A DNA stretch of 64,000 bases from Fodinibius sp. Rm-B-1B1-1. GTDB taxonomy: Bacteria; Bacteroidota; Rhodothermia; Balneolales; Balneolaceae. Location of the stretch: NCBI RefSeq assembly GCF_038594945.1, contig NZ_JBCFYD010000002.1:124001-188000 (forward strand), given 5' to 3'. A program made the translations under genes and the position numbers. Positions within the stretch are counted from its first letter, which is position 1; each line of letters opens with the position of its first letter. Of this stretch, positions 1-64,000 are shown piece after piece. The notes under the pieces were generated by a model. That model was not told where the DNA came from, did not search any database, and saw only the letters and a program-made list of their open reading frames with translations.

Positions 1-458
1 GTCATTTGTCCAAAAAAACGGAGTATCACAATGTCAGCCATTCGCTGGTCAAGTTCTGCCAACTTATTCAGTTCATTATCAAGATTGATTAGCTCTTCAG
101 TTTTGTGCCGTTGTTTGAGAAGTTCATCAATATATGTCACGTCTTTTTTATCACCCCCACGCTTTTCCGCTTTCTTTTTTCGGGCATGGTCAATCAGAAT
201 TTGCCTCATACAACGTGCAGAAATTGCCATAAAATGATTTTTATCACGGGCTTTGATCTTTGTTTGATCGATCATTTTAAGGTAAACCTCATGCACCAGT
301 TCAGTTTCGCTTAAGGTAATCTCATCATTCTCTCGCTGGAGTTTGGAGTAGGCAAGTCGTTTAAGCTCCTCATAAATAAGTGGAAAAAGCTCATTATACG
401 CATCATCACCGGCAGTTCGCAAGTCTATTAACAGTTGGGTAATATTCTTTTGTGCCAC
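1..458 (-). CDS. ECF-type RNA polymerase sigma factor (partial, 3' end outside window)
   Basis: About 152 residues are visible and the C-terminal part runs off the window edge. From a GTG at 458 the protein reads VAQKNITQLLIDLRTAGDD and continues with YNELFPLIYEELKRLA and a TELVHEVYLKMID stretch. These match region 2 of the ECF sigma subfamily common in Acidobacteria, Planctomycetes and Balneolota (TIGR02999-like). The start of region 4 (LDQRMADIVILRFFGQ) is just reached. No in-frame ATG lies upstream and the GTG fits the usual family start, so I chose it. In this subfamily the sigma gene is often followed by a Ser/Thr kinase gene, which would lie outside the window. It sits 126 bases downstream of xerD on the same strand. 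Confidence 0.8.
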   Translation of the reverse strand, partial: MAQKNITQLLIDLRTAGDDAYNELFPLIYEELKRLAYSKLQRENDEITLSETELVHEVYLKMIDQTKIKARDKNHFMAISARCMRQILIDHARKKKAEKRGGDKKDVTYIDELLKQRHKTEELINLDNELNKLAELDQRMADIVILRFFGQM

Positions 459-584
459 GAAGGTAGAGCTGAAAAGGTTGTAAATGATATTCTTACACAA
501 ATGTTTACTTTATGCAATAAACAGAAGTGTAAGAAACTTCTCCACTCATAATGATTATAACAGCACTCGTATAGTTCTACTATT

Positions 585-1493
585 TTATGCCCGTGGATGA
601 AATTCTTTATGCACCTGATGCAACAGTGATCGATCTACATGGGTATAGATTTCGGTGGTGTTGATAGAGGCATGGCCCAGCATCTCTTGTACAGCCCGCA
701 GGTCGGCTCCACCTTCCAAAAGATGAGTAGCAAAAGAGTGGCGAAAAATATGGGGATACACATTCTTTTCGATGCCTGCTCGCTCGGCGGCGTCATTAAC
801 AATATTCCAGATACTCATCCGTGACAGGGGATTGCCACGTTGACTCAAAAACACTTTGTTCTCGGCCTTTTGGGGATTCTTGTCACTTTGAAATTTAGGA
901 CGAACAATCTCAATATAGTGTTCTAAGGCAGATTGAGCCACTTCGCCAACTGGCACTAAACGTTCTTTATTTCCTTTACCGAGCACTCGAATAAATCCAA
1001 TTTCAAATATAAGGTTATCAACTTCGAGGCCCGTAAGTTCGCTGACACGCATTCCTGTAGCGTAGAGCGTTTCTAAGATGGCGGCATTCCGAATACCGGC
1101 ATCTGTTTCTCGGTTTGGAATGTCTAAGATCGAAGCAACTTCATCGGGATTTAAAACCTCGGGCAGGTTCTTAGTTTGTTTAGGTAAGTCAATGAGTTCT
1201 GCGGGATTGGCCTCGGCCATGCCTTCAACAACGGCAAATTCATGAAATCCCCGGATGCTTGAAATATTGCGAGCAACAGAACTCACCGATAAATCCAAGG
1301 CTGTTAGTTCTTCCAGGTAATCTTCAATGTGTCGTAGCTCAACACCTGCCAGATCAGAAATTTGTAAATCATTGGCAATAAATCGCAGGTATCGTTCCAG
1401 ATCATTCTCGTACGATACAACGGAGTTTTCAGAAAGACTTTTCTCCAGCTTTACAAACTGGAGGTACCGCTTTAGTTCTTGCTGAAACTTCAT
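585..1493 (-). CDS. xerD: Site-specific tyrosine recombinase XerD
   Basis: This 302-residue protein has the family's usual length. It has an N-terminal SAM-like core-binding domain (about 1-95) and a C-terminal catalytic domain. All catalytic residues are visible: Arg149 (TGMRVSEL), Lys173 (GKGNKER), His248 and Arg251 (PHIFRHSFATHLL), His274 (MLGHASI) and the nucleophile Tyr283 (IYTHVD). XerC/XerD resolve chromosome dimers at dif near the replication terminus. The sequence resembles XerD more than XerC, but the two are hard to separate by eye. It follows the HD-domain gene by 9 bases and is probably cotranscribed with it. No phage or integron genes are nearby, so a housekeeping role is more likely than a mobile-element integrase. 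Confidence 0.9.
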   Translation of the reverse strand: MKFQQELKRYLQFVKLEKSLSENSVVSYENDLERYLRFIANDLQISDLAGVELRHIEDYLEELTALDLSVSSVARNISSIRGFHEFAVVEGMAEANPAELIDLPKQTKNLPEVLNPDEVASILDIPNRETDAGIRNAAILETLYATGMRVSELTGLEVDNLIFEIGFIRVLGKGNKERLVPVGEVAQSALEHYIEIVRPKFQSDKNPQKAENKVFLSQRGNPLSRMSIWNIVNDAAERAGIEKNVYPHIFRHSFATHLLEGGADLRAVQEMLGHASINTTEIYTHVDRSLLHQVHKEFHPRA

Positions 1494-1502
1494 GATAACG
1501 GC

Positions 1503-3947
1503 TTAGGAATTATAGTATTCGTCAACCCGCGGCGGTTTTTTGGGAGAATCAGGATGGTCAGGCATTTCTTCAGATTCCTTAAATTCCTCAATCTGTTTTT
1601 TCTTCTCCTCTCGATCTTCCTGTTCTGATTCTGTCTCATCATCGGGATATTCAACACGGCTGTGGTAGATTCCCACTAAAATGTTCAGAAAGGTCTCTTT
1701 TATCGTGCGTATATCCTGGAAGGTAAGTGGAGTTTTGCTAAGTTGTCCTTCGTTCACCCGGTCATCGACCATCTTATCAATGAGGTTTTCCAACTTTTGG
1801 TAGTTGGGATCTTTCATAGCCCGAGATGATGCCTCGATACAATCAGCAAGAAGCAAAATACCTGTTTCTTTGGTTTGAGGCAGGGGGCCATCGTATCGAA
1901 AATCTTTTTCTTTTATCTCTTTTTTGCTGGTATCGGCCTGTTCTTTAGCTTTTTCCCAGAAAAATTTAATAAGTGAATCACCGTGGTGAGTTTTAATAAA
2001 GTCGATGATAACATCGGGGAGACCGTGCTCTTCGGCCATTTTAACCCCGTTAGAAACATGAGCTTTAATAACCAATGCACTCATTCGTGGCTTTAGCTTA
2101 TCATGTTCATTACTCTCGGTTTGATTTTCTGTGAAGTATCCTGGGTTTTCCATTTTGCCAATATCGTGATAGAGTCCACCAACTCGACAGAGCAATCCAT
2201 TGGCACGAATAGCTCCTGCTGCTGCCTCCGCCAAGTTTGAGACTTGCAGGCTGTGATGAAAAGTTCCGGGGGCTTTGGTCATTAATTTCTTTAGAAGTGG
2301 CAGGTTGGTATCACTTAATTCTAAAAGGGAAAAATCTGTGGTTACGTTAAATGATTTTTCAAAGAGCAAGATCAGGGGGTAGGTAAATAGGATGAAAATA
2401 GCGTTGAAACCGATATATAATACCTCGCTTCCCAGTCCTCCCCAGCTGTCAAAAGTAGTCATATTAAAGCCCAGCACTACAACAAGGTACGCCCCGAAGA
2501 CAATACCGGGTGTAGTAAAGAAAAATTGAGATCGTTTTTTAATATCACGTACCGAGAATAAGCCCAGACTGCAGGCTACGGTTGTAGCAGTGACATATTC
2601 AAAATTATTACCATTTATTAACCCTGTAAGTAATGCCAGCGTGATGGTGGATAACAATCCTACCCGTGAATCAAAAATGATAGTCAGAATTATAGGGGCA
2701 ATAGCTACCGGCACGATATAAGGGGAGATGTTATCGAAGTGAAACACGATAGAACTGCTGATAATCACCAGCGAAAAGGCGATGAGGACGAGGGTCAGCA
2801 TGGAATTATTGATATAAATATACCGGCGGTAGAGATAGAGGTAAAAGAAGAAAATAGTTAGTATTGCAACAACTGCTATGATGTCCCCACCGTATCGTAG
2901 CCATCGTTCCAGAGTGCTGGCATTTTGGGCTCGTGCCTCAGCTAAACTCTGTAACATATTATATTTATCCTCTGTTACAATATCGCCGCGACGGATAATG
3001 ACCTGTCCCTGCGCGACGGCACCTTTTGAAGTCGAGATTTCGTCAAGTGCGTCCTTAACTCTGGCCTGTGTTTCTTCTTTATTTAAGATTAGGTTCGGCT
3101 CAATAACCTGAGTGAATATTTCACTGCCTGCTTTAGCTATTTCATCATAAAAATTGCGTGAAAGTCGATATTGCGCAAACTCTCTGGCTTCCGGTATATC
3201 ACGTACATTAACCAGATTTTGAGTCTGCTCAGTACGTTCTTTGAGGTCACGGACGGTGATTTCATCATTCGATAACTCAGATTTCGGAGTATTGGTTACG
3301 CCATCATTAAGGACTTCGCCAATGATCTTTTCCAGCTCTTCTTTAAGATTTACTTCCGCAAACTCATTGCCGCCGGAATTTGTCTGACCATCTTGGGTAG
3401 AAAGGGATTCATAATTTTCCATCAGAATTTGCCAAACAGAATCCGATAAGCGAATTGGCGATTGGTTTTTCAGTTCAACATATCGCAGGCTATCACGCTG
3501 AACATTGTTGGCATTATTTTCTTTCGATTCCTGCCATTGGTTGTATCCCGTTTTTATTTGGGATAGGTTGCTGAATAATGAGTCGATGCTGGATTGAATA
3601 TCGATTTGCACTCCCGGCTGTTTATGAAAGATAGGAGGTGTTGTTTCACGAATGGTTTCCCGTTCTTTTTCCAGTTCCTCACTACTTTTTTTGATGGCAA
3701 ACGTAAAGGGAGCTGTTAAGTCATCGGCCCGCCAGGGTTCCCCAATATTGTAATTAACCGGTTCTTTAAAAGAACTTTCTGGAAGAGAAAAAATGATAAT
3801 ACCTAAGAATGCAAGAAGAATGAAAGCTCTTAGGTAGGGGCTATATTTTAATTTTGAGGCTTCTTCCTGCTGCTTCTTTTTTTTACCTATTACCGGAGCA
3901 CCCCTTCTTTTTTTGGGAGCCAATCCTAACTTTTCAAGAATACCCAT
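1503..3947 (-). CDS. 7TM-HD family membrane phosphohydrolase (PgpH/YqfF-like)
   Basis: The protein has 814 residues. A basic N-terminus and one membrane helix (about 37-55) are followed by a long extracytoplasmic region (about 60-345) of the 7TMR-HDED type. A block of about seven hydrophobic helices (350-530) precedes a cytoplasmic HD domain with the HH pair at 564-565 and the HDIG motif at 594-597 (GLYHDIGK), then a charged acidic tail. Characterised relatives such as Listeria PgpH hydrolyse cyclic di-AMP, so a c-di-AMP phosphodiesterase role is likely but inferred. In many Bacteroidota this gene sits near cell-division or recombination genes; here it is directly upstream of xerD. Confidence 0.88.
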   Translation of the reverse strand: MGILEKLGLAPKKRRGAPVIGKKKKQQEEASKLKYSPYLRAFILLAFLGIIIFSLPESSFKEPVNYNIGEPWRADDLTAPFTFAIKKSSEELEKERETIRETTPPIFHKQPGVQIDIQSSIDSLFSNLSQIKTGYNQWQESKENNANNVQRDSLRYVELKNQSPIRLSDSVWQILMENYESLSTQDGQTNSGGNEFAEVNLKEELEKIIGEVLNDGVTNTPKSELSNDEITVRDLKERTEQTQNLVNVRDIPEAREFAQYRLSRNFYDEIAKAGSEIFTQVIEPNLILNKEETQARVKDALDEISTSKGAVAQGQVIIRRGDIVTEDKYNMLQSLAEARAQNASTLERWLRYGGDIIAVVAILTIFFFYLYLYRRYIYINNSMLTLVLIAFSLVIISSSIVFHFDNISPYIVPVAIAPIILTIIFDSRVGLLSTITLALLTGLINGNNFEYVTATTVACSLGLFSVRDIKKRSQFFFTTPGIVFGAYLVVVLGFNMTTFDSWGGLGSEVLYIGFNAIFILFTYPLILLFEKSFNVTTDFSLLELSDTNLPLLKKLMTKAPGTFHHSLQVSNLAEAAAGAIRANGLLCRVGGLYHDIGKMENPGYFTENQTESNEHDKLKPRMSALVIKAHVSNGVKMAEEHGLPDVIIDFIKTHHGDSLIKFFWEKAKEQADTSKKEIKEKDFRYDGPLPQTKETGILLLADCIEASSRAMKDPNYQKLENLIDKMVDDRVNEGQLSKTPLTFQDIRTIKETFLNILVGIYHSRVEYPDDETESEQEDREEKKKQIEEFKESEEMPDHPDSPKKPPRVDEYYNS

Positions 3948-4091
3948 AATGTAAATTCAATTGTCTCTATAACTAACAATGAAAGCGAGACATTTTTAAT
4001 GTGTTTGGATAAGATACTGTGATTACAAAATTATACCAACCCACAACCATATTACCAAACGTTGGAATAGCTTCAAAGCGTATGTGAATGA

Positions 4092-6119
<2,028 letters not shown>

Positions 6120-7268
6120 TTAATTAAAAGTTGGTCGTTCCCTAATTACTGAGGGAGGAGGTGCATCGATAGCTAATGAATCGGGAGCGGAGCCAAGCCA
6201 TGTGCTGTCACCTTCAAAATAAGTACGGTTAATCTCGAGCATTCGTGTTTCCGGATTATAGAATTCTTCGCGTATATTTTGAACGGGATGGCCATTCATT
6301 AACAATACCATATTATTTACCTGTCCGCGTAGGTCGATATCATTAACAAAATTAAATCGTACAGCTTCCCCTTGTTCTATCCAATAGGGGTTGATGTCGT
6401 CCATGATATCAGTATATACGCGAACGGGTTCTAATCGTCCATATGCTGCATAAACGACCATGGTTAATGTATCGGGCAATGCAGAAAGGTTTTCGTTTGG
6501 AAGTTCTTGAACGGAAGCAGTTTCTTGTTGATTGAGCGTATCTTTTTCTTCAGATGATGGTACAATGTTAAGTTCTAATGAATCCGTACTGACGGCTTCT
6601 GGCGGAGTTTCTTGCTGGTTATTAGCATTGCCATTATTGGAGGTTGTTGAATTAGTAGGGTTGCCCTCGTAGAAAAAGATAAAAGCGCCAACGATAATAA
6701 TCAGAACTAAAATGGTAGAGAGGCCAAACCAGGTTTTAGATCCTACAGATTTTAATGGTTTGAACTTCCGACCCATTCCAACCCAGTCAACCGACTTTAC
6801 ATCGGGAGGAGTTGTACTGGCAATAGACGAAGAACGCTGTGAATCCTCAGAGCTTTTTGGTGTTGGGGATTCAGGTTGTACTTCGGGTGACTGATCGTGA
6901 ACAATATCTTCGTTTTCATCTTCTGAATGGTCACTATCCTCGGCAGCTGTTTTCTCCTCTTCATCATCATATTCAAAAGATTTTTTAGGCTTCTCCGTAA
7001 AGTAATTTTGTAAGGAGCCGGAATAATCATTTTTAGAAACCTTGTTGAGTGCATAAATGATCTGTTTTTCATCAACAGATAACGCTTTTGCATAACTGCG
7101 GACGTAGCTGCGGATGTAGGTTGCGTTACTTTCGAAATCATCAAAAATAGAATCATCTTCTATCGATTGCAGCGTACGGATTGGTATTTTTGTCGCTTCA
7201 TTGATGTCTTGAAGACTCAATTCTTGCTCTTTACGAATGTGGGCAAGGTCTTTTCCGAGTGATGCCAT
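6120..7268 (-). CDS. RodZ-like helix-turn-helix membrane protein
   Basis: The protein has 382 residues. The N-terminal 75 residues form a helix-turn-helix of the HTH_25/RodZ type (LGKDLAHIRKEQELSLQDI, ATKIPIRTLQSIE). A low-complexity acidic and Ser/Pro-rich linker (100-170), one membrane helix (about 180-200, FGLSTILVLIIIVGAFIFF) and a periplasmic beta-rich C-terminal domain resembling DUF4115 follow. This is the RodZ architecture. RodZ links MreB filaments to the elongation machinery in rods, so a cell-shape role is likely but not shown here. Transcription would start in the gap shared with the divergent comF gene. Confidence 0.8.
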   Translation of the reverse strand: MASLGKDLAHIRKEQELSLQDINEATKIPIRTLQSIEDDSIFDDFESNATYIRSYVRSYAKALSVDEKQIIYALNKVSKNDYSGSLQNYFTEKPKKSFEYDDEEEKTAAEDSDHSEDENEDIVHDQSPEVQPESPTPKSSEDSQRSSSIASTTPPDVKSVDWVGMGRKFKPLKSVGSKTWFGLSTILVLIIIVGAFIFFYEGNPTNSTTSNNGNANNQQETPPEAVSTDSLELNIVPSSEEKDTLNQQETASVQELPNENLSALPDTLTMVVYAAYGRLEPVRVYTDIMDDINPYWIEQGEAVRFNFVNDIDLRGQVNNMVLLMNGHPVQNIREEFYNPETRMLEINRTYFEGDSTWLGSAPDSLAIDAPPPSVIRERPTFN

Positions 7269-7323
7269 AAATAATTTTTCTGAATTAATAGTGGCAGACG
7301 GTTTATAGGCCGTGTAATCTAAA

Positions 7324-7331
7324 CAAATATA
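7324..7331 (-). promoter_or_regulatory. Candidate Bacteroidota-type -7 box upstream of the RodZ-like gene
   Basis: Read on the minus strand this octamer is TATATTTG, an exact match to the Bacteroidota -7 consensus TAnnTTTG. It lies about 55 bases before the start codon at 7268. I could not find a convincing -33 TTG at the expected distance, so the call rests on the -7 element and its position. Confidence 0.35.
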
Positions 7332-7420
7332 GCGGTTGCTAAAAATTTTTTGCCTGAAAATAAAAGCCTTTCTGTAAGGATTGTTGCCAGTAATAGATCA
7401 TACTTATAAAGCATCGACTT

Positions 7421-8131
7421 ATGAATATTATTAACTCTGTTATAAACGATTTAAAGAAGGTAGTATTTCCCAACGTGTGTGTTTGCTGCGGGCGGGAAAA
7501 TACTCGGTTGGAGCGCCAGATCTGCTCGTTCTGTCTCGATGAGCGTTTCGAAGATGGGAATCCTGATAACAAAGATCGATCATCAGATTCTTTGTTGCCA
7601 AACGAGGTTGTTTTACAGCATGCCCTATGGAATTTTGACAAAGGAGGGGATTTGCAGAATCTGTTGCATCAACTTAAATACGAACGGCTAACAACTATAG
7701 GGATAGATTTGGGTAGAAAACTGGGACAGCGAATGAAAACGCATCCCACGGTTGTTAATCTTATTGAACAACATACAGCAGTAATTGTGCCGGTGCCGTT
7801 GCATTATTTGAAATATCGCTATCGAGGGTTTAATCAGGCTTTCAAATTAGCACAAGGATTTAAAGAGATATGGCAAGCCATTCCCATTTGTGGTGTTACG
7901 GATATTATCCGAACAAAAAATACGAGTTCACAAACGGGGTTTAGTCTTAAAAAACGCCTTAAAAATATGCAGAAGGCTTTTAAGGTAAAAAATCACTCGT
8001 TGATTAATGGTCGGCTTTGTATAATCATTGATGATGTATTTACGACGGGCGCTACAACTTTTGAGTTGGCCGAAACGCTGCACAAAGAAGGAGCTGGGCC
8101 CATAATGATTTTGACAATTGCACAAGCGTAA
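7421..8131 (+). CDS. comF: ComF-family phosphoribosyltransferase-like protein
   Basis: The protein has 236 residues. An N-terminal zinc-finger-like segment carries Cys20, Cys22/23, Cys35 and Cys38 (VCVCCGRENT and ICSFC). A phosphoribosyltransferase fold follows, with the PRPP-binding signature IIIDDVFTTGAT at 201-212. ComF family members take part in uptake of transforming DNA and in recombination; the biochemical reaction is poorly defined. The conserved PVPLHYLKYRYRGFNQA segment (about 124-140) is also typical. It is divergent from the RodZ-like gene and heads a plus-strand run of genes. Confidence 0.88.
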   Translation: MNIINSVINDLKKVVFPNVCVCCGRENTRLERQICSFCLDERFEDGNPDNKDRSSDSLLPNEVVLQHALWNFDKGGDLQNLLHQLKYERLTTIGIDLGRKLGQRMKTHPTVVNLIEQHTAVIVPVPLHYLKYRYRGFNQAFKLAQGFKEIWQAIPICGVTDIIRTKNTSSQTGFSLKKRLKNMQKAFKVKNHSLINGRLCIIIDDVFTTGATTFELAETLHKEGAGPIMILTIAQA

Positions 8132-8183
8132 TTATTCAAATAGAAAATTCGTTTTTTGCTAAAAGAAGGATATTTTTCGGCTT

Positions 8184-8819
8184 ATGAAAAACCAAGGATC
8201 AAGACATCAAAATTTATTTCTCGAAACCCAGTTAGGCATTGTTACACGTACCGGTGATTGGTTTCATGTAACAACTGATCAAATTAAAAAATTTGTCCCG
8301 GGCTTGCTGGATAAACGCCCCCTTGATAATTTGGTTGAAGAAGCGATTGCCTGGGTACGAAGTGCTGATAGTTTATCGCTTACACTTTTGCTGGTACTAC
8401 TCTTATTTATTAATCCCATATTTGCAGTTACGATAGCAATAGCCTTTCATTTTATGTGGTATCGCACTAAAAGTGCTTTCGTCACTATTTACCTCGGAAA
8501 GGTGCTCAAATTTCTAAATACTGATGGATACTTATTAATTACCTCATTGGTAATCATTAGTGCTTTGGGAATGACCGGGCAATATTTAGCCGCCGGTATT
8601 GGGCTTGTATTTTTCTTTTTGATGAAGCTTGGATTGCTAAAGCGACTTTGGGATAAAATTGACGAAGGGGTTGATAAAAAACTGACACTCAATGATCGTG
8701 TCTTTAAGATGCTGCTGGTAAAATATGGTATGCATTATAATCTACAGCCTTCGCAGGTACAAGAGATGGAAGATAAGTTTGTAGAGTTGGCAACGAGTAG
8801 AAAAGAAGGAAAAAGCTGA
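8184..8819 (+). CDS. Uncharacterised membrane protein
   Basis: I do not recognise a named family for this 211-residue protein. A hydrophilic N-terminal 70 residues precede about four hydrophobic segments: about 74-96 (LTLLLVLLLFINPIFAVTIA), 93-113, 118-138 and 139-150. A charged cytoplasmic tail rich in Lys and Glu ends the protein. It follows comF by 52 bases and is separated by one base from the histidine phosphatase gene downstream, so these two are probably cotranslated. No catalytic motif is visible. Confidence 0.7.
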   Translation: MKNQGSRHQNLFLETQLGIVTRTGDWFHVTTDQIKKFVPGLLDKRPLDNLVEEAIAWVRSADSLSLTLLLVLLLFINPIFAVTIAIAFHFMWYRTKSAFVTIYLGKVLKFLNTDGYLLITSLVIISALGMTGQYLAAGIGLVFFFLMKLGLLKRLWDKIDEGVDKKLTLNDRVFKMLLVKYGMHYNLQPSQVQEMEDKFVELATSRKEGKS

Positions 8820-8820
8820 C

Positions 8821-9447
8821 GTGAGTTTGATCAATATTTATTTAGCCCGGCACGGCGAAACAGAATACAATCGACGAAACCAAATCCAGGGACGCGGTAT
8901 TGATGCATCCTTAAATGAAACGGGATTACGACAGGCTCGTGATATAACCGGTTTTTTGCAGGATACGCCGATTCAAAAAGTTGTCAGCAGTAGCCTGAAA
9001 CGATCCATAGAAACTGCGAGTGAGATAGCGCGGAATAAGAAGTTAGATCTGGTGTCATATGCTGATTTGGATGAAATGGATTTTGGGCATTTGGAGGGAA
9101 AGCCAATCTCTAATATAGAAGATGATTTGAAAGAACTTCACCAGCGGTGGAAAAGCGGTGATGTTGAGCATAGTTGTCGAGGAGGAGAAAGTCCCGCTGT
9201 AGTTTTTGATCGGGCTAATAAACGGGCCCAAATGATTTTGGGGCAAAATATCCATAACGTGTTATTTGTTTTACATGGACGCTTATTGCGGATTTTACTG
9301 TCCCAGTGGTTACAGTACGGTCTTCATCAGATGCATCGAATACCGCATAGTAATGGGGCTTTGTATCATTTGCAATGGAATAACACGGAATTTGAGGCCG
9401 TATATCTCAATAAAACCGATCATTTATTCAACGAACAAAAAAATTGA
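8821..9447 (+). CDS. Histidine phosphatase (phosphoglycerate mutase-like) family protein
   Basis: The protein has 208 residues and starts at a GTG one base after the preceding stop codon. The signature LARHGETEYN places the phosphorylated histidine at residue 11. A conserved Arg (SSSLKRSIETA), Glu (DEMDFGHLEG) and the second His (FVLHGRLLRILL) complete the acid phosphatase/mutase active site. The family includes cofactor-dependent phosphoglycerate mutases, CobC/alpha-ribazole phosphatase and small-molecule phosphatases. At 208 residues it fits the GpmB/CobC-like group better than glycolytic GpmA (about 230-250). The substrate cannot be deduced. Confidence 0.85.
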   Translation: MSLINIYLARHGETEYNRRNQIQGRGIDASLNETGLRQARDITGFLQDTPIQKVVSSSLKRSIETASEIARNKKLDLVSYADLDEMDFGHLEGKPISNIEDDLKELHQRWKSGDVEHSCRGGESPAVVFDRANKRAQMILGQNIHNVLFVLHGRLLRILLSQWLQYGLHQMHRIPHSNGALYHLQWNNTEFEAVYLNKTDHLFNEQKN

Positions 9448-9485
9448 TAATAGAAATAGAGATAATAATGAGGTAAACAGGATTT

Positions 9486-10175
9486 ATGAGCGAAAAAGTA
9501 CGAAATATGTTTGCCGATATTGCCGATGATTATGATCGGGTGAATAACATATTATCCTTTGGAGTCCATCATTTATGGCGATCCAAGGCTGTAGAACTAA
9601 GTGAAGCGAAGCTGGGCGACCGAGTACTCGATTGTGCTACGGGGACGGGGGACTTGGCCTTAGAGTTTAAAGAGGCTGTAGGTGATGATGGGTATGTGTT
9701 GGGAACTGACTTTTGTGCCGAGATGATCGAGCACGCCCCCGAAAAAGCACAGGAACATAACCTTGTGGTGGACTTTGAGGTGGCTGATGCTATGGACCTC
9801 CCATACGATGACAATCAATTTGATATTTCCAGCATTGCTTTTGGGATTCGTAATGTAGATGATCCCGTAAAGGCGTTATCTGAGATGGCACGTGTGGTAA
9901 GGCCCGGAGGTAAAGTTGTTGTGTTGGAATTTGGCCAGCCCAAAGGGATTATGAAGTATCCGTATGAGCTTTACAGCCAATATATTATGCCTACATTGGG
10001 AGGGTGGATAAGTGGCAATAAGGAAGCATATACCTATTTGCCGAGAACCAGTGCCCAATTTCCGGCTGCTGATAAATTTATAGATTTGATGGAACAGGCT
10101 AAATCTTTTTCATCTCAATGTTATGAAAGGCTTACAGGTGGTATCGCCTATATTTATGTGGGTACCGTTGAATAA
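9486..10175 (+). CDS. ubiE: Demethylmenaquinone methyltransferase UbiE/MenG
   Basis: This 229-residue class I SAM-dependent methyltransferase catalyses the last methylation of menaquinone synthesis in Bacteroidota-type bacteria. The N-terminal VRNMFADIADDYDRVNNILS block, motif I VLDCATGTGDLALEF (about 47-61), FGIRNVDDPVKALSEM and VLEFGQPKG are diagnostic for UbiE/MenG. It agrees with a menaquinone-linked respiratory chain, as suggested by the sdhCAB operon in this window. It lies 38 bases after the histidine phosphatase gene. Confidence 0.95.
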   Translation: MSEKVRNMFADIADDYDRVNNILSFGVHHLWRSKAVELSEAKLGDRVLDCATGTGDLALEFKEAVGDDGYVLGTDFCAEMIEHAPEKAQEHNLVVDFEVADAMDLPYDDNQFDISSIAFGIRNVDDPVKALSEMARVVRPGGKVVVLEFGQPKGIMKYPYELYSQYIMPTLGGWISGNKEAYTYLPRTSAQFPAADKFIDLMEQAKSFSSQCYERLTGGIAYIYVGTVE

Positions 10176-10216
10176 ATCCACTATATTATTACGCATTTAT
10201 AAAAAAACACTATTAA

Positions 10217-10666
10217 ATGACTATGGACCAATTAACAATTGATGAAATCAAAAAGTTAATTCCGCATCGTTACCCATTTTTATTAGTTGACCGGGTATTG
10301 GAAGTAGAAGAGGGACGCATTCTTGCGATAAAAAATGTGACAGCAAACGAAGAGTTTTTTAATGGTCACTTTCCCCATCGCCCGATTATGCCAGGAGTAC
10401 TACAGGTAGAAGCATTAGCCCAAAGTGGATGTTTAATGCTGATGCATTCTCATATCGATAATCCCGAAGATTTTATTCCAGTATTTACGGGGATCAACAG
10501 GGCAAAATTTCGAAAGTCGGTAGTTCCCGGCGACCAGCTAAAAATGGAAGTGACGTTGGTACAGGAGAAGCGAAATTTTTATAACATGACCGCCGAAGCC
10601 CGAGTGGGTGAAAAGGTGGTATGTGAGCTTGATGCCACGGCAGCTATAGTTCCAAGTGAAGAATAA
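10217..10666 (+). CDS. fabZ: 3-hydroxyacyl-[acyl-carrier-protein] dehydratase FabZ
   Basis: This 149-residue hot-dog-fold dehydratase acts in fatty acid elongation. The catalytic His51 lies in FFNGHFPHRPIMPGVL and Glu65 in QVEALAQ, both standard. The N-terminal IKKLIPHRYPFLLVDRV block is also characteristic. Translation may begin at Met3 (MDQLT) rather than Met1. It is a stand-alone protein, whereas many Bacteroidota also carry an LpxC-FabZ fusion. Its stop codon abuts the panB start directly (TAA then ATG), so the two are likely translationally coupled. Confidence 0.93.
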   Translation: MTMDQLTIDEIKKLIPHRYPFLLVDRVLEVEEGRILAIKNVTANEEFFNGHFPHRPIMPGVLQVEALAQSGCLMLMHSHIDNPEDFIPVFTGINRAKFRKSVVPGDQLKMEVTLVQEKRNFYNMTAEARVGEKVVCELDATAAIVPSEE

Positions 10667-11494
10667 ATGAGTACCCAACAATCCTCAAACCGTCCCAAAA
10701 AAGTTACCACCCAAACGGTGGTAGAGATGAAGCAGCAATCTGAGAAGATTAGCATGCTTACGGCCTATGATTATACGATGGCTCGTATTGTTGATCAGGC
10801 TGGTATAGATGTGATCCTGGTAGGCGATTCGGCCAGTAATGTAATGGCGGGATATGATACGACTGTACCCATGACGATGGATCACATGATCTACCACGCT
10901 TCGTGTGTTGTTCGGGGCGTAGAGACGGCTCTTGTTATTGCGGATTTACCCTTTATGAGTTACCAGGTGACAGCAGAAGAAGCGCTCGAAAATGCCGGGC
11001 GCATGATGAAGGAAGCTGGTGTTCATGGCGTAAAGCTGGAAGGGGGGAAATCAGTAGCTAAAACGATTGCCAAAATTGTTGATGCAGGTATCCCCGTAAT
11101 GGGACACTTAGGGCTTACCCCGCAGAGCATTTACAAATTTGGTACTTATAAGGTTCGTGCTAAAGAGGAAAATGAGGCTAATCAACTTGTTGAAGATGCC
11201 AAACGATTGGAAGAAGCCGGGTGTTTTTCCATCGTATTAGAAAAGATTCCGGCTGAACTTGCTGCCAAAGTAACAGATGCGATTTCTATCCCAACCATTG
11301 GTATTGGAGCCGGGGCACAATGTGATGGCCAGGTATTAGTTACGCATGATATGTTGGGATTGAATAAAGAGTTTAAACCTCGATTTCTCCGTCGTTATGA
11401 TGATATGCATACTTCGATGACAAATGCCGTGCAGCAATATATTGCTGATACTAAATCAGGCGAATTTCCGAATGAAAATGAGCAATACGATTAA
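10667..11494 (+). CDS. panB: 3-methyl-2-oxobutanoate hydroxymethyltransferase PanB
   Basis: The 275-residue enzyme makes ketopantoate from 2-oxoisovalerate and methylene-tetrahydrofolate, the first committed step of pantothenate and CoA synthesis. The family blocks [29 protein letters not shown] (metal-binding Asp), [17 protein letters not shown] and [17 protein letters not shown] (catalytic region) are all present. The protein starts immediately after the fabZ stop and ends 12 bases before surE. The CoA pathway gene coaBC is also in this window, on the other strand at 17.6-18.8 kb. Confidence 0.96.
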
Positions 11495-11506
11495 GGAATA
11501 AAATTT

Positions 11507-12274
11507 ATGAGTACATCAGATAACAACCCTCTAATTTTAGTTTGTAATGATGATGGCATCTTTTCACCAGGTATTCGAGCGCTGGCTCAAGTAGCTGATG
11601 AGTTTGGGGATGTTGAAATTATTGCCCCCGATCGCCAGCAAAGTGCGGTAGGACATGCCGTGACGGTTAACACTCCCCTGCGGTCTCGTTCATTTCAAAT
11701 TGACGGTCGGTTTAACGGTCAGGCGGTAACGGGGACCCCTGCGGATTCGGTAAAGCTTGCCCATGATCAGCTGATGGAGCGTAAGCCGGATTTGGTAGTT
11801 AGTGGTATCAATCACGGAAGCAACGCCGGTATTAATATTTTGTATTCTGGAACGGTAAGTGCTGCCACAGAAGGTACGATTTTAGGCTACCCTTCAATTG
11901 CGGTAAGCTGTACTGATTATGATGAAGATGCGGATTTATCCGGTGCCAAAGAAGCGGCGCGCAAAGTGATTGGGTATGTCTTAAGTGAAGGGTTACCCAA
12001 AGGGGTAACCATGAATTTGAATGTGCCTGCTGGTCCGCTCAGAGGTATTAAGTGGGCGCGCCAAGCCAACAGCCGCTATGTCGAGGAATTCGAGGGACGT
12101 GTTGATCCGAATAACAGGTCATATTACTGGATGACGGGAAAGTTACAGCTGTTGGATGAAGGTGATGATCTTGATGTCAATGTGTTGGAAAAAGGGTATG
12201 CTTCTTTGACGCCTATCCAATACGATATGACGGCCTATAATCTTCTAAAGAAAAAGGAAGGCGTTGAGTTGTAA
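11507..12274 (+). CDS. surE: 5'/3'-nucleotidase SurE
   Basis: This 255-residue metal-dependent phosphatase removes phosphate from nucleoside monophosphates. The N-terminal metal site LVCNDDGIFSPG (Asp15-Asp16) is typical. GTPADSVKLA, SGINHGSNAGINILYSGTVSAA and ALS-type Ser/Asn ligands complete the SurE active site. It is the last gene of the plus-strand run beginning at comF. Its stop codon ends at 12274 and the convergent lipase gene ends at 12275, so there is no intergenic space for a separate terminator. Confidence 0.94.
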   Translation: MSTSDNNPLILVCNDDGIFSPGIRALAQVADEFGDVEIIAPDRQQSAVGHAVTVNTPLRSRSFQIDGRFNGQAVTGTPADSVKLAHDQLMERKPDLVVSGINHGSNAGINILYSGTVSAATEGTILGYPSIAVSCTDYDEDADLSGAKEAARKVIGYVLSEGLPKGVTMNLNVPAGPLRGIKWARQANSRYVEEFEGRVDPNNRSYYWMTGKLQLLDEGDDLDVNVLEKGYASLTPIQYDMTAYNLLKKKEGVEL

Positions 12275-13135
12275 TTAATGTCCTTTGGCCTCCAGCATTT
12301 TGATGACATTCAGCCAAAACGTTTGAAAGAGTATTTCACGATCATCTTTGAGGCGCAAGTTCATTTGCTCCAGGTGCGACAGGTTTGAGGTTTCAATATG
12401 CTCTCCCCACTTGGCGCTTTTTACAGATACCATTCCATCATTGGGGCCTTCAAGATCATAGATGTGCTTGTTTTGATAACGAGCAATAACACGAATAGGT
12501 TGGTTGGTTCCTTTGCCTACAGCTGAGCTATAAGAATAGTAAGGGATATCATCAATATTGGGAGTGGCGGGATTAAACTCTTCGTTGATATATTTACGTG
12601 TTAATTGTGCCGCTGACCCCACGGAATCACTTTTGGTATGAGGATAAATTCTGTCGCCCATCCAATCAAGAAAATCCCCTAACTTTTCACGGATAGCATC
12701 GGGTGTTTTTAGGGTAAGCTCCGCCAGGCTTGTACCGTGATGGGGCGTACTTATCGTTGTTAGTGAAGCAACATGCTGTGCTATATCTAATTTTGACAGG
12801 GCATACCGCATATCGAGTCCACCCATGCTGTGAGCTATAATATTTACCTTTTGGTAGGGCAAGTTATCGACCAGTTCTTCAATACGCCTTACCCAGCTTT
12901 GAGCCCGTGTTTCAATTTTTGCGTAAGGCACAATGTTAGGAGCAAAAGCCAATACATTATGAGAACGCAGGAGCAGGGCTATATCATAAAGGGGAGAAGG
13001 TTTTACCAGCGAAGTAATAGCTCCATAACCATGGCAAAGCAATACGGGGTATTTTAGGTGTATGATTTCCGGTTCGGGAAATTCATTGAGTTCGAAACGT
13101 TTTAGCCACTTGTCAGTGTCAATGCGTTCAATCAT
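12275..13135 (-). CDS. Alpha/beta hydrolase, triacylglycerol lipase-like
   Basis: The protein has 286 residues and no signal peptide. The oxyanion region VLLCHGYGA (about 31-39) and nucleophile elbow NIIAHSMGGLDMRYA with Ser103 match bacterial lipases of the LipA/lactonising family. Likely acid and base are Asp233 (GPNDGMVSV) and His254 (NLSHLEQM). The start codon overlaps the upstream exported-protein gene by 4 bases, so they are probably coupled. The substrate is unknown; a cytoplasmic esterase or thioesterase is possible because no export signal is seen. Confidence 0.82.
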   Translation of the reverse strand: MIERIDTDKWLKRFELNEFPEPEIIHLKYPVLLCHGYGAITSLVKPSPLYDIALLLRSHNVLAFAPNIVPYAKIETRAQSWVRRIEELVDNLPYQKVNIIAHSMGGLDMRYALSKLDIAQHVASLTTISTPHHGTSLAELTLKTPDAIREKLGDFLDWMGDRIYPHTKSDSVGSAAQLTRKYINEEFNPATPNIDDIPYYSYSSAVGKGTNQPIRVIARYQNKHIYDLEGPNDGMVSVKSAKWGEHIETSNLSHLEQMNLRLKDDREILFQTFWLNVIKMLEAKGH

Positions 13136-14088
13136 AAGTTCATTGGAGCTATTATATTGATACCTGATGTTTTAAGATCCGGGAGTTCTTCTTTAAGCCA
13201 ATTTACCGTCGAAGAAGATCCGGTAATCAAGGTAGTAGCAAATGTAGCATTAGAGGTTAATCGACGAAGTTCTGATATAAAAGAATCTTTCCCCATTTGT
13301 TCAGTAAGCATGTGACTTTCAGTAACTTTGACAAATGACAGTTTGGTAAACGTACGAAGGTTCGGCATGTTATTTTCAGCATCTCCCGTGACTAATACAT
13401 TGGAGTTCGGGGAAATGCGTTCAAGTCTTTTGAGTTGTGTTATAGCAGTCTCGGAATTTTGTTCCATTACATTATCCCCATTCTGGTTGTGGAGCCAAAA
13501 TATAACAGGGGTATAGCGACCGTTTAATTCTTCCTTTATATCTTGAACCTGAAGCGGTTTTTCCACTTTTATAACCAGTGGAATAGGTTCGGCCAATGAT
13601 CGAAGATTGGAAAGGATATCACCATCGGGCAGTTCATCAAACACCATTAGTATGCTGATATTATCCGTTTCCATGGCTAACTCAGGATCAGTCTGCAGCG
13701 ATATCGTACGGATAACGGTGCCTCGATATGCCAGTTGGATATTAACATCTTGCTGTGGAAAAGTGACACGGGCCGGAGTTTCTACTGAATAGCGGTGAAA
13801 TCGATTGTTGAGCGCAGCATGAAATTGTGTTTTTGAAAACTGATAGGGAAGGGCTACGTAGTAGGTTTTCCGATAGAAATTGGAATCAACACGGGTAGTA
13901 GCAACGGTAACTTGTTGCTCGCTAATATTGAAGCGTTCAAACTGGTTCTCAATTAACGAATCGGCCTGGGCAAAAGACTCTAATGCATCTATGGGTTGGT
14001 TAGCGGTTGAGAATAGGATCGTTCCACTGATGATACACGAAATAAATAAGAGAGCTGCTATGATCCGTTTTTTCTTTTGTTCCTTCAA
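13132..14088 (-). CDS. Uncharacterised exported or membrane-anchored protein
   Basis: The 318-residue protein has one N-terminal hydrophobic segment (about 8-28, IIAALLFISCIISGTILF) preceded by a basic stretch, so it is probably anchored or secreted. A region from about 145 (NISILMVFDELPDGDILSNL, then PIPLVIKV) resembles the first strands of divergent polysaccharide deacetylases (YibQ-like), where IAIVIDDLG is usual. The metal-binding residues of that family are not clear, so I leave it unassigned. It overlaps the lipase start by 4 bases (ATGA), which suggests a functional pair. Confidence 0.65.
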   Translation of the reverse strand: MKEQKKKRIIAALLFISCIISGTILFSTANQPIDALESFAQADSLIENQFERFNISEQQVTVATTRVDSNFYRKTYYVALPYQFSKTQFHAALNNRFHRYSVETPARVTFPQQDVNIQLAYRGTVIRTISLQTDPELAMETDNISILMVFDELPDGDILSNLRSLAEPIPLVIKVEKPLQVQDIKEELNGRYTPVIFWLHNQNGDNVMEQNSETAITQLKRLERISPNSNVLVTGDAENNMPNLRTFTKLSFVKVTESHMLTEQMGKDSFISELRRLTSNATFATTLITGSSSTVNWLKEELPDLKTSGINIIAPMNL

Positions 14089-14218
14089 GCCAGTTGTCGA
14101 TATTAAGTTGGCATTTGAGCCGTCTAATTATAGGTGTTATTCTGTTGGAAATCTATGAATAATTTGCCGGATTAGACGATTTGTTACTCGGATATTTAAA
14201 CTTTGATCAGTATACAGA

Positions 14219-15361
14219 ATGGGTTATGACGTTGAGTTAGTGGAATCATCACAGCAGATCGATGCATTTCATCAGTTACCTTTTCAAATTTACGAAGATT
14301 ACCCCCAGTGGACCCCGCCATTTCGATCAGAAATAGAGCGTATCTTTGATGAAGAGGAAAATGCTTTTTTTAACAAGGGAGAATGCGAGCGATATCTTAT
14401 TAAGGATGGGGATAAGGTTTTAGCTCGGTTTGCTGTAATGAATACGCCCAAGCGTGATGAGGTGCTTGATCCAACGATGGGAGGAATTGGATTTATCGAG
14501 ATGGTTGAAGATCATAGTGTAGCTGAGGCAATGATTGATTTTGCTCAACAGTGGCATCAAAAGCGTGGATATAATGCCATGCGTGGACCAATTAATTTTG
14601 GGGAAAATGATACGTACTGGGGGTTGTTGGTTGAAAATTATGATGAGCCGCCAATTTACGGAATGTTTTATCATCCACCTTATTATAAAACTTTGTTAGA
14701 GCAAACGGGTGCTCAAAAACTGGATGATCACTGGAGCTACAAACGAGATTTTTCGCAGCCTATCCCTGAGCGAATGCAGCGCATTACAGACCGTATTGAA
14801 CAGCGAAAAGACGTAAGTTTGCGTCCTATTGACAAGAAAAATATTTATCGTGATGCGGAGTATATTCGCAAAATTTATAACGATGCCTGGAGTGATCAGG
14901 ATATCACCGAACGAGAAGAGGAGTTTACCGAGCTCACGCGGGATACTGTTGAAGATATGATTAACAAATTAAAGCCGGTACTTATTCCAGAGAGTGTACT
15001 CCTTGCTTTTGTTGATGGGGAACCTGCCTCATTTATAGTATGTGTGCCTGATCTTAATGAAGTATCTAAAGAAACGGGTGGACGGTTGCGTTGGTGGCAT
15101 TATCCCAAATTGTTTTGGTTTAAGCGGCGTGCCAAGCACCTGCGAACGCTGGTTTTTGGTACTCGACCCAAATATCGCAAAATGGGACTCGAAGCGCTCA
15201 CTTTTACGCGTGGTATTCAGTATACCAAAGAAGCTGCACCTTCGCTGGAATATTTGGAAGGCGCATGGGTAAGTGAGAGCAATTGGTTGATGCAGCGCAG
15301 CTTAGAAGCGTTGGGATGTCATCATCATAAAACGCACCGGACTTATAAATGGGTTTTTTGA
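14219..15361 (+). CDS. GNAT-like acyltransferase-fold protein of unknown function
   Basis: This 380-residue protein resembles a family annotated as GNAT or hypothetical in many Bacteroidota. Recognisable stretches include PFQIYEDYPQWTPPFRSE near the N-terminus, a GF-IEMVEDHSVAEAMIDFA segment and RGPINFGENDTYWGLLVE (about 121-138). A C-terminal half has a second GNAT-like fold (PKYRKMGLEALTF, with SLEYLEGAWVSESN). The R/Q-x-x-G-x-G/A acetyl-CoA loop appears only in degenerate form. It is monocistronic, with divergent spacing of 130 bases from the exported-protein gene. Substrate unknown. Confidence 0.75.
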   Translation: MGYDVELVESSQQIDAFHQLPFQIYEDYPQWTPPFRSEIERIFDEEENAFFNKGECERYLIKDGDKVLARFAVMNTPKRDEVLDPTMGGIGFIEMVEDHSVAEAMIDFAQQWHQKRGYNAMRGPINFGENDTYWGLLVENYDEPPIYGMFYHPPYYKTLLEQTGAQKLDDHWSYKRDFSQPIPERMQRITDRIEQRKDVSLRPIDKKNIYRDAEYIRKIYNDAWSDQDITEREEEFTELTRDTVEDMINKLKPVLIPESVLLAFVDGEPASFIVCVPDLNEVSKETGGRLRWWHYPKLFWFKRRAKHLRTLVFGTRPKYRKMGLEALTFTRGIQYTKEAAPSLEYLEGAWVSESNWLMQRSLEALGCHHHKTHRTYKWVF

Positions 15362-15442
15362 GAAAAATTCACAAAACTTGAATAATAGATTTTCTTCGGT
15401 TACCCTTAATCTCATTTAAAAATCGGGAAGTTAATATCATCT

Positions 15443-17596
15443 ATGGATCGTGCACTGTTTGAACTAACCCCCAATCCCGTACTTATTTATGATCGGGAAT
15501 CTCTACAGATAATAGAGGCAAATAAGGCTTTTTTAGATAAATATGGTTATAAATCAGAGGAAACAAAGGAGCTAACGTTATATGATTTACGTCCGCATAT
15601 TGCGGATAACCAGCTCAAGAAGTTGTTGGATAAACAGGAGGAAGATGAGGCGAATAAAACCGATGTAGTTAAACACTGTTCTAAAAATGGTTCAATATTT
15701 TATGTGACGGTTTCTTGTCATCCTTATAGGGACGATTACGAAAATGCACAAATAGCTTTTATCCATGATGTAACAGAGCGTGTTAAGGCGGAACGGAAAG
15801 CCCAGAAAGCTTATGATGAGCTAAGTCATCATGTTAATCATAGTCCGTTGGCGATGATTAAATGGGATGAAAACTATGAGATTATTGAATGGTCAAAACG
15901 TGCGGAAGAAATTACCGGTTATTCAAAAAGAGAGGCCCTTGGACAAAATCCTGAATATTTTGATTTCTATGAAGAGGGATTAGAGAGCGTTCGACAGGAT
16001 ATGAATTACCTTGTTTCGGGGAAACGCAACCGGTCACATTTCGAAACAAAAATGTATCATCGAGAGGGTCATTTGGTAGATATTAATGTACATTCGTCGG
16101 CATTGCGAGACGATAATGGAAAATTGGTTTCGGTGTTGACCTTTATTGAAGATGTAACCGAAAGAAAGCATACTGAGATCCGTTATCAGCGGCTGTTTGA
16201 AAATGCCAATGATGGTATTTTTATCATGAAAGGCGACCAGTTTATAGAGTGTAACAACCAAGTTCTCAATATATACAAGCTGTCATCAAAATCTGATATT
16301 TTAGGAAAGACACCAGTAGATTTTTCTCCCGAATATCAGCCGGATGGAGTTAAGTCAAAGAAAAAGGCACAAGAAAAAATTAACAAAGCATTAAATGGAA
16401 CTGCTGAGGTATTTGAGTGGCAACACCAAACTTCAGAGGGGAAGCCGGTTGATGTGGAAGTTAGTTTAAATCGACTGGACATGGGAGAGGAAGCTTATGT
16501 TCAGGCTATTGTTCGGGATATTACGGATCAGAAAAAAGCCCAGGAAAAAATACAAAAAAGTGAGGCCTTATTTAGAAAACTCTTTTTGAAAGCCCCGGGA
16601 GCGATGGTGATGATTGATCCCAATAACAGGGTGAAAAGGGTAAATAAAAGCTTTGAAGACCTGTTTGGATATACTGAGAAGGAGCTTAAGGGCAATGATA
16701 TTGATGAAATCATAGTGGGTGAAGATGATGGTCAGGTAATTCCCCGTATGCCTGATCGTGGTTTTCGGGAGGATAAATTTTATACTGACATCATTCGCTA
16801 TACTAAAGATGGAGAAAAGCTGAACCTGCTACTGGGAGCCATACCAGTGTATTTGGATGATGAACCTATTGCAGGCTTTGGAATTTATGTGGATGTTACC
16901 GAGCAGAAAAAATACCAGCAACAACTGCAGCAGTCAGTCAAGGAGAAACAGGTATTACTTGAAGAAATACACCACCGGGTAAAAAATAATCTGGCTATAA
17001 TTTCTGGAATGCTTCAGCTACAGGCATTTGAAGCTGAAAATCCAGAAATTAAAAGTGCCCTTAACGATGGGCAACTTCGCATTCAATCTATCGGTATTGT
17101 TCATGAATTGTTATACCAATCTGATGATTTTATCGATATCTCGTTTGAAGAGTATATTTCAAAGCTTGTAAAAACAATCCGGGAAACCCTTCCGTTTGAG
17201 CACCAACATATTGATGTGCAAGTAGATACGGGCAATGTTTTATTAGATATCAATCAGGCTATTCCAAGTGCAATTTTGATTAATGAGCTCGTTACCAATG
17301 CATATAAACATGCATTTACGAATGGAGAAACAGGAACAATACAGATCACACTGGAAGAGAAAGACCAAACAATATCTATTTATGTCGTAGATGATGGGAA
17401 AGGGCTACCCCAAGAATTTTCGGTCGAAAACCTATCCTCTATTGGAATGAACTTAATTCAGACATTAACTGATCAGTTGGAAGGTAATCTGGAATATAGT
17501 TCAAGCAATGGGAAGGGCACTGAATTTTGTATCCGTTTTGAGAAGACGAAAGACAAGGGAAGTGGAAACCTGTACCTTGTTGAAGGCAAGGCGTAA
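15443..17596 (+). CDS. Multi-PAS sensor histidine kinase (HisKA_2 type)
   Basis: The 717-residue protein has no transmembrane helix. Four consecutive PAS/PAC modules occupy about 1-120, 125-245, 247-365 and 370-490, each ending in a DVTER/DITDQ/DVTEQ-like segment. A HisKA_2 dimerisation domain follows, with EIHHRVKNNLAIISGML and phosphoacceptor His511. The HATPase domain has the N box NELVTNAYKHAF (about 614-625) and G box DDGKGLP (about 650-656). It is probably a soluble cytoplasmic sensor. No response regulator is adjacent, so it is an orphan kinase. It ends 4 bases before the convergent coaBC gene. Confidence 0.9.
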   Translation: MDRALFELTPNPVLIYDRESLQIIEANKAFLDKYGYKSEETKELTLYDLRPHIADNQLKKLLDKQEEDEANKTDVVKHCSKNGSIFYVTVSCHPYRDDYENAQIAFIHDVTERVKAERKAQKAYDELSHHVNHSPLAMIKWDENYEIIEWSKRAEEITGYSKREALGQNPEYFDFYEEGLESVRQDMNYLVSGKRNRSHFETKMYHREGHLVDINVHSSALRDDNGKLVSVLTFIEDVTERKHTEIRYQRLFENANDGIFIMKGDQFIECNNQVLNIYKLSSKSDILGKTPVDFSPEYQPDGVKSKKKAQEKINKALNGTAEVFEWQHQTSEGKPVDVEVSLNRLDMGEEAYVQAIVRDITDQKKAQEKIQKSEALFRKLFLKAPGAMVMIDPNNRVKRVNKSFEDLFGYTEKELKGNDIDEIIVGEDDGQVIPRMPDRGFREDKFYTDIIRYTKDGEKLNLLLGAIPVYLDDEPIAGFGIYVDVTEQKKYQQQLQQSVKEKQVLLEEIHHRVKNNLAIISGMLQLQAFEAENPEIKSALNDGQLRIQSIGIVHELLYQSDDFIDISFEEYISKLVKTIRETLPFEHQHIDVQVDTGNVLLDINQAIPSAILINELVTNAYKHAFTNGETGTIQITLEEKDQTISIYVVDDGKGLPQEFSVENLSSIGMNLIQTLTDQLEGNLEYSSSNGKGTEFCIRFEKTKDKGSGNLYLVEGKA

Positions 17597-17610
17597 CACC
17601 CTACGTGTTA
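17594..17610. other. Small hairpin spanning both stop codons of two convergent genes
   Basis: TAACAC (17594-17599) pairs with GTGTTA (17605-17610) across a 5-base loop. The TAA is the stop of the histidine kinase, and the loop contains the stop of coaBC. There is no T-run, so this may be chance or a weak convergent-end structure. Confidence 0.3.
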
Positions 17611-18806
17611 TCAGGAAAAATATAATTTAGTATTTTTTGAGCTACTTCTCGTTTTAATCCTTCAAACTTTGCAGAGCCATTTCTGCCCAGTAAGTGCACT
17701 TTATTTTTGTCGGATTGGAATCCAGCCTCCTCATCGGTAAGGGTGTTGGCCACAATCCAGTCTGCCTTTTTCTTATTTAACTTGGTTGTGGCATTTTCGA
17801 TAAGGTTTTCAGTTTCCATGGCAAAACCGATAAGAACCTGTCCATCTTTCTTATGATCACCGAGCCACGATAGGATATCCGTCGTTTGTTCAAGCTCGAT
17901 GGATGATTCAGCTTTGTCTTTCTTTACTTTGTTGGAGTATTTATTTTTTGGGGTAAAATCGGATACCGCAGCGGCCATAATAACTACATCCGCATTGGCA
18001 TGATTTTTTACCTGTTCAAAAAGATCAGCCGTTGATTCAATTTCTATTGCTTTGATATCCGCTGGTTTATCCAGAGAAACAGGACCGTGAATAAGGGTTA
18101 CATCGGCTCCTAAGTTTTGAGCTGCTTCGGCCATGGCAAAACCCATTTTTCCAGAGCTGGGATTGGAAATAAATCGAACGGGATCGATATGTTCCCGAGT
18201 AGGTCCGGCTGTAACAACGACTTTTTTGCCAGCTAAGGGACCATTTTTTTGGTGTTTCCGGATGATTTCTGCGCTTTTTTCCAGAATTGTTTCTGCTTCG
18301 GGCAGTCGTCCCTTGCCTTCAAGGCCACTGGCCAAATAACCTTCTTCGGGTTCTAAGATGTGATATCCAAAATTCTGAACGGTTTGCAGATTTTTATAAA
18401 CTGCAGGCGATTCATACATTTCTCCATCCATTGTGGGACAAAGAAGCAGGGGACAGCGAGCAGCCAGCACCGTAGCGGTTAGCATATTATCAGAAAGACC
18501 GTATGCAATTTTTCCCAACGTATTTGCGGTGCAGGGAGCAATGACAAATAGATCCGCCCATTCTCCCCAAGAGATGTGCTTTGTCCATGTGTCGACCGTG
18601 GTGTTATTTTTCGGAAAAACGTCCACGGCAACTGGATGTTTAGAAAGAGAAGAAAAGGTATCAGTGCCTACGAATTTAGTGGCGGCCGGGGTCATCGTAA
18701 CACGTACTTCGGCACCTGCCTTTTGATAGGCACGTAAAAGAAAAGCAGCCTTGTAGGCTGCAATTCCTCCGGTAACTCCCAGTATTATCCGCTTTCCGGA
18801 TAACAT
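17601..18806 (-). CDS. coaBC: Bifunctional phosphopantothenoylcysteine decarboxylase/phosphopantothenate-cysteine ligase
   Basis: This 401-residue fusion catalyses two consecutive steps of CoA synthesis. The N-terminal flavin-dependent CoaC domain (about 1-185) shows [37 protein letters not shown] and [14 protein letters not shown]. The C-terminal CoaB domain (about 195-401) shows [20 protein letters not shown] and [13 protein letters not shown]. It is the last gene of yicC-gmk-rpoZ-coaBC, a cluster order conserved across many bacteria. Only 3 bases separate it from rpoZ. Confidence 0.96.
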
Positions 18807-18809
18807 AAA

Positions 18810-19103
18810 TTATTCTTCGTCTTGTGGGTAACGGAAATAGATTTTTCCTTTTTCCATTTCACCAACAGCACGTTGCGTGGGATGTGCGAGCTTCTCAAAT
18901 TCTTTTGAGATATTTTCTTGTTCTTCGTTAAAAGAGAACTCGTCGTCATCCTCAAAACCTTCAAAGTACTTCAGTTTTTCATCAAGCTGAAGCTTCTCCT
19001 GCGCCGCAATTTGACGGGCCCGTTTTGACATAATTGAAATCAGTTCGTACTGATTTCCTGTGTCTTTATTCAGCTTTTCAATATCTAATGTTTTAATACC
19101 CAT
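18810..19103 (-). CDS. rpoZ: RNA polymerase omega subunit (Rpb6-like)
   Basis: The 97-residue protein carries NQYELISIMSKRARQIAAQ, the conserved segment of bacterial omega and eukaryotic Rpb6. The C-terminal part (EFEKLAHPTQRAVGEMEKGKIYFRY) matches Bacteroidota omega proteins, which are more divergent than the proteobacterial form. It stabilises the beta-prime subunit of RNA polymerase. Position between gmk and coaBC strongly supports the assignment. Confidence 0.88.
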   Translation of the reverse strand: MGIKTLDIEKLNKDTGNQYELISIMSKRARQIAAQEKLQLDEKLKYFEGFEDDDEFSFNEEQENISKEFEKLAHPTQRAVGEMEKGKIYFRYPQDEE

Positions 19104-19119
19104 ATTATAATACAGCTTT

Positions 19120-19698
19120 TTAATCAGTGATAAAGGGTTCTATGATATTCTTGACTTCTGTATATGCTTCTTCGAGATCATCATTAACAACAGAAAAATC
19201 GAAGCGATCGGCATATTTCATTTCCATTTCTGCTCGTTTCAGCCGCTGCTGAAGCGATTCATTTGTTTCGCTACCCCGTTTTGAGAGCCTTTCTTTAAGC
19301 TCATTCATTGAGGGTGGTTCAATAAAAATGGAAATGGCATCCGAATCATAGAGCCGTTGAACGTTCAGGGCTCCTTTTACTTCAATATCAAGCAGGGGAA
19401 AATACCCAGATTCCACCAGTTTATCAACTTCAGATCGGAGGGTGCCGTAGCGATTACCGCTATAATGTTCCCATTCTAAGAACTCTTCATTTTCTACCTT
19501 TTGATCAAATTCTTCATCTGATAAAAAGTAGTAGTCTTTACCATTTTGTTCCTTTTTCCGCGGTTTTCGTGTTGTGGCCGAGGTCGAAAATTGGATTTTG
19601 GGATAGTCTTCCAACAGCCGTTGGGCAATGGTTGTTTTACCTGCTCCACTGGGGGCTACGATAACAATGACTTTACCGGGTGTTTTTTTATTACTCAA
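19120..19698 (-). CDS. gmk: Guanylate kinase
   Basis: The 192-residue enzyme phosphorylates GMP to GDP. The P-loop APSGAGKTTIAQRL (about 15-28), the GMP-binding STSATTRKPR (about 37-46) and EFLEWEHYSGNRYGT are all standard for the family. It overlaps the yicC gene by 8 bases at its 5' end and precedes rpoZ by 16 bases. The C-terminus is normal in length. Confidence 0.97.
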   Translation of the reverse strand: MSNKKTPGKVIVIVAPSGAGKTTIAQRLLEDYPKIQFSTSATTRKPRKKEQNGKDYYFLSDEEFDQKVENEEFLEWEHYSGNRYGTLRSEVDKLVESGYFPLLDIEVKGALNVQRLYDSDAISIFIEPPSMNELKERLSKRGSETNESLQQRLKRAEMEMKYADRFDFSVVNDDLEEAYTEVKNIIEPFITD

Positions 19699-20572
19699 CG
19701 TTCTGTACCTGTTCCCTTATTTGTTCTAAACTTTCCTTGGCTTTTACGATGTACTGAGATATTTCTGAATCGTTGGCTTTTGAACCAATAGTATTGATTT
19801 CGCGATTGATTTCTTGGCTTAAAAAGTTAAGCCGACGACCAACAGAATTGTCGTTGTTAACAGCCTCGCGGAAAAACTTAATATGCGATTGGGTACGCAC
19901 AATTTCTTCAGTGATATCCATCTTATCTACTAAGACAGCCACTTCCATTTCCAGGCGATCTGGGTCAATCTTATCATTATCAATAAGATCATTTACCCGT
20001 GCAATAAGATCTTCTTTAATTTCTTGAGAGCGCCCGTCCACTTTATCCATAACAATATTTAGCATCTCTTCAATATGATCGATGCGTTGATTTAGATCCT
20101 CTTCAAGCTGACTACCTTCCTGCATACGCATGGCTTTTAATTCCTCAGCCGCTTCTTTAACAGCCTCCTGCGTGAGTTGCCAGATCTGCTTTTTTGTTTC
20201 CGGATCATCTTCTCGAGATTCAAAAATATCATTGAACTCCAGTAACGTCCGCAGCGTGATGGGTTCTTTGATATCGGCTGTTTCTCGCAGATCGTTAAGT
20301 AGCTGCTTATATCCAGCAACCAACTTTTTATTAAAGGTAATTTCCGGTTCGCCGGTCTCAGATTTATCCACCCGTACCGACACATTAACTTTTCCACGCT
20401 CCACGTGCTGTTGCAGCATTTCCTTAATATCCAATTCCCGATCCTGAATAGACTGTGGAAGTCGCAAAGAAATATCGAGATAGCGACTGTTTACGGATTT
20501 AAGTTCTACGGTTACGGAAATACCATTGCCAGAGGCATCACCGCGACCAAAGCCGGTCATGGAAGTGATCAT
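19691..20572 (-). CDS. yicC: YicC family endoribonuclease-like protein
   Basis: The 293-residue protein starts with MITSMTGFGRG and shows VELKSVNSRYLDISLRLPQ (about 26-44). The C-terminus has the family block with GRRLNFLSQEINREINTIGSKAND. E. coli YicC is reported to act as an endoribonuclease affecting small RNA turnover; the role here is inferred from homology. It is the first gene of the yicC-gmk-rpoZ-coaBC cluster. Confidence 0.93.
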   Translation of the reverse strand: MITSMTGFGRGDASGNGISVTVELKSVNSRYLDISLRLPQSIQDRELDIKEMLQQHVERGKVNVSVRVDKSETGEPEITFNKKLVAGYKQLLNDLRETADIKEPITLRTLLEFNDIFESREDDPETKKQIWQLTQEAVKEAAEELKAMRMQEGSQLEEDLNQRIDHIEEMLNIVMDKVDGRSQEIKEDLIARVNDLIDNDKIDPDRLEMEVAVLVDKMDITEEIVRTQSHIKFFREAVNNDNSVGRRLNFLSQEINREINTIGSKANDSEISQYIVKAKESLEQIREQVQNVE

Positions 20573-20688
20573 ATTCTGTCAATTTAAGTAATGTTCTTAT
20601 TTCGGGAAAAGGAGAAGATAACAAACTCTGTTGCACGAAAAAATCGTGTTCTGGTCACGAGAAATTTGTTCTGTTAATATATGCAGTC

Positions 20689-20735
20689 AAAATAAAAGCC
20701 ATCGAGAGTAACCTGTTTAGGCACTTTCGATGGCT
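20689..20735 (-). terminator. Intrinsic terminator of the alcohol dehydrogenase gene
   Basis: On the minus strand AGCCATCGA pairs perfectly with TCGATGGCT (9 bp, with a 21-base loop) and is followed immediately by TTTATTTT. It lies 27 bases past the stop of the alcohol dehydrogenase gene and upstream of yicC, so it separates the two transcription units. Confidence 0.8.
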
Positions 20736-20761
20736 CTAATCAAATGTCTTGATCGTGAATT

Positions 20762-21811
20762 TTAATTTTTTAACGATTGCATGTCGATCACAAACCGATA
20801 TTTAACATCCGAATTGACGACACGTTTGTAGGCCTCGTTAATGTTTTGGATATCAATCATTTCAACATCGCAGGTTACATTGTGCTCACCGCAGAAATCC
20901 AGCATCTCTTGGGTTTCTTTGATTCCCCCTATAACAGAGCCGGCTACACGTTTTCTGCCACCTATTAATCTACCACCGTGCATCTCTTCAAGTGGCTCAA
21001 TAGCACCGACTAATACCATGGTAGCATCAACACTAAGTAGCTGAATGTAGGGATCTAAATCGTGCTTTACAGGGATGGTATTTAGTAGAAAGTCAAAAGA
21101 GCCTTTGTGCTTAGCCATTTGTTCCTGATCGGTAGAGATGAGGACTTCATCGGCTCCAAGACGTTTGGCATCATCGGCTTTTTCTGGGGATCGAGTGATC
21201 ATGACCACTTCTGCGCCCAGGGCATCAGCAAACTTTACGCCCATATGACCAAGTCCGCCAAGTCCAATAATACCTACTTTGTCGCCGTCACTAATATCCC
21301 AGTGACGAAGCGGAGACCATGTGGTGATACCGGCACAAAGTAAGGGAGCCGCAGCCTTCGTATCAATGTTTTCGGGCACATCCAGCACAAATTCTTTGTC
21401 AACTACAATTTGTTCCGAATAGCCACCGAAGGTATGTCCGCCGAGGTGTTCATCGGGACCATTATAGGTCATAACCGCACCCTCTTGGCAAAACTGTTCC
21501 AGGTCGTTCTTGCAATGTTTACATTCCTGGCAGGAATCGACCATACAACCCACTCCCACAAGTTGTCCTTCAGAAAAGTCGTCTACATTTGCACCAACTT
21601 CCGTAACTCGACCAATAATTTCGTGGCCGGGTACAACGGGATATTGGGAGTTATTCCAATCATTACGAACCTGATGGATATCGCTGTGGCAAACACCACA
21701 GTACGTTATTTCAATTTTGATATCGTCATCTTTGATATCACGGCGATTAATATCATGAGGTTCCAGATCTGCTTCGGGATCGTGTGCAGCATAGGCATTA
21801 ATAGTTGTCAT
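20762..21811 (-). CDS. Zinc-dependent NAD(P) alcohol dehydrogenase (cinnamyl/YahK-type)
   Basis: The 349-residue protein is a medium-chain dehydrogenase/reductase. The catalytic zinc site is built from the Cys of TYCGVCHSDIHQV and the His of PGHEIIGRVTEVG. The structural zinc lobe is CMVDSCQECKHCKNDLEQFC. A Rossmann GLGGLGHMGVKFA motif follows at about residue 184. The CAD/YahK subgroup reduces aldehydes with NADPH, and SPEKADDAKRLGADEV is typical. It probably works on broad-range aldehydes. It is monocistronic: glmM ends 77 bases upstream and a clear terminator follows. Confidence 0.9.
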   Translation of the reverse strand: MTTINAYAAHDPEADLEPHDINRRDIKDDDIKIEITYCGVCHSDIHQVRNDWNNSQYPVVPGHEIIGRVTEVGANVDDFSEGQLVGVGCMVDSCQECKHCKNDLEQFCQEGAVMTYNGPDEHLGGHTFGGYSEQIVVDKEFVLDVPENIDTKAAAPLLCAGITTWSPLRHWDISDGDKVGIIGLGGLGHMGVKFADALGAEVVMITRSPEKADDAKRLGADEVLISTDQEQMAKHKGSFDFLLNTIPVKHDLDPYIQLLSVDATMVLVGAIEPLEEMHGGRLIGGRKRVAGSVIGGIKETQEMLDFCGEHNVTCDVEMIDIQNINEAYKRVVNSDVKYRFVIDMQSLKN

Positions 21812-21888
21812 AGATCAATAAATAGGGTATTAATTCTGTTCAGTGAAGGGGGACTAACAAGAGGAAATAGAAATCCATTCAAAAAAAG

Positions 21889-23232
21889 TTATTGAATCTT
21901 ATTTACTACCGCTTGAGCCAGTTCTTTGGCTTTGTCCGGCGATGTGCCCTCAGAATAGATTCGAATGATAGGTTCGGTGTTAGATTTTCTAAGATGCACC
22001 CAGCCATCTTCAAAGTCGATTTTTACGCCATCGGTAGTATCGGGATTATATTCCTGATACAATGATTTTGCTTTTTCCAGCAAAGCATCGCCATCCACAT
22101 CAGCTAATTGCATTTTGTCTTTTCGCATATAATAATCTGGCAGCGTGTTGCGGTAATCATCAGAGCTAATATCGCGCTCGGCCAGCAGTTGAAGAACCAT
22201 GGCCGTCCCAACAAGGGCATCCCGACCGTAATGCAAATCAGGATTGATGACTCCGCCATTGCCTTCACCGCCGATTACAGCATCGACCTGCTGCATTTTT
22301 TTAACGACATTTATTTCGCCCACTTTCGATCGATGACACTCCTGCCCATATTTCTTGGCTACATCCTCGGCTACTCGGGAAGAAGATAAGTTCGTAGCAC
22401 AGGCACCGGCTTTTTTATCCAACAAAAAATCGAAAGTTGCAGCCTGGGTGTATTCTTCTCCAAATAGATTGCCTTTATCGGTTACCAGTGCCAGTCGATC
22501 TGCATCGGGATCAGTGACGATGCCAAGGTCGCATCTCTTTTCTTTAACAAGTTCGCAGATATCTTCCAAGTGTTCGGGCAGGGGTTCGGCAACATGAGCA
22601 AAAAGTCCGGTTGGCACATCATTAATGGCTTCAATAGTATTAACGCCTAATGCTCTGAGGAGTTTGGGCAGGCTTACTGCGCCGGTTCCATTCACTGGGT
22701 CAATAGCTACTGAAAAATCTTTCGAGGCAATGAGATCACGATCGATATAAGGCAGATCCAGTATTTTCTGGATGTGGTAATCGAGCAGTTGATCATCTTC
22801 CGTTACTGAACCAATTTCATCAAATTTCTTATAGGAGTACGATTGGTTTTTACTGATCTCGATAACTTCGTTGCCTTGCTGGGCATCCAGAAATTCGCTT
22901 TTGCTGTTAAGCAATTTCAGAGCGTTCCACTCCTCGGGGTTATGGCTGGCCGAAATGATAATGGCTCCGTCGGCTTTATGTTTTAACACGCCCATAGCTA
23001 CGGTGGGAGTTGGAGCTACGCCTGCTTTTACGACATCACATCCTACCGACTGCAGAGTGGCACAGACGATATCTTCACAAATTTGTCCCGTTACACGTGT
23101 GTCTCGGCCGACGACAATTTTTCCGCTACCAGACCATTTTCCAAAAGCAGCCGTAAATTGTGTTAGGTTTTCCGGTGTTAGATCAGTACCAAAGATGCCC
23201 CGGATGCCCGAGACCGAAATCATTAATGACAT
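21889..23232 (-). CDS. glmM: Phosphoglucosamine mutase-type phosphohexomutase
   Basis: The 447-residue protein belongs to the alpha-D-phosphohexomutase superfamily. The active-site phosphoserine is Ser96 (IISASHNPEEWN). Metal-binding DPDADRLAL, sugar-binding GGEGNGGVI and phosphate-binding RKSNTEPIIRIYSE are all present. GlmM converts glucosamine-6-phosphate to glucosamine-1-phosphate for cell wall and LPS. The substrate could also be a phosphoglucose or phosphomannose. The ISVSGIRGIFGTDLTPEN start matches the Bacteroidota GlmM-like group. Confidence 0.85.
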   Translation of the reverse strand: MSLMISVSGIRGIFGTDLTPENLTQFTAAFGKWSGSGKIVVGRDTRVTGQICEDIVCATLQSVGCDVVKAGVAPTPTVAMGVLKHKADGAIIISASHNPEEWNALKLLNSKSEFLDAQQGNEVIEISKNQSYSYKKFDEIGSVTEDDQLLDYHIQKILDLPYIDRDLIASKDFSVAIDPVNGTGAVSLPKLLRALGVNTIEAINDVPTGLFAHVAEPLPEHLEDICELVKEKRCDLGIVTDPDADRLALVTDKGNLFGEEYTQAATFDFLLDKKAGACATNLSSSRVAEDVAKKYGQECHRSKVGEINVVKKMQQVDAVIGGEGNGGVINPDLHYGRDALVGTAMVLQLLAERDISSDDYRNTLPDYYMRKDKMQLADVDGDALLEKAKSLYQEYNPDTTDGVKIDFEDGWVHLRKSNTEPIIRIYSEGTSPDKAKELAQAVVNKIQ

Positions 23233-23247
23233 AGTTAAAATATTTAT

Positions 23248-23275
23248 GTGTCATGCTAAATTTATTTCAGCATCT
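23248..23275. repeat. Diverged copy of the 28-nt palindromic repeat (GTGTCAT orientation)
   Basis: The sequence differs from the perfect copy at 62475-62502 at five of 28 positions. Two of these, positions 8 (C to G) and 24 (G to C), are compensatory and keep the stem pairing. It faces the copy at 23303-23330 across 27 bases, forming an inverted pair between glmM and the cobalamin adenosyltransferase gene. Confidence 0.7.
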
Positions 23276-23302
23276 AAATGCAAATGCATAGTATAAATCA
23301 AT

Positions 23303-23330
23303 AGATCCTGTAACAAGTTCAGGATGACAT
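23303..23330. repeat. Copy of the 28-nt palindromic repeat (AGATCC orientation)
   Basis: This copy differs from the repeat at 62058-62085 by only two bases (an A to T inside the hairpin, and the last base). ATCCTG and CAGGAT form the stem. It is the right half of an inverted pair with 23248-23275. Confidence 0.8.
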
Positions 23331-23376
23331 GGTATGTTAATTCAAAATTGAAATTATTACTGTAAACTATCCACTG

Positions 23377-23925
23377 CTATTGCCTATCTGGTTTCCACGT
23401 TTCTTCGCGGATTCCAGCCTGTTTGTTTTCATATCGTGCAATAACAAAAAGGAAATCAGAGAGACGGTTTAAAAACTTAATGCATTCTTGAGAGATATCG
23501 TCAGCTTCAGCACAGGCCACCGCAGCCCGTTCGGCGCGTCGACAAATGGTTCGGGCAGCATGCAGGGTGGCACCAGCTTGTGATCCACCGGGCAGAATAA
23601 AGTTTTTTAGCGGGGCAAGATTTTCTTCGAGGTGATCTATGGCATCCTCCAAAAAGGAGACATCTTCAGCAGCAATTCGATCGATGCGCGTTTTCGAAGA
23701 GGGGGGCGTTGCTAAATCAGCGCCCAAAATGAAAAGCAGTTCTTGTACCTTGCGGAGGTAATTGGTGCCCGCATCCGACAGATCGTAACTGGCTGCTAAC
23801 CCCACAAAAGAATTTAGCTCGTCAACCGTACCGTAAGCCTCAATGCGTTCATTAGATTTGGGAACGCGTGTTCCACCAAAAAGCGAGGTTTCTCCTGAAT
23901 CACCTTTCTTTGTATAAATTTTCAT
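23377..23925 (-). CDS. Cob(I)yrinic acid a,c-diamide adenosyltransferase (PduO type)
   Basis: The 182-residue enzyme transfers the adenosyl group of ATP to cobalt of cob(I)alamin. The N-terminal KIYTKKGDSGETSLFGGTRV and IEAYGTVDELNSFVGLA and the C-terminal RTICRRAERAAV (about 139-150) are diagnostic of the PduO-type ATR family. This implies use of adenosylcobalamin. No other cobalamin genes are in the window. A pair of palindromic repeats lies just downstream, on the side of glmM. Confidence 0.94.
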   Translation of the reverse strand: MKIYTKKGDSGETSLFGGTRVPKSNERIEAYGTVDELNSFVGLAASYDLSDAGTNYLRKVQELLFILGADLATPPSSKTRIDRIAAEDVSFLEDAIDHLEENLAPLKNFILPGGSQAGATLHAARTICRRAERAAVACAEADDISQECIKFLNRLSDFLFVIARYENKQAGIREETWKPDRQ

Positions 23926-24000
23926 GGCGTGTTAATATAATCAAAATTGGGTGGCTTAAAGTACGGAGTGCACAGCTTTTTTTCAGATTTAATATCTTAC

Positions 24001-24624
24001 TTAATCGCTATTCATTGTCACATATCCATCCCCTAAATATTCCGTTGTAACGCCAGCGTGTTCCAGTTTTTCCAGTGCGACTAAAAAACGATCTGCTTGA
24101 TCCGATCGGCAAGCCATTTTCATGGTCACGTTTTCTAAATACTCGGCATCAAGTTCTTTGAGGTCAAACTGATTTTTAAGTTGATCAACCTTCTTTTGCT
24201 GATTATAGGGATAGGTTATTTGAACGGTTTTTGTTGGAATGATGGTACTGCGATCGGCTTCTTTGAGGCATCGTTCTGCCGATTGCCCGTATGCTTGAAT
24301 CAAACCCGATGTTCCTAAATTAGTGCCGCCATAATAGCGCACCACAACACATCCGCAATTTACAACTTCGAAGGATTTTAGCTTGTTAAGGATAGGTTGC
24401 CCCGCTGTTCCACTCGGTTCGCCATCATCTTGCGAAAATTCCTCTATCTTATTGGGATTGATTCGCCAGGCGTAACAGTGATGAGTTGCATCGGGGTACT
24501 TAGATTGAATGTCATTGAGCTTTGCTTCGAAGTTATCCTTTGACAAGGCAGGGAAAAGGTATCCAATAAACTTTGATCCCTTTTCCCGAAAAGACGTTTT
24601 TGTTAACTGCTGGACGGTATACAA
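24001..24624 (-). CDS. yigZ: YigZ/IMPACT family protein
   Basis: The 207-residue protein has the UPF0029 N-terminal domain with KFIGYLFPA, HHCYAWRI, QDDGEPSGTAGQPIL and NCGCVVVRYYGGTNLG. A C-terminal DUF1949-like domain follows. IMPACT proteins in eukaryotes modulate GCN2; the bacterial role is unclear. The gene is divergent from the sdhCAB operon, with a 225-base shared upstream region. Confidence 0.92.
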   Translation of the reverse strand: MYTVQQLTKTSFREKGSKFIGYLFPALSKDNFEAKLNDIQSKYPDATHHCYAWRINPNKIEEFSQDDGEPSGTAGQPILNKLKSFEVVNCGCVVVRYYGGTNLGTSGLIQAYGQSAERCLKEADRSTIIPTKTVQITYPYNQQKKVDQLKNQFDLKELDAEYLENVTMKMACRSDQADRFLVALEKLEHAGVTTEYLGDGYVTMNSD

Positions 24625-24637
24625 AAGATATAAATTA

Positions 24638-24671
24638 GTTAGTCGATATTTGTCCCAAAATAACGACTAAC
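24638..24671. repeat. Perfect 8-bp inverted repeat in the yigZ-sdhC divergent region
   Basis: GTTAGTCG (24638-24645) is the exact reverse complement of CGACTAAC (24664-24671) with an 18-base spacer. It sits about 14 bases before the yigZ start, in the shared upstream region. It could be an operator or an mRNA leader hairpin. No T-run supports termination. Confidence 0.4.
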
Positions 24672-24849
24672 CATCAATAAATCCCAACAGCCAATTTAGA
24701 ATATTTCTGAATAAGATTTTCAGGAGGAAAGCCTTCTATCATACCTTGCCTTTTTTCGCATTAAAATACATCTTCAACCCTCGGAACGAGAGTCCGTACG
24801 TTGGCGTTTTTGCTGCGGATAAACAATAGATTAAAGATTATTAATTACA

Positions 24850-25557
24850 ATGCCATCATTTTTAGAAGCGCTTAAATCTCAGGTCGGACGTAAGATTCTG
24901 ACAGGAGTAACAGGAGTTGGGTTAATTATTTTCATCATTTTCCACTTGCTGGGGAATCTTACCTTATTTGGAGATGTCTCAGCCTTTAATGAATATACTT
25001 ATGCCCTCGAAAGTTTAGGGTGGCTGTTATACATCCTGGAGGCGGGTTTGGCGATTGCATTTCTCTTGCATGCCTATGTTGGAATATCCATTTGGTGGAA
25101 TCGCCGGAAAGCCCGCCCCGATGGCTATGAAAAATACCAAAGTAAGGGTGGTCCAAGCCATCAGACGTGGGCCGCACGATCCATGATATTTACCGGTGTT
25201 GTCTTGTTGGTCTTTTTGGTGTTACATATCGACACCTTTAAACTTGGCGCTACCGATATGACTACGTTGCCCAGCGGAGAAGAAGCCCGTGATTTGAAAG
25301 ATTTGGTTATTGCTACCTTTCAGCAGCCACTGTATGCCTTTGGATATACGGCTGTGATGATCTTGTTGGGCTTTCATCTGGGACATGGATTTTGGAGTGC
25401 TTTTACATCGTTGACGATGAAGCATAATCAATATTCGGCACTCATCTATACTGTAGGAATTATTTTTGCTATCCTGATGGCTGTCGGATTCCTGTTTATT
25501 CCACTTTATATCTATTTTGGCGGAGGTTGTGAAGCCGCTCTCATTCAGTGCCAATAA
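24850..25557 (+). CDS. sdhC: Succinate dehydrogenase cytochrome b558 subunit
   Basis: The 235-residue integral membrane protein has about five hydrophobic helices (about 18-37, 58-80, 112-130, 157-180 and 197-224). Conserved histidines for two b haems occur in FHLLGNL (30s), LHAYVGISIW (70s), LHIDTF (120s) and GFHLGHGFWSA (170s). This is the single-subunit b558 type found in Bacteroidota and Bacillus, so no separate sdhD is expected. It anchors SdhA and SdhB to the membrane and passes electrons to menaquinone. First gene of sdhCAB. Confidence 0.93.
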   Translation: MPSFLEALKSQVGRKILTGVTGVGLIIFIIFHLLGNLTLFGDVSAFNEYTYALESLGWLLYILEAGLAIAFLLHAYVGISIWWNRRKARPDGYEKYQSKGGPSHQTWAARSMIFTGVVLLVFLVLHIDTFKLGATDMTTLPSGEEARDLKDLVIATFQQPLYAFGYTAVMILLGFHLGHGFWSAFTSLTMKHNQYSALIYTVGIIFAILMAVGFLFIPLYIYFGGGCEAALIQCQ

Positions 25558-25584
25558 TCATTTTGTAAATCCACTTTTAGACTT

Positions 25585-27504
25585 ATGAATTTAGACGCAA
25601 AAGTTCCCTCAGGACCACTCGAAGAAAAATGGTCCAAGCATTTGAATGATATTAAATTAGTTGCCCCCAATAATAAGCGTAAACACGACGTCATTGTTGT
25701 AGGTACCGGTTTGGCCGGAGGATCAGCTGCAGCAAGTTTGGCTGAATTGGGATATAATGTAAAGAGTTTTTGTATTCAGGATTCGGCGCGACGTGCACAC
25801 AGTATTGCAGCACAGGGTGGAATTAATGCCGCCAAAAACTATCCCAATGACGGAGATACCGTTTGGCGATTGTTTTATGATACGATTAAAGGCGGTGACT
25901 ACCGGTCGCGTGAATCGAACACCTATCGATTGGCACAAAACTCGAACGAAATAATTGACCAAGCTGTAGCGCAGGGGGTGCCTTTTGCCCGTGAATACGG
26001 TGGATTGCTTGCAAATCGATCTTTTGGGGGAGCTCAGGTTTCCCGAACATTTTATGCCCGTGGGCAAACGGGACAGCAGCTGCTCTTAGGAGCTTATCAG
26101 GCGATGATGCGTCAAGTCAATGAAGGAAAGATCGAGATGCATACGCGTCACGAAATGCTTGATCTGGTGATTATCGATGGCAAGGCTCGCGGTATTATAA
26201 CGCGTGATCTGGTCTCCGGAGAAATTCAGCGTTGGATGGCTGATGCGGTTGTACTTGCCAGCGGAGGATATGGAAACGTCTTTTATCTCTCAACCAATGC
26301 AAAGAATTCAAACGTTACTGCGGCATGGCGCTGCCACAAGCGAGGAGCGGCGTTTGCTAATCCATGCTACGTACAAATTCATCCAACATGCATCCCGGTT
26401 TCTGGGGATTATCAGTCTAAGCTTACGCTGATGAGTGAGAGTCTCCGTAACGATGGACGCGTGTGGGTGCCGAAGGAGAAGGGGGATGATCGCCATCCCA
26501 ACGACATTCCCGAGGATGAACGGTATTATTATCTTGAAGAAAAATATCCGGCTTTCGGGAACCTTGTGCCGCGTGATGTGGCTTCTCGAAATGCTAAGAT
26601 CGTTTGTGATGAAGGGATGGGCGTTGGTCCAACTGGACGCGCGGTCTATCTCGATTTCGGTGATGCCATTGAGCGGGAAGGCAAGAAAGCAATTTCCGAG
26701 AAGTATGGGAACCTCTTTGAGATGTACGAAAATATTACAGATGATAATCCCTATGAGGAACCGATGCGGATATTTCCCGCGGTGCACTATACGATGGGTG
26801 GTCTCTGGGTTGATTATAATTTGCAAAGCAATATTCCGGGACTTTTTGTAGCCGGGGAAGCGAACTTCTCTGATCACGGTGCAAATCGTCTTGGCGCCAG
26901 TGCGCTAATGCAGGGACTCTCTGACGGATACTTCATTATCCCGTACACTGTGGGTAATTATATCGCTGATGCGGATCTTGGAGAGGTAACTAAAGATCAC
27001 AATGCATTTGATGATGCAGCACAAAATGCTCAGGATCAAATTGATAAGCTTTTTGCTGTTGATGGCGATAAGAGTGTAGTCGAATTCCACCGAGAGCTCG
27101 GACAAATTATGTGGGATAAAGTGGGTATTTCCCGTAGTGAAGAAGGGCTTAAAGAAGCTATTGAACAGATTCGCGAATTGCGTGAAGAATTTTGGAATAA
27201 TGTGCGTGTTCCGGGCGAATCCTCCAACTATAACAAGTATCTGGAATTTGCCGGACGTGTTGCAGATTTCCTTGAGCTCGGAGAGCTAATGGCGAAAGAT
27301 GCCCTGGATCGTGATGAATCATGCGGCTGTCACTTGCGCGAAGAGCATCAATCCGAAGAGGGTGAAGCACTGCGTAATGATGAAGAATATTCTTATGTAG
27401 CGGCTTGGGAGTTCGAAAATGTAAATGGTGAGCTGAATGAAACCCTGCACAAGGAAGATCTCGAATTTGAATTTGTAGAACTGAAGCAACGCAGTTATAA
27501 ATAA
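25585..27504 (+). CDS. sdhA: Succinate dehydrogenase/fumarate reductase flavoprotein subunit
   Basis: The 639-residue protein oxidises succinate to fumarate with covalent FAD. The dinucleotide-binding [19 protein letters not shown] (about 38-56), the FAD-linked His72 ([11 protein letters not shown]), HPTCIPV and [17 protein letters not shown] are all conserved. The C-terminal [19 protein letters not shown] is the capping region. The length and sequence match the Bacteroidota/Bacillus b558-type enzyme. It follows sdhC by 27 bases. Confidence 0.97.
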
Positions 27505-27611
27505 TAGAACGTTGATAAAGCTGATTTTGCAGATTTACACTGAAACTATTCGGTGGTAATCCGCTTTACCCGTGTCATCGGCGTTCCATTTTAATAGAAG
27601 ATAAAAGAATT

Positions 27612-28379
27612 ATGTCTGATACATTTACCGTACACCTTAAAATATGGCGACAAGCAGGACCAGATCAGCCGGGAAAACTGGTTGACTATACCCTGGATAA
27701 AGTCAACGAGCATATGTCATTTCTGGAAATGCTCGACGTGCTTAATGAAGAAATCGTCGCAGAAGGGAAGGAAGAACCTATTGAATTTGATTATGACTGT
27801 CGTGAAGGAATTTGCGGTTCTTGTAACCTGATGATTAACGGTCAGGCGCATGGTCCTAAAGCGATGACCTGCTCTTGTCAGCTGCATATGCGTAATTTTA
27901 GCGACGGTGATACCATTGTTATTGAACCGTTTCGTGCTAAGGCATTTCCGGTGATTAAAGATCTCGTTGTCGATCGGTCTGCTTTTGACCGCATCGTGGA
28001 AGCTGGTGGTTACGTTTCTGTCAAAACGGGGTCGGCACCAGATGCCAATTCTATTCCCATTGATAAGGAAGTGGCTGATACAGCTTTTGATTATGCTACT
28101 TGTATTGGATGTGGAGCTTGTGTAGCCGCCTGTCCAAACTCTTCAGCTTCGCTGTTTACGGGTGCTAAGCTGGCACACTTGAATCGATTGCCACAGGGTG
28201 AGCCGGAACGCAAGAAACGTACTGTCGCAATGGTCAAACAGATGGAAGAAGAAGGCTTTGGAGATTGCTCAAACTTTGCAGAGTGTGAGGCTGTTTGTCC
28301 TAAGGGAATTTCCATCTCTGCTATTGCAGAAATGCGTCGCAATTATATGAAAGCCGCACTGGCGGGTACTGAAGCATAA
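27612..28379 (+). CDS. sdhB: Succinate dehydrogenase/fumarate reductase iron-sulfur subunit
   Basis: The 255-residue protein carries the electron-transfer clusters. The N-terminal [2Fe-2S] site is Cys63, Cys68, Cys71 and Cys87 ([10 protein letters not shown], then MTC). The C-terminal [4Fe-4S] and [3Fe-4S] ligands are [14 protein letters not shown] and [14 protein letters not shown]. It is the third gene of sdhCAB, 107 bases after sdhA, and is followed by an intrinsic terminator. Confidence 0.96.
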
Positions 28380-28405
28380 TTACACAGTACTATACAAAAT
28401 ATTTT

Positions 28406-28444
28406 GGGTGCAGGTCGAATGATCTATGATCTGCCCCTTTTTTT
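28406..28444 (+). terminator. Intrinsic terminator after sdhB
   Basis: The stem GGGTGCAGGTC/GATCTGCCCC (one bulged T, one G-T pair) is followed by a run of seven Ts. It lies 26 bases after the sdhB stop and just before the convergent argH end, so it closes the sdhCAB transcript. Confidence 0.8.
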
Positions 28445-28446
28445 AT

Positions 28447-29730
28447 TTAGAAAACCTTAGCGAACTTTTCTCTTATTTTATCGTTGCAAAGATTGCCAAT
28501 GCTTCCCTCGTGAGTATGTTCAATATTACGATCGGGCTGAAAATGCCCTTCTGCAATAGATTTAGCAACCTGTTGATACGCTTCGCGGAAGGGGACTCCT
28601 TCGAGCACTTTTTTGTTGACCTCTTCGACGCTGTAAATGTATTGATATCGCTCGTCTTCAATGGCTTTTTCATTTACTTCAATATGCTGGAGCATAAATT
28701 CGCTGATGCTCAAGCATGATTTTAGCGTCTGCACCGCAGGAAATAGCTTTTCTTTAAGTAATTGATAATCTCGGTGGTAGCCGCTCGGTAGGTTGTTGGT
28801 GATGAGCGTCAGTTCGTTGGGCAGGTTTTGAATGCTGTTACATTTAGCGCGGACGAGCTCAAAGACATCTGGATTTTTTTTATGTGGCATAATGCTTGAA
28901 CCGGTCGTAAGTTCATCGGGAAAAGAGATAAATCCGAAATTTTGGCTCATATATTGGCAAATATCCATTGCCATTTTGGAAAGCGTGCCGCCGACGGCGC
29001 TGAGGCCGAAACTTGCCATTTTTTCAAGATGCCCGCGGCTCATTTGTGCAGCAACGGAATTATATTTCAGTGTACTGAATCCCAATAATTTAGTGGTCTT
29101 TTCTCGATTTAAGGGCAAAGAGCTTCCGTAACCGGCGGCTGATCCCAACGGATTTTGGTCGGCAATTTCGTAAGCTGAGTTCAGCATGTACAGATCATCG
29201 ATGAGCGATTCGGCGTAGCTCCCAAACCACAATCCAAACGATGAGGGCATGGCCACCTGCATGTGTGTATAACCGGGAATGACCACCTCTTTGTGTTCTT
29301 CGCTGAGTTCAATCAGTCTATTAAAAAGTACTTTTATTAGCTTTTTTATTTCCTCGATTTGCTCTTTGACGTACAAGTGCAGGCATACGAGCACTTGGTC
29401 ATTGCGCGACCGCCCGGCATGAATTTTCTTGCCGGTATCACCAAGCGCCTGGGTGAGCTCATATTCAATTTTGGAGTGCACGTCCTCAAACTGTTCCTCA
29501 ATGGTAAAGGTATTATCTTCTATCTGATCTAACAGTCGATTCAACTCGTGCTCTATCTTTTTCCATTCTTGGTCGGTTAGTAATGCCACATCGTTGAGCA
29601 TTTGTGCATGTGCTTTGGATGCCCGCAAGTCATATTCGGCAATTTCGAGATCCAGAATACGATCATTCCCTATCGTAAACTGATCGATTATTTCGCTTGT
29701 CGATTGTTGTCCTTTATCCCAAAGTTTCAT
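28447..29730 (-). CDS. argH: Argininosuccinate lyase
   Basis: The 427-residue enzyme of the fumarase/aspartase superfamily splits argininosuccinate into arginine and fumarate, the last step of the pathway. The signature TGSSIMPHKKNPDVFE (catalytic Ser loop) is present, as are EDVHSKIEYELT and GRSRNDQVLV. It is the final gene of the arginine operon. A 65-base gap containing a palindromic repeat separates it from argE, unlike the rest of the operon, where genes overlap or nearly touch. Confidence 0.96.
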   Translation of the reverse strand: MKLWDKGQQSTSEIIDQFTIGNDRILDLEIAEYDLRASKAHAQMLNDVALLTDQEWKKIEHELNRLLDQIEDNTFTIEEQFEDVHSKIEYELTQALGDTGKKIHAGRSRNDQVLVCLHLYVKEQIEEIKKLIKVLFNRLIELSEEHKEVVIPGYTHMQVAMPSSFGLWFGSYAESLIDDLYMLNSAYEIADQNPLGSAAGYGSSLPLNREKTTKLLGFSTLKYNSVAAQMSRGHLEKMASFGLSAVGGTLSKMAMDICQYMSQNFGFISFPDELTTGSSIMPHKKNPDVFELVRAKCNSIQNLPNELTLITNNLPSGYHRDYQLLKEKLFPAVQTLKSCLSISEFMLQHIEVNEKAIEDERYQYIYSVEEVNKKVLEGVPFREAYQQVAKSIAEGHFQPDRNIEHTHEGSIGNLCNDKIREKFAKVF

Positions 29731-29763
29731 GGTTTAACTTGTAGTATATAGTTAGAGAAGATT

Positions 29764-29791
29764 GTGTCATCCTGAACTTATCTCAGGATCT
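29764..29791. repeat. Copy of the 28-nt palindromic repeat inside the arginine operon
   Basis: This copy matches 62475-62502 at 26 of 28 positions (differences at positions 17 and 19). ATCCTGA/TCAGGAT pairs as a hairpin. It lies between argE and argH, with its nearer end about 33 bases before the argH start codon, so the polycistronic mRNA would carry a hairpin there. Confidence 0.8.
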
Positions 29792-29795
29792 ATTT

Positions 29796-30857
29796 TTAAA
29801 GTATTTTATTTAATAGTCTGATATATATTTCAATTCCTTCTTCAATTTCATCCAGTTGGATAAATTCATCTGCCGTATGTGAGCGTGCCGATTTACCAGG
29901 ACCAATTTTTAGCGAAGGTACTGATAAAAACGCCTGATCGGAGAGCGTTGGTGATCCGTACTGTTCCAATCCCATACTTTGCCCTGCCTTTATAATCGGG
30001 TGATCCAATGGCATGAATGAGGGATTCAGTCGGATGGATCTTGGGTGAATGACAGAGTCTATATTTCTTTCGACAATGTTCAAGATTTCCTTATTCGAAT
30101 AGGCATCAGTGCTTCGGATATCCACCGTAAAATCGCAGGTGTCAGGCACTACATTGTGTTGGCTGCCAGCGTGGACTTCCGTCACCGTCATCTTTACTGG
30201 TCCCAATGTCTCTGACTCTTCAGCGAATTCATAATTTTTAAACCATTCGATATCTGACAAGGCCTTGTAAATAGCATTTTCTCCTTCGTCGCGTGCGGCA
30301 TGCCCGCTTTTGCCTTTGGCCGTACATTCAAGCACCATCAATCCCTTTTCGGCAACAGCCATTCGCATTTGTGTTGGTTCTCCTACAATAGCGCAATCGA
30401 TTGGAGGTAGCATATCGAGGATTGAAACAATACCGTTGTCACCCGATATTTCCTCTTCGGCAGATGCGGCAAAGACAAGATTATAACTCAGGTTTTTCTT
30501 TGGGTAAAAGTGAATAAAAGCAGAAATAAGCGAAATTAACGGTCCCCCCGCATCATTCGCCCCCAGTCCAAAAAGTTTTCCATCTTCAACAACTGGCGTA
30601 AATGGATCTTTGGTATAGCCCGAATTGGGCTTTACAGTATCATGATGTGAATTGAGTAAAATAGTGGACTTATCCTCATCAAAATACTTATTGGTTGCCC
30701 ACAGGTTATTTTTGTAGCCTTTTGTCGGAATCCCCTGATCTTCAAAGAACTGCTGTAGAATTTCTGCTGTGGTATCCTCTTCTGTTGAAAAGGAAGGCGT
30801 AGTAATAAGCTTTTTTAAAAGTTCGGTACTATTTTCAACAAGTTGGTTTTGATTCAT
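29796..30857 (-). CDS. argE: M20-family deacylase of arginine synthesis (acetylcitrulline/acetylornithine deacetylase type)
   Basis: The 353-residue M20 metallopeptidase fold has NSHHDTVKP with His71 and Asp73, GANDAGGP with Asp102, AEEEISG with catalytic Glu134 and metal-ligand Glu135, and a C-terminal HTADEFIQLDE. It has the M20 dimerisation lid. Since the operon contains an N-acyl-ornithine carbamoyltransferase rather than a plain ArgF, the likely substrate is N-acyl-citrulline (acetyl, perhaps succinyl). This is an inference from context. It overlaps argB by 4 bases. Confidence 0.85.
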   Translation of the reverse strand: MNQNQLVENSTELLKKLITTPSFSTEEDTTAEILQQFFEDQGIPTKGYKNNLWATNKYFDEDKSTILLNSHHDTVKPNSGYTKDPFTPVVEDGKLFGLGANDAGGPLISLISAFIHFYPKKNLSYNLVFAASAEEEISGDNGIVSILDMLPPIDCAIVGEPTQMRMAVAEKGLMVLECTAKGKSGHAARDEGENAIYKALSDIEWFKNYEFAEESETLGPVKMTVTEVHAGSQHNVVPDTCDFTVDIRSTDAYSNKEILNIVERNIDSVIHPRSIRLNPSFMPLDHPIIKAGQSMGLEQYGSPTLSDQAFLSVPSLKIGPGKSARSHTADEFIQLDEIEEGIEIYIRLLNKIL

Positions 30858-31630
30858 AACGAGAGTTCGGTTCCAGTGTTGTTTAGTAGATTTTCAGCGT
30901 GTTTGATATGTACTTGTTGTACATCCTGCTTCAGTGCTTCAAATGCGGTATCCAGCTTGGGAATCATGCCTTCATGGATGACACCTTCACTTTTTAAATC
31001 GAGATAGTTTTGCTTTTTAAGCTGTGGAATCCACGAATCGGGATCTTTTATATTTTTAAGTACTCCTTGTTCTTCGAAGCAATAGATTAACGAAACGTTG
31101 TAGTGTTTGGTCAGAGCAATCGACAGTGTTGAAGCAATGGTATCCGCGTTGGTATTGAGCAATTGACCCTGGGTGTCGTGAGTGATAGCTGGGAAAACAG
31201 GCACGATTTGCTCATCCAGCAAGCGTCTGATAAAATAATTATTGATGGATTTCGCCTCGATATCACCGACAAATCCGTAATTAATTTCGGTGCCGGTTCG
31301 CTTTTTGGCAGGAATAATATTGAGATCCGCGCCTGAAAGTCCCAATGCATTACACGAACGGCCCTGCAGCTTGGCCACAATATTTTTGTTGATTAGTCCG
31401 GCATAAACCATCACCGCAACATCGAGGGCCGGCTTATCGGTTATGCGCCGTCCGTTGTTCATCTGGATGGGGATGTCCAATTTTTTACACAGGTCGGACG
31501 CGGAACTTCCCCCCCCATGCACCAGGATTTTGGGTTCGTCCAGTTGGACAAAATTGGCAAGAAAATTCTCCAGTTTTTTCTCATCATTGGCGATATTTCC
31601 GCCAATTTTGATGACGTGAAGCGTGTTCAT
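30854..31630 (-). CDS. argB: Acetylglutamate kinase
   Basis: The 258-residue amino-acid kinase fold phosphorylates N-acetylglutamate. HVIKIGGNIANDEKK at the N-terminus, KILVHGGGSSAS and NNGRRITDKPALDV are typical, as is the ATP-binding loop around LNTNADTIASTLS. It overlaps argE by 4 bases and shares one base with argF', indicating tight coupling. Whether it takes acetyl- or succinylglutamate depends on the carbamoyltransferase issue noted for argF'. Confidence 0.93.
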   Translation of the reverse strand: MNTLHVIKIGGNIANDEKKLENFLANFVQLDEPKILVHGGGSSASDLCKKLDIPIQMNNGRRITDKPALDVAVMVYAGLINKNIVAKLQGRSCNALGLSGADLNIIPAKKRTGTEINYGFVGDIEAKSINNYFIRRLLDEQIVPVFPAITHDTQGQLLNTNADTIASTLSIALTKHYNVSLIYCFEEQGVLKNIKDPDSWIPQLKKQNYLDLKSEGVIHEGMIPKLDTAFEALKQDVQQVHIKHAENLLNNTGTELSL

Positions 31631-32565
31631 TATAAATCCTCCAAAATGTTTTTAAGCACAGCCTGTGCTGCGTATTCTCTGTTTTTTGCCTGCTTGTAGA
31701 CCAGTGATTGGTCAATGACTTGATCGGTTGCCACTACATTCCTCCGGATAGGCAGACAGTGCATAAATTTTCCATTATTTGTGAGATTCATTTTTTCGGA
31801 AGTGATGGTCCAGTTCTTTTCGATTTGGGGTGTTTGTCCATAATTTGAATAACTCGACCAGTTTTTGGCGTAAATGAAATCGGCATCTTTAAAGGCTTCT
31901 TTTTGGTTATGAGTGATCGGAACTCCACCCGTAAACTGATCGCTGAGCTCATATCCTTTGGGATGCGTTAGCTTAATTTTGGCATCGGTTTGCACAATCC
32001 ATTCGAGAAACGAGTTTGCGACTGCTTGTGGCAACTTTTTGGGATGCGGCGCCCAGCTCAATACCACTTTTGGTTTTTGGATTCCCGATTCGGCAATGGT
32101 AGCCAGATCCGTCAGCGATTGTAGCGGATGCAGCGTTGCCGATTCCAGGCTGATTACCGGGACCGAAGAGTATTCCAAAAACTTGTTCAGCACTTTTTCT
32201 TCATAATCTTCTTTTTGGTTTTGCAGATTGGCAAACGTTCGTACGCCCATCACATCGCAATAACTACTGATAACTTGTACCGCATCTTTGATATGTTCCT
32301 GGGTTGATCCGTCCATGATTGTGCCGTCCTCAAACTCGATGTTCCAGGCGTCCGCGTTGATGTTCATCACGGTTACATCCATTCCGATATTTTGTGCTGC
32401 TTTTTGGGTACTCATCCGCGTGCGCAGGCTGGGATTGAAAAAGATGAGAGCCAGCGATTTGTGTTTTCCAACTTTTGACTCCACACCATTGTTCTTTATT
32501 GAAGGAACTTGCTGCACGAGTTTATTGGGATTTTTGACGTCGGTTATTGAGGTAAAATTGTTCAT
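31630..32565 (-). CDS. argF': N-acyl-L-ornithine carbamoyltransferase (N-acetyl/N-succinylornithine type)
   Basis: The 311-residue protein belongs to the Bacteroidota branch of transcarbamylases acting on N-acylated ornithine. The carbamoyl-phosphate loop is FFNPSLRTRMSTQ (about 42-54) and HCLPIRRNV (with HPLQSLTDL) supplies other active-site residues. From memory, one residue separates the two known types: Pro90 in Bacteroides fragilis succinylornithine enzyme and Glu92 in Xanthomonas acetylornithine enzyme. By unaided alignment that position appears to be Gln89 here (MDGSTQEHIKDA), so specificity is unclear. Confidence 0.9.
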   Translation of the reverse strand: MNNFTSITDVKNPNKLVQQVPSIKNNGVESKVGKHKSLALIFFNPSLRTRMSTQKAAQNIGMDVTVMNINADAWNIEFEDGTIMDGSTQEHIKDAVQVISSYCDVMGVRTFANLQNQKEDYEEKVLNKFLEYSSVPVISLESATLHPLQSLTDLATIAESGIQKPKVVLSWAPHPKKLPQAVANSFLEWIVQTDAKIKLTHPKGYELSDQFTGGVPITHNQKEAFKDADFIYAKNWSSYSNYGQTPQIEKNWTITSEKMNLTNNGKFMHCLPIRRNVVATDQVIDQSLVYKQAKNREYAAQAVLKNILEDL

Positions 32566-32567
32566 TG

Positions 32568-33698
32568 TTACTGGTTTAAAACGTTTTTTATAGCATTCAT
32601 GAATTGATCGATTTCTTGGTTGTGGATTCCCAACGGTGGGAGGAGCCGTAAGACATTAGGATTCGAAGAAACACCAGTAATAACTTGTTCTTGGTTGATG
32701 AGTTGCTGGCGTATTTCTTTGATTTCGAACGGAAATTCTATACCGATCATGAGTCCGCGTCCTCGTACTTCCTTAACTTCCGGCAGTTTTGATAAGTCAT
32801 TTATTAATTTCGCTCCGATTGTTGCAGCATTACAGATCATCTGCTCGTTTTCGAGTACTTCAAGTACCGCTATTGATGCGGCACAAGCCAAATGATTTCC
32901 TCCAAACGTTGAGCCGAGTCTGCCGTGTTTGGCCTTAAAATCTGGACTCAATATCGTGCCGGCGACGGGGAATCCGTTGCCCATGCCTTTTGCCACAGTA
33001 ATAATATCGGGTTCGATGCCGGCATGCTGATGGGCAAAGAACTTGCCTGTGCGACCAAATCCCGATTGAATTTCGTCGCAAATCAGAACCACGTTGTGCT
33101 TGTTACAGAGCTGGCGAACTTGCTTTAAAAAAGAATCTTCAAACAGGCGAATACCGCCGATGCCCTGTATTGGTTCCAGCACAACAGCGCAGACATCCCC
33201 GCCGTTGATTTCAGATTGCAGTTTTTCAAAGTTGTTCATCTTCAGGAAAATTACTTCACCGCCTTCGTTAATCGGAGCAGTATATTCTTCTTTGTCCGTT
33301 ACGCTTAAAGCGGTCGTAGTGCGTCCATGAAAGGCTTTTTTGAAGGATACGACTTTCGATTTCCCGGTATGGAAGGAGGCCATTTTAAGGGCATTTTCCA
33401 CAGATTCGGCTCCCGAATTGCAGAGGAAAAGCTGGTAGTCATCATATCCTGAAAGTTTGCCAAGTTTCTTTGCTAACTTTTTTTGCAAGGGATTTTGAAC
33501 TGAATTCGAATAAAATCCGAGACCGTTCAGCTGCTTAGTAATTTTGTTTACGAAATGCGAATGCGAATGGCCAATCGAGATTACTGCGTGTCCGCCGTAG
33601 AAATCGAGATATTTTTCCCCATCATTGCAGAATACATAATTGCCCTGCGCTTTTACGGGTTCAAGATTTAAAAGGGGATATACGTCGAAAATTTCCAT
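32568..33698 (-). CDS. argD: Acetylornithine aminotransferase
   Basis: The 376-residue class III PLP aminotransferase converts N-acyl-glutamate semialdehyde to N-acyl-ornithine. GHSHSHFV, CNSGAESVENALKMA, the PLP Asp/Gln block ICDEIQSGFGRTGKFF and the lysine loop TVAKGMGNGFPVAGT (PLP-binding Lys) are conserved. Only 2 bases separate it from argF' and 1 base from argC, so all are cotranslated. Confidence 0.95.
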   Translation of the reverse strand: MEIFDVYPLLNLEPVKAQGNYVFCNDGEKYLDFYGGHAVISIGHSHSHFVNKITKQLNGLGFYSNSVQNPLQKKLAKKLGKLSGYDDYQLFLCNSGAESVENALKMASFHTGKSKVVSFKKAFHGRTTTALSVTDKEEYTAPINEGGEVIFLKMNNFEKLQSEINGGDVCAVVLEPIQGIGGIRLFEDSFLKQVRQLCNKHNVVLICDEIQSGFGRTGKFFAHQHAGIEPDIITVAKGMGNGFPVAGTILSPDFKAKHGRLGSTFGGNHLACAASIAVLEVLENEQMICNAATIGAKLINDLSKLPEVKEVRGRGLMIGIEFPFEIKEIRQQLINQEQVITGVSSNPNVLRLLPPLGIHNQEIDQFMNAIKNVLNQ

Positions 33699-33699
33699 G

Positions 33700-34677
33700 T
33701 TAGAAGTGCGTAGCTTTGAGTTGAAGTGCAGTTTTTTCGTCGAGTTTAAACATCAGATTCATATTTTGCAGTGCCTGCCCCGATGCCCCTTTAAGCAGGT
33801 TATCGATGATGCAGGTGACCAACAGTTTGCCATTTTCTTTCTGAAGATGGAGTAGGCATTTATTAGTGTTTACCACTTGTTTCAGGTGGAGCGGTTCTTC
33901 ACTGAGATGAACAAACGGTGCATCCGCGTAGAATTCTTCGTACAACGATTGTGCTTGCTCCAGTGACAGGTCGCTTTCGGTGTATGCGGATATAAAAATG
34001 CCCCGGGAAAAATTACCTCGGACAGGCACAAAATTAAGTTCCGAATTGTAATCCGGGAAAAGCTGTGTCAAACTCTGTGTTACTTCGCCCACATGTTGGT
34101 GATCAAGTGCTTTGTAAATCGATACGTTATTATCGCGCCAGCTAAAATGAGTGGTGTCTCGCAATGAACTTCCCGCGCCCGTTGATCCGGTTATACCATG
34201 AATGTGGATCCCATTTTCCAAGGCGGATATGTGTGCCGCCGGCAGCAGCGCCAGTTGGATGGCAGTCGCAAAACAGCCGGGATTGGCTATATTATCAGCA
34301 TCTGAAATTGCTGATTTTTGAAGTTCGGGAAGTCCATAAATGAATTTACGATTTCCAAACGAATTGTTGTCAGCGAGCCTGAAATCCCGACTCAAATCGA
34401 TGATTTTAGTGCCTGGGGATACGGTGAAATCCTGCAGAATTTTTGTAGAATTTCCATGTCCCGTACAGAGAAAAAGCACATCAACATTAGGATTTATCTC
34501 TGAGCTAAATTCGAGATTTGTATCTCCCAGGAGATCTTGGTGAACCGACGTAACCGGCTTACCGGCGCGGCTCGTACTGAATACAAAATCAATTTTTGTT
34601 TTGGGATGGACGAGCAGCAGGCGAATGAGTTCGCCGGCGGTGTAACCCGATCCACCTACAATTCCTACGTTAATCAT
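33700..34677 (-). CDS. argC: N-acetyl-gamma-glutamyl-phosphate reductase
   Basis: The 325-residue enzyme reduces N-acyl-glutamyl phosphate to the semialdehyde with NADPH. VGIVGGSGYTAGELIRLL is the dinucleotide-binding site and ANPGCFATAIQLALLPA carries the catalytic Cys. FVPVRGNFSRGIF is also typical. It overlaps argG by 8 bases at its 5' end. Confidence 0.95.
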   Translation of the reverse strand: MINVGIVGGSGYTAGELIRLLLVHPKTKIDFVFSTSRAGKPVTSVHQDLLGDTNLEFSSEINPNVDVLFLCTGHGNSTKILQDFTVSPGTKIIDLSRDFRLADNNSFGNRKFIYGLPELQKSAISDADNIANPGCFATAIQLALLPAAHISALENGIHIHGITGSTGAGSSLRDTTHFSWRDNNVSIYKALDHQHVGEVTQSLTQLFPDYNSELNFVPVRGNFSRGIFISAYTESDLSLEQAQSLYEEFYADAPFVHLSEEPLHLKQVVNTNKCLLHLQKENGKLLVTCIIDNLLKGASGQALQNMNLMFKLDEKTALQLKATHF

Positions 34678-35866
34678 AACTGTTTACCGATTGGTGGATA
34701 TTTATTTGATTGGACAATATTTTGGCAAAACCTTTGACGTCCTGACCGCTCCAGGCTTTGTTCATTTCGCCATAGTCGCCAAATTTGGCGTTCATTAAAT
34801 CGTTGGGTGAAGAAACACCTTCGATTTCAAAGCGATAGGGGTGAAGCTGCAATTTAACTTTACCGGTTACATTCGACTGGGTATCAGATAGAAAACCTTC
34901 TATATTTCGCATCACCGGATCCAGATACTGTCCCTCGTGCAACATCATGCCATACCAATCAGCAAGCTGATCTTTCCAATGAATTTGCCATTTGGTGAGC
35001 ACGTGTTTTTCAAGATGCTTGTGGGCGTTTATCAGAATCATGGGAGCGGCGGCTTCAAATCCTACGCGACCTTTAATACCAATAATGGTATCACCGACGT
35101 GAATATCACGTCCGATTGCATATTTTGATGCCAGTTCATCTACTGTTTGAATGAGTTCGACAGGAGTAAGTGTTTGGTCATTCAGCCCAACCGGTTCGCC
35201 TTGTTCAAACTTAACTTCTATAGATTGTGGTTTCTTTTTTTCGAGCTGACTTGGCCATGCTTCGTCGGGCAATGGTTGGTCGGAAGTTAGTGTTTCGGCT
35301 CCGCCTACACTCGTGCCCCATAGCCCTTTGTTGATCGAATATTTGGATTCCGCCCAGTCGAAGTCGAATCCATTTTGTTGTAAAAAATCCACTTCTTCTT
35401 GTCGCGATAGTTGCTGATCACGAATGGGAGTAATAATCTCCATGTTGGGAGCTATGACGTTGAACACCAAGTCGAATCGCACTTGATCGTTACCAGCACC
35501 CGTGCTGCCGTGTGCGATGGCATCGGTGCCAATTTCTTGGGCGTATTTGGCGATGGCTACCGCTTGGAAAACACGTTCAGAACTCACTGAAAGGGGATAA
35601 GTGTCGTTTTTCAGTACGTTCCCGAAGATCAGATATTTAATCACTTTCCAGTAAAATTCTTCGGTTTGATCGAGTGTTTGGTGGGAGTCGGCCCCCAGGT
35701 TATATGCATGTGTTTTAGTTTGCGATAATTCTTCATCCGAAAATCCACCCGTATTAACAAGAACTGTATGAATTTTCCCATCATAAGTTTGCTTGAGATA
35801 AGGCACACAGTATGAGGTATCGAGTCCTCCGCTGAATGCCAGTACAATTTTTTTCTTTGAGCTCAT
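34670..35866 (-). CDS. argG: Argininosuccinate synthase
   Basis: The 398-residue protein joins citrulline and aspartate at the cost of ATP. The PP-loop VLAFSGGLDTSYCVPYL (about 8-24) and the citrulline/aspartate-binding AHGSTGAGNDQVRFDL are standard. The Bacteroidota form is a divergent type I enzyme. It is the second gene of the operon, 6 bases after the GNAT gene. Confidence 0.95.
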   Translation of the reverse strand: MSSKKKIVLAFSGGLDTSYCVPYLKQTYDGKIHTVLVNTGGFSDEELSQTKTHAYNLGADSHQTLDQTEEFYWKVIKYLIFGNVLKNDTYPLSVSSERVFQAVAIAKYAQEIGTDAIAHGSTGAGNDQVRFDLVFNVIAPNMEIITPIRDQQLSRQEEVDFLQQNGFDFDWAESKYSINKGLWGTSVGGAETLTSDQPLPDEAWPSQLEKKKPQSIEVKFEQGEPVGLNDQTLTPVELIQTVDELASKYAIGRDIHVGDTIIGIKGRVGFEAAAPMILINAHKHLEKHVLTKWQIHWKDQLADWYGMMLHEGQYLDPVMRNIEGFLSDTQSNVTGKVKLQLHPYRFEIEGVSSPNDLMNAKFGDYGEMNKAWSGQDVKGFAKILSNQINIHQSVNSYD

Positions 35867-35872
35867 TGGAGA

Positions 35873-36541
35873 TTACTTTTTAAAATTGAAAATTGATTTC
35901 GTTTTGCGTTTGATATTGATTTTATGCAGGCGTACAAAGCGCTTGAACTGTTCCCAGCGCTTGGCCTTTTGTTCAGACTCACTCTGGTTTTTAGGTTTAT
36001 TTTTCTCTTTTTGGGGATCGTATAGCATGCCGGTGCACAAGCAATCTTTACGATCTTCACTGGTCAAAATATCGTAGTTAGGACAACTCTGGCAGCCTTG
36101 CCAAAATTCTTCGTCTTGGGTCAGCTCAGAGAAAGTGACTGGACGATACCCCATATCGGAATTGATTTTCATTACGGCCATACTGGTGGTTATACCGAAT
36201 ATCTTGGCATTGGGGTATTTTTCGCGAGATAATTGGAAAATGCGTTCCTTGATTTTTCTGCCGAGCCCGAGTTTGCGGTAGTGCGGATGCACAATGAGTC
36301 CCGAATTGGCGATATATTTGTTGTGATCCCAATTTTCGATGTAGCAAAAGCCGGCCAGCTGATTATTTTGTTCATCAACAGCAATAACCGCTTTTCCTTC
36401 ATTTATTTTATCTTGGATATATTCGGGAGCACGTTTTGCAATGCCTGTACCGCGTTTTTTTGCGGCTTCTTCCATGAGGTCACAAATTGTTTCTGCAAAA
36501 GAAAGATGCTCTGTGTTGGCTACGGTGATTGTAATATTCAT
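35873..36541 (-). CDS. GNAT acetyltransferase heading the arginine operon, likely N-acetylglutamate synthase
   Basis: The 222-residue protein is a GNAT. The acetyl-CoA loop is RKLGLGRKIKER (about 89-100). It is the first gene of the operon, and no classical ArgA or ArgJ is present, so it probably makes N-acetylglutamate. This is inferred from position and from the similar placement in other Bacteroidota. The C-terminal extension has four cysteines (150, 153, 167, 169: CQSC and CLC) that could bind a metal, followed by a basic Lys/Arg-rich tail. Both features are unlike ArgA. Confidence 0.8.
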   Translation of the reverse strand: MNITITVANTEHLSFAETICDLMEEAAKKRGTGIAKRAPEYIQDKINEGKAVIAVDEQNNQLAGFCYIENWDHNKYIANSGLIVHPHYRKLGLGRKIKERIFQLSREKYPNAKIFGITTSMAVMKINSDMGYRPVTFSELTQDEEFWQGCQSCPNYDILTSEDRKDCLCTGMLYDPQKEKNKPKNQSESEQKAKRWEQFKRFVRLHKINIKRKTKSIFNFKK

Positions 36542-37043
36542 CGTACGGCGATGGTTGAAATCTATCAGCGATAAAGTTATCCGCTGGGTGAAAATATTTG
36601 GTGATAAAAGTGATAGGGTCGTTCGGAGTGATACTAAATGGTGTACCCTCCGATAGGAAGGTTGTTGTTAAGCCCGAAAGGGCCGTCGCCGTACAGAAAT
36701 CCGGAACATAGATGGGCCTGCAACAGATGGACTGTCGCTAAAAAGTACGATATTTGTTCCGTTTAATTTCATTGCCCATTAAACTATGGTCTTTAGAGAA
36801 AAAAACAAATAGATATTGTTTCTGTTATAATTTCTGCATTTTATAGGTGCGATTCGGGAATTTATTTATGTCGCTAAATCCTTATATAACATTGAATAAT
36901 GAGATTAATGTTAGCCATAACCGGATGGTTTAGGTAGGTATATGTCCCAGGTAAAATTGTGAGCAAAAAATTACTATAATGGGGATTTATTGTTCTATAA
37001 TGTGCGAATGCGAAAGATTGGCAATATTTAGCAATTAAAGTTT
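36542..37043. other. 502-base intergenic region with two small hairpins, function unassigned
   Basis: This is the longest gap without a gene, between the divergent arginine operon and recQ. It holds no ORF with coding character. About 36641-36755 is richer in GC than its surroundings and has two adjacent tetraloop hairpins: CCCTCC-GATA-GGAAGG (one mismatch) and GCCC-GAAA-GGGC. A further weak pairing is ACAG..TCC with GGACTGT. I could not match this to any riboswitch, 6S, SRP RNA, tmRNA or RNase P motif. The rest (36760-37040) is AT-rich and probably carries the recQ promoter (TATAAT-like sequences occur), but no confident site can be given. Confidence 0.4.
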
Positions 37044-38969
37044 ATGAATAATAATCTTTTTGAAAAGGCACAGGAATCCCTAAAAAAACATTGGGGCTTT
37101 CCATCCTTTCGGCCGGGCCAAGATAAAGTGATTCAATCGGTATTGGATGGAAAAAATACGATGGTGCTTTTTCCTACGGGCGGGGGAAAATCATTGTGTT
37201 ACCAAGTGCCGGCTACGGTGCTGGATGGAGTGACGATTGTTATTTCTCCGCTGGTAGCCTTGATGCAGGATCAGGTAGAGCAGCTTAATAGCCGTGGTAT
37301 TTCTGCTACGTTTGTGAACAGTACAATTTCGTCGTGGGAAATTGAACAGCGGTTTGCCAATGCCCGTAATGGGATGTATGATTTGCTCTATTGTTCTCCT
37401 GAACGATTGAAAACACCACTTTGGGAAGCAGAGATGCCGAAGCTGGATATCGATGTTATTGCTATTGATGAGGCACACTGTATCTCGGAATGGGGGCACG
37501 ATTTCCGGCCGAGCTATCGTGAAATCCGTCCGGCGTTAGAAGATATTGCCGATGACGTTACATGGGTTGCCCTGACGGCCACAGCTACTCCGGAAGTTCG
37601 GGATGATATTCAAAAGAATTTGGAGTTAGAAGATCCGGTTATAGTTTCAAAAGGATTTGAACGGCCAAATTTAAAGTGGTGGGTTATTGCAACCGAAAAG
37701 AAGGAGAAAAAGCTACTGCAAGCAGTGCAAAGGGCGGCTCCCAAAGGATCGGGATTGATTTATGGGGGGACGCGACGGAACTGTGAGGCATTATCCCAAA
37801 AGATAGAACAGAAGCTGGGTGTGCAAACGAAGGCTTATCATGCGGGAGTTGATTCTGCCCAGCGACAACAAATTCAGCAGGAATGGATTGAGGGTACGAT
37901 TCCATTGGTGGTAGCTACGAATGCGTTTGGTATGGGTATCGATAAAGCAGACTGTCGGTATGTGATTCATTACGAGATGCCATATTCGTTGGAATCATAT
38001 TACCAAGAGGCCGGACGTGCCGGGCGGGATGGGGAAGAGAGTTTTCCTATGCTTCTGTTTAAACCTGCCGATGCGATTATTGCAAAAAAACGAATAAAGG
38101 ATTCGTATCCCGGTAAAGATCAGCTGCAAAAAGTGTATGATGCATTGTGCGATCACTTAAATTTAGCGGTTGGGTCGGAGATGGAAGAACGTCAAGAGGT
38201 GTCGGTACAGGCGCTTGAAAAACGGTCGGGATTGGACAAACGGAAAGTCCGCACAGCTCTTGATGTGCTCAATCAATTAGAGATTGTGGAGGTTGTTGAG
38301 CATATCAGTCCACAAGTGGGGGTACATTTTATTGCTAACCAGGATTATGTTCACGATCAAATTAATACGTTAGAGAACCAACAAAAGGCGGAGTTTTTGG
38401 ACGTTCTATTTCGTCAATTTGGTGGAGAAGCATTTGGAAAAATGAAATACCTGGAGTTCGATTACATCAAGCGGAAGTTAGGAATGTCACCAAATGCTGT
38501 AAAAAAAGGGATGCAAGTACTGCAGGACCGAGATCATATTTTAAAGTATGAATTGATTGGAGAATTGCCCTTGATAATATTAAATGCGGAGCGTCAATCT
38601 ACGTTGACACTAAGTACCGAGGAGTTGGAAAAGCATCGCGATAATCTACTCAAGAAGTTAGATTATATGACAGGATACATAGAAACTGATGGATGCCGGG
38701 AAAAGTATATCCGCCATTATTTTGGGGAAGAAGATGTTCAGGCTTGTGGGCATTGCGATAATTGTTTGAAGGATGAGAGATTACAGGGGGCTATTGAGGA
38801 AGAAGAAATTTTGACGTTGAAAAGGCTTTTAGCTGATAATCCTTTGTCGTTTCAAGAAATAATTAGTCAGTTAGGTTGGACAAAGGAACGTACTAAACAC
38901 GTGATAAGCTATTTAGAGAGAGAAAAAATATTGGTAAATAAGGGGGAGAAATATTCCTGGAAGAAATAG
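37044..38969 (+). CDS. recQ: ATP-dependent DNA helicase RecQ
   Basis: The 641-residue superfamily 2 helicase unwinds DNA 3' to 5' in recombination and repair. Walker A is [15 protein letters not shown] with Lys49, the DEAH box is [19 protein letters not shown], and motif VI is [12 protein letters not shown]. The RQC zinc-binding cysteines are visible at [20 protein letters not shown] with CDNC. A C-terminal winged-helix region remains, but a typical HRDC domain is not obvious, so it may be a shorter RecQ. It is monocistronic, ending 1 base before the convergent DUF4296 gene. Confidence 0.95.
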
Positions 38970-38970
38970 T

Positions 38971-39327
38971 TTATCCCGGAATTGAATCCTGTTGGGTGGT
39001 ATCGGCAACCTGATCCATTTTTAGTTGTTCAATTGCTGCATCAATGCGTTGAAGTTGTTGTTCGGGAAACTGCTCGTAATAGCGATGGCTGCGAACAAAA
39101 GTGGAGTCAGTGGTTTGATATTTCTGAAATACTTCTTGGGTAAGTGAGTCGACCAGAAGGCTGTCCAGGGAATTTGTTTCTCCGTAAGAACGTACCAGTT
39201 GGAGTTCAATCATTAAATCAATATAGGTATCCTCTTCCAATAAAGATTTTGGTTTCGGAGGATGATCACTTGAACAGCTAACCGACAAGAACATCCCCAA
39301 AAAAATAAGAGGAAGCAGCCATTTCAT
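38971..39327 (-). CDS. DUF4296 family lipoprotein
   Basis: The 118-residue protein has a lipoprotein signal peptide (hydrophobic 3-16, then LSVSC with Cys18). After the Ser/Asp/Pro-rich linker, the conserved LLEEDTYIDLMIELQLVRSY block matches DUF4296, a short lipoprotein family almost confined to Bacteroidota. Function is unknown. It overlaps the SDR gene by 4 bases. Confidence 0.85.
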   Translation of the reverse strand: MKWLLPLIFLGMFLSVSCSSDHPPKPKSLLEEDTYIDLMIELQLVRSYGETNSLDSLLVDSLTQEVFQKYQTTDSTFVRSHRYYEQFPEQQLQRIDAAIEQLKMDQVADTTQQDSIPG

Positions 39328-40043
39328 GAGTCGTCTGGTGATTTAGGGTTCAGGGGACGCATGGTAATATCATTGATCAGGAAGTTATCTGGAGTTTCCA
39401 GCACATTAACTAATACCTGGGCGACTTCATCGGGCTGCATCATATTGGAGTGAGTATCAATATCTTTATCCCCAAAAAAGCTGGTTGCAATAGAGCCGGG
39501 GTAAAAACAGGTTACCTTTATGCCATCGTATCGGACTTCCTTGAAGAGGGCTTCACTAAATCCACGGACTCCAAACTTGGATGCATTATAGCCCGTCATT
39601 TTAGGATTGCCAATTTTTCCGGCGATCGACGCGATATTAATAATATGACAGGTAGCGTCTTTAGCCTTCATTAAAGGGACAAATTGACGCGTCATATAAA
39701 AAGTGCCGGATAAGTTGGTCTGTACCATTGCTTCCCACTCATCCAAGGGTAGTTCATCGACATCAGCAAAACGTCCCAGTCCGGCGTTGTTAATAAGAAT
39801 ATCGGGAGCAGTCGAATTATCAAAAGTCTCAGAAACCCATTTTTCGATGGCATCGTGGTCGGTAATATCCATTGTAATAGGAATAAATTGATCGCCCAGC
39901 TCTTGTTGCACGCGTTGTAATTTATCGGTGCTTCGTGCCAGTCCATACACCGTAGCTCCATTATTTATCAAAGCTTCACTGAAAGCGATACCGATGCCAC
40001 TGCTGGCTCCCGTAACAATGGCTGTTTTGGAATGTATATCCAT
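39324..40043 (-). CDS. Short-chain dehydrogenase/reductase
   Basis: The 239-residue classical SDR has the NAD(P) motif TGASSGIGIAFSEAL (about 11-25), NNAG (about 85-88) and catalytic Ser139, Tyr152 and Lys156 (GYNASKFGVRG). The substrate cannot be deduced. The Bacteroidota branch often labelled as SDR family oxidoreductase of unknown specificity fits. It is coupled to the DUF4296 gene downstream. Confidence 0.9.
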   Translation of the reverse strand: MDIHSKTAIVTGASSGIGIAFSEALINNGATVYGLARSTDKLQRVQQELGDQFIPITMDITDHDAIEKWVSETFDNSTAPDILINNAGLGRFADVDELPLDEWEAMVQTNLSGTFYMTRQFVPLMKAKDATCHIINIASIAGKIGNPKMTGYNASKFGVRGFSEALFKEVRYDGIKVTCFYPGSIATSFFGDKDIDTHSNMMQPDEVAQVLVNVLETPDNFLINDITMRPLNPKSPDDS

Positions 40044-40101
40044 AAATTTAAGTCACTCAATTAATTAGAATGTACCTGCTAAAGCAAATCTATAACTGGT
40101 T

Positions 40102-40755
40102 TCATTCCGACTTCGACTCGTTTTTTATTTCTTCTGTATAATTGTTTAATCGATCCTGTATTAAGGCGTTGACCATATCCAGTGCTACCTTGTTTTCGCC
40201 GCCGTGTGGGATGATAATATCGGCGTATCTTTTGGTAGGTTCCACAAATTCAAGGTGCATAGGTCGCACGTGTTTTTGGTATTGGGAGAGTACGTGCTCA
40301 AGTTCGCGGTCACGTTCTACAATATCGCGTTGAATGCGACGCAAAAGACGGATATCATCATCAGTATCCACATATAGTTTGATGTCCATCAATTCGCGCA
40401 GCTCTTTTTCGGTAAAAATGAGAATCCCGTCAACCAGTATAATCTTTTTTGGTTCTGCTAAGCGGGTTTCCTCTTTGCGGATATGCTTGCTGAAATCGTA
40501 AATGGGGATCTCAACCTGATACCCTTCTTTGAGAGCTTCAATGTGTCGGATCATCAATTCGGTTTCGAGCGAAGAGGGATGGTCAAAATTTTGCTTATTT
40601 CGCTCTTCGAACGACAAATGTTTCAAGTCGCGGTAATATGAATCGTGCTGAATCAGCAAGATGTCATTTTCCCCAATGGCATTAACAATGTGTTCAACAA
40701 CTGTTGTTTTTCCTGAACCGCTGCCTCCTGCAACACCTATGATAAGAGGTTTCAA
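40102..40755 (-). CDS. udk: Uridine kinase
   Basis: The 217-residue enzyme phosphorylates uridine and cytidine in pyrimidine salvage. The P-loop is GVAGGSGSGKTTVVEHI (about 7-23). The conserved HDSYYRDLKHLSFEERNKQ, NFDHPSSLETELM and DVDTDDDIRLLRRIQRDI-like blocks are characteristic. It follows the amidase by 21 bases on the same strand. Confidence 0.95.
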   Translation of the reverse strand: MKPLIIGVAGGSGSGKTTVVEHIVNAIGENDILLIQHDSYYRDLKHLSFEERNKQNFDHPSSLETELMIRHIEALKEGYQVEIPIYDFSKHIRKEETRLAEPKKIILVDGILIFTEKELRELMDIKLYVDTDDDIRLLRRIQRDIVERDRELEHVLSQYQKHVRPMHLEFVEPTKRYADIIIPHGGENKVALDMVNALIQDRLNNYTEEIKNESKSE

Positions 40756-40776
40756 TATGGATATGATTTAATATTA

Positions 40777-42057
40777 TTAATTTCCGTTTGATTCTTTATA
40801 ATTCCTGATAGCCCTGAAAATTGCTGAGGCTATATACGATTGCCCCCGATCAGAGGTAAGGTATCGTGCTTCGCTTGGGTTGCTGATAAAGCCTGTTTCA
40901 ACGAGCACAGCCGGCATCGAAGCATGATAAAGTACGACAAAGCGTCCTTGTTTAACGCCACGAGAATGGCGTTGGGCTCGCTCATCAAATTGGTATTCCA
41001 TCATTCCGGCAATTTGCTCACTGGCTGTAATATAGCTGCTGTTGGCCAGTTCATATACCAGTAATTCTTCCTGGCTAAGCTCGCGCTGTTCAATATCGTT
41101 GTTAGCGCGCACTACTTTATTTTCTCGTTTCATAACTTCCAGGGCTGACTCACTGCGTTCCAGTCCCAAAAAGTAGAGTTCGGTGCCATTGGGTTGACGA
41201 GTAGTATGTGAGTTACAGTGAATGGAGATAAAAAGATCCCCTTCGGCATCATTGGCAATACTGCCGCGTTCTTCAAGCTCAATAAACTCATCAGAGTCGC
41301 GGGTATACACGACTTCAACCTCTGGCATATATTCATTGATATAACCACCTACTTTCTTGGCAATTTCGAGCACGATATTTTTCTCCTGAACATTTCGATA
41401 TCCAATAGAGCCGGGATCATGACCGCCATGACCCGCATCAATAACGACCACATCAAACTTCATTTTATCTCTTGTTTGATTGTAGTCGCTGTTTTCGGAG
41501 GGGGTATTCCCATTTCCTTCCAATAAATTTTGTTCAGTGATCGTAAAGCTCGACCATATAATGGGTTCAGTATCTTTGGTTAAATATTCGAGTTCTGATT
41601 TCTCTGTTTCAGTGAGTCCCAGAAGTAAATCATTACTGTTACCATCATGATAGGCTTTCCCGTCATAGAATTTTCCTTCGGTAATATAGATGTCAACGCC
41701 GATACCTGCGGGAATATCGTAGAAACTAATTTCATCAAAAGCGGAAGAAATGTTAGGTAGGTTGATATCTGCTGTATCAATATTTTCTTGATACAGCGTC
41801 AATTGTATTAGATCTGGATCAGGTTGATAAACCTGGAACGAATCTACTGCCTGGGCTAAATGAAATCGTATAACTTGTCCTTTGCCGTCGCTACGTTCTG
41901 CAGTCGTTAATTTTTGTAGCGTATTCTCTTGGGCCTGGAGAGAAAAGGGGAGGGAGAAAGTTAGAAAAAGAACTGTGACCAATAGTGCCCGAAAGAATCT
42001 ATAGTTGGCAGTTTTATGCGCGTATTTCAGAATGGGATTGATCACCTTACAATGCAT
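40777..42057 (-). CDS. N-acetylmuramoyl-L-alanine amidase (Amidase_3)
   Basis: The 426-residue periplasmic enzyme cleaves the bond between MurNAc and L-alanine of peptidoglycan. It has a signal peptide (hydrophobic 22-41, ending SLQAQ), an N-terminal domain of AMIN-like character (about 45-150), and an Amidase_3 domain. Zinc ligands His210 (DAGHGGHDPG), Glu225 and His280 (SIHCNSH) are all present; the C-terminal AVLVETGFISNPSEA carries the catalytic Glu. It is likely a cell-separation amidase of the AmiC type. Confidence 0.92.
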   Translation of the reverse strand: MHCKVINPILKYAHKTANYRFFRALLVTVLFLTFSLPFSLQAQENTLQKLTTAERSDGKGQVIRFHLAQAVDSFQVYQPDPDLIQLTLYQENIDTADINLPNISSAFDEISFYDIPAGIGVDIYITEGKFYDGKAYHDGNSNDLLLGLTETEKSELEYLTKDTEPIIWSSFTITEQNLLEGNGNTPSENSDYNQTRDKMKFDVVVIDAGHGGHDPGSIGYRNVQEKNIVLEIAKKVGGYINEYMPEVEVVYTRDSDEFIELEERGSIANDAEGDLFISIHCNSHTTRQPNGTELYFLGLERSESALEVMKRENKVVRANNDIEQRELSQEELLVYELANSSYITASEQIAGMMEYQFDERAQRHSRGVKQGRFVVLYHASMPAVLVETGFISNPSEARYLTSDRGQSYIASAIFRAIRNYKESNGN

Positions 42058-42217
42058 TGGGATAGTGAAGAATATTTTGATCGAAATTAATTAATATTTA
42101 GTCAAGAATAAAAAGAGATTATCCTATGAATAGCAGTGGTTAACGGATGAGTATTAATTTGTATTTCATCATTTTTTGATCAAATTAAGACAAAACAAAT
42201 AAATAAACCGATCTGTA

Positions 42218-45157
42218 TTGAAGCGTCAAGAATTTAGGAATAGGCTGCAACAGGGTATAAAAGACGAGCTTCTTACTGGTATTGCCTCATATATTGAACA
42301 CCGTTTTGAAGTTTATGAGCAACTGCTGAGATATTTTTCAGCTGTTGACCGGAAGTATGCTGATGGGGAGTTGTTGCAGCAGGGATTGCAAAGCCTTTTA
42401 ACAAATATTGAAAACTCGTTATTGAAGTTAGATGCTCCTTTACTCATAAATAAGTATTTGTCTGCTGTTGATAAGGTGGGGGGCTCATTTCCGGACGAGG
42501 TTGTGTGGCAGCAAAAGACACAGCGTTTTGCTAAGCAAGATGGGGATGCTGTGGCTATCATGATCGGAAAAAAGGGAAAGCAAATTACATATGGCCTTTT
42601 AAAATTTCTTCATAATAGTGGTCAATTTTTCAGGGGACTCATAGGTAGAGAAAAGAAGCCGTATCCAAAATGGGAACAACAGGTTCCATTAGAAAATGCA
42701 ATAAAGTGTTTGTTGTTACAGGGTGGGCAAGTGCTCGAATGGGAGCATGATATTGAACGAGTACAGCTGGAAATTGTTCGGGACATTGAGGAACTGCTGG
42801 TGCAAAACGATGGAAATACCCAGCCCGATTTATTGGGGTTTGTATCGGATCAAAAAGAGAAGCTGGGAGAGAAAAAGAAAATTCTTTTGCAGCAAATAGA
42901 AGAAGATCTGGATGCTCAGCAATCACATATTGAGGAGGTTATTGAAAAGGTAGACACGATTGAGAAGAGCAGTGCTGTTTTTACTAATGAGCAGCTGCAA
43001 GAAACTCGTCACAATTTGCTCGATCAGTTTAAAGCCAATCGGAAACAGTGGTTGGATGTAGAACAGTTATATCTGGAACGTACTCGAGATGTGGCTCATT
43101 TTTTGAGCTTACAGAATGAGATGGAAGGGGAGATCGCTGAATTTAGATCAACCCTGGAAACCCATTTTAAGGAAGCACTAAATAAACCACTCAGTGAATT
43201 TTATCAGCATATCGAGAAGAGCATCCAAACGGTTGGTGAGGAAGATTCACTTGTTGAAGTTCGATCACTAAAAGAAAAACTGGAAGAGTTTGTTGAGCTA
43301 AAGCTTTTGGCTCCCTTAGAAAAGCTGCATGAAAAACGCATTTTATCGGGAAAAGTGGAACACTTTTTTGAAGATTTATTGCTGATGGTAGGGCAATCAT
43401 CCGAGGATGCCCAACTCGTTTTTGGTTCTGGTTTGGATACAAATCCACCCACGGTAAATCAGGAGAAAGTTGCCTGGCGGCAACTCGTTATTCGGGCGTT
43501 TCGGGAACTGTTTATGCGTTCTTTACAGCCTGATGAACAGCAGTACGAGCAGTTTATCGCACAAAATATAGAAGAGATTCAGGAGATTAATAATATTATT
43601 TCTGTGAACCTTGAATCTGCATTAACAGTAGATGATGAGGATGTAGAGGAGCAGGAAGATCCTACTAAGGTAGTGCGCGAAGCATTGCAGCGAATCTTAG
43701 CGAAGGTTGAAGAATTAAATCAAAGTGCTGATGAAAAGTGGCAACAGATAGAGGGAGCACTTCGAGGAGGTAACAAGCAGTTTTTTGTCTCGTTGTTGGA
43801 TTTGCTACACAAGGGAGATTCGAAGCAGCTGCAGGTGTTGAATGCGAAATATACGGTCAAGGAAAAAACGAAAGATTGGAAAACGATATTAGATTCTCGC
43901 TGGGCCCGGGCAGAGGATCAGCTGATGTTGTGGAGCCGATTTTTGTGGAAAAAAGGCAAAGGTTATGCAGATAGTGTAAAGTCATTATTGGGGTTTAAAA
44001 AAAGCGGGGTTCAGGAATCAAGGCGTGCCGATATTGCTACTTATCTTTCTGAGACAGACAAACAGATGAAGGGTTTGCCGTATATTTATCGGCGCTTGTT
44101 TGATTTTAAATCACTGGCCGACAAACGTTTTTTTGAGCCTGCCAATGATTCGGTTGTGCTTTTTAAAAAAGCGTATGAGCAATGGCAGAATGAATTTTCG
44201 ACGAATTTCGCAGTGGTGGGAGAGAAGGGGAGTGGAAAATCTTCTTTTTTAAAGCTGATGATAGAAACAGAGTTCAGCCAATCAGAACCTCAAATATTGG
44301 AGTTTAATAAAACAATATGGGATGAGCAGCAGTTAGTTGATAAGGTTATATCTGTGTTACAAGTAGAGCATGCAGAGTCTGTTGAGGAGCTTATAGCTGA
44401 GATCAAAGAAAAGAATCAACGGTCAGTTATTGTTTTGGAATCCGTTCAAAACTGTTTTGTTCGAGATATCAACGGTTTTAAGGCCATTGAAAAACTTATG
44501 TATCTAATCAGTGAAACCCGAGATAACCTCTTTTGGGTCGTTAGTTGTTCGCGTTATGCGTGGTCATTTTTGGATAAGGTGATGCAGTTAAGTGAGTACT
44601 TTTCCCATGTCAGTAAAAGTGATTCGTTGACTGCTGATCAACTTGAGCAAGTTATTTTAAACAGGCACCAAGCCAGTGGATACTCATTGTATTTTGAACC
44701 CGATGAACAAGTCTTACAGTCGCGGACCTACAGGAAATTGAAGGACAGTGAAGAGGAAGTGCAAACCTATTTAAAGGAGGAATATTTTGAAGAATTGACA
44801 AAATTGGCTGAAGGTAATCCTTCTATTGCTATGATTTTTTGGATTCGCTCGATACGAGAATTTGATGAAACAAACTTTTATATAAAACCTCTCGAGATCA
44901 CATCAGTGGAGATGATTGAAGACTTAAATCCACAGGTCTTATTTACATTGGAGGCATTTGTATTGCATGATACGCTGTCTGACACTGAACTGGCAATGAT
45001 CATGGATAATACGATTGAGGAAAGCAGGCTGTTAATAAACCGTTTGCGATCACGAGGCATGCTTGTGGATAAAGAAGGAAGTAGTACCATCAATCATTTG
45101 ATGTACCGACAAATTGTCCGCGTGCTGAAAGAACGGAATATAATTCATTTGGGGTAA
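42218..45157 (+). CDS. Large coiled-coil P-loop ATPase of unknown function
   Basis: The 979-residue protein starts at a TTG (no good ATG is available nearby without loss of sequence). The first 600 residues are mostly charged alpha-helical, coiled-coil-like. A P-loop domain begins near 655: Walker A VVGEKGSGKSSFLKLM with Lys674, and a Walker B-like VIVLESVQN (Glu742 at the usual Asp/Glu position). A conserved-looking sensor region (FWVVSCSRYAW) follows, and a C-terminal winged-helix-like tail (LEAFVLHDTLSDTELAMIM). This resembles STAND/AAA-type regulatory ATPases, but I cannot place it in a named family. It ends 4 bases before the MscS gene. Confidence 0.75.
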   Translation: MKRQEFRNRLQQGIKDELLTGIASYIEHRFEVYEQLLRYFSAVDRKYADGELLQQGLQSLLTNIENSLLKLDAPLLINKYLSAVDKVGGSFPDEVVWQQKTQRFAKQDGDAVAIMIGKKGKQITYGLLKFLHNSGQFFRGLIGREKKPYPKWEQQVPLENAIKCLLLQGGQVLEWEHDIERVQLEIVRDIEELLVQNDGNTQPDLLGFVSDQKEKLGEKKKILLQQIEEDLDAQQSHIEEVIEKVDTIEKSSAVFTNEQLQETRHNLLDQFKANRKQWLDVEQLYLERTRDVAHFLSLQNEMEGEIAEFRSTLETHFKEALNKPLSEFYQHIEKSIQTVGEEDSLVEVRSLKEKLEEFVELKLLAPLEKLHEKRILSGKVEHFFEDLLLMVGQSSEDAQLVFGSGLDTNPPTVNQEKVAWRQLVIRAFRELFMRSLQPDEQQYEQFIAQNIEEIQEINNIISVNLESALTVDDEDVEEQEDPTKVVREALQRILAKVEELNQSADEKWQQIEGALRGGNKQFFVSLLDLLHKGDSKQLQVLNAKYTVKEKTKDWKTILDSRWARAEDQLMLWSRFLWKKGKGYADSVKSLLGFKKSGVQESRRADIATYLSETDKQMKGLPYIYRRLFDFKSLADKRFFEPANDSVVLFKKAYEQWQNEFSTNFAVVGEKGSGKSSFLKLMIETEFSQSEPQILEFNKTIWDEQQLVDKVISVLQVEHAESVEELIAEIKEKNQRSVIVLESVQNCFVRDINGFKAIEKLMYLISETRDNLFWVVSCSRYAWSFLDKVMQLSEYFSHVSKSDSLTADQLEQVILNRHQASGYSLYFEPDEQVLQSRTYRKLKDSEEEVQTYLKEEYFEELTKLAEGNPSIAMIFWIRSIREFDETNFYIKPLEITSVEMIEDLNPQVLFTLEAFVLHDTLSDTELAMIMDNTIEESRLLINRLRSRGMLVDKEGSSTINHLMYRQIVRVLKERNIIHLG

Positions 45158-45161
45158 TAGT

Positions 45162-46139
45162 ATGGGGAAGTTTTTTAGCATATTGGGATTGATTACGGTT
45201 TTTGTCTTAGGTGGGGTTCATACCAGCTTATCGGTTGTGCAGGATACTGTAGCGCAGCAACCCGATACTACTATTATTATTGGGCCGGTACAGATCGATA
45301 CCACACAAGCCAAGGTAGAAGGTGATACTGCTGCTATCCAAGAGGAAGATCCGCTGGCAAAGTTCGAAAACCTCATTTCTACGGGGGTGATCATTGCTAT
45401 TATTATAGCATTGATTGTTACCTATTTTATCAATCGATTTATTGTACTCATCCTCGATAACTTGTCGGAGCAATTTACCAGTTACCGTTTAGGTATTAAG
45501 CGATTGGTACCTGTTATTCGGTTGATAATTTGGTCTGTTGCTATCTACATCATCATTGCGGGTATCATTGAACCACCATTAAGCACCATCATTACGGTAC
45601 TGGCATCCATCGGTATTGCCGTTGGTTTTGCGGCTCAGGATATCCTTAAAAATATATTCGGTGGATTTATAATCATTATGGATCGTCCTTTTCAGGTAGG
45701 CGATAAAATCGAAGTTGCCGAACATTATGGCGAAGTTTTATCCATTGGGTTGCGATCAAGCCGTATTGTAACGCCTGATGATTCTATTGTCACGATTCCC
45801 AACAGTGAGCTAATGAATAGAGCGGTATCCAATGCCAATTCCAGTGCATTAGATTGTCTGGTAGTCGCCGAAATTTTTCTACCTATGGATATTGATGTTG
45901 ATAAGGTTAAGCGTATTGCATATCGAGCAGCCGTTTCGTCGCGATATGTTTATTTAAAAAAGCCTATCACAATCATTGCTCTTAATGAAGTTCATGAAGA
46001 AAATTTTGTACTTAAGCTTCGGGTTAAAGCATATGTGTTAGATATACGCTATGAGTTTCCTTTTAAAAGTGATATGACGGAGCTTATTTTAGAAGAGCTG
46101 AAAAGACGGAAGATGCTACCCAAACAGAAGTTGAATTGA
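45162..46139 (+). CDS. MscS-type mechanosensitive channel
   Basis: The 325-residue protein has a signal-peptide-like N-terminus (about 1-25), an extracytoplasmic Asp/Gln-rich stretch, and three membrane helices in the region 70-165. The MscS pore and beta domain are clear: ASIGIAVGFAAQDILKNI, FGGFIIIMDRPFQVGDKIEV and GLRSSRIVTPDDSIVTIPNS. MscS-family channels release solutes on hypo-osmotic shock. It follows the P-loop ATPase by 4 bases, suggesting one translational unit, and is 36 bases before the M49-like gene. Confidence 0.92.
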   Translation: MGKFFSILGLITVFVLGGVHTSLSVVQDTVAQQPDTTIIIGPVQIDTTQAKVEGDTAAIQEEDPLAKFENLISTGVIIAIIIALIVTYFINRFIVLILDNLSEQFTSYRLGIKRLVPVIRLIIWSVAIYIIIAGIIEPPLSTIITVLASIGIAVGFAAQDILKNIFGGFIIIMDRPFQVGDKIEVAEHYGEVLSIGLRSSRIVTPDDSIVTIPNSELMNRAVSNANSSALDCLVVAEIFLPMDIDVDKVKRIAYRAAVSSRYVYLKKPITIIALNEVHEENFVLKLRVKAYVLDIRYEFPFKSDMTELILEELKRRKMLPKQKLN

Positions 46140-46175
46140 CCTTTATTAGCTAAAACAAACATTACATTTAAAATT

Positions 46176-47810
46176 ATGAAATATACAATAGCGCTATTAA
46201 CAACTGTAGTAGTTGGATTTATTTTTTCAGGATGTCAGTTTGATGATGGGAAGAATATAATGTCGATTGATGACCGGTTAAATCAGTATACGGAGTTTAC
46301 ATTAGAAGCGGATGTTTCCTCTCTGAGTGATAATCAGAAAGAAATTATCAAGCTTCTTATTGATGCGGGCGATGAGATGGATCAGGTATTTTGGGAGCAA
46401 TCTTATGGCAATAAGGAAACATTGTTGGCTAATACGACTGAAAAGGAACAGCGCTTTGCCCGAATAAATTATGGTCCCTGGGATCGGTTGAATGGCAACG
46501 AGCCCTTTCTTGAAGACGTTGGGGAAAAACCTGCGGGAGCCAATTTTTATCCTCGAGATATGACCAAGGAAGAATTTGAAAATTGGGATGCAGATGATAA
46601 AGATGATCTATATACATTGGTCCGTCGTAATTCTACTGGTGGGCTGGTTACGGTTCCCTATCACGAGGCTTTTGCCGAGCAACATCAGCGGGCGGCTAAT
46701 AAATTAGAAGAAGCAGCCGAACTTGCCGACGATGAAGGATTTAAAAAATATCTGAATTTGCGGGCTGAGGCTTTACGCACAGACGAATACCAAGAAAGTG
46801 ATAGGGCGTGGCTGGATATGAAAAATAATACGATCGAAGTTGTTATAGGACCTATTGAAACGTATGAAGATCAGTTATTTGGATACAAAGCTGCTCACGA
46901 AACGTTTGTACTAATTAAAGACAAGGAGTGGAGCAGCCGTTTATCGAAATATGCAGAAGTGCTTCCCGAACTTCAGGAAGGCCTACCGGTTGCCGAAGAG
47001 TACAAGCAGGAAAAACCTGGACGTGATTCTGATCTTAATGCTTATGATGCTGTTTATTATGCAGGGGATGCAAATGCGGGATCAAAAACTATCGCCATAA
47101 ATCTACCCAATGATGAGGAAGTACAGCTTGAAAAGGGGACCCGTCGCCTGCAGCTAAAAAATGCTATGCGCGCTAAATACGATAAAATTTTGTTACCCAT
47201 TTCTGATGTGTTAATTGCTGAAGATCAGCGGCAGTACCTAACGTTTGATGCCTTCTTTGGCAATACGATGTTCCACGAGGTGGCCCACGGTTTGGGAATC
47301 AAAAATACTATCGATGGGGAAAGTACAGTGCGAGAAGCACTTAAGGAACATGCATCAGCGCTTGAAGAGGGTAAGGCCGATGTGTTAGGGCTGTATATGG
47401 TTTCGGAGCTTCGCAACGATAATATGATTGATGAAGGAGTTATTGATAACAATTATGTTACGTTTATGGCCAGTATCTTTCGATCAATCCGCTTTGGTTC
47501 GTCCAGCGCGCACGGCAAAGCAAATCTGATTCGGTTTAATTATTTTAAAGAACAGGGGGCTTTTACCTACGATGACGATACGCAAACCTATCGCGTGAAT
47601 TTTGATAAAATGGCCGAAGCAACTAATTCACTTTCTGAAAAAATTCTCACCCTGCAAGGTAATGGGGATTATGAAGGCGTAGTAAAATTTATTGAAGAAT
47701 ACGGACAAATTGGTGATCAGCTTCAGGAATCGCTGGATCGCCTTTCAGAGCAATCAATCCCGGTAGATGTAACATTTGAACAGGGTGTTGATGTGCTCGG
47801 GTTGGAATAG
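46176..47810 (+). CDS. M49-like zinc metallopeptidase lipoprotein
   Basis: The 544-residue protein has a lipobox FSGC at Cys20, so it is probably a surface or periplasmic lipoprotein. The zinc motif HEVAHGLG starts at His367, and a downstream EEGKADVLG gives a third ligand Glu397 or Glu398. This HExxH plus EExxA arrangement is the family M49 (dipeptidyl peptidase III) layout, HELLGH and EECRAE in the animal enzyme. A protease or a peptidase-like phosphohydrolase of the Nudix-linked M49 group is possible. It follows the MscS gene and is closed by a terminator. Confidence 0.8.
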   Translation: MKYTIALLTTVVVGFIFSGCQFDDGKNIMSIDDRLNQYTEFTLEADVSSLSDNQKEIIKLLIDAGDEMDQVFWEQSYGNKETLLANTTEKEQRFARINYGPWDRLNGNEPFLEDVGEKPAGANFYPRDMTKEEFENWDADDKDDLYTLVRRNSTGGLVTVPYHEAFAEQHQRAANKLEEAAELADDEGFKKYLNLRAEALRTDEYQESDRAWLDMKNNTIEVVIGPIETYEDQLFGYKAAHETFVLIKDKEWSSRLSKYAEVLPELQEGLPVAEEYKQEKPGRDSDLNAYDAVYYAGDANAGSKTIAINLPNDEEVQLEKGTRRLQLKNAMRAKYDKILLPISDVLIAEDQRQYLTFDAFFGNTMFHEVAHGLGIKNTIDGESTVREALKEHASALEEGKADVLGLYMVSELRNDNMIDEGVIDNNYVTFMASIFRSIRFGSSSAHGKANLIRFNYFKEQGAFTYDDDTQTYRVNFDKMAEATNSLSEKILTLQGNGDYEGVVKFIEEYGQIGDQLQESLDRLSEQSIPVDVTFEQGVDVLGLE

Positions 47811-47836
47811 ACATTGAATTAGTATTGTACTAATTG

Positions 47837-47868
47837 AAGGGGGGCAGGGATGCCTCCTTTTTTATTTT
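47837..47868 (+). terminator. Intrinsic terminator after the M49-like gene
   Basis: AAGGGGGGC pairs with GCCTCCTTT-side bases (about 9 bp including G-T pairs) over a 6-base loop, then TTTTTTATTTT follows. It lies 26 bases after the stop of the M49-like gene and closes the ATPase-MscS-M49 transcript. Confidence 0.8.
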
Positions 47869-47891
47869 GAGGCATCAATTAGTGTTCAGGG

Positions 47892-47920
47892 TTGACTATC
47901 ATCTACCAAACAATTACCAT
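47892..47920 (+). promoter_or_regulatory. Candidate sigma70-like promoter for the ankyrin gene
   Basis: TTGACT (47892-47897) and TACCAT (47915-47920) are 17 bases apart. This is a proteobacterial/Gram-positive-like spacing, unlike the Bacteroidota TTG/TAnnTTTG pattern. It lies 45 bases before the ankyrin start, just past the preceding terminator. Confidence 0.35.
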
Positions 47921-47964
47921 GCTTTTACAGACCCACCTTTAATCCTAAATAAGGAGGTTGAAAT

Positions 47965-48342
47965 ATGGAAGAAAACGCCTTTCTTGAAGCATCAGAAACG
48001 GGAGATTTAGAAGCGGTAAAAAAGCATTTGAAGGATGGCGCTAACGTTAATACCAGCGATGAGCATAACCGCACGGCATTAATGAAAGCAGCGAAACATG
48101 GTCATTTGGATGTAGTACAATATCTGCTCGAACATGGAGCCGATGTCAATATTCGTGATAATCGTGGAACCAGTGCCTTGTATTGGGCCTCAAGTAATGG
48201 GTACGATAATATTGTCCAACTGCTTATTCAGCATCATAGTGATGTTGTGGTTGTAGATGATCGCGGTTGGTCAGCTAAAGATCAGGCCAGTTCTCATCAT
48301 TATGACAGTATTGTTCAAATGTTGGAAGAAGCCGGCGCTTAG
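47965..48342 (+). CDS. Ankyrin-repeat protein
   Basis: The 125-residue protein is almost entirely ankyrin repeats, about three: the EASETGDLEAVKKHLKDGA cap, NRTALMKAAKHGHLDVVQYL, and GTSALYWASSNGYDNIVQLL. No signal peptide is visible, so it is cytosolic and probably a protein-binding scaffold. A strong Shine-Dalgarno sequence (AAGGAGG) sits 8 bases before the ATG, unusual in this window. It is a single-gene unit between two intrinsic terminators. Confidence 0.9.
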   Translation: MEENAFLEASETGDLEAVKKHLKDGANVNTSDEHNRTALMKAAKHGHLDVVQYLLEHGADVNIRDNRGTSALYWASSNGYDNIVQLLIQHHSDVVVVDDRGWSAKDQASSHHYDSIVQMLEEAGA

Positions 48343-48368
48343 TGTATCTAATATTAATAACAGCTTTG

Positions 48369-48402
48369 AAAGCCTGTTCCAGTTTTTGGGACAGGCTTTT
48401 TT
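48369..48402 (+). terminator. Intrinsic terminator after the ankyrin gene
   Basis: AAAGCCTGTTCC pairs with GGGACAGGCTTT (12 bp, one G-T pair) over a 7-base loop, and a T-run follows. It begins 26 bases past the ankyrin stop codon. Confidence 0.85.
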
Positions 48403-48482
48403 ATTGAGTGGATTCAATCAATACATTTATTATCTCAATCCGTAACTCTGCTGCGGATTGTATCATAACCGGGCAAGCTATT

Positions 48483-49211
48483 TCAAGAAGCATATAACAA
48501 AAATATCGTTGGCTCTTTATGGATTGAATCACCTGTACTTTTCCTCCACGCTGATATCTTTTTTGATACAATACGCTCACCAGGCAGAGTTAAATTAGTA
48601 GCCGTACAAAAACGAGTATTCGGATTGCAATACCGAACAACATCCTCGACTACCTCATCATTGCGATGGGGGGCTTCCATAAAAATTTGCGTTCCGCCAC
48701 TTTCTTTGGATTGCTGTTCTAATTTTTGAATAGCCCCTTGTCGTTTGTTTTGATCAATCGGCAGGTAGCCGTGAAAGGTAAACTGCTGTCCATTAAAGCC
48801 CGACCCCATTAAGGCAAGCAAGATTGAAGAGGGCCCGACTAATGGTTCTACCGTGATAGATTGATCATGCGCCATTTTTATCAACTCTGATCCGGGGTCA
48901 GCTACTACTGGACATCCCGCCTCTGATAGTATTCCCGCATCTTTTCCCTTTTTAAGAGGATTTAAGAACGAAGTTATCTCATGAACGGGCGTTTTTTTAT
49001 TGAGCAGAAGAAATTCAATTTCATACTCAGGTACAGTATCCCCAACCCACTGTAGATATCGTGCTGCTGTTTGCACATTTTCAACAATGAGCACATCAAG
49101 TTTTCGGATGATATTCAACACATACTCGGGAATAGTATTATTTTCTGGTGTTTTGCCAAGCGTATTGGGGATGAGGTAAAGAGTGCCTTTCTTTAAATCG
49201 GATGAACTCAT
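48483..49211 (-). CDS. SAM-dependent methyltransferase of the tetrapyrrole-methylase/RsmI type
   Basis: The 242-residue protein has the tetrapyrrole methylase fold. Features are LYLIPNTLGKTP, ILSEAGCPVVADPGSELIKMA (about 94-114) and IFMEAPHRNDEVVEDVV. RsmI 2'-O-methylates 16S rRNA C1402; this is the short Bacteroidota RsmI-like group, which lacks RsmI's usual C-terminal extension, so specificity is inferred. It is the last of a minus-strand set that includes small membrane proteins. Confidence 0.85.
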   Translation of the reverse strand: MSSSDLKKGTLYLIPNTLGKTPENNTIPEYVLNIIRKLDVLIVENVQTAARYLQWVGDTVPEYEIEFLLLNKKTPVHEITSFLNPLKKGKDAGILSEAGCPVVADPGSELIKMAHDQSITVEPLVGPSSILLALMGSGFNGQQFTFHGYLPIDQNKRQGAIQKLEQQSKESGGTQIFMEAPHRNDEVVEDVVRYCNPNTRFCTATNLTLPGERIVSKKISAWRKSTGDSIHKEPTIFLLYAS

Positions 49212-49216
49212 AAAGT

Positions 49217-49699
49217 TTAATCTATGCGTTCGAGGATAAATTGTTCGTCAGATTCATTGAGTTTTTTATTTGCAAAACGGTGGGCAGCCAATCCAATAAA
49301 AAACGTGATCAGTAAAGCGACACCGGCCATTAAAGCATTCGTCCAAATTAAACTCTTTTGGGTGTCAATGGTTGGCATCAGTACAATTTCTTGTATAGTA
49401 TCGGCTTGATAGCGGACGGGCACTACCCGTATTTCTTGTAGTTCACCAGCCATTTCTACGGGGAGCGAAAGTTGGCGCTGAATTTCCTGGCCATCATGAG
49501 TTGTGAATCGAAGCACAATATAGCCATTGGTTTGAGCGGCAATTTGTTTGAGATCAAAATCGACGATTTCAGCTGTATAACTGGTTCCGTTTTCATAGGT
49601 ATTGGTGACCCCGTAATAGACTACAGCCTGATGAATTACAAGAAATAGGAAAGCAGCTGGAATCAACCAAGTGAAATAGAGGTATTTGTATTTGTTCAT
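49217..49699 (-). CDS. Membrane protein with two helices, DUF3592-like
   Basis: The 160-residue protein is read from the ATG at 49699 (MNKYKYLYFTW). An upstream in-frame start at 49756 would add 19 residues with poor coding character and overlap the neighbouring small gene. Two membrane helices (about 8-30 and 117-138) flank a beta-rich extracytoplasmic domain (FDLKQIAAQTNGYIVLRFTT, VVPVRYQADTIQEIVLMP), an arrangement like DUF3592. Function unknown. Confidence 0.7.
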   Translation of the reverse strand: MNKYKYLYFTWLIPAAFLFLVIHQAVVYYGVTNTYENGTSYTAEIVDFDLKQIAAQTNGYIVLRFTTHDGQEIQRQLSLPVEMAGELQEIRVVPVRYQADTIQEIVLMPTIDTQKSLIWTNALMAGVALLITFFIGLAAHRFANKKLNESDEQFILERID

Positions 49700-49719
49700 T
49701 GTTGATGAAGAACTAAAAA

Positions 49720-49884
49720 TTAGTATGCAATGGCGTAATAAATCACGTAGAACCAACTAAACAATCCATGTATAATAGCCCATACGATTGATTTATTGAC
49801 CGACCATGAGATGGTTACAGCAAGAGCAGATCCCAATGTAATTCCTCCGCGAACGGTTTCATTTACTTTTCCTGATGTTGCCAT
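49720..49884 (-). CDS. Small conserved-looking membrane protein
   Basis: The likely start is the ATG at 49884 (MATSGKVNETVRGGITLGSA), giving 54 residues. Residues about 10-50 form one or two hydrophobic helices (SALAVTISWS, then WAIIHGLFSWFYVIYYA). A longer reading to 49959 would overlap the next gene's stop region with poor sequence. It resembles the short membrane proteins that often accompany DUF3592-type genes. No known domain. Confidence 0.55.
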   Translation of the reverse strand: MATSGKVNETVRGGITLGSALAVTISWSVNKSIVWAIIHGLFSWFYVIYYAIAY

Positions 49885-49927
49885 AGTTTTTGTGTTTTGT
49901 GATGGGTTGCTTCGAATAAAGGTAATA

Positions 49928-51118
49928 CTATTTGTTGATTTCTTGTAGTGTAGCATCACGTAGCGCAGGATCCCACATTAACCGTTGTTGGTAATCTTGA
50001 TGCATAAAATTGCTGCTCATGTGAAACCAAAAGGCTACTTGCAGGGAATCAAAAAATACGGCCTGTCCAAACGGTTCTTCTGAATATACAGAAGCACCAT
50101 AGTCGATTCCGTTAAGAAGGCCGAGCCGATTATCATAAATGGCCCCATAGTATTTAAAATCATTATTTAATCCCTGTTCGGCATAGGGCCAATCCATTAG
50201 GTCTTTAACATGCCGAGAAACTCCTGGGGAGATCAACTTATCTTGCTCAAGTTGAAGCATTAGCCGAGATAATTCTTGAGCACTCGATTTTGGAAATAGT
50301 TGTAGCAAATTACGTCGTTCAGTAAAACCTATTCCTAATCCATTATGATCATTAAACGCCTTACGAACCCGTTCGTGAAAATCTTCATTAAAAATATATT
50401 GCTGTGCGTTATCTAATACTTTCGCTCGAAATTCGTTTTTTGATAGATTGGTTAAATCTTCAAAGTGTGCCTCAAACTCTTTGTCATGCAATGAGGGATG
50501 CAGCGTAATATACAATCCTGAAAAGGGGAGCGGAAAATCGGTAGATGATAGTTCTAATTTTTGCATAGTTTTCGCTATAGCATCACTTCCTAATGCAAAA
50601 TACAGATAATCCGAAATTGCCAAATCATTATAAATGATAGCCGTTTCAACAAGTTTGTCTAATGGCACTTGTCCGTTTATGGTATGGGATTGTAGCGCCT
50701 GTTTAGCATTATCGTGGTGCGACGCATCTATAAAGGGGAGCTGGTAGCGGTCAACCGAATCCCAGGCGATGGTTTGATTAGGATCTAATTGTTCTTCCTC
50801 GAGAAGTTGGGCATAGGTGGTAATCAGAAAAAAATTAGAAAGCGTACCCATGGTGTGCAATTTCTTTCCACCATAATTAATGGTCGTATCGGGATTGGTG
50901 ACCGACTGTGATACAATAGCTGTGTGCTGTGGATTGGAACCAATATATTGGGTAAGTCCTTTGAGCGAAGTTGCTTTAGATACCCATTCTTGACCTTCCT
51001 GTAAGTCTCCGCTGTTATCATAAAGCGTTTTGAGGGCGTCCAGATTAAATCCGAAAACAAGTAAAAAGACAGCCAGCAATGTGCCGAGAAAAACGCCAAT
51101 AAATTTGAGGATGCGCAT
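49928..51118 (-). CDS. Beta-lactamase-fold serine hydrolase homologue with degenerate active site
   Basis: The 396-residue protein from the ATG at 51118 begins with a membrane helix (MRILKFIGVFLGTLLAVFLL). The following fold matches class A beta-lactamase-like proteins, but the catalytic Lys of SxxK is absent: the aligned segment reads TLSNFF. The SDN motif is YND and KTG is not clear (KYYG). It is therefore probably a non-catalytic, membrane-anchored member. An upstream in-frame ATG (51157) would add a 13-residue stretch with no signal-peptide character. Confidence 0.65.
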   Translation of the reverse strand: MRILKFIGVFLGTLLAVFLLVFGFNLDALKTLYDNSGDLQEGQEWVSKATSLKGLTQYIGSNPQHTAIVSQSVTNPDTTINYGGKKLHTMGTLSNFFLITTYAQLLEEEQLDPNQTIAWDSVDRYQLPFIDASHHDNAKQALQSHTINGQVPLDKLVETAIIYNDLAISDYLYFALGSDAIAKTMQKLELSSTDFPLPFSGLYITLHPSLHDKEFEAHFEDLTNLSKNEFRAKVLDNAQQYIFNEDFHERVRKAFNDHNGLGIGFTERRNLLQLFPKSSAQELSRLMLQLEQDKLISPGVSRHVKDLMDWPYAEQGLNNDFKYYGAIYDNRLGLLNGIDYGASVYSEEPFGQAVFFDSLQVAFWFHMSSNFMHQDYQQRLMWDPALRDATLQEINK

Positions 51119-51209
51119 GCAGGTGTATTGAAAAGCTATTATAAAGTGACCTGCCAAGATAGAAAAATTGCCCCTTTTAATCAGTAAGTAATTTGGACAA
51201 AAGTGAGAA

Positions 51210-51268
51210 GTGAAACGGCAGACGAAAGTGATTTCAATTTATTAAACGTCTGCCCATTTATGTTTCAC
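51210..51268. repeat. Long imperfect inverted repeat after the DUF819 gene
   Basis: GTGAAACGGCAGACG (51210-51224) pairs with CGTCTGCC (51247-51254) and GTTTCAC (51262-51268), with a 7-base bulge. The inner loop is 22 bases. On the minus strand it starts 5 bases after the DUF819 stop. There is no T-run after it. It may stabilise an mRNA end or weakly terminate. Confidence 0.5.
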
Positions 51269-51273
51269 ATCTG

Positions 51274-52527
51274 TCAGCTCACAAACTGCATCATAATAGC
51301 ACAGGCATAGGCCGCATAGGTTCCAACGGCATATCCCAATACCGCAAGTAGTACACCAACAGGGGCCAGGGCTGGATGAAACGCCGAAGCTACAATAGGT
51401 GCTGAAGCGGCACCACCCACGTTTGCCTGACTTCCAACCGCAACAAAAAAGAATGGCGCATTGATAATTTTAGCAGTAATAAAGAGAATCACTACGTGGA
51501 TAATAATCCAGAGCAAGCCAATTAGAAAGAATCCCGGATTTTCAAAAATAGCGAGTACATTCATTTTCATCCCAATAGTGGCGACCAGGATATATAGGAA
51601 TAAACTCCCAATCTTGGATGCACCTGCTCCTTCAAGCTCACGAGCTTTTGTGAATGAAAGGGCAAGTCCACCGGTAGTAGCAATAACGATAATCCAGAAG
51701 AATTCAGAATCCAAGCTTAAATCACTGAGCTGTGGAAAATTTTCGCCAATCCATGGAGCAATACCATCGGCACCCAAATGTCCAATGGCGGTAATTACAA
51801 AACCAACGGCGACGATCGTGGTGATATCTGCGAGGGTGGGAATTTTAGCAACACTTGCCTTATAGTCTTCAATTTTTTTGCGGAGTTCGGTAATAGGAGA
51901 AGCATCGGCCTTAAACCATGCATCAATTTTCTCCGAAATTCCCGCACCATAAAGTAAGAACGCTAACCAGATATTTGCGACAATAATATCGACTGTCACC
52001 ATAGCAGAAAATAAATCAGCACTGGGATCAAATACTTCGAACATAGCTGTTTGATTTGCACCGCCACCAATCCAGCTGCCAGCTACGGTAGAAAGCCCAC
52101 GCCAGAGCGCTTCGGGACCTGCGCCGGCAGTCATCTCTGGGGCAAAATAACTAACCGTGATAAGAGCCAATGGGCCGCCAATCATAATACCAACCGTTCC
52201 AGCTAAAAACATGATAACGGCTTTTGGACCCAGATTAATGATTCCTTTAAAGTCGATGCTGAGCGTCAATAAGACCAAACTTGCGGGTAAAAGGTACCGA
52301 GAAGCTACAAAATAAAGGTTCGATTCTTCACCCGATATCAACCCCAAGGAATTAAAAATAGACGGAATAAAATAGCAGAGCAGCAGCGAGGGAACGAACG
52401 TATAAAATTTTTGCCACTTCGGGTTGTCGCTGTTTGAGGTAATGAAAATTGCAGCAAGTATTAACAAAAGAATTCCTAATACAACAGCATCATTAGTAAA
52501 AACGGGGGTCGCAAATAAGGTGAACAT
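51274..52527 (-). CDS. DUF819 family membrane protein
   Basis: The 417-residue protein has about ten hydrophobic segments, typical of DUF819 (YjcL-like) transporters. Conserved-looking parts are FASVYLLPASLVLLTLSI-type helices, WIGGGANQTAMFEVF (about 152-166) and a C-terminal VGSQANVGGAASAPIVASAF. The substrate is unknown. It is divergent from dapB, with a 131-base gap. Confidence 0.88.
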   Translation of the reverse strand: MFTLFATPVFTNDAVVLGILLLILAAIFITSNSDNPKWQKFYTFVPSLLLCYFIPSIFNSLGLISGEESNLYFVASRYLLPASLVLLTLSIDFKGIINLGPKAVIMFLAGTVGIMIGGPLALITVSYFAPEMTAGAGPEALWRGLSTVAGSWIGGGANQTAMFEVFDPSADLFSAMVTVDIIVANIWLAFLLYGAGISEKIDAWFKADASPITELRKKIEDYKASVAKIPTLADITTIVAVGFVITAIGHLGADGIAPWIGENFPQLSDLSLDSEFFWIIVIATTGGLALSFTKARELEGAGASKIGSLFLYILVATIGMKMNVLAIFENPGFFLIGLLWIIIHVVILFITAKIINAPFFFVAVGSQANVGGAASAPIVASAFHPALAPVGVLLAVLGYAVGTYAAYACAIMMQFVS

Positions 52528-52566
52528 AGACAGTGTTTTTTAAATTTATTAGGCCTGAATCTACAT

Positions 52567-52574
52567 TATATTTG
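52567..52574 (+). promoter_or_regulatory. Candidate -7 box upstream of the dap/thr operon
   Basis: TATATTTG is an exact match to the Bacteroidota -7 consensus TAnnTTTG. It lies 85 bases before the dapB start, in a gap shared with the divergent DUF819 gene. No clear -33 element is seen, and no lysine riboswitch could be recognised. Confidence 0.35.
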
Positions 52575-52658
52575 GGGATATCCGCAAATGGATGAAAATA
52601 GATTTCCAAAAGGTTATACTTATCCAACACTATTGCGCTGAATTTAAACGATTGATAG

Positions 52659-53336
52659 ATGAAATTTGCTGTTATAGGCACTGGAAAAACTGGTGGAAAA
52701 GTTGTAGAAGTGTTAGATGAGGATCAAATCGTAGGTCCGTTCGATTCGACAAATAAACCCACGATTGAAAAGCTTAAACAAGCTGACGCCGCAATTTTGT
52801 TTGTCCCTGGTGCAGCGGCCGATGAGTTGATCGAGCCGTTAATGGAGGCCGGTATTCCGGCTGCTTGGGGAACCACAGGTTATGAGTGGCCGTCGGATCT
52901 GGATGAGCGTCTTAAAGCAAGAAAGCTGGCATGGCTACAAGCTTCCAATTTTAGTTTGGGGATGAATATTGTGCGCCGCTGTTTGAATATTATTGGACAA
53001 AGTTCCTCGGTGCTTGATCATCCAAAATTTAATATTCACGAGATTCACCATATACATAAGCAAGATGCACCCAGCGGAACAGCTATCTCGTGGGAACAGT
53101 GGCTGGGGCAGGATGCTAAAATTACTTCGGAACGAAAAGGTGATATTAAAGGGATTCATCAACTGGAAGTAAAAACGGAAACGGAATCTATCCACCTGAA
53201 ACACCAGGCACATGACCGAAAGATTTTTGCCCAAGGTGCTGTATGGGCCGCCGAACAACTTGTTTTAAACGATATTGAACCAGGTTTTCACGATCTTTCA
53301 ACAATTTTTGATAACGTAATGCAACAACAATTATGA
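52659..53336 (+). CDS. dapB: 4-hydroxy-tetrahydrodipicolinate reductase
   Basis: The 225-residue enzyme is shorter than the typical 240-270 residues. It reduces the DapA product in lysine and diaminopimelate synthesis. The N-terminal VIGTGKTGGKVV is the dinucleotide-binding loop. The catalytic loop IHEIHHIHKQDAPSGTAIS matches the family HHxxKxDxPSGT signature. It overlaps dapA by 4 bases (ATGA). Confidence 0.92.
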   Translation: MKFAVIGTGKTGGKVVEVLDEDQIVGPFDSTNKPTIEKLKQADAAILFVPGAAADELIEPLMEAGIPAAWGTTGYEWPSDLDERLKARKLAWLQASNFSLGMNIVRRCLNIIGQSSSVLDHPKFNIHEIHHIHKQDAPSGTAISWEQWLGQDAKITSERKGDIKGIHQLEVKTETESIHLKHQAHDRKIFAQGAVWAAEQLVLNDIEPGFHDLSTIFDNVMQQQL

Positions 53337-54217
53337 GTATTACAGACACAAAACTTTATACCGCATTAGTCACCCCGATGAAAGAAAATGGGGATCTCCA
53401 TTTGGATGATTTGGCCTCGCTAATCCATAAGCAGGATGATGCTGGCAATGGGGTTCTTGTTTTGGGGAGTACTGGCGAAGGATTGGCGCTACCTTTAGAG
53501 GATAAAAAGGAAGTTGTTAAAACAGCTTCGAGCCTGAATGTTGATGCTCCCATTATGGTAGGGGTTGGGGGATTTAACCTCCGGAATCAGATCGAATGGA
53601 TTGAGTATTGCCACCAGTTTGATGTAGATTCATTTTTACTGGTGACGCCCCTATATGCCAAACCCGGCCCTAAGGGACAGGTGGAGTGGTTTAAAGCATT
53701 GTTGGATGCGGCCGATAAAGAATGTATGCTTTATAATGTTCCTTCACGAACGGGTAGTAAGATGAGTCCGTTGGTGCTTAAAGATCTGGCTGACCACCCG
53801 AATTTTAAGGCTGTTAAAGAAGCCAGTGGAAGTATTGATGATTATCAGAACTATCGTAAAACGGCTAAAGATATTGCGTTTTATAGCGGTGATGATGGAT
53901 TACTTCCATTTTTTGCGATGGCGGGTTGTGATGGACTTGTTTCGGTGGCATCAAACGTGTGGCCAAAGCCGACCCATAAGTATGTGGATTGGTGTTTAGA
54001 CGGTCGTGGGCCGGACTTACTACCATTATGGCAAGAATGTACGGATGCACTGTTTCGTGGACCGAATCCGGTTCCGGCAAAAGTGCTGTTGCATGAAAAA
54101 GGGTGGATCGAAAATTCAACCTTGCATCCCCCGCTGACTGAAAAAGATTTGGAGGATATCAGCATTCTAAAAAATGCGGATAATATGATCCAACGCTGGC
54201 ACAAAGAAAATAGTTGA
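53333..54217 (+). CDS. dapA: 4-hydroxy-tetrahydrodipicolinate synthase
   Basis: The 294-residue class I aldolase condenses pyruvate with aspartate semialdehyde. Features: YTALVTPMKENGD, VLGSTGEGLALP (about 43-54), VTPLYAKPGPKGQ, LYNVPSRTGSKMS (catalytic Tyr) and FKAVKEASGS with the Schiff-base lysine. It is the second gene of the operon. Confidence 0.96.
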   Translation: MSITDTKLYTALVTPMKENGDLHLDDLASLIHKQDDAGNGVLVLGSTGEGLALPLEDKKEVVKTASSLNVDAPIMVGVGGFNLRNQIEWIEYCHQFDVDSFLLVTPLYAKPGPKGQVEWFKALLDAADKECMLYNVPSRTGSKMSPLVLKDLADHPNFKAVKEASGSIDDYQNYRKTAKDIAFYSGDDGLLPFFAMAGCDGLVSVASNVWPKPTHKYVDWCLDGRGPDLLPLWQECTDALFRGPNPVPAKVLLHEKGWIENSTLHPPLTEKDLEDISILKNADNMIQRWHKENS

Positions 54218-54268
54218 AGAGATTCAGATTCGAACAATTTTTAAAATTAATTCAAATAATTACTAACG

Positions 54269-55024
54269 ATGAGTGACAATAATTGGGAAGAAATTTTAGA
54301 TAAACTGGAAGCTGGCGAAGTACGTGCTGCTGAACCCAAGGGTGACCGGTGGGAAGCAAATAAAGAAGTTAAGGAAGCTATTTTAGCTTCATTTTCAGCG
54401 GGAGAAAATACGGAATATTCCGGTATTTATGACGGTTTTGTGGACAAGCACAACTTGCCTCCACGTCGGTTTTCAGCTGATGAAAACGTGCGCTTAGTTC
54501 CGGGTGGGTCATCAGTTCGCCGAGGAGCATATGTGGCAGAAAATGTGATTATCATGCCTCCTGCTTATGTAAATGTAGGTGGATATGTAGATGAAGGTTC
54601 AATGATCGATAGCCACGCTTTAGTAGGATCATGTGCCCAGGTTGGCAAAAATGTACATTTGTCTGCCGGTGTGCAGCTTGGTGGTGTGCTCGAGCCCGTT
54701 GGGTTGTCACCTGTGGTGATTGAAGACGATTGTTTTATTGGGGCAGGGTCCGTCATTGTGGAAGGTATTCTCGTGAAAAAAGGAGCCGTTATTGCGCCGG
54801 GCGTTACGCTTTCTAAGTCTATTCCTGTTTATGATTGCGTAAACGAAAAAGTGCTTGGCAAAGGTGCTGATATTCCTGAGCGTGCAGTGGTTGTGCCGGG
54901 AACGCGACCTATGAGCGGTGACTGGGCACAAGAACAGGGACTAAATGTTGCATGTCCGCTGATCGTAAAATACCGCGATGCTGACAGCGATGCTTCTCTT
55001 GAACTTGAGGATGCACTTCGTTAA
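54269..55024 (+). CDS. dapD: 2,3,4,5-tetrahydropyridine-2,6-dicarboxylate N-succinyltransferase
   Basis: The 251-residue left-handed beta-helix acyltransferase shows hexapeptide repeats and signature blocks [40 protein letters not shown] and [15 protein letters not shown]. It uses succinyl-CoA in the succinylase branch to diaminopimelate. It follows dapA by 51 bases and precedes thrA by 45. Confidence 0.95.
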
Positions 55025-55069
55025 TTAGATCAACGTTAGATTTCATTTATTCATATTTAAAAAGGGCTT

Positions 55070-57544
55070 ATGCGCATATTAAAATTCGGTGGTTCCTCTG
55101 TGGGAACGACCGCTGCTATAAGGCAGGTTGCAGATATCATTTCTGAAAAGAAAAAAGACCACCACGTGGCTGTGGTGGTTTCTGCTTTTGAAGGAGTTAC
55201 TGATGCTTTAGAAGATGCGGTGGCAAAGGCTTCAAAAGGAGATGACGCATATCTTCAAACGTTAACTGATCTGGAGAAGCGCCACAACAATACCATCAAA
55301 GAGCTGGTCAGCATTCAAAATCAAAGTCATACGCTGGCGCAGTTCAAAATGATGTTTAACGAGCTTGACGATGTACTGCATGGGGTTTCGTTGACTCGTG
55401 AATTGACTGATCGCACTCGTGACTTTGTAGTAGGATTCGGAGAACGATTTTCAGCATACATCATTAGCCAGTTTTTATCTGATGCAGGAATTTCAGCTGA
55501 CTATCTGGATGCCCGAAAAATTATTGAAACTAATCGTGATTTTGGCTCTGCAAGAGTACAGTTTGATGAAACCTACAAAAAGATTCGAGACTATTTTTCA
55601 GAGGCAGACCCTGATTCTATACAGATAGTTACCGGCTTTGTCGCTTCAACGTCGAGCGGGGAGTCTACAACTTTGGGACGTGGGGGATCGGATTATACTG
55701 CCTCGTTAATCAGTGCGGCACTCGAAGCCCAAACTATTGAGCTGTGGACTGATATTGAGGGCATTATGACCGCTGATCCTGGAAAGGTGAAACGCTATTT
55801 TGTAATCCCCCATCTTTCTTATGAAGAAGCGATGGAGCTTTCGCATTTTGGCGCGCAGATTATTTACCCGCCGGCATTACAACCGGCTATGAAGGAGAAC
55901 ATTCCTATCCTTATTAAAAATACGTTCAAACCCGAAGAGGAGGGGACACGCATCAGTAATCAGTCCATTCCGGGAGAATCGATAATAAAAGGTATTTCCT
56001 CGATCGATAATATTACACTGCTGACCGTTAAGGGGAGTGGTATGATTGGGGTTACCGGAATTTCGGCGCGTCTGTTTGGAGCGTTGGCTGATGCCGGGGT
56101 TAATATTATTTTGATTACCCAGGCTTCATCCGAACATACCATAAGTCTGGCAGTGCTTCCTTCACAGACAAAAATTGCCCAGAATGCGATTGAGAAGGAA
56201 TTCAAATATGAGCTCCGGGATGATATTATTGATAACGTAAAGGTAGAGCACGACCTGTCAATTGTAGCGGTTGTCAGCGATAATATGCGTCGTAAGCCTG
56301 GTATCTCAGGACGCGTATTTCAGGCGTTGGGAGCAAATGGGATTAACGTAGTAGCCATTGCTCAGGGATCTTCGGAGCGCAATATCTCGATTGTAGTGGA
56401 TCGCAAAAATGAGACCAAAACTCTGAATACGCTGCATGATGCCTTTTTTATTGCGAATGTAAAAACGGTTAACCTTTTTTTAGTAGGCGTTGGATTAATT
56501 GGTGGCAAGTTGTTGGATTTAATCCAGAAGCAGGCTCAAAAATTGCTGGATGACTACCATCTTGAATTAAAGTTGACGGGCGTATCCAACAGTAAAAAAT
56601 TTCTCATTGATGATGAAGGAATCTCAATTGATAGTTGGAAAAAACAGATGATGTCAGAAGGTGAAGCGGTTGACATCAATCATTTTATTGATCAAATGTC
56701 TGAGCTTAATCTTTCGAACAGTATTTTTATTGATTGTACAGCCAGTGATGCAATTGCTTCTTCTTACTCGGATGTACTGGAGTCAAATATTTCGATCGTG
56801 ACGGCGAATAAAAAGGCCAACTCCAGTTCCCTTGCCACTTACGAAAAGCTGCAGCGATTGGCCTTCAAACATAATGTAGCGTATCTCTATGAAACCAATG
56901 TGGGGGCAGGATTGCCGGTTGTGGCTACGCTCAAAGAGCAGGTGCTAACTGGTGATGATGTCATACGAATCGAAGGGGTACTTTCGGGTACACTTAGCTA
57001 TATCTTTAATACGTTTGATGGCAGTACTTCTTTTAGTGAAGTGGTGCGATCGGCCCGTGAGAAAGGATTTACGGAACCAGATCCACGGGAAGACCTTAAT
57101 GGGCAAGATGTGGGACGAAAGTTATTGATATTAACGCGTGAGGCAGGAATGAAGCTCGAATTTAATAATATTGATATCCAAAACTTGGTACCTGAAGGAG
57201 CGCGTGACGTTAATACTGTAGAAGAGTTTTTTAATATTCTTGAAGAACATGATGATGAATTTGCAAAACTCTTTAAAGAGGCTGCTTCGGATAATAAAAA
57301 GCTTTGTTATATAGCACGGTATGAAGATGAGAAAGCTACCGTACAGTTAGAAAAAATAGGCCCTGAACACCCCTTTTATGGACTTGACGGTAGTGACAAT
57401 ATCGTGGCATTTAAAACGCGGCATTATCAAGATAGTCCCATTGTTGTAAAAGGTCCGGGGGCAGGAGCAGATGTTACAGCGAGCGGCATCATTGCCGATA
57501 TTCTTCGCATTAGTAATGCCCCTTCATTTAGGGAGGAGATTTGA
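55070..57544 (+). CDS. thrA: Bifunctional aspartokinase/homoserine dehydrogenase
   Basis: The 824-residue fusion starts threonine and lysine synthesis (aspartate to aspartyl phosphate) and also makes homoserine. The aspartokinase part (about 1-455) has RILKFGGSSVGT, TTLGRGGSDYTASL and two ACT domains (about 310-455, with LTVKGSGMIGVTGIS and NGINVVAIAQGSSERNIS). The homoserine dehydrogenase part (about 465-824) has FLVGVGLIGGKLLDL, TANKKAN and GVLSGTLSYIFN. It is the central enzyme of the operon and probably threonine-inhibited through the ACT domains. Confidence 0.97.
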   Translation: MRILKFGGSSVGTTAAIRQVADIISEKKKDHHVAVVVSAFEGVTDALEDAVAKASKGDDAYLQTLTDLEKRHNNTIKELVSIQNQSHTLAQFKMMFNELDDVLHGVSLTRELTDRTRDFVVGFGERFSAYIISQFLSDAGISADYLDARKIIETNRDFGSARVQFDETYKKIRDYFSEADPDSIQIVTGFVASTSSGESTTLGRGGSDYTASLISAALEAQTIELWTDIEGIMTADPGKVKRYFVIPHLSYEEAMELSHFGAQIIYPPALQPAMKENIPILIKNTFKPEEEGTRISNQSIPGESIIKGISSIDNITLLTVKGSGMIGVTGISARLFGALADAGVNIILITQASSEHTISLAVLPSQTKIAQNAIEKEFKYELRDDIIDNVKVEHDLSIVAVVSDNMRRKPGISGRVFQALGANGINVVAIAQGSSERNISIVVDRKNETKTLNTLHDAFFIANVKTVNLFLVGVGLIGGKLLDLIQKQAQKLLDDYHLELKLTGVSNSKKFLIDDEGISIDSWKKQMMSEGEAVDINHFIDQMSELNLSNSIFIDCTASDAIASSYSDVLESNISIVTANKKANSSSLATYEKLQRLAFKHNVAYLYETNVGAGLPVVATLKEQVLTGDDVIRIEGVLSGTLSYIFNTFDGSTSFSEVVRSAREKGFTEPDPREDLNGQDVGRKLLILTREAGMKLEFNNIDIQNLVPEGARDVNTVEEFFNILEEHDDEFAKLFKEAASDNKKLCYIARYEDEKATVQLEKIGPEHPFYGLDGSDNIVAFKTRHYQDSPIVVKGPGAGADVTASGIIADILRISNAPSFREEI

Positions 57545-57545
57545 G

Positions 57546-58493
57546 ATGGTTGATCGATATCAATATGTAAAAGTATTTGCCCCGGCTTCGGTTGCTAACG
57601 TGAGCTGTGGTTTTGATGTGATGGGATTTGCACTCGACCATCCCGGTGATGAAATCGTAGCACGAAGAACAGAAGAACCGGGAATCCAAATATCAAAAGT
57701 AACTGGTGAACATGGTGTGCTGCCTACCTCGGTAAATGAGAATACGGCGGGAGTAGCGGCCCGGGCGCTGTTAGAACAGTTTGACAGGGAGGTGGGGATT
57801 GAACTCGAAATCCACAAGAAGATGCCGTTGGGCAGTGGACTTGGGTCGAGCGCAGCTAGTTCAGTAGGGGCAGTGGTAGCGGTTAATCACTTGCTGGGAT
57901 TACCCTATGAAACTGATGAATTGCTGGCCTTCGCCGCCGAAGGCGAACGCGTGGCCTGCGGTACGCCTCATCTGGATAATGTGGCCCCATCGCTGTTCGG
58001 AGGGTTTGTTTTTATCCGCAGTAGTGCTCCTCAGGATGTTATCGAGTTGGATTGTCCGAAGCCATTATTTGCTACCGTCGTACATCCTCACATAAAGATT
58101 AGGACAGAAGATACCCGGAAAATTTTGCGGCGCGATATTCCATTACAAAAAGCGGTAACGCAATGGGGGAATGTGGGCGGCTTGGTAGCGGGACTTTTAA
58201 AAGGTGATTATGAGCTCATCTCTCGTTCAATGCAGGATGTAATAATTGAGCCGATCCGGTCGGTGTTGATTCCCGGCTTTGCCGAGGTTAAGGAAGCTGC
58301 ATTGAATACAGGAGCGTTGGGCAGCGGTATTTCCGGATCAGGTCCTTCAATATTTGCGCTCTCTTCTGACAAAGAAACAGCAACAGCCGTAGGAGAAGCA
58401 ATGCGGCAAAAATTTAAAGAAATCGGGCTGGATAACGAGGTGTATATCTCTCCAATTAATACAGAAGGTCCCCAAGTTCTGGAAAAGGCATGA
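57546..58493 (+). CDS. thrB: Homoserine kinase
   Basis: The 315-residue GHMP kinase phosphorylates homoserine. The start is the ATG at 57546 after AGGGAGGAG, one base past the thrA stop; a longer in-frame reading from 57471 would lie within thrA. The GHMP motif PLGSGLGSSAASS (94-106) and LGSGISGSGPSIFAL near the C-terminus are standard. It overlaps thrC by 4 bases. Confidence 0.95.
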   Translation: MVDRYQYVKVFAPASVANVSCGFDVMGFALDHPGDEIVARRTEEPGIQISKVTGEHGVLPTSVNENTAGVAARALLEQFDREVGIELEIHKKMPLGSGLGSSAASSVGAVVAVNHLLGLPYETDELLAFAAEGERVACGTPHLDNVAPSLFGGFVFIRSSAPQDVIELDCPKPLFATVVHPHIKIRTEDTRKILRRDIPLQKAVTQWGNVGGLVAGLLKGDYELISRSMQDVIIEPIRSVLIPGFAEVKEAALNTGALGSGISGSGPSIFALSSDKETATAVGEAMRQKFKEIGLDNEVYISPINTEGPQVLEKA

Positions 58494-59809
58494 AGTATAT
58501 CAGCACAAATGATAAAACACCTCCTGTATCATTTTCGGAGGCCGCCCTTCAAGGGTTGGCGCCCGATGGGGGATTGTATCTTCCTCAATCCTGGCCGCAG
58601 TTACCTAATTCATTTTGGGATCAGCTTGGCCAGAAAAGTTTGCAGGATATTGGTTTTGAAGTTTCTCGATTGTTTGTTGATAGCCTTGAGGATGAGCTGC
58701 TTGAAGAAAATATTAGTGAAGCCCTAAATTTCGATGCTCCGCTGGTTTCATTGGGCAATCACGTATATGTGTTAGAATTATTCCACGGACCCACTTTGGC
58801 CTTTAAGGATTTTGGTGCCCGTTTTATGTCGAGGATATTCTCGGCAATGCGAGGGGGATCTGATCAGGATTTGGTGATTTTAGCTGCCACCTCAGGAGAT
58901 ACCGGGAGCGCTGTGGCACAGGGATTCTTAGGTGTAGAAGGGATTCAGGTTTGCCTGCTCTACCCCAAAGGAAAAGTAAGTTATATTCAAGAACAGCAGC
59001 TAACTACGGCGGGACAAAATGTGACGGCGCTCGAAGTAGAAGGCACGTTTGACGATTGCCAGCGGATGGTAAAAGCGGCGTTTTCGGACCGGTCGCTGAA
59101 CGAAAAATTGCAGCTTAGTTCGGCTAACTCTATTAATATTGCGCGACTTATTCCACAGATGTTTTATTACTATTATGCTATTGGCCAGTTGCGGGAAGGC
59201 AATCCGCCGATTTTTTGTGTCCCCAGTGGAAATTTTGGCAATTTAACAGCGGGATTGATGGCGCAAAAAACGGGGATGCCGGCTGCAGGTTTTATAGCTG
59301 CGACCAATGCAAATGATGTAGTCCCTGAATTTTTAGAGCATGGTGAGTTTCATCCCCGATCTTCGAAAAGAACGATCTCAAACGCTATGGATGTGGGAAA
59401 TCCCAGTAATTTTGCTCGTATTGTTCATCTGTTTGATGGAGATTATCAAAAGATAAAACAAAAAATTTGGGGAGCCTCCTTTTCTGATTCCCAAACTCGG
59501 CAGGCAATAAAGGAAGTCTACCGTGAACACGATTACCTAATGGATCCCCATACGGCCGTAGGATACAGGGCGGTACAACAATATACTGCCTCGGAGCAAG
59601 GGTATTTTAGTGAAAGTGAGTCCACACCAAAAATTATTTTATCTACTGCACATCCTGCAAAATTTGGGGATGTGATTGAGCCTGTTATCAGTGCGAAAAT
59701 TGATATACCCGCCCGGCTTAAAACGTGTTTAAATAAAGAGAAACAAAGTGTGGAGATGTCAGACGATTACGATGATTTAAAAAAGTGGCTGATGGATTCA
59801 TACCGATGA
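58490..59809 (+). CDS. thrC: Threonine synthase
   Basis: The 439-residue PLP enzyme makes threonine from phosphohomoserine. PLP-binding Lys106 lies in FHGPTLAFKDFGARF. LAATSGDTGSAVAQGFLG and VPSGNFGNLTAGL are the other phosphate and PLP contacts. This is the E. coli-like type II enzyme, unlike the paralogue at 59888-61591. It ends the dapB-dapA-dapD-thrA-thrB-thrC operon. Confidence 0.96.
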   Translation: MKYISTNDKTPPVSFSEAALQGLAPDGGLYLPQSWPQLPNSFWDQLGQKSLQDIGFEVSRLFVDSLEDELLEENISEALNFDAPLVSLGNHVYVLELFHGPTLAFKDFGARFMSRIFSAMRGGSDQDLVILAATSGDTGSAVAQGFLGVEGIQVCLLYPKGKVSYIQEQQLTTAGQNVTALEVEGTFDDCQRMVKAAFSDRSLNEKLQLSSANSINIARLIPQMFYYYYAIGQLREGNPPIFCVPSGNFGNLTAGLMAQKTGMPAAGFIAATNANDVVPEFLEHGEFHPRSSKRTISNAMDVGNPSNFARIVHLFDGDYQKIKQKIWGASFSDSQTRQAIKEVYREHDYLMDPHTAVGYRAVQQYTASEQGYFSESESTPKIILSTAHPAKFGDVIEPVISAKIDIPARLKTCLNKEKQSVEMSDDYDDLKKWLMDSYR

Positions 59810-59823
59810 TACGTAACACAAGC

Positions 59824-59860
59824 AAAGGTTACTATATTCTTCCAACGTATAGTAACCTTT
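59824..59860. terminator. Bidirectional hairpin between thrC and the threonine-synthase-like gene
   Basis: AAAGGTTACTATA (59824-59836) is perfectly complementary to TATAGTAACCTTT (59848-59860), 13 bp with an 11-base loop. Only short T-runs follow on each strand. It stands between two convergent genes and probably serves both as a transcript end. Confidence 0.7.
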
Positions 59861-59887
59861 TATACAGCTTTTCCTTAGCATTATATC

Positions 59888-61591
59888 TTAAGTCACAGTA
59901 GATTTCATAGCAATGGCTAATCCTTTGGTAAATGCCTGGATGACTGCTTCAAGAGTATCTGGGGAAGCGCCCTTCGAGACCCATTCCTGATCATTGTTAG
60001 CCAGCGTAAGTGTGACAACAACCAGCGAATCCGTATCAGGACTTAGGATATCCACCTCATGATTTTTGACTTCTAAATGGAACACCGAATTCGTTTCGGC
60101 ACGAATAGCTGATAAAATTGCATCAATGGGACCAACGCCTTTTGCTTCGGAGATAATTTCTTCTCCCTGTAGGTCAAGTTTTACGGCCGCTTGTACGAGT
60201 CCGTGCTTGCGCATCGTAAGTTTATAGTCAAGCACTTCGGCAGGGTAATCTAAGTCCAGATCTTCATTAAAGATGAGAGATTGAAGTACTTCAATCTCGT
60301 TGTTACTTAATGTTTTACCCTTCTTATTGATTTTTGATACGTAGTCGTTATACAACTGTTCATGGTCTTCATCCATCTCAAGATTTGCCATAAACGTATC
60401 CCGTGATTTACCCCAGGAATCTTTCTGCATCTCAATGAAGCCCGACTTAATGTAGTTGGTAACTTTATCGATATCAGGGGAAAGTACGGGAGAGGAAAGC
60501 GAATGTTTGGCAACAACCTTCGTATCTTTCAGGCCAGATCCGGTGAGAACAAACAGGCACTTTTTATCCTTAAAGGCATCCATATTGTTTTTGAAGGCTG
60601 CCAGTGGCAAGGCGCAGGCAGGCTCAGTAAAATGACCTTCCTCAACGGCCATCTCTTTGAGAGACTGTAGGATTTCATCTTCCGAAACGGTAAAGGCTGA
60701 GCCATCAGATTCTTCAATTCCCAGCAGTACTTTATGGAAATCCACTGGATCGGAGGCGGCCACAGACTGTGCCATGGTATTTACCTGTTTTTTAATGATT
60801 TTCACTTTTTTGAAAATTCCTTCAACAACAGGAGAACTCTGTTCTGGCTGAATGGCAATCATCTTGGGACGTTCTGATATTTGTCCCGATTCTTTGAGCT
60901 CCGTGAATCCTTTCCAGATAGCTCCGAAGTTAGTTCCGCATCCTACGGGGACGAAGATGTAATCAAAATCGTCTGCTCCTTGCTCCAACAGTTCATAGGC
61001 AAATGATTTTTGGCCTTCCTCACGAAAAACATAATCGCCAGCTAAATAATAATTTCCTGATTTAGCAAACTTTCGGCAGAGAGCTTCACAAGTGCTGAAA
61101 TCGCCTTTAATTCGGATGATATTGGCGTTAAAAATAGTAGCTTGAGCAATCTTTGCGTCCGTTGTTTTTTCGGGGACAAACACAAAACAGGGGATTTTGA
61201 AATAGCAAGCGTAGGCAGCAACCGAAGCGGCCATATTTCCTGTTGAGGCCAGGCATATAGCATCAGCACCAAGCTCTCGGGCTTTCTGTACCTCAATATA
61301 GCTGCCGCGATCTTTAAAACAGCCTGTGGGATGTTCAAATTCAAGTTTCGCCCAGAGGTCGGCACCATATTCATCCGACAGTCGGTCTAATTTTTTGAGA
61401 GCTGAAGGATGAGTTTTCATCGGGTCGGGCACCAGCTCTTTTAGCGGATACTGAATATCATCAGAAGTGGCATCATAAAATACGCGCAGCACACTATCGC
61501 ATTGGGTACAATAGGTTGTGGTTTCTTCTTCAGAGTTAAGGTGTCCGTTAGCTACGCATTTTAACTCGTAGTTTGTTGTTGCACTTGCCAT
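59888..61591 (-). CDS. Threonine-synthase-like PLP enzyme fused to a LeuA-type regulatory domain
   Basis: The 567-residue protein has a short Cys-containing N-terminal segment (CVANGH and CTQC), then a fold-type II PLP domain (about 50-365). The PLP lysine is Lys93 (HPTGCFKDRGS), with CLASTGNMAASVAA (about 113-126) and VPVGCGTNFGA. A linker follows (about 370-450) like the one between catalytic and regulatory parts of isopropylmalate synthases. The end (about 455-567) matches the LeuA allosteric dimer domain: VQAAVKLDLQGEEIISEAKG, then GVGPIDAILSAI. Such domains bind Leu or Ile. I infer a branched-chain-regulated paralogue of thrC. Confidence 0.82.
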   Translation of the reverse strand: MASATTNYELKCVANGHLNSEEETTTYCTQCDSVLRVFYDATSDDIQYPLKELVPDPMKTHPSALKKLDRLSDEYGADLWAKLEFEHPTGCFKDRGSYIEVQKARELGADAICLASTGNMAASVAAYACYFKIPCFVFVPEKTTDAKIAQATIFNANIIRIKGDFSTCEALCRKFAKSGNYYLAGDYVFREEGQKSFAYELLEQGADDFDYIFVPVGCGTNFGAIWKGFTELKESGQISERPKMIAIQPEQSSPVVEGIFKKVKIIKKQVNTMAQSVAASDPVDFHKVLLGIEESDGSAFTVSEDEILQSLKEMAVEEGHFTEPACALPLAAFKNNMDAFKDKKCLFVLTGSGLKDTKVVAKHSLSSPVLSPDIDKVTNYIKSGFIEMQKDSWGKSRDTFMANLEMDEDHEQLYNDYVSKINKKGKTLSNNEIEVLQSLIFNEDLDLDYPAEVLDYKLTMRKHGLVQAAVKLDLQGEEIISEAKGVGPIDAILSAIRAETNSVFHLEVKNHEVDILSPDTDSLVVVTLTLANNDQEWVSKGASPDTLEAVIQAFTKGLAIAMKSTVT

Positions 61592-61702
61592 AGTAAAAAA
61601 TCCCTGTTTAAAAATTTATTGCGTAAATACTATTCGCCTAACAGTAGAAAATAGGTGATTCCACGTAGGAATGGAATTCGTTTTTAAAGATCTAAAATCA
61701 AT

Positions 61703-61954
61703 TTAGCTTTTGAGTGGTAGAAGAGAAATTTCGTCAAAATCCATATCCAGTTCATCAAGAATAGGTTCTGCGACTTCAGAAATTTCGTCCGGATCAAGTT
61801 CATCCAAGCCCTCAATTTCAATGAATAAGGTGTTCTGATGTCCAACGACACTGTATCGTGCTTTGTCGGCATTAAAGCACTTGCGAAGCGTATCTACAAG
61901 TACTTTGATGTCGTGCTCATAAGCTTCGTAATCAGCTTTTTCGAGTTCGCTCAT
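61703..61954 (-). CDS. Small acidic protein of unknown function
   Basis: The 83-residue protein is strongly acidic and has no membrane segment. MSELEKADYEAYEHDIKVLV is followed by a beta-rich part (ARYSVVGHQNTLFIEIEG) and an Asp/Glu-rich end. It reads as a real gene: the ATG at 61954 and codon use resemble its neighbours. I do not recognise the family. It lies upstream of the regulated threonine-synthase-like gene on the same strand, with a 111-base gap. Confidence 0.6.
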   Translation of the reverse strand: MSELEKADYEAYEHDIKVLVDTLRKCFNADKARYSVVGHQNTLFIEIEGLDELDPDEISEVAEPILDELDMDFDEISLLPLKS

Positions 61955-62057
61955 TGCTGTGAAATTTATTCAGATGATCAGTTGAATTTGTGGTGGAACA
62001 ATACACAATAGATGATAGCCAATCAAAGATTTTACTGCAGATTTTTATGATTTATAT

Positions 62058-62085
62058 AGATCCTGAAACAAGTTCAGGATGACAC
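62058..62085. repeat. Left 28-nt palindromic repeat flanking the GIY-YIG gene
   Basis: This is the exact reverse complement of 62475-62502. It is itself a hairpin: ATCCTGAA and TTCAGGAT pair over the 5-base loop ACAAG. It forms the left end of a 445-base unit. Confidence 0.9.
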
Positions 62086-62157
62086 GGAAATTTTAATGTA
62101 AGTATATTGCTATGAAAAGGTCATACTATTGATTCATGAAGAGAAAATCGAAAGTAT

Positions 62158-62466
62158 ATGGCTTACAGAAATTATTCTGGTAAAAATGGGTTCGTTTATT
62201 TTTTGTCGAACTATAACAGAAATGTGCTATATATCGGTGTTACAGGTGAATTGGATAAAAGAATACTTGATCATAAATTTGGCCAAGGTTCAAAGTTCAC
62301 TTCAAAATATAATTTGAAAATCCTATTATACTTCGAGGAATATCCAAATATTAATGAAGCGATAGAAAGAGAAAAACAACTTAAAAACTGGCATCGAAAA
62401 TGGAAGTTTAATTTGATTAAAAAATCAAATCCAGAATTAAAAGACTTATGGGGTCAGATTGACTAA
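62158..62466 (+). CDS. Small GIY-YIG domain endonuclease
   Basis: The 102-residue protein is a single GIY-YIG/URI domain. The N-terminal motif is FVYFLSN and VLYIGVT (positions of GIY and YIG). The catalytic-core Arg lies in LDKRILDHK and the metal-binding Glu in EAIEREKQLKNWHRKWK. This group is common in Bacteroidota genomes in many copies and rarely has a known role. No accessory DNA-binding domain is present. It is enclosed by inverted palindromic repeats, which supports a role acting on them. Confidence 0.9.
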   Translation: MAYRNYSGKNGFVYFLSNYNRNVLYIGVTGELDKRILDHKFGQGSKFTSKYNLKILLYFEEYPNINEAIEREKQLKNWHRKWKFNLIKKSNPELKDLWGQID

Positions 62467-62474
62467 CCCAGTGG

Positions 62475-62502
62475 GTGTCATCCTGAACTTGTTTCAGGAT
62501 CT
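62475..62502. repeat. Right 28-nt palindromic repeat flanking the GIY-YIG gene
   Basis: Exact reverse complement of 62058-62085. It begins 8 bases after the stop codon of the GIY-YIG gene and ends 10 bases before the neighbouring gene's stop codon at 62513. Confidence 0.9.
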
Positions 62503-62512
62503 GGAGGCCTGA

Positions 62513-63415
62513 CTATTTAGAAAGGGTCTCTAACAGGTGCTTATATTCTTTAATAAGCTGACGTCGAATGGGTTGTGACTTTTCATAAATGGACATCTGT
62601 TTTTGCATATATTCTTGACGTCCCTTGTCAGTTTCAATCTTAATGGGTTCCAACCCTCGGTCGCGCAGGTCATAGGGACTGGCTTTCATATCCATAACAC
62701 GTGTTTCAATGGCTAATTCAAAGGCCTGACGAATAGTATTACTCGAAATCCAGGGATACATTTTGAATCCCCATTTATATAGATCCATATTCGTATGCAG
62801 ACAGCCCGGCTGTTCCATCTCGGCAAAGGTATCGCGATTGAGTGCAAACTTATTTTGGGGCTTGGCCTCATCCGTAAAAAAGCGGAAAGCGTCAAAATGT
62901 GTGCAAACCAACGGACGTGATTCTACGAACTCCGCAAGCTCATCTTTGTCCATGCGCAGGGAAAGATAATCATGTCGAACGCGATCAGCTTTGTAAACCA
63001 TGGCCCACTCATGCATTCCAAAACACCCAAACGAAGGTTTTCGGTCAAGCGATTGCTCCAGTACATTTAAAATCCACTTGACGGCAGAAATGCGATCTTT
63101 ATCAAAATGTCGAATGTCAAGAAAACAGTTGCCGCCGGTGGTTTCCATTTCATCAAACATCCAGTCGTTGACAGAGCTGTCCTTTAACAATGTTCCTAAC
63201 CCCGGCGACCAGCGTTTTAAGTAGGAGGGACGAAAAGCGTAGTATTCAAAGAGGAAATCGAGCACGGGATCTTTCTGTTGATGGGATCGACGCTCAAGAT
63301 AATCGTCAATGAGCTCACTGATCGCTTGGGAATGGTTATGTTTTTGTTGCTGCCACTGTTTCGGTGACAACTGCTTGAGAATGTATGCTGGCATTTTTGT
63401 TTCTGTGGAAATCAT
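62513..63415 (-). CDS. Uncharacterised protein often labelled 3-methyladenine DNA glycosylase
   Basis: About 300 residues from the ATG at 63415 (MISTETKMPAYILKQ). Conserved blocks, as I recall from actinobacterial relatives, include FLFEYYAFRPSYLKRWSPG, FGCFGMHEWAMVYKADRVRH, THFDAFRFF, EQPGCLHTNMDLYKWGFKM and SPYDLRDRGLEPIKIET. In databases the family is often called a 3-methyladenine DNA glycosylase, but this is not well proven. An upstream in-frame ATG at 63490 would overlap the divergent UbiA gene start, so I use 63415. Confidence 0.8.
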   Translation of the reverse strand: MISTETKMPAYILKQLSPKQWQQQKHNHSQAISELIDDYLERRSHQQKDPVLDFLFEYYAFRPSYLKRWSPGLGTLLKDSSVNDWMFDEMETTGGNCFLDIRHFDKDRISAVKWILNVLEQSLDRKPSFGCFGMHEWAMVYKADRVRHDYLSLRMDKDELAEFVESRPLVCTHFDAFRFFTDEAKPQNKFALNRDTFAEMEQPGCLHTNMDLYKWGFKMYPWISSNTIRQAFELAIETRVMDMKASPYDLRDRGLEPIKIETDKGRQEYMQKQMSIYEKSQPIRRQLIKEYKHLLETLSK

Positions 63416-63484
63416 AGCCCCAAAGATACCAATTGTTAATTGGATTGATAAGCCTAAATTACTATGCTGATTATCTGAATTGTG

Positions 63485-64000
63485 ATGCAATTAATGAAAG
63501 CCATGAGAGCAGCCAATCGAAATTTAGTGAAGGAGTTGTGGCATTTTGTGCTGCACCTGCGGTGGCATTACCAGCTGTTTATTTTATCCGGTGGTTTCTT
63601 GTTAGGGGGATTGTTGAGCTCGGGCTTGGAGATATGGTCGTTCATAATACAGTTTTTGAATGTTCACTTGCTGCTTTTTGGGGGTGCCACGGTTTATAAT
63701 TCGTATTGGGATAAGGATGAAGGTCCTATTGGGGGGCTCAAACATCCCCCGAAAATAGTACCATGGATGTGGGGCGCTTCGTTGATTTTTCAATTTATAG
63801 GTTTTGGAATAGCGATAAGAGAAGGAGTTGTGTTCACAGGCATTTATGGATCGAGTATGTTTTTTTTCTGGCTGTATTCTACACCACTGGCACGATGGAA
63901 AGGTCATCCCATAAAAAGCTTGGTGGCCATCGGTGTGAGTACGGGCTTAAACGCTGTGTTAATGGGTTATCTGGCAGCTGGAAATTCTCAACTGCCATTT
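63485..64000 (+). CDS. UbiA-family prenyltransferase (partial, 3' end outside window)
   Basis: 172 residues are visible. Hydrophobic segments occur at about 28-49, 54-75, 98-118 and 122-137. The first Asp-rich motif has the form NSYWDKDEGPIGGLKH (N-x3-D-x-D), the prenyl-diphosphate metal site of the UbiA superfamily. The acceptor (quinone, chlorin or other) cannot be told from the visible part. Alternative starts at 63494 or 63503 are possible. It is divergent from the gene at 62513-63415. Confidence 0.78.
   Translation, partial: MQLMKAMRAANRNLVKELWHFVLHLRWHYQLFILSGGFLLGGLLSSGLEIWSFIIQFLNVHLLLFGGATVYNSYWDKDEGPIGGLKHPPKIVPWMWGASLIFQFIGFGIAIREGVVFTGIYGSSMFFFWLYSTPLARWKGHPIKSLVAIGVSTGLNAVLMGYLAAGNSQLPF

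Follow-up and report, generated by a model that had tools for sequence, protein, structure and literature searches.

The window analysed here is a 64,000-nt stretch of the Fodinibius sp. Rm-B-1B1-1 genome (contig NZ_JBCFYD010000002.1, positions 124,001 to 188,000), and positions below refer to it unless a genome handle is given. It contains an open reading frame with an ATG start that encodes a protein of 567 residues (Table 1). The Pfam scan of this protein matches PF00291 at residues 62-351 (218.6 bits, E 1.6e-64) and PF08502 (LeuA_dimer) at residues 437-558 (63.8 bits, E 1.9e-17, against a gathering cut-off of 24.9). It finds nothing beyond these two, and in particular neither the HMGL-like synthase domain PF00682 nor PF00585. 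The NCBIfam LeuA models reach further upstream than PF08502, fitting from residue 407 or 414 to residue 563 (414-563 for NF002085). The first-pass annotation had proposed, from the letters alone, a PLP enzyme of the threonine synthase type fused to a LeuA-type domain, and both domains are indeed found above their cut-offs in a single protein. The three motifs on which that proposal relied are also in place: the PLP lysine K93 in CFKDRG, STGN at 116-119, and GVGPxDA at 485-491 (claimed as GxGPIDA). K93, S116-N119 and G485-P488 do not vary across the 43 distinct orthologues, and D490 and A491 are present in 42. The thrC model TIGR00260 is passed by the window protein (178.4 bits, cut-off 167.1) and by 10 of 16 fusion orthologues, the other six falling below. 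The N-terminal segment has a fourth cysteine, at position 15, in 31 of the 43 distinct sequences, which gives a ribbon-like CxxC...CxxC pattern; in the remaining 12 this residue (window about 61547-61549) is Asn or His, being Asn in the window protein. The predicted model of the full-length fusion is only moderate (pLDDT 70.3, pTM 0.57).

Table 1. Features of the fusion locus, with the LeuA gene of the same genome. Positions are those of the window unless a handle is given.
Feature	Position	Strand
567-aa fusion protein made up of an N-terminal Cys motif, a PLP fold-type II domain, a linker, helices like the LeuA hinge and a LeuA regulatory domain	59888..61591	-
N-terminal segment, residues 8-40: Cys12, Cys28, Cys31	61472..61570	-
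PF00291 catalytic domain, residues 62-351: Lys93 in CFKDRG, STGNM 116-120, AGDYVFREEGQK 184-195, GCGTN 217-221	60539..61408	-
Two-helix stretch, about residues 407-436, resembling LeuA subdomain II	60284..60373	-
LeuA regulatory domain with GVGPIDA 485-491 and His511	59918..60283	-
Acidic protein of 83 aa without a known family, encoded immediately upstream of the fusion gene	61703..61954	-
Canonical thrC (PF14821+PF00291+THR4_C), the cell's likely threonine synthase	58490..59809	+
LeuA of the window genome, ending after the hinge	G000:C2:61036-62220 (L010:1120-2304)	

The small acidic protein is the most constant companion of the fusion. In the window its reading frame ends 111 nt before the fusion gene, and a tblastn search places it on the same strand and immediately upstream at 55 of the 59 fusion loci (sets L012-L035 and L053-L087, which include some genomes fetched twice). 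At the four loci without it, contig ends leave only 120-214 nt of upstream sequence. The spacing between the two genes is 36-587 nt, a range that excludes L032, and in L035 they overlap by 1 nt. Twelve further stretches (L154-L165, comprising eleven new genomes and one repeat) have the small protein in all but G122, that is in 10 of 11 genomes, with spacings of 6, 5 and 12 nt in G118, G119 and G138. The small gene and the fusion gene are thus a conserved two-gene unit, newly recognised here. When 27 members of the small protein were compared with Pfam and NCBIfam to E 0.1, only scattered weak matches appeared, no family matching more than 3 of the 27; its profile gave scattered weak matches and no consistent family in the PDB, and the plasmid records held no match.

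The fusion is a paralogue of the canonical thrC, and the two genes adjoin in the window as the first-pass annotation had stated; as a conserved trait this does not hold, with thrC beside the fusion in only 2 of 24 loci (L013, L015), and on that count a conserved operon with thrABC was rejected. The gene dapD lies in the stretch downstream of the fusion gene in 15 of the 24 loci, and AnmK upstream was confirmed in the three neighbours scanned. The comparison of neighbours across the 24 loci gave no conserved operon besides the small-gene/fusion pair. A 325-aa protein with no Pfam match (window 62513-63490, reverse strand) is encoded near the fusion gene in 11 of the 24. An Rfam scan of the window gave nothing at the gathering score, and hence no known riboswitch.

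A contig scan with six exact peptide patterns, which reaches close relatives only, recovers the full-length fusion at 24 loci from records named as Aliifodinibius, Fodinibius, Gracilimonas, Balneola, Balneolaceae, one Rhodothermia and two Bacteroidetes. The bearers are marine and salt-loving bacteria, and include A. salipaludis WN023, F. halophilus 2W32, G. mengyeensis DSM 21985, G. amylolytica LA399 and Balneola sp. EhC07. Its presence in 24 named records, isolates included, means that it is no assembly artefact. A search across the class matched 53 of 244 genomes at E <=1e-60, all in the window's own order, Balneolales to judge by the record titles, three of the matches being partial or fragments on contig ends. 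In a draw of 394 genomes from the phylum, 35 have the full-length fusion, again all Balneolales, and in 28 others the match is restricted to the catalytic part, with at most 205 bits. It is absent from one genus of the same family (g11) and from family f2, and 405 plasmid records match the catalytic part, none of them covering 80% of the query. Within the phylum genomes sampled, the fusion is therefore confined to a single order.

The identity of the C-terminal tail is best seen from its fold. Folded alone, it retrieves in Foldseek, at ranks 1-12, LeuA of M. tuberculosis (1sr9, 3hpz, 3fig, 3hps) and the regulatory domain of Leptospira citramalate synthase (3f6g, 3f6h), with E values of 8.6e-9 to 5e-7 (3f6h aligns with an rmsd of 2.5 and TM 0.79 over the target). 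The next match, an unrelated Dicer complex at rank 13, has E 2.2e-4. The sequence-only search of the PDB with the tail profile is weak, the unrelated kinectin (E 0.0033) and phycoerythrocyanin (0.026) preceding Leptospira citramalate synthase (LiCMS, E 0.19), so that the LeuA/CimA identity is settled by the structure search. The tail profile aligns with E. coli LeuA over 147 columns (LeuA 350-498, E 9.2e-6, about 24% identity), spanning both the hinge and the regulatory domain. Against the organism's own CimA (L011) the match is shorter (92 columns, E 7.5e-5), and against its own short LeuA the profile gives no alignment. The fusion therefore shares with LeuA the regulatory fold, the GxGP loop and the hinge helices, but has no TIM-barrel synthase domain. 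With CimA, whose synthase domain it also lacks, it shares the regulatory fold, whereas the hinge matches that of LeuA and not that of CimA.

In LeuA the leucine pocket is described (PMC10464499, PMC11057210) as hydrophobic and formed by the regulatory domains at the dimer interface, with the linker relaying the signal. Ile515 and Val524 of the fusion are nearly invariant among the 43 distinct orthologues and correspond to an Ile and a Val in CimA (I458 and V468 of LiCMS). We take the effector pocket of LiCMS to consist of Y430, D431, L451, Y454, I458, V468, P493 and Q495; the fusion has at these positions I, M, L or V489, D490 (42 of 43), V508, H511 (43 of 43), I515, V524, P544 and T546. As judged from the aligned residues, the effector pocket thus appears mostly retained, with His511 in place of the LeuA/CimA Tyr. 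Leu or Ile is a plausible effector, although with Tyr changed to His the effector may be other than a branched-chain amino acid. It is unlikely, though better placed than the alternatives discussed below, that the tail is a ligand-free dimerisation scaffold. LeuA_dimer is after all a dimerisation domain, and the replacement of the pocket Tyr by His throughout would suit such a role; but the GxGP loop is invariant, Asp490 and the Ile515/Val524 pair are conserved as described, and in the genome pairs computed the tail is under purifying selection as strong as that on the catalytic part.

For the catalytic part, the nearest solved relatives are threonine synthases, both in a sequence search and in a fold search, as the first-pass annotation had expected. 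The fusion has in common with class II threonine synthase (6cgq, 1uim, 2zsj, 2d1f; TIGR00260) the fold, the PLP lysine motif, the STGN loop, EGQK and the C-terminal LTGxGLKD, so that Lys93, STGN, LTGxGLKD, EGQK and the loop Arg190 are all retained. It differs in having an additional Cys-rich N-terminus and the LeuA tail, and in changes within the catalytic part itself, among them STGNM for STGNT. Nine threonine synthases (five PDB chains, L129, L147, L151 and the thrC of the window) have Asn-Ser before the loop Arg, followed by a GNxGN loop. In the Thermus enzyme these loop residues hold the phosphate of phosphohomoserine. The fusion counterparts are AGDYVFREEGQK, where Asn-Ser is replaced by Gly185-Asp186 in a shorter loop, and G[CA]GTN, the pattern GxGTN being present in 43 of 43; Gly185, Asp186, Arg190, Thr220 and Asn221 are invariant in the 43 distinct sequences. 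The earlier suggestion that the reaction may differ from that of threonine synthase is upheld. However, annotated threonine synthases of haloarchaea (L148-L150) and of Bacteroidota (L117-L128, L130, L131) also lack Asn-Ser-x-Asn-Pro-x-Arg, and therefore the loss of the loop cannot by itself exclude threonine synthase activity. A 36-row tree unites its ten fusion rows in a single clade (100/100). This clade falls on the side of the threonine synthases, separated from IlvA and the Ser/Thr dehydratases with 99/99 support, although several branches are long and the deeper order is unsure.

The longest structural alignment is not to a threonine synthase but to CapA2 of Alistipes finegoldii (9k3c), covering 376 residues (model 1-386, Z 28.8) at 20% identity and including the N-terminal part; the aligned CapA2 chain has no LeuA tail. 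This alignment would suit a beta-replacement enzyme, for example one resembling cysteate synthase, that joins O-phosphoserine and sulfite for sulfonolipids and responds to leucine because the iso-fatty acids of the lipid derive from leucine. Auxotrophs for amino acids would need such an enzyme as well. We nevertheless consider it quite unlikely: the cysteate synthase model TIGR03844 scores only 47.2 bits against a cut-off of 324.9, the assignment of CapA2 as a cysteate synthase is taken from its name, and the genome has a separate CapA/CBS-like gene that scores 460 bits with NF053679, short of the cut-off of 600 for that model. That gene lies between ATP-synthase-like and menaquinone-like genes, with no cap-like neighbours recognised by eye, and for the fusion protein NF053679 is not among the best 25 of the 43 NCBIfam families matched.

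Among 16 genomes that carry the fusion, canonical thrC is present in 14, homoserine dehydrogenase in all 16 and an IlvA with PF00585 in 10; in 14 of the 16, therefore, the job of threonine synthase is already taken. The two without canonical thrC (G001 and G003, also entered as G033 and G034) lack thrB as well. A wider pathway test compared 44 fusion genomes, those left of the 53 once nine that were fragmentary or less complete had been set aside, with 20 fusion-free relatives, all 89-100% complete. Homoserine kinase (TIGR00191) is above its cut-off in 33 of 44 fusion genomes and 16 of 20 fusion-free ones, being under the cut-off or absent in 11 of the 44; since this model also fails in 3 of 14 control genomes, unusual homoserine kinases could escape detection. 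PF00682 (LeuA/CimA) is present in 31 of 44 and 15 of 20, and IlvC in 31 of 44 and 14 of 20. PF00682 and IlvC are missing from the same 13 fusion genomes, 10 of which lack thrB too. Fisher tests of fusion presence against thrB, PF00682 and IlvC gave no association (p 0.77, 1.0 and 0.76). For three genome pairs pN/pS was computed, with dS near saturation; in the auxotroph pair G033/G034 both domains are under strong purifying selection (0.029 and 0.022), and the catalytic lysine, STGN and the effector loop are intact in the auxotroph rows shown. The gene is kept without thrB or the branched-chain genes and so outlives both pathways, and its retention where threonine and leucine synthesis seem to be missing makes a function other than threonine synthesis probable. 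In view of the retention counts, the Fisher tests and the Gly-Asp loop, the coupling of threonine supply to branched-chain amino acids that the first-pass annotation had drawn is not supported. As to homoserine dehydrogenase, the window genome has two such genes, whose frames (827 and 809 aa) have the size of aspartokinase fusions (G000:C2:180915-181505 and G000:C1:1513361-1513948), and G001 and G003 have one each, of 807 and 811 aa.

On these results we regard it as very unlikely that the fusion is a second threonine synthase, using O-phosphohomoserine under feedback control by Leu or Ile. Its score against TIGR00260, its closest structures, the retention of Arg190 and EGQK, and the position of the gene beside thrABC in the window all speak for that reading. 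Against it stand the 11 of 44 bearers without a recognised thrB, the two without canonical thrC, the replacement of both Asn-Ser and GNxGN in 43 of 43 distinct sequences, and the rarity of the thrC neighbourhood. It is just as unlikely that the fusion is a threonine deaminase of isoleucine biosynthesis whose usual ACT-like regulatory domain has given way to the LeuA domain. Threonine deaminases generally carry branched-chain sensors, and like IlvA with PF00585 the fusion combines a fold-type II PLP enzyme with a C-terminal amino-acid sensor, the sensor domain being a different one. Six of the 16 genomes, including that of the window, have no PF00585 IlvA. However, IlvA and the fusion coexist in the other ten genomes. 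In three of the six, a further PF08502 protein has the size of a CimA, and the remaining three have lost LeuA/CimA and IlvC, so that there is no isoleucine pathway to feed. The tree, which places the fusion in a clade separate from the deaminases, argues against a deaminase by descent.

It is worth adding that the order's own LeuA lacks the domain that the fusion carries. A LeuA-type PF00682 match was found in 46 genomes, in a frame of 394-471 aa in 45 of them and of 503 aa in G122, and all 29 LeuA tails read (L088-L116) stop soon after the hinge. By frame length, LeuA is thus without a regulatory domain in 45 of 46 genomes, and it is apparently unregulated across most of the order. The exception, G122, has both a LeuA of 495 aa with PF08502 and the fusion. 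Since bearers and non-bearers of the fusion alike have lost the LeuA domain, the fusion does not explain the loss. In 13 of 16 genomes the fusion is the sole PF08502 protein, the other three having a second one of CimA size, and CimA was confirmed in the window genome. That the fusion supplies in trans the domain missing from the short LeuA, as its being the sole PF08502 protein might suggest, is extremely improbable and was rejected, because 13 of the 44 fusion genomes contain no PF00682 protein at all, because G122 has a full-length LeuA as well, and because fusion-free genera also have the short LeuA.

We class the fusion as a PLP enzyme with a transplanted LeuA sensor and not as a ThrC, both modules being already known. 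The explanation that we prefer, with a probability of roughly one half, is that it is a fold-type II PLP lyase specific to Balneolales, onto which a LeuA tail has been grafted, gated by branched-chain amino acids and acting on a substrate other than O-phosphohomoserine. On this explanation a complete LeuA signalling tail, hinge helices and regulatory domain together, would have been grafted onto a PLP enzyme from the threonine-synthase side. By analogy with LeuA and CimA, the tail would dimerise and bind Leu, Ile or Val at the interface between the domains, and the signal would pass through the hinge to the PLP domain. The enzyme would not be a phosphohomoserine-dependent threonine synthase, but would act on another small amino acid that is available to auxotrophs too. 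The small acidic protein would be its co-expressed partner. For the reaction, the single best bet is the elimination or deamination of threonine or serine to a 2-oxo acid, with the level of the branched-chain amino acid telling the enzyme whether amino acids are plentiful; we would expect this proposal to fail rather more often than to succeed.

The fusion may also represent a new enzyme family, in which the LeuA hinge and sensor have moved whole onto an unrelated fold to give a PLP lyase gated by branched-chain amino acids, with a substrate other than O-phosphohomoserine and an orphan acidic partner, in an order whose own LeuA lacks that module; we put this forward tentatively, at a little under even odds. 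In the open-access literature searched, no paper naming the PF00291 plus PF08502 architecture was found. If the proposal is correct, nature has treated the leucine-sensing LeuA tail as a portable allosteric module and placed it, hinge included, on a different catalytic fold, which would offer a natural template to those who engineer enzymes gated by amino acids. An annotation would need correcting as well, in that the threonine synthase model passes most fusions although many bearers seem to be phosphohomoserine-free. The two-gene unit with the small partner offers a concrete handle on the function of the fusion.

Two loci deserve a remark. In G026 the fusion copy (G026:C1:1782666-1784360) has one TAG inside the matched stretch. 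In a reduced genome of 1.5 Mb, an ammonium transporter gene lies directly upstream of the two-gene unit (L035:4273-7701).
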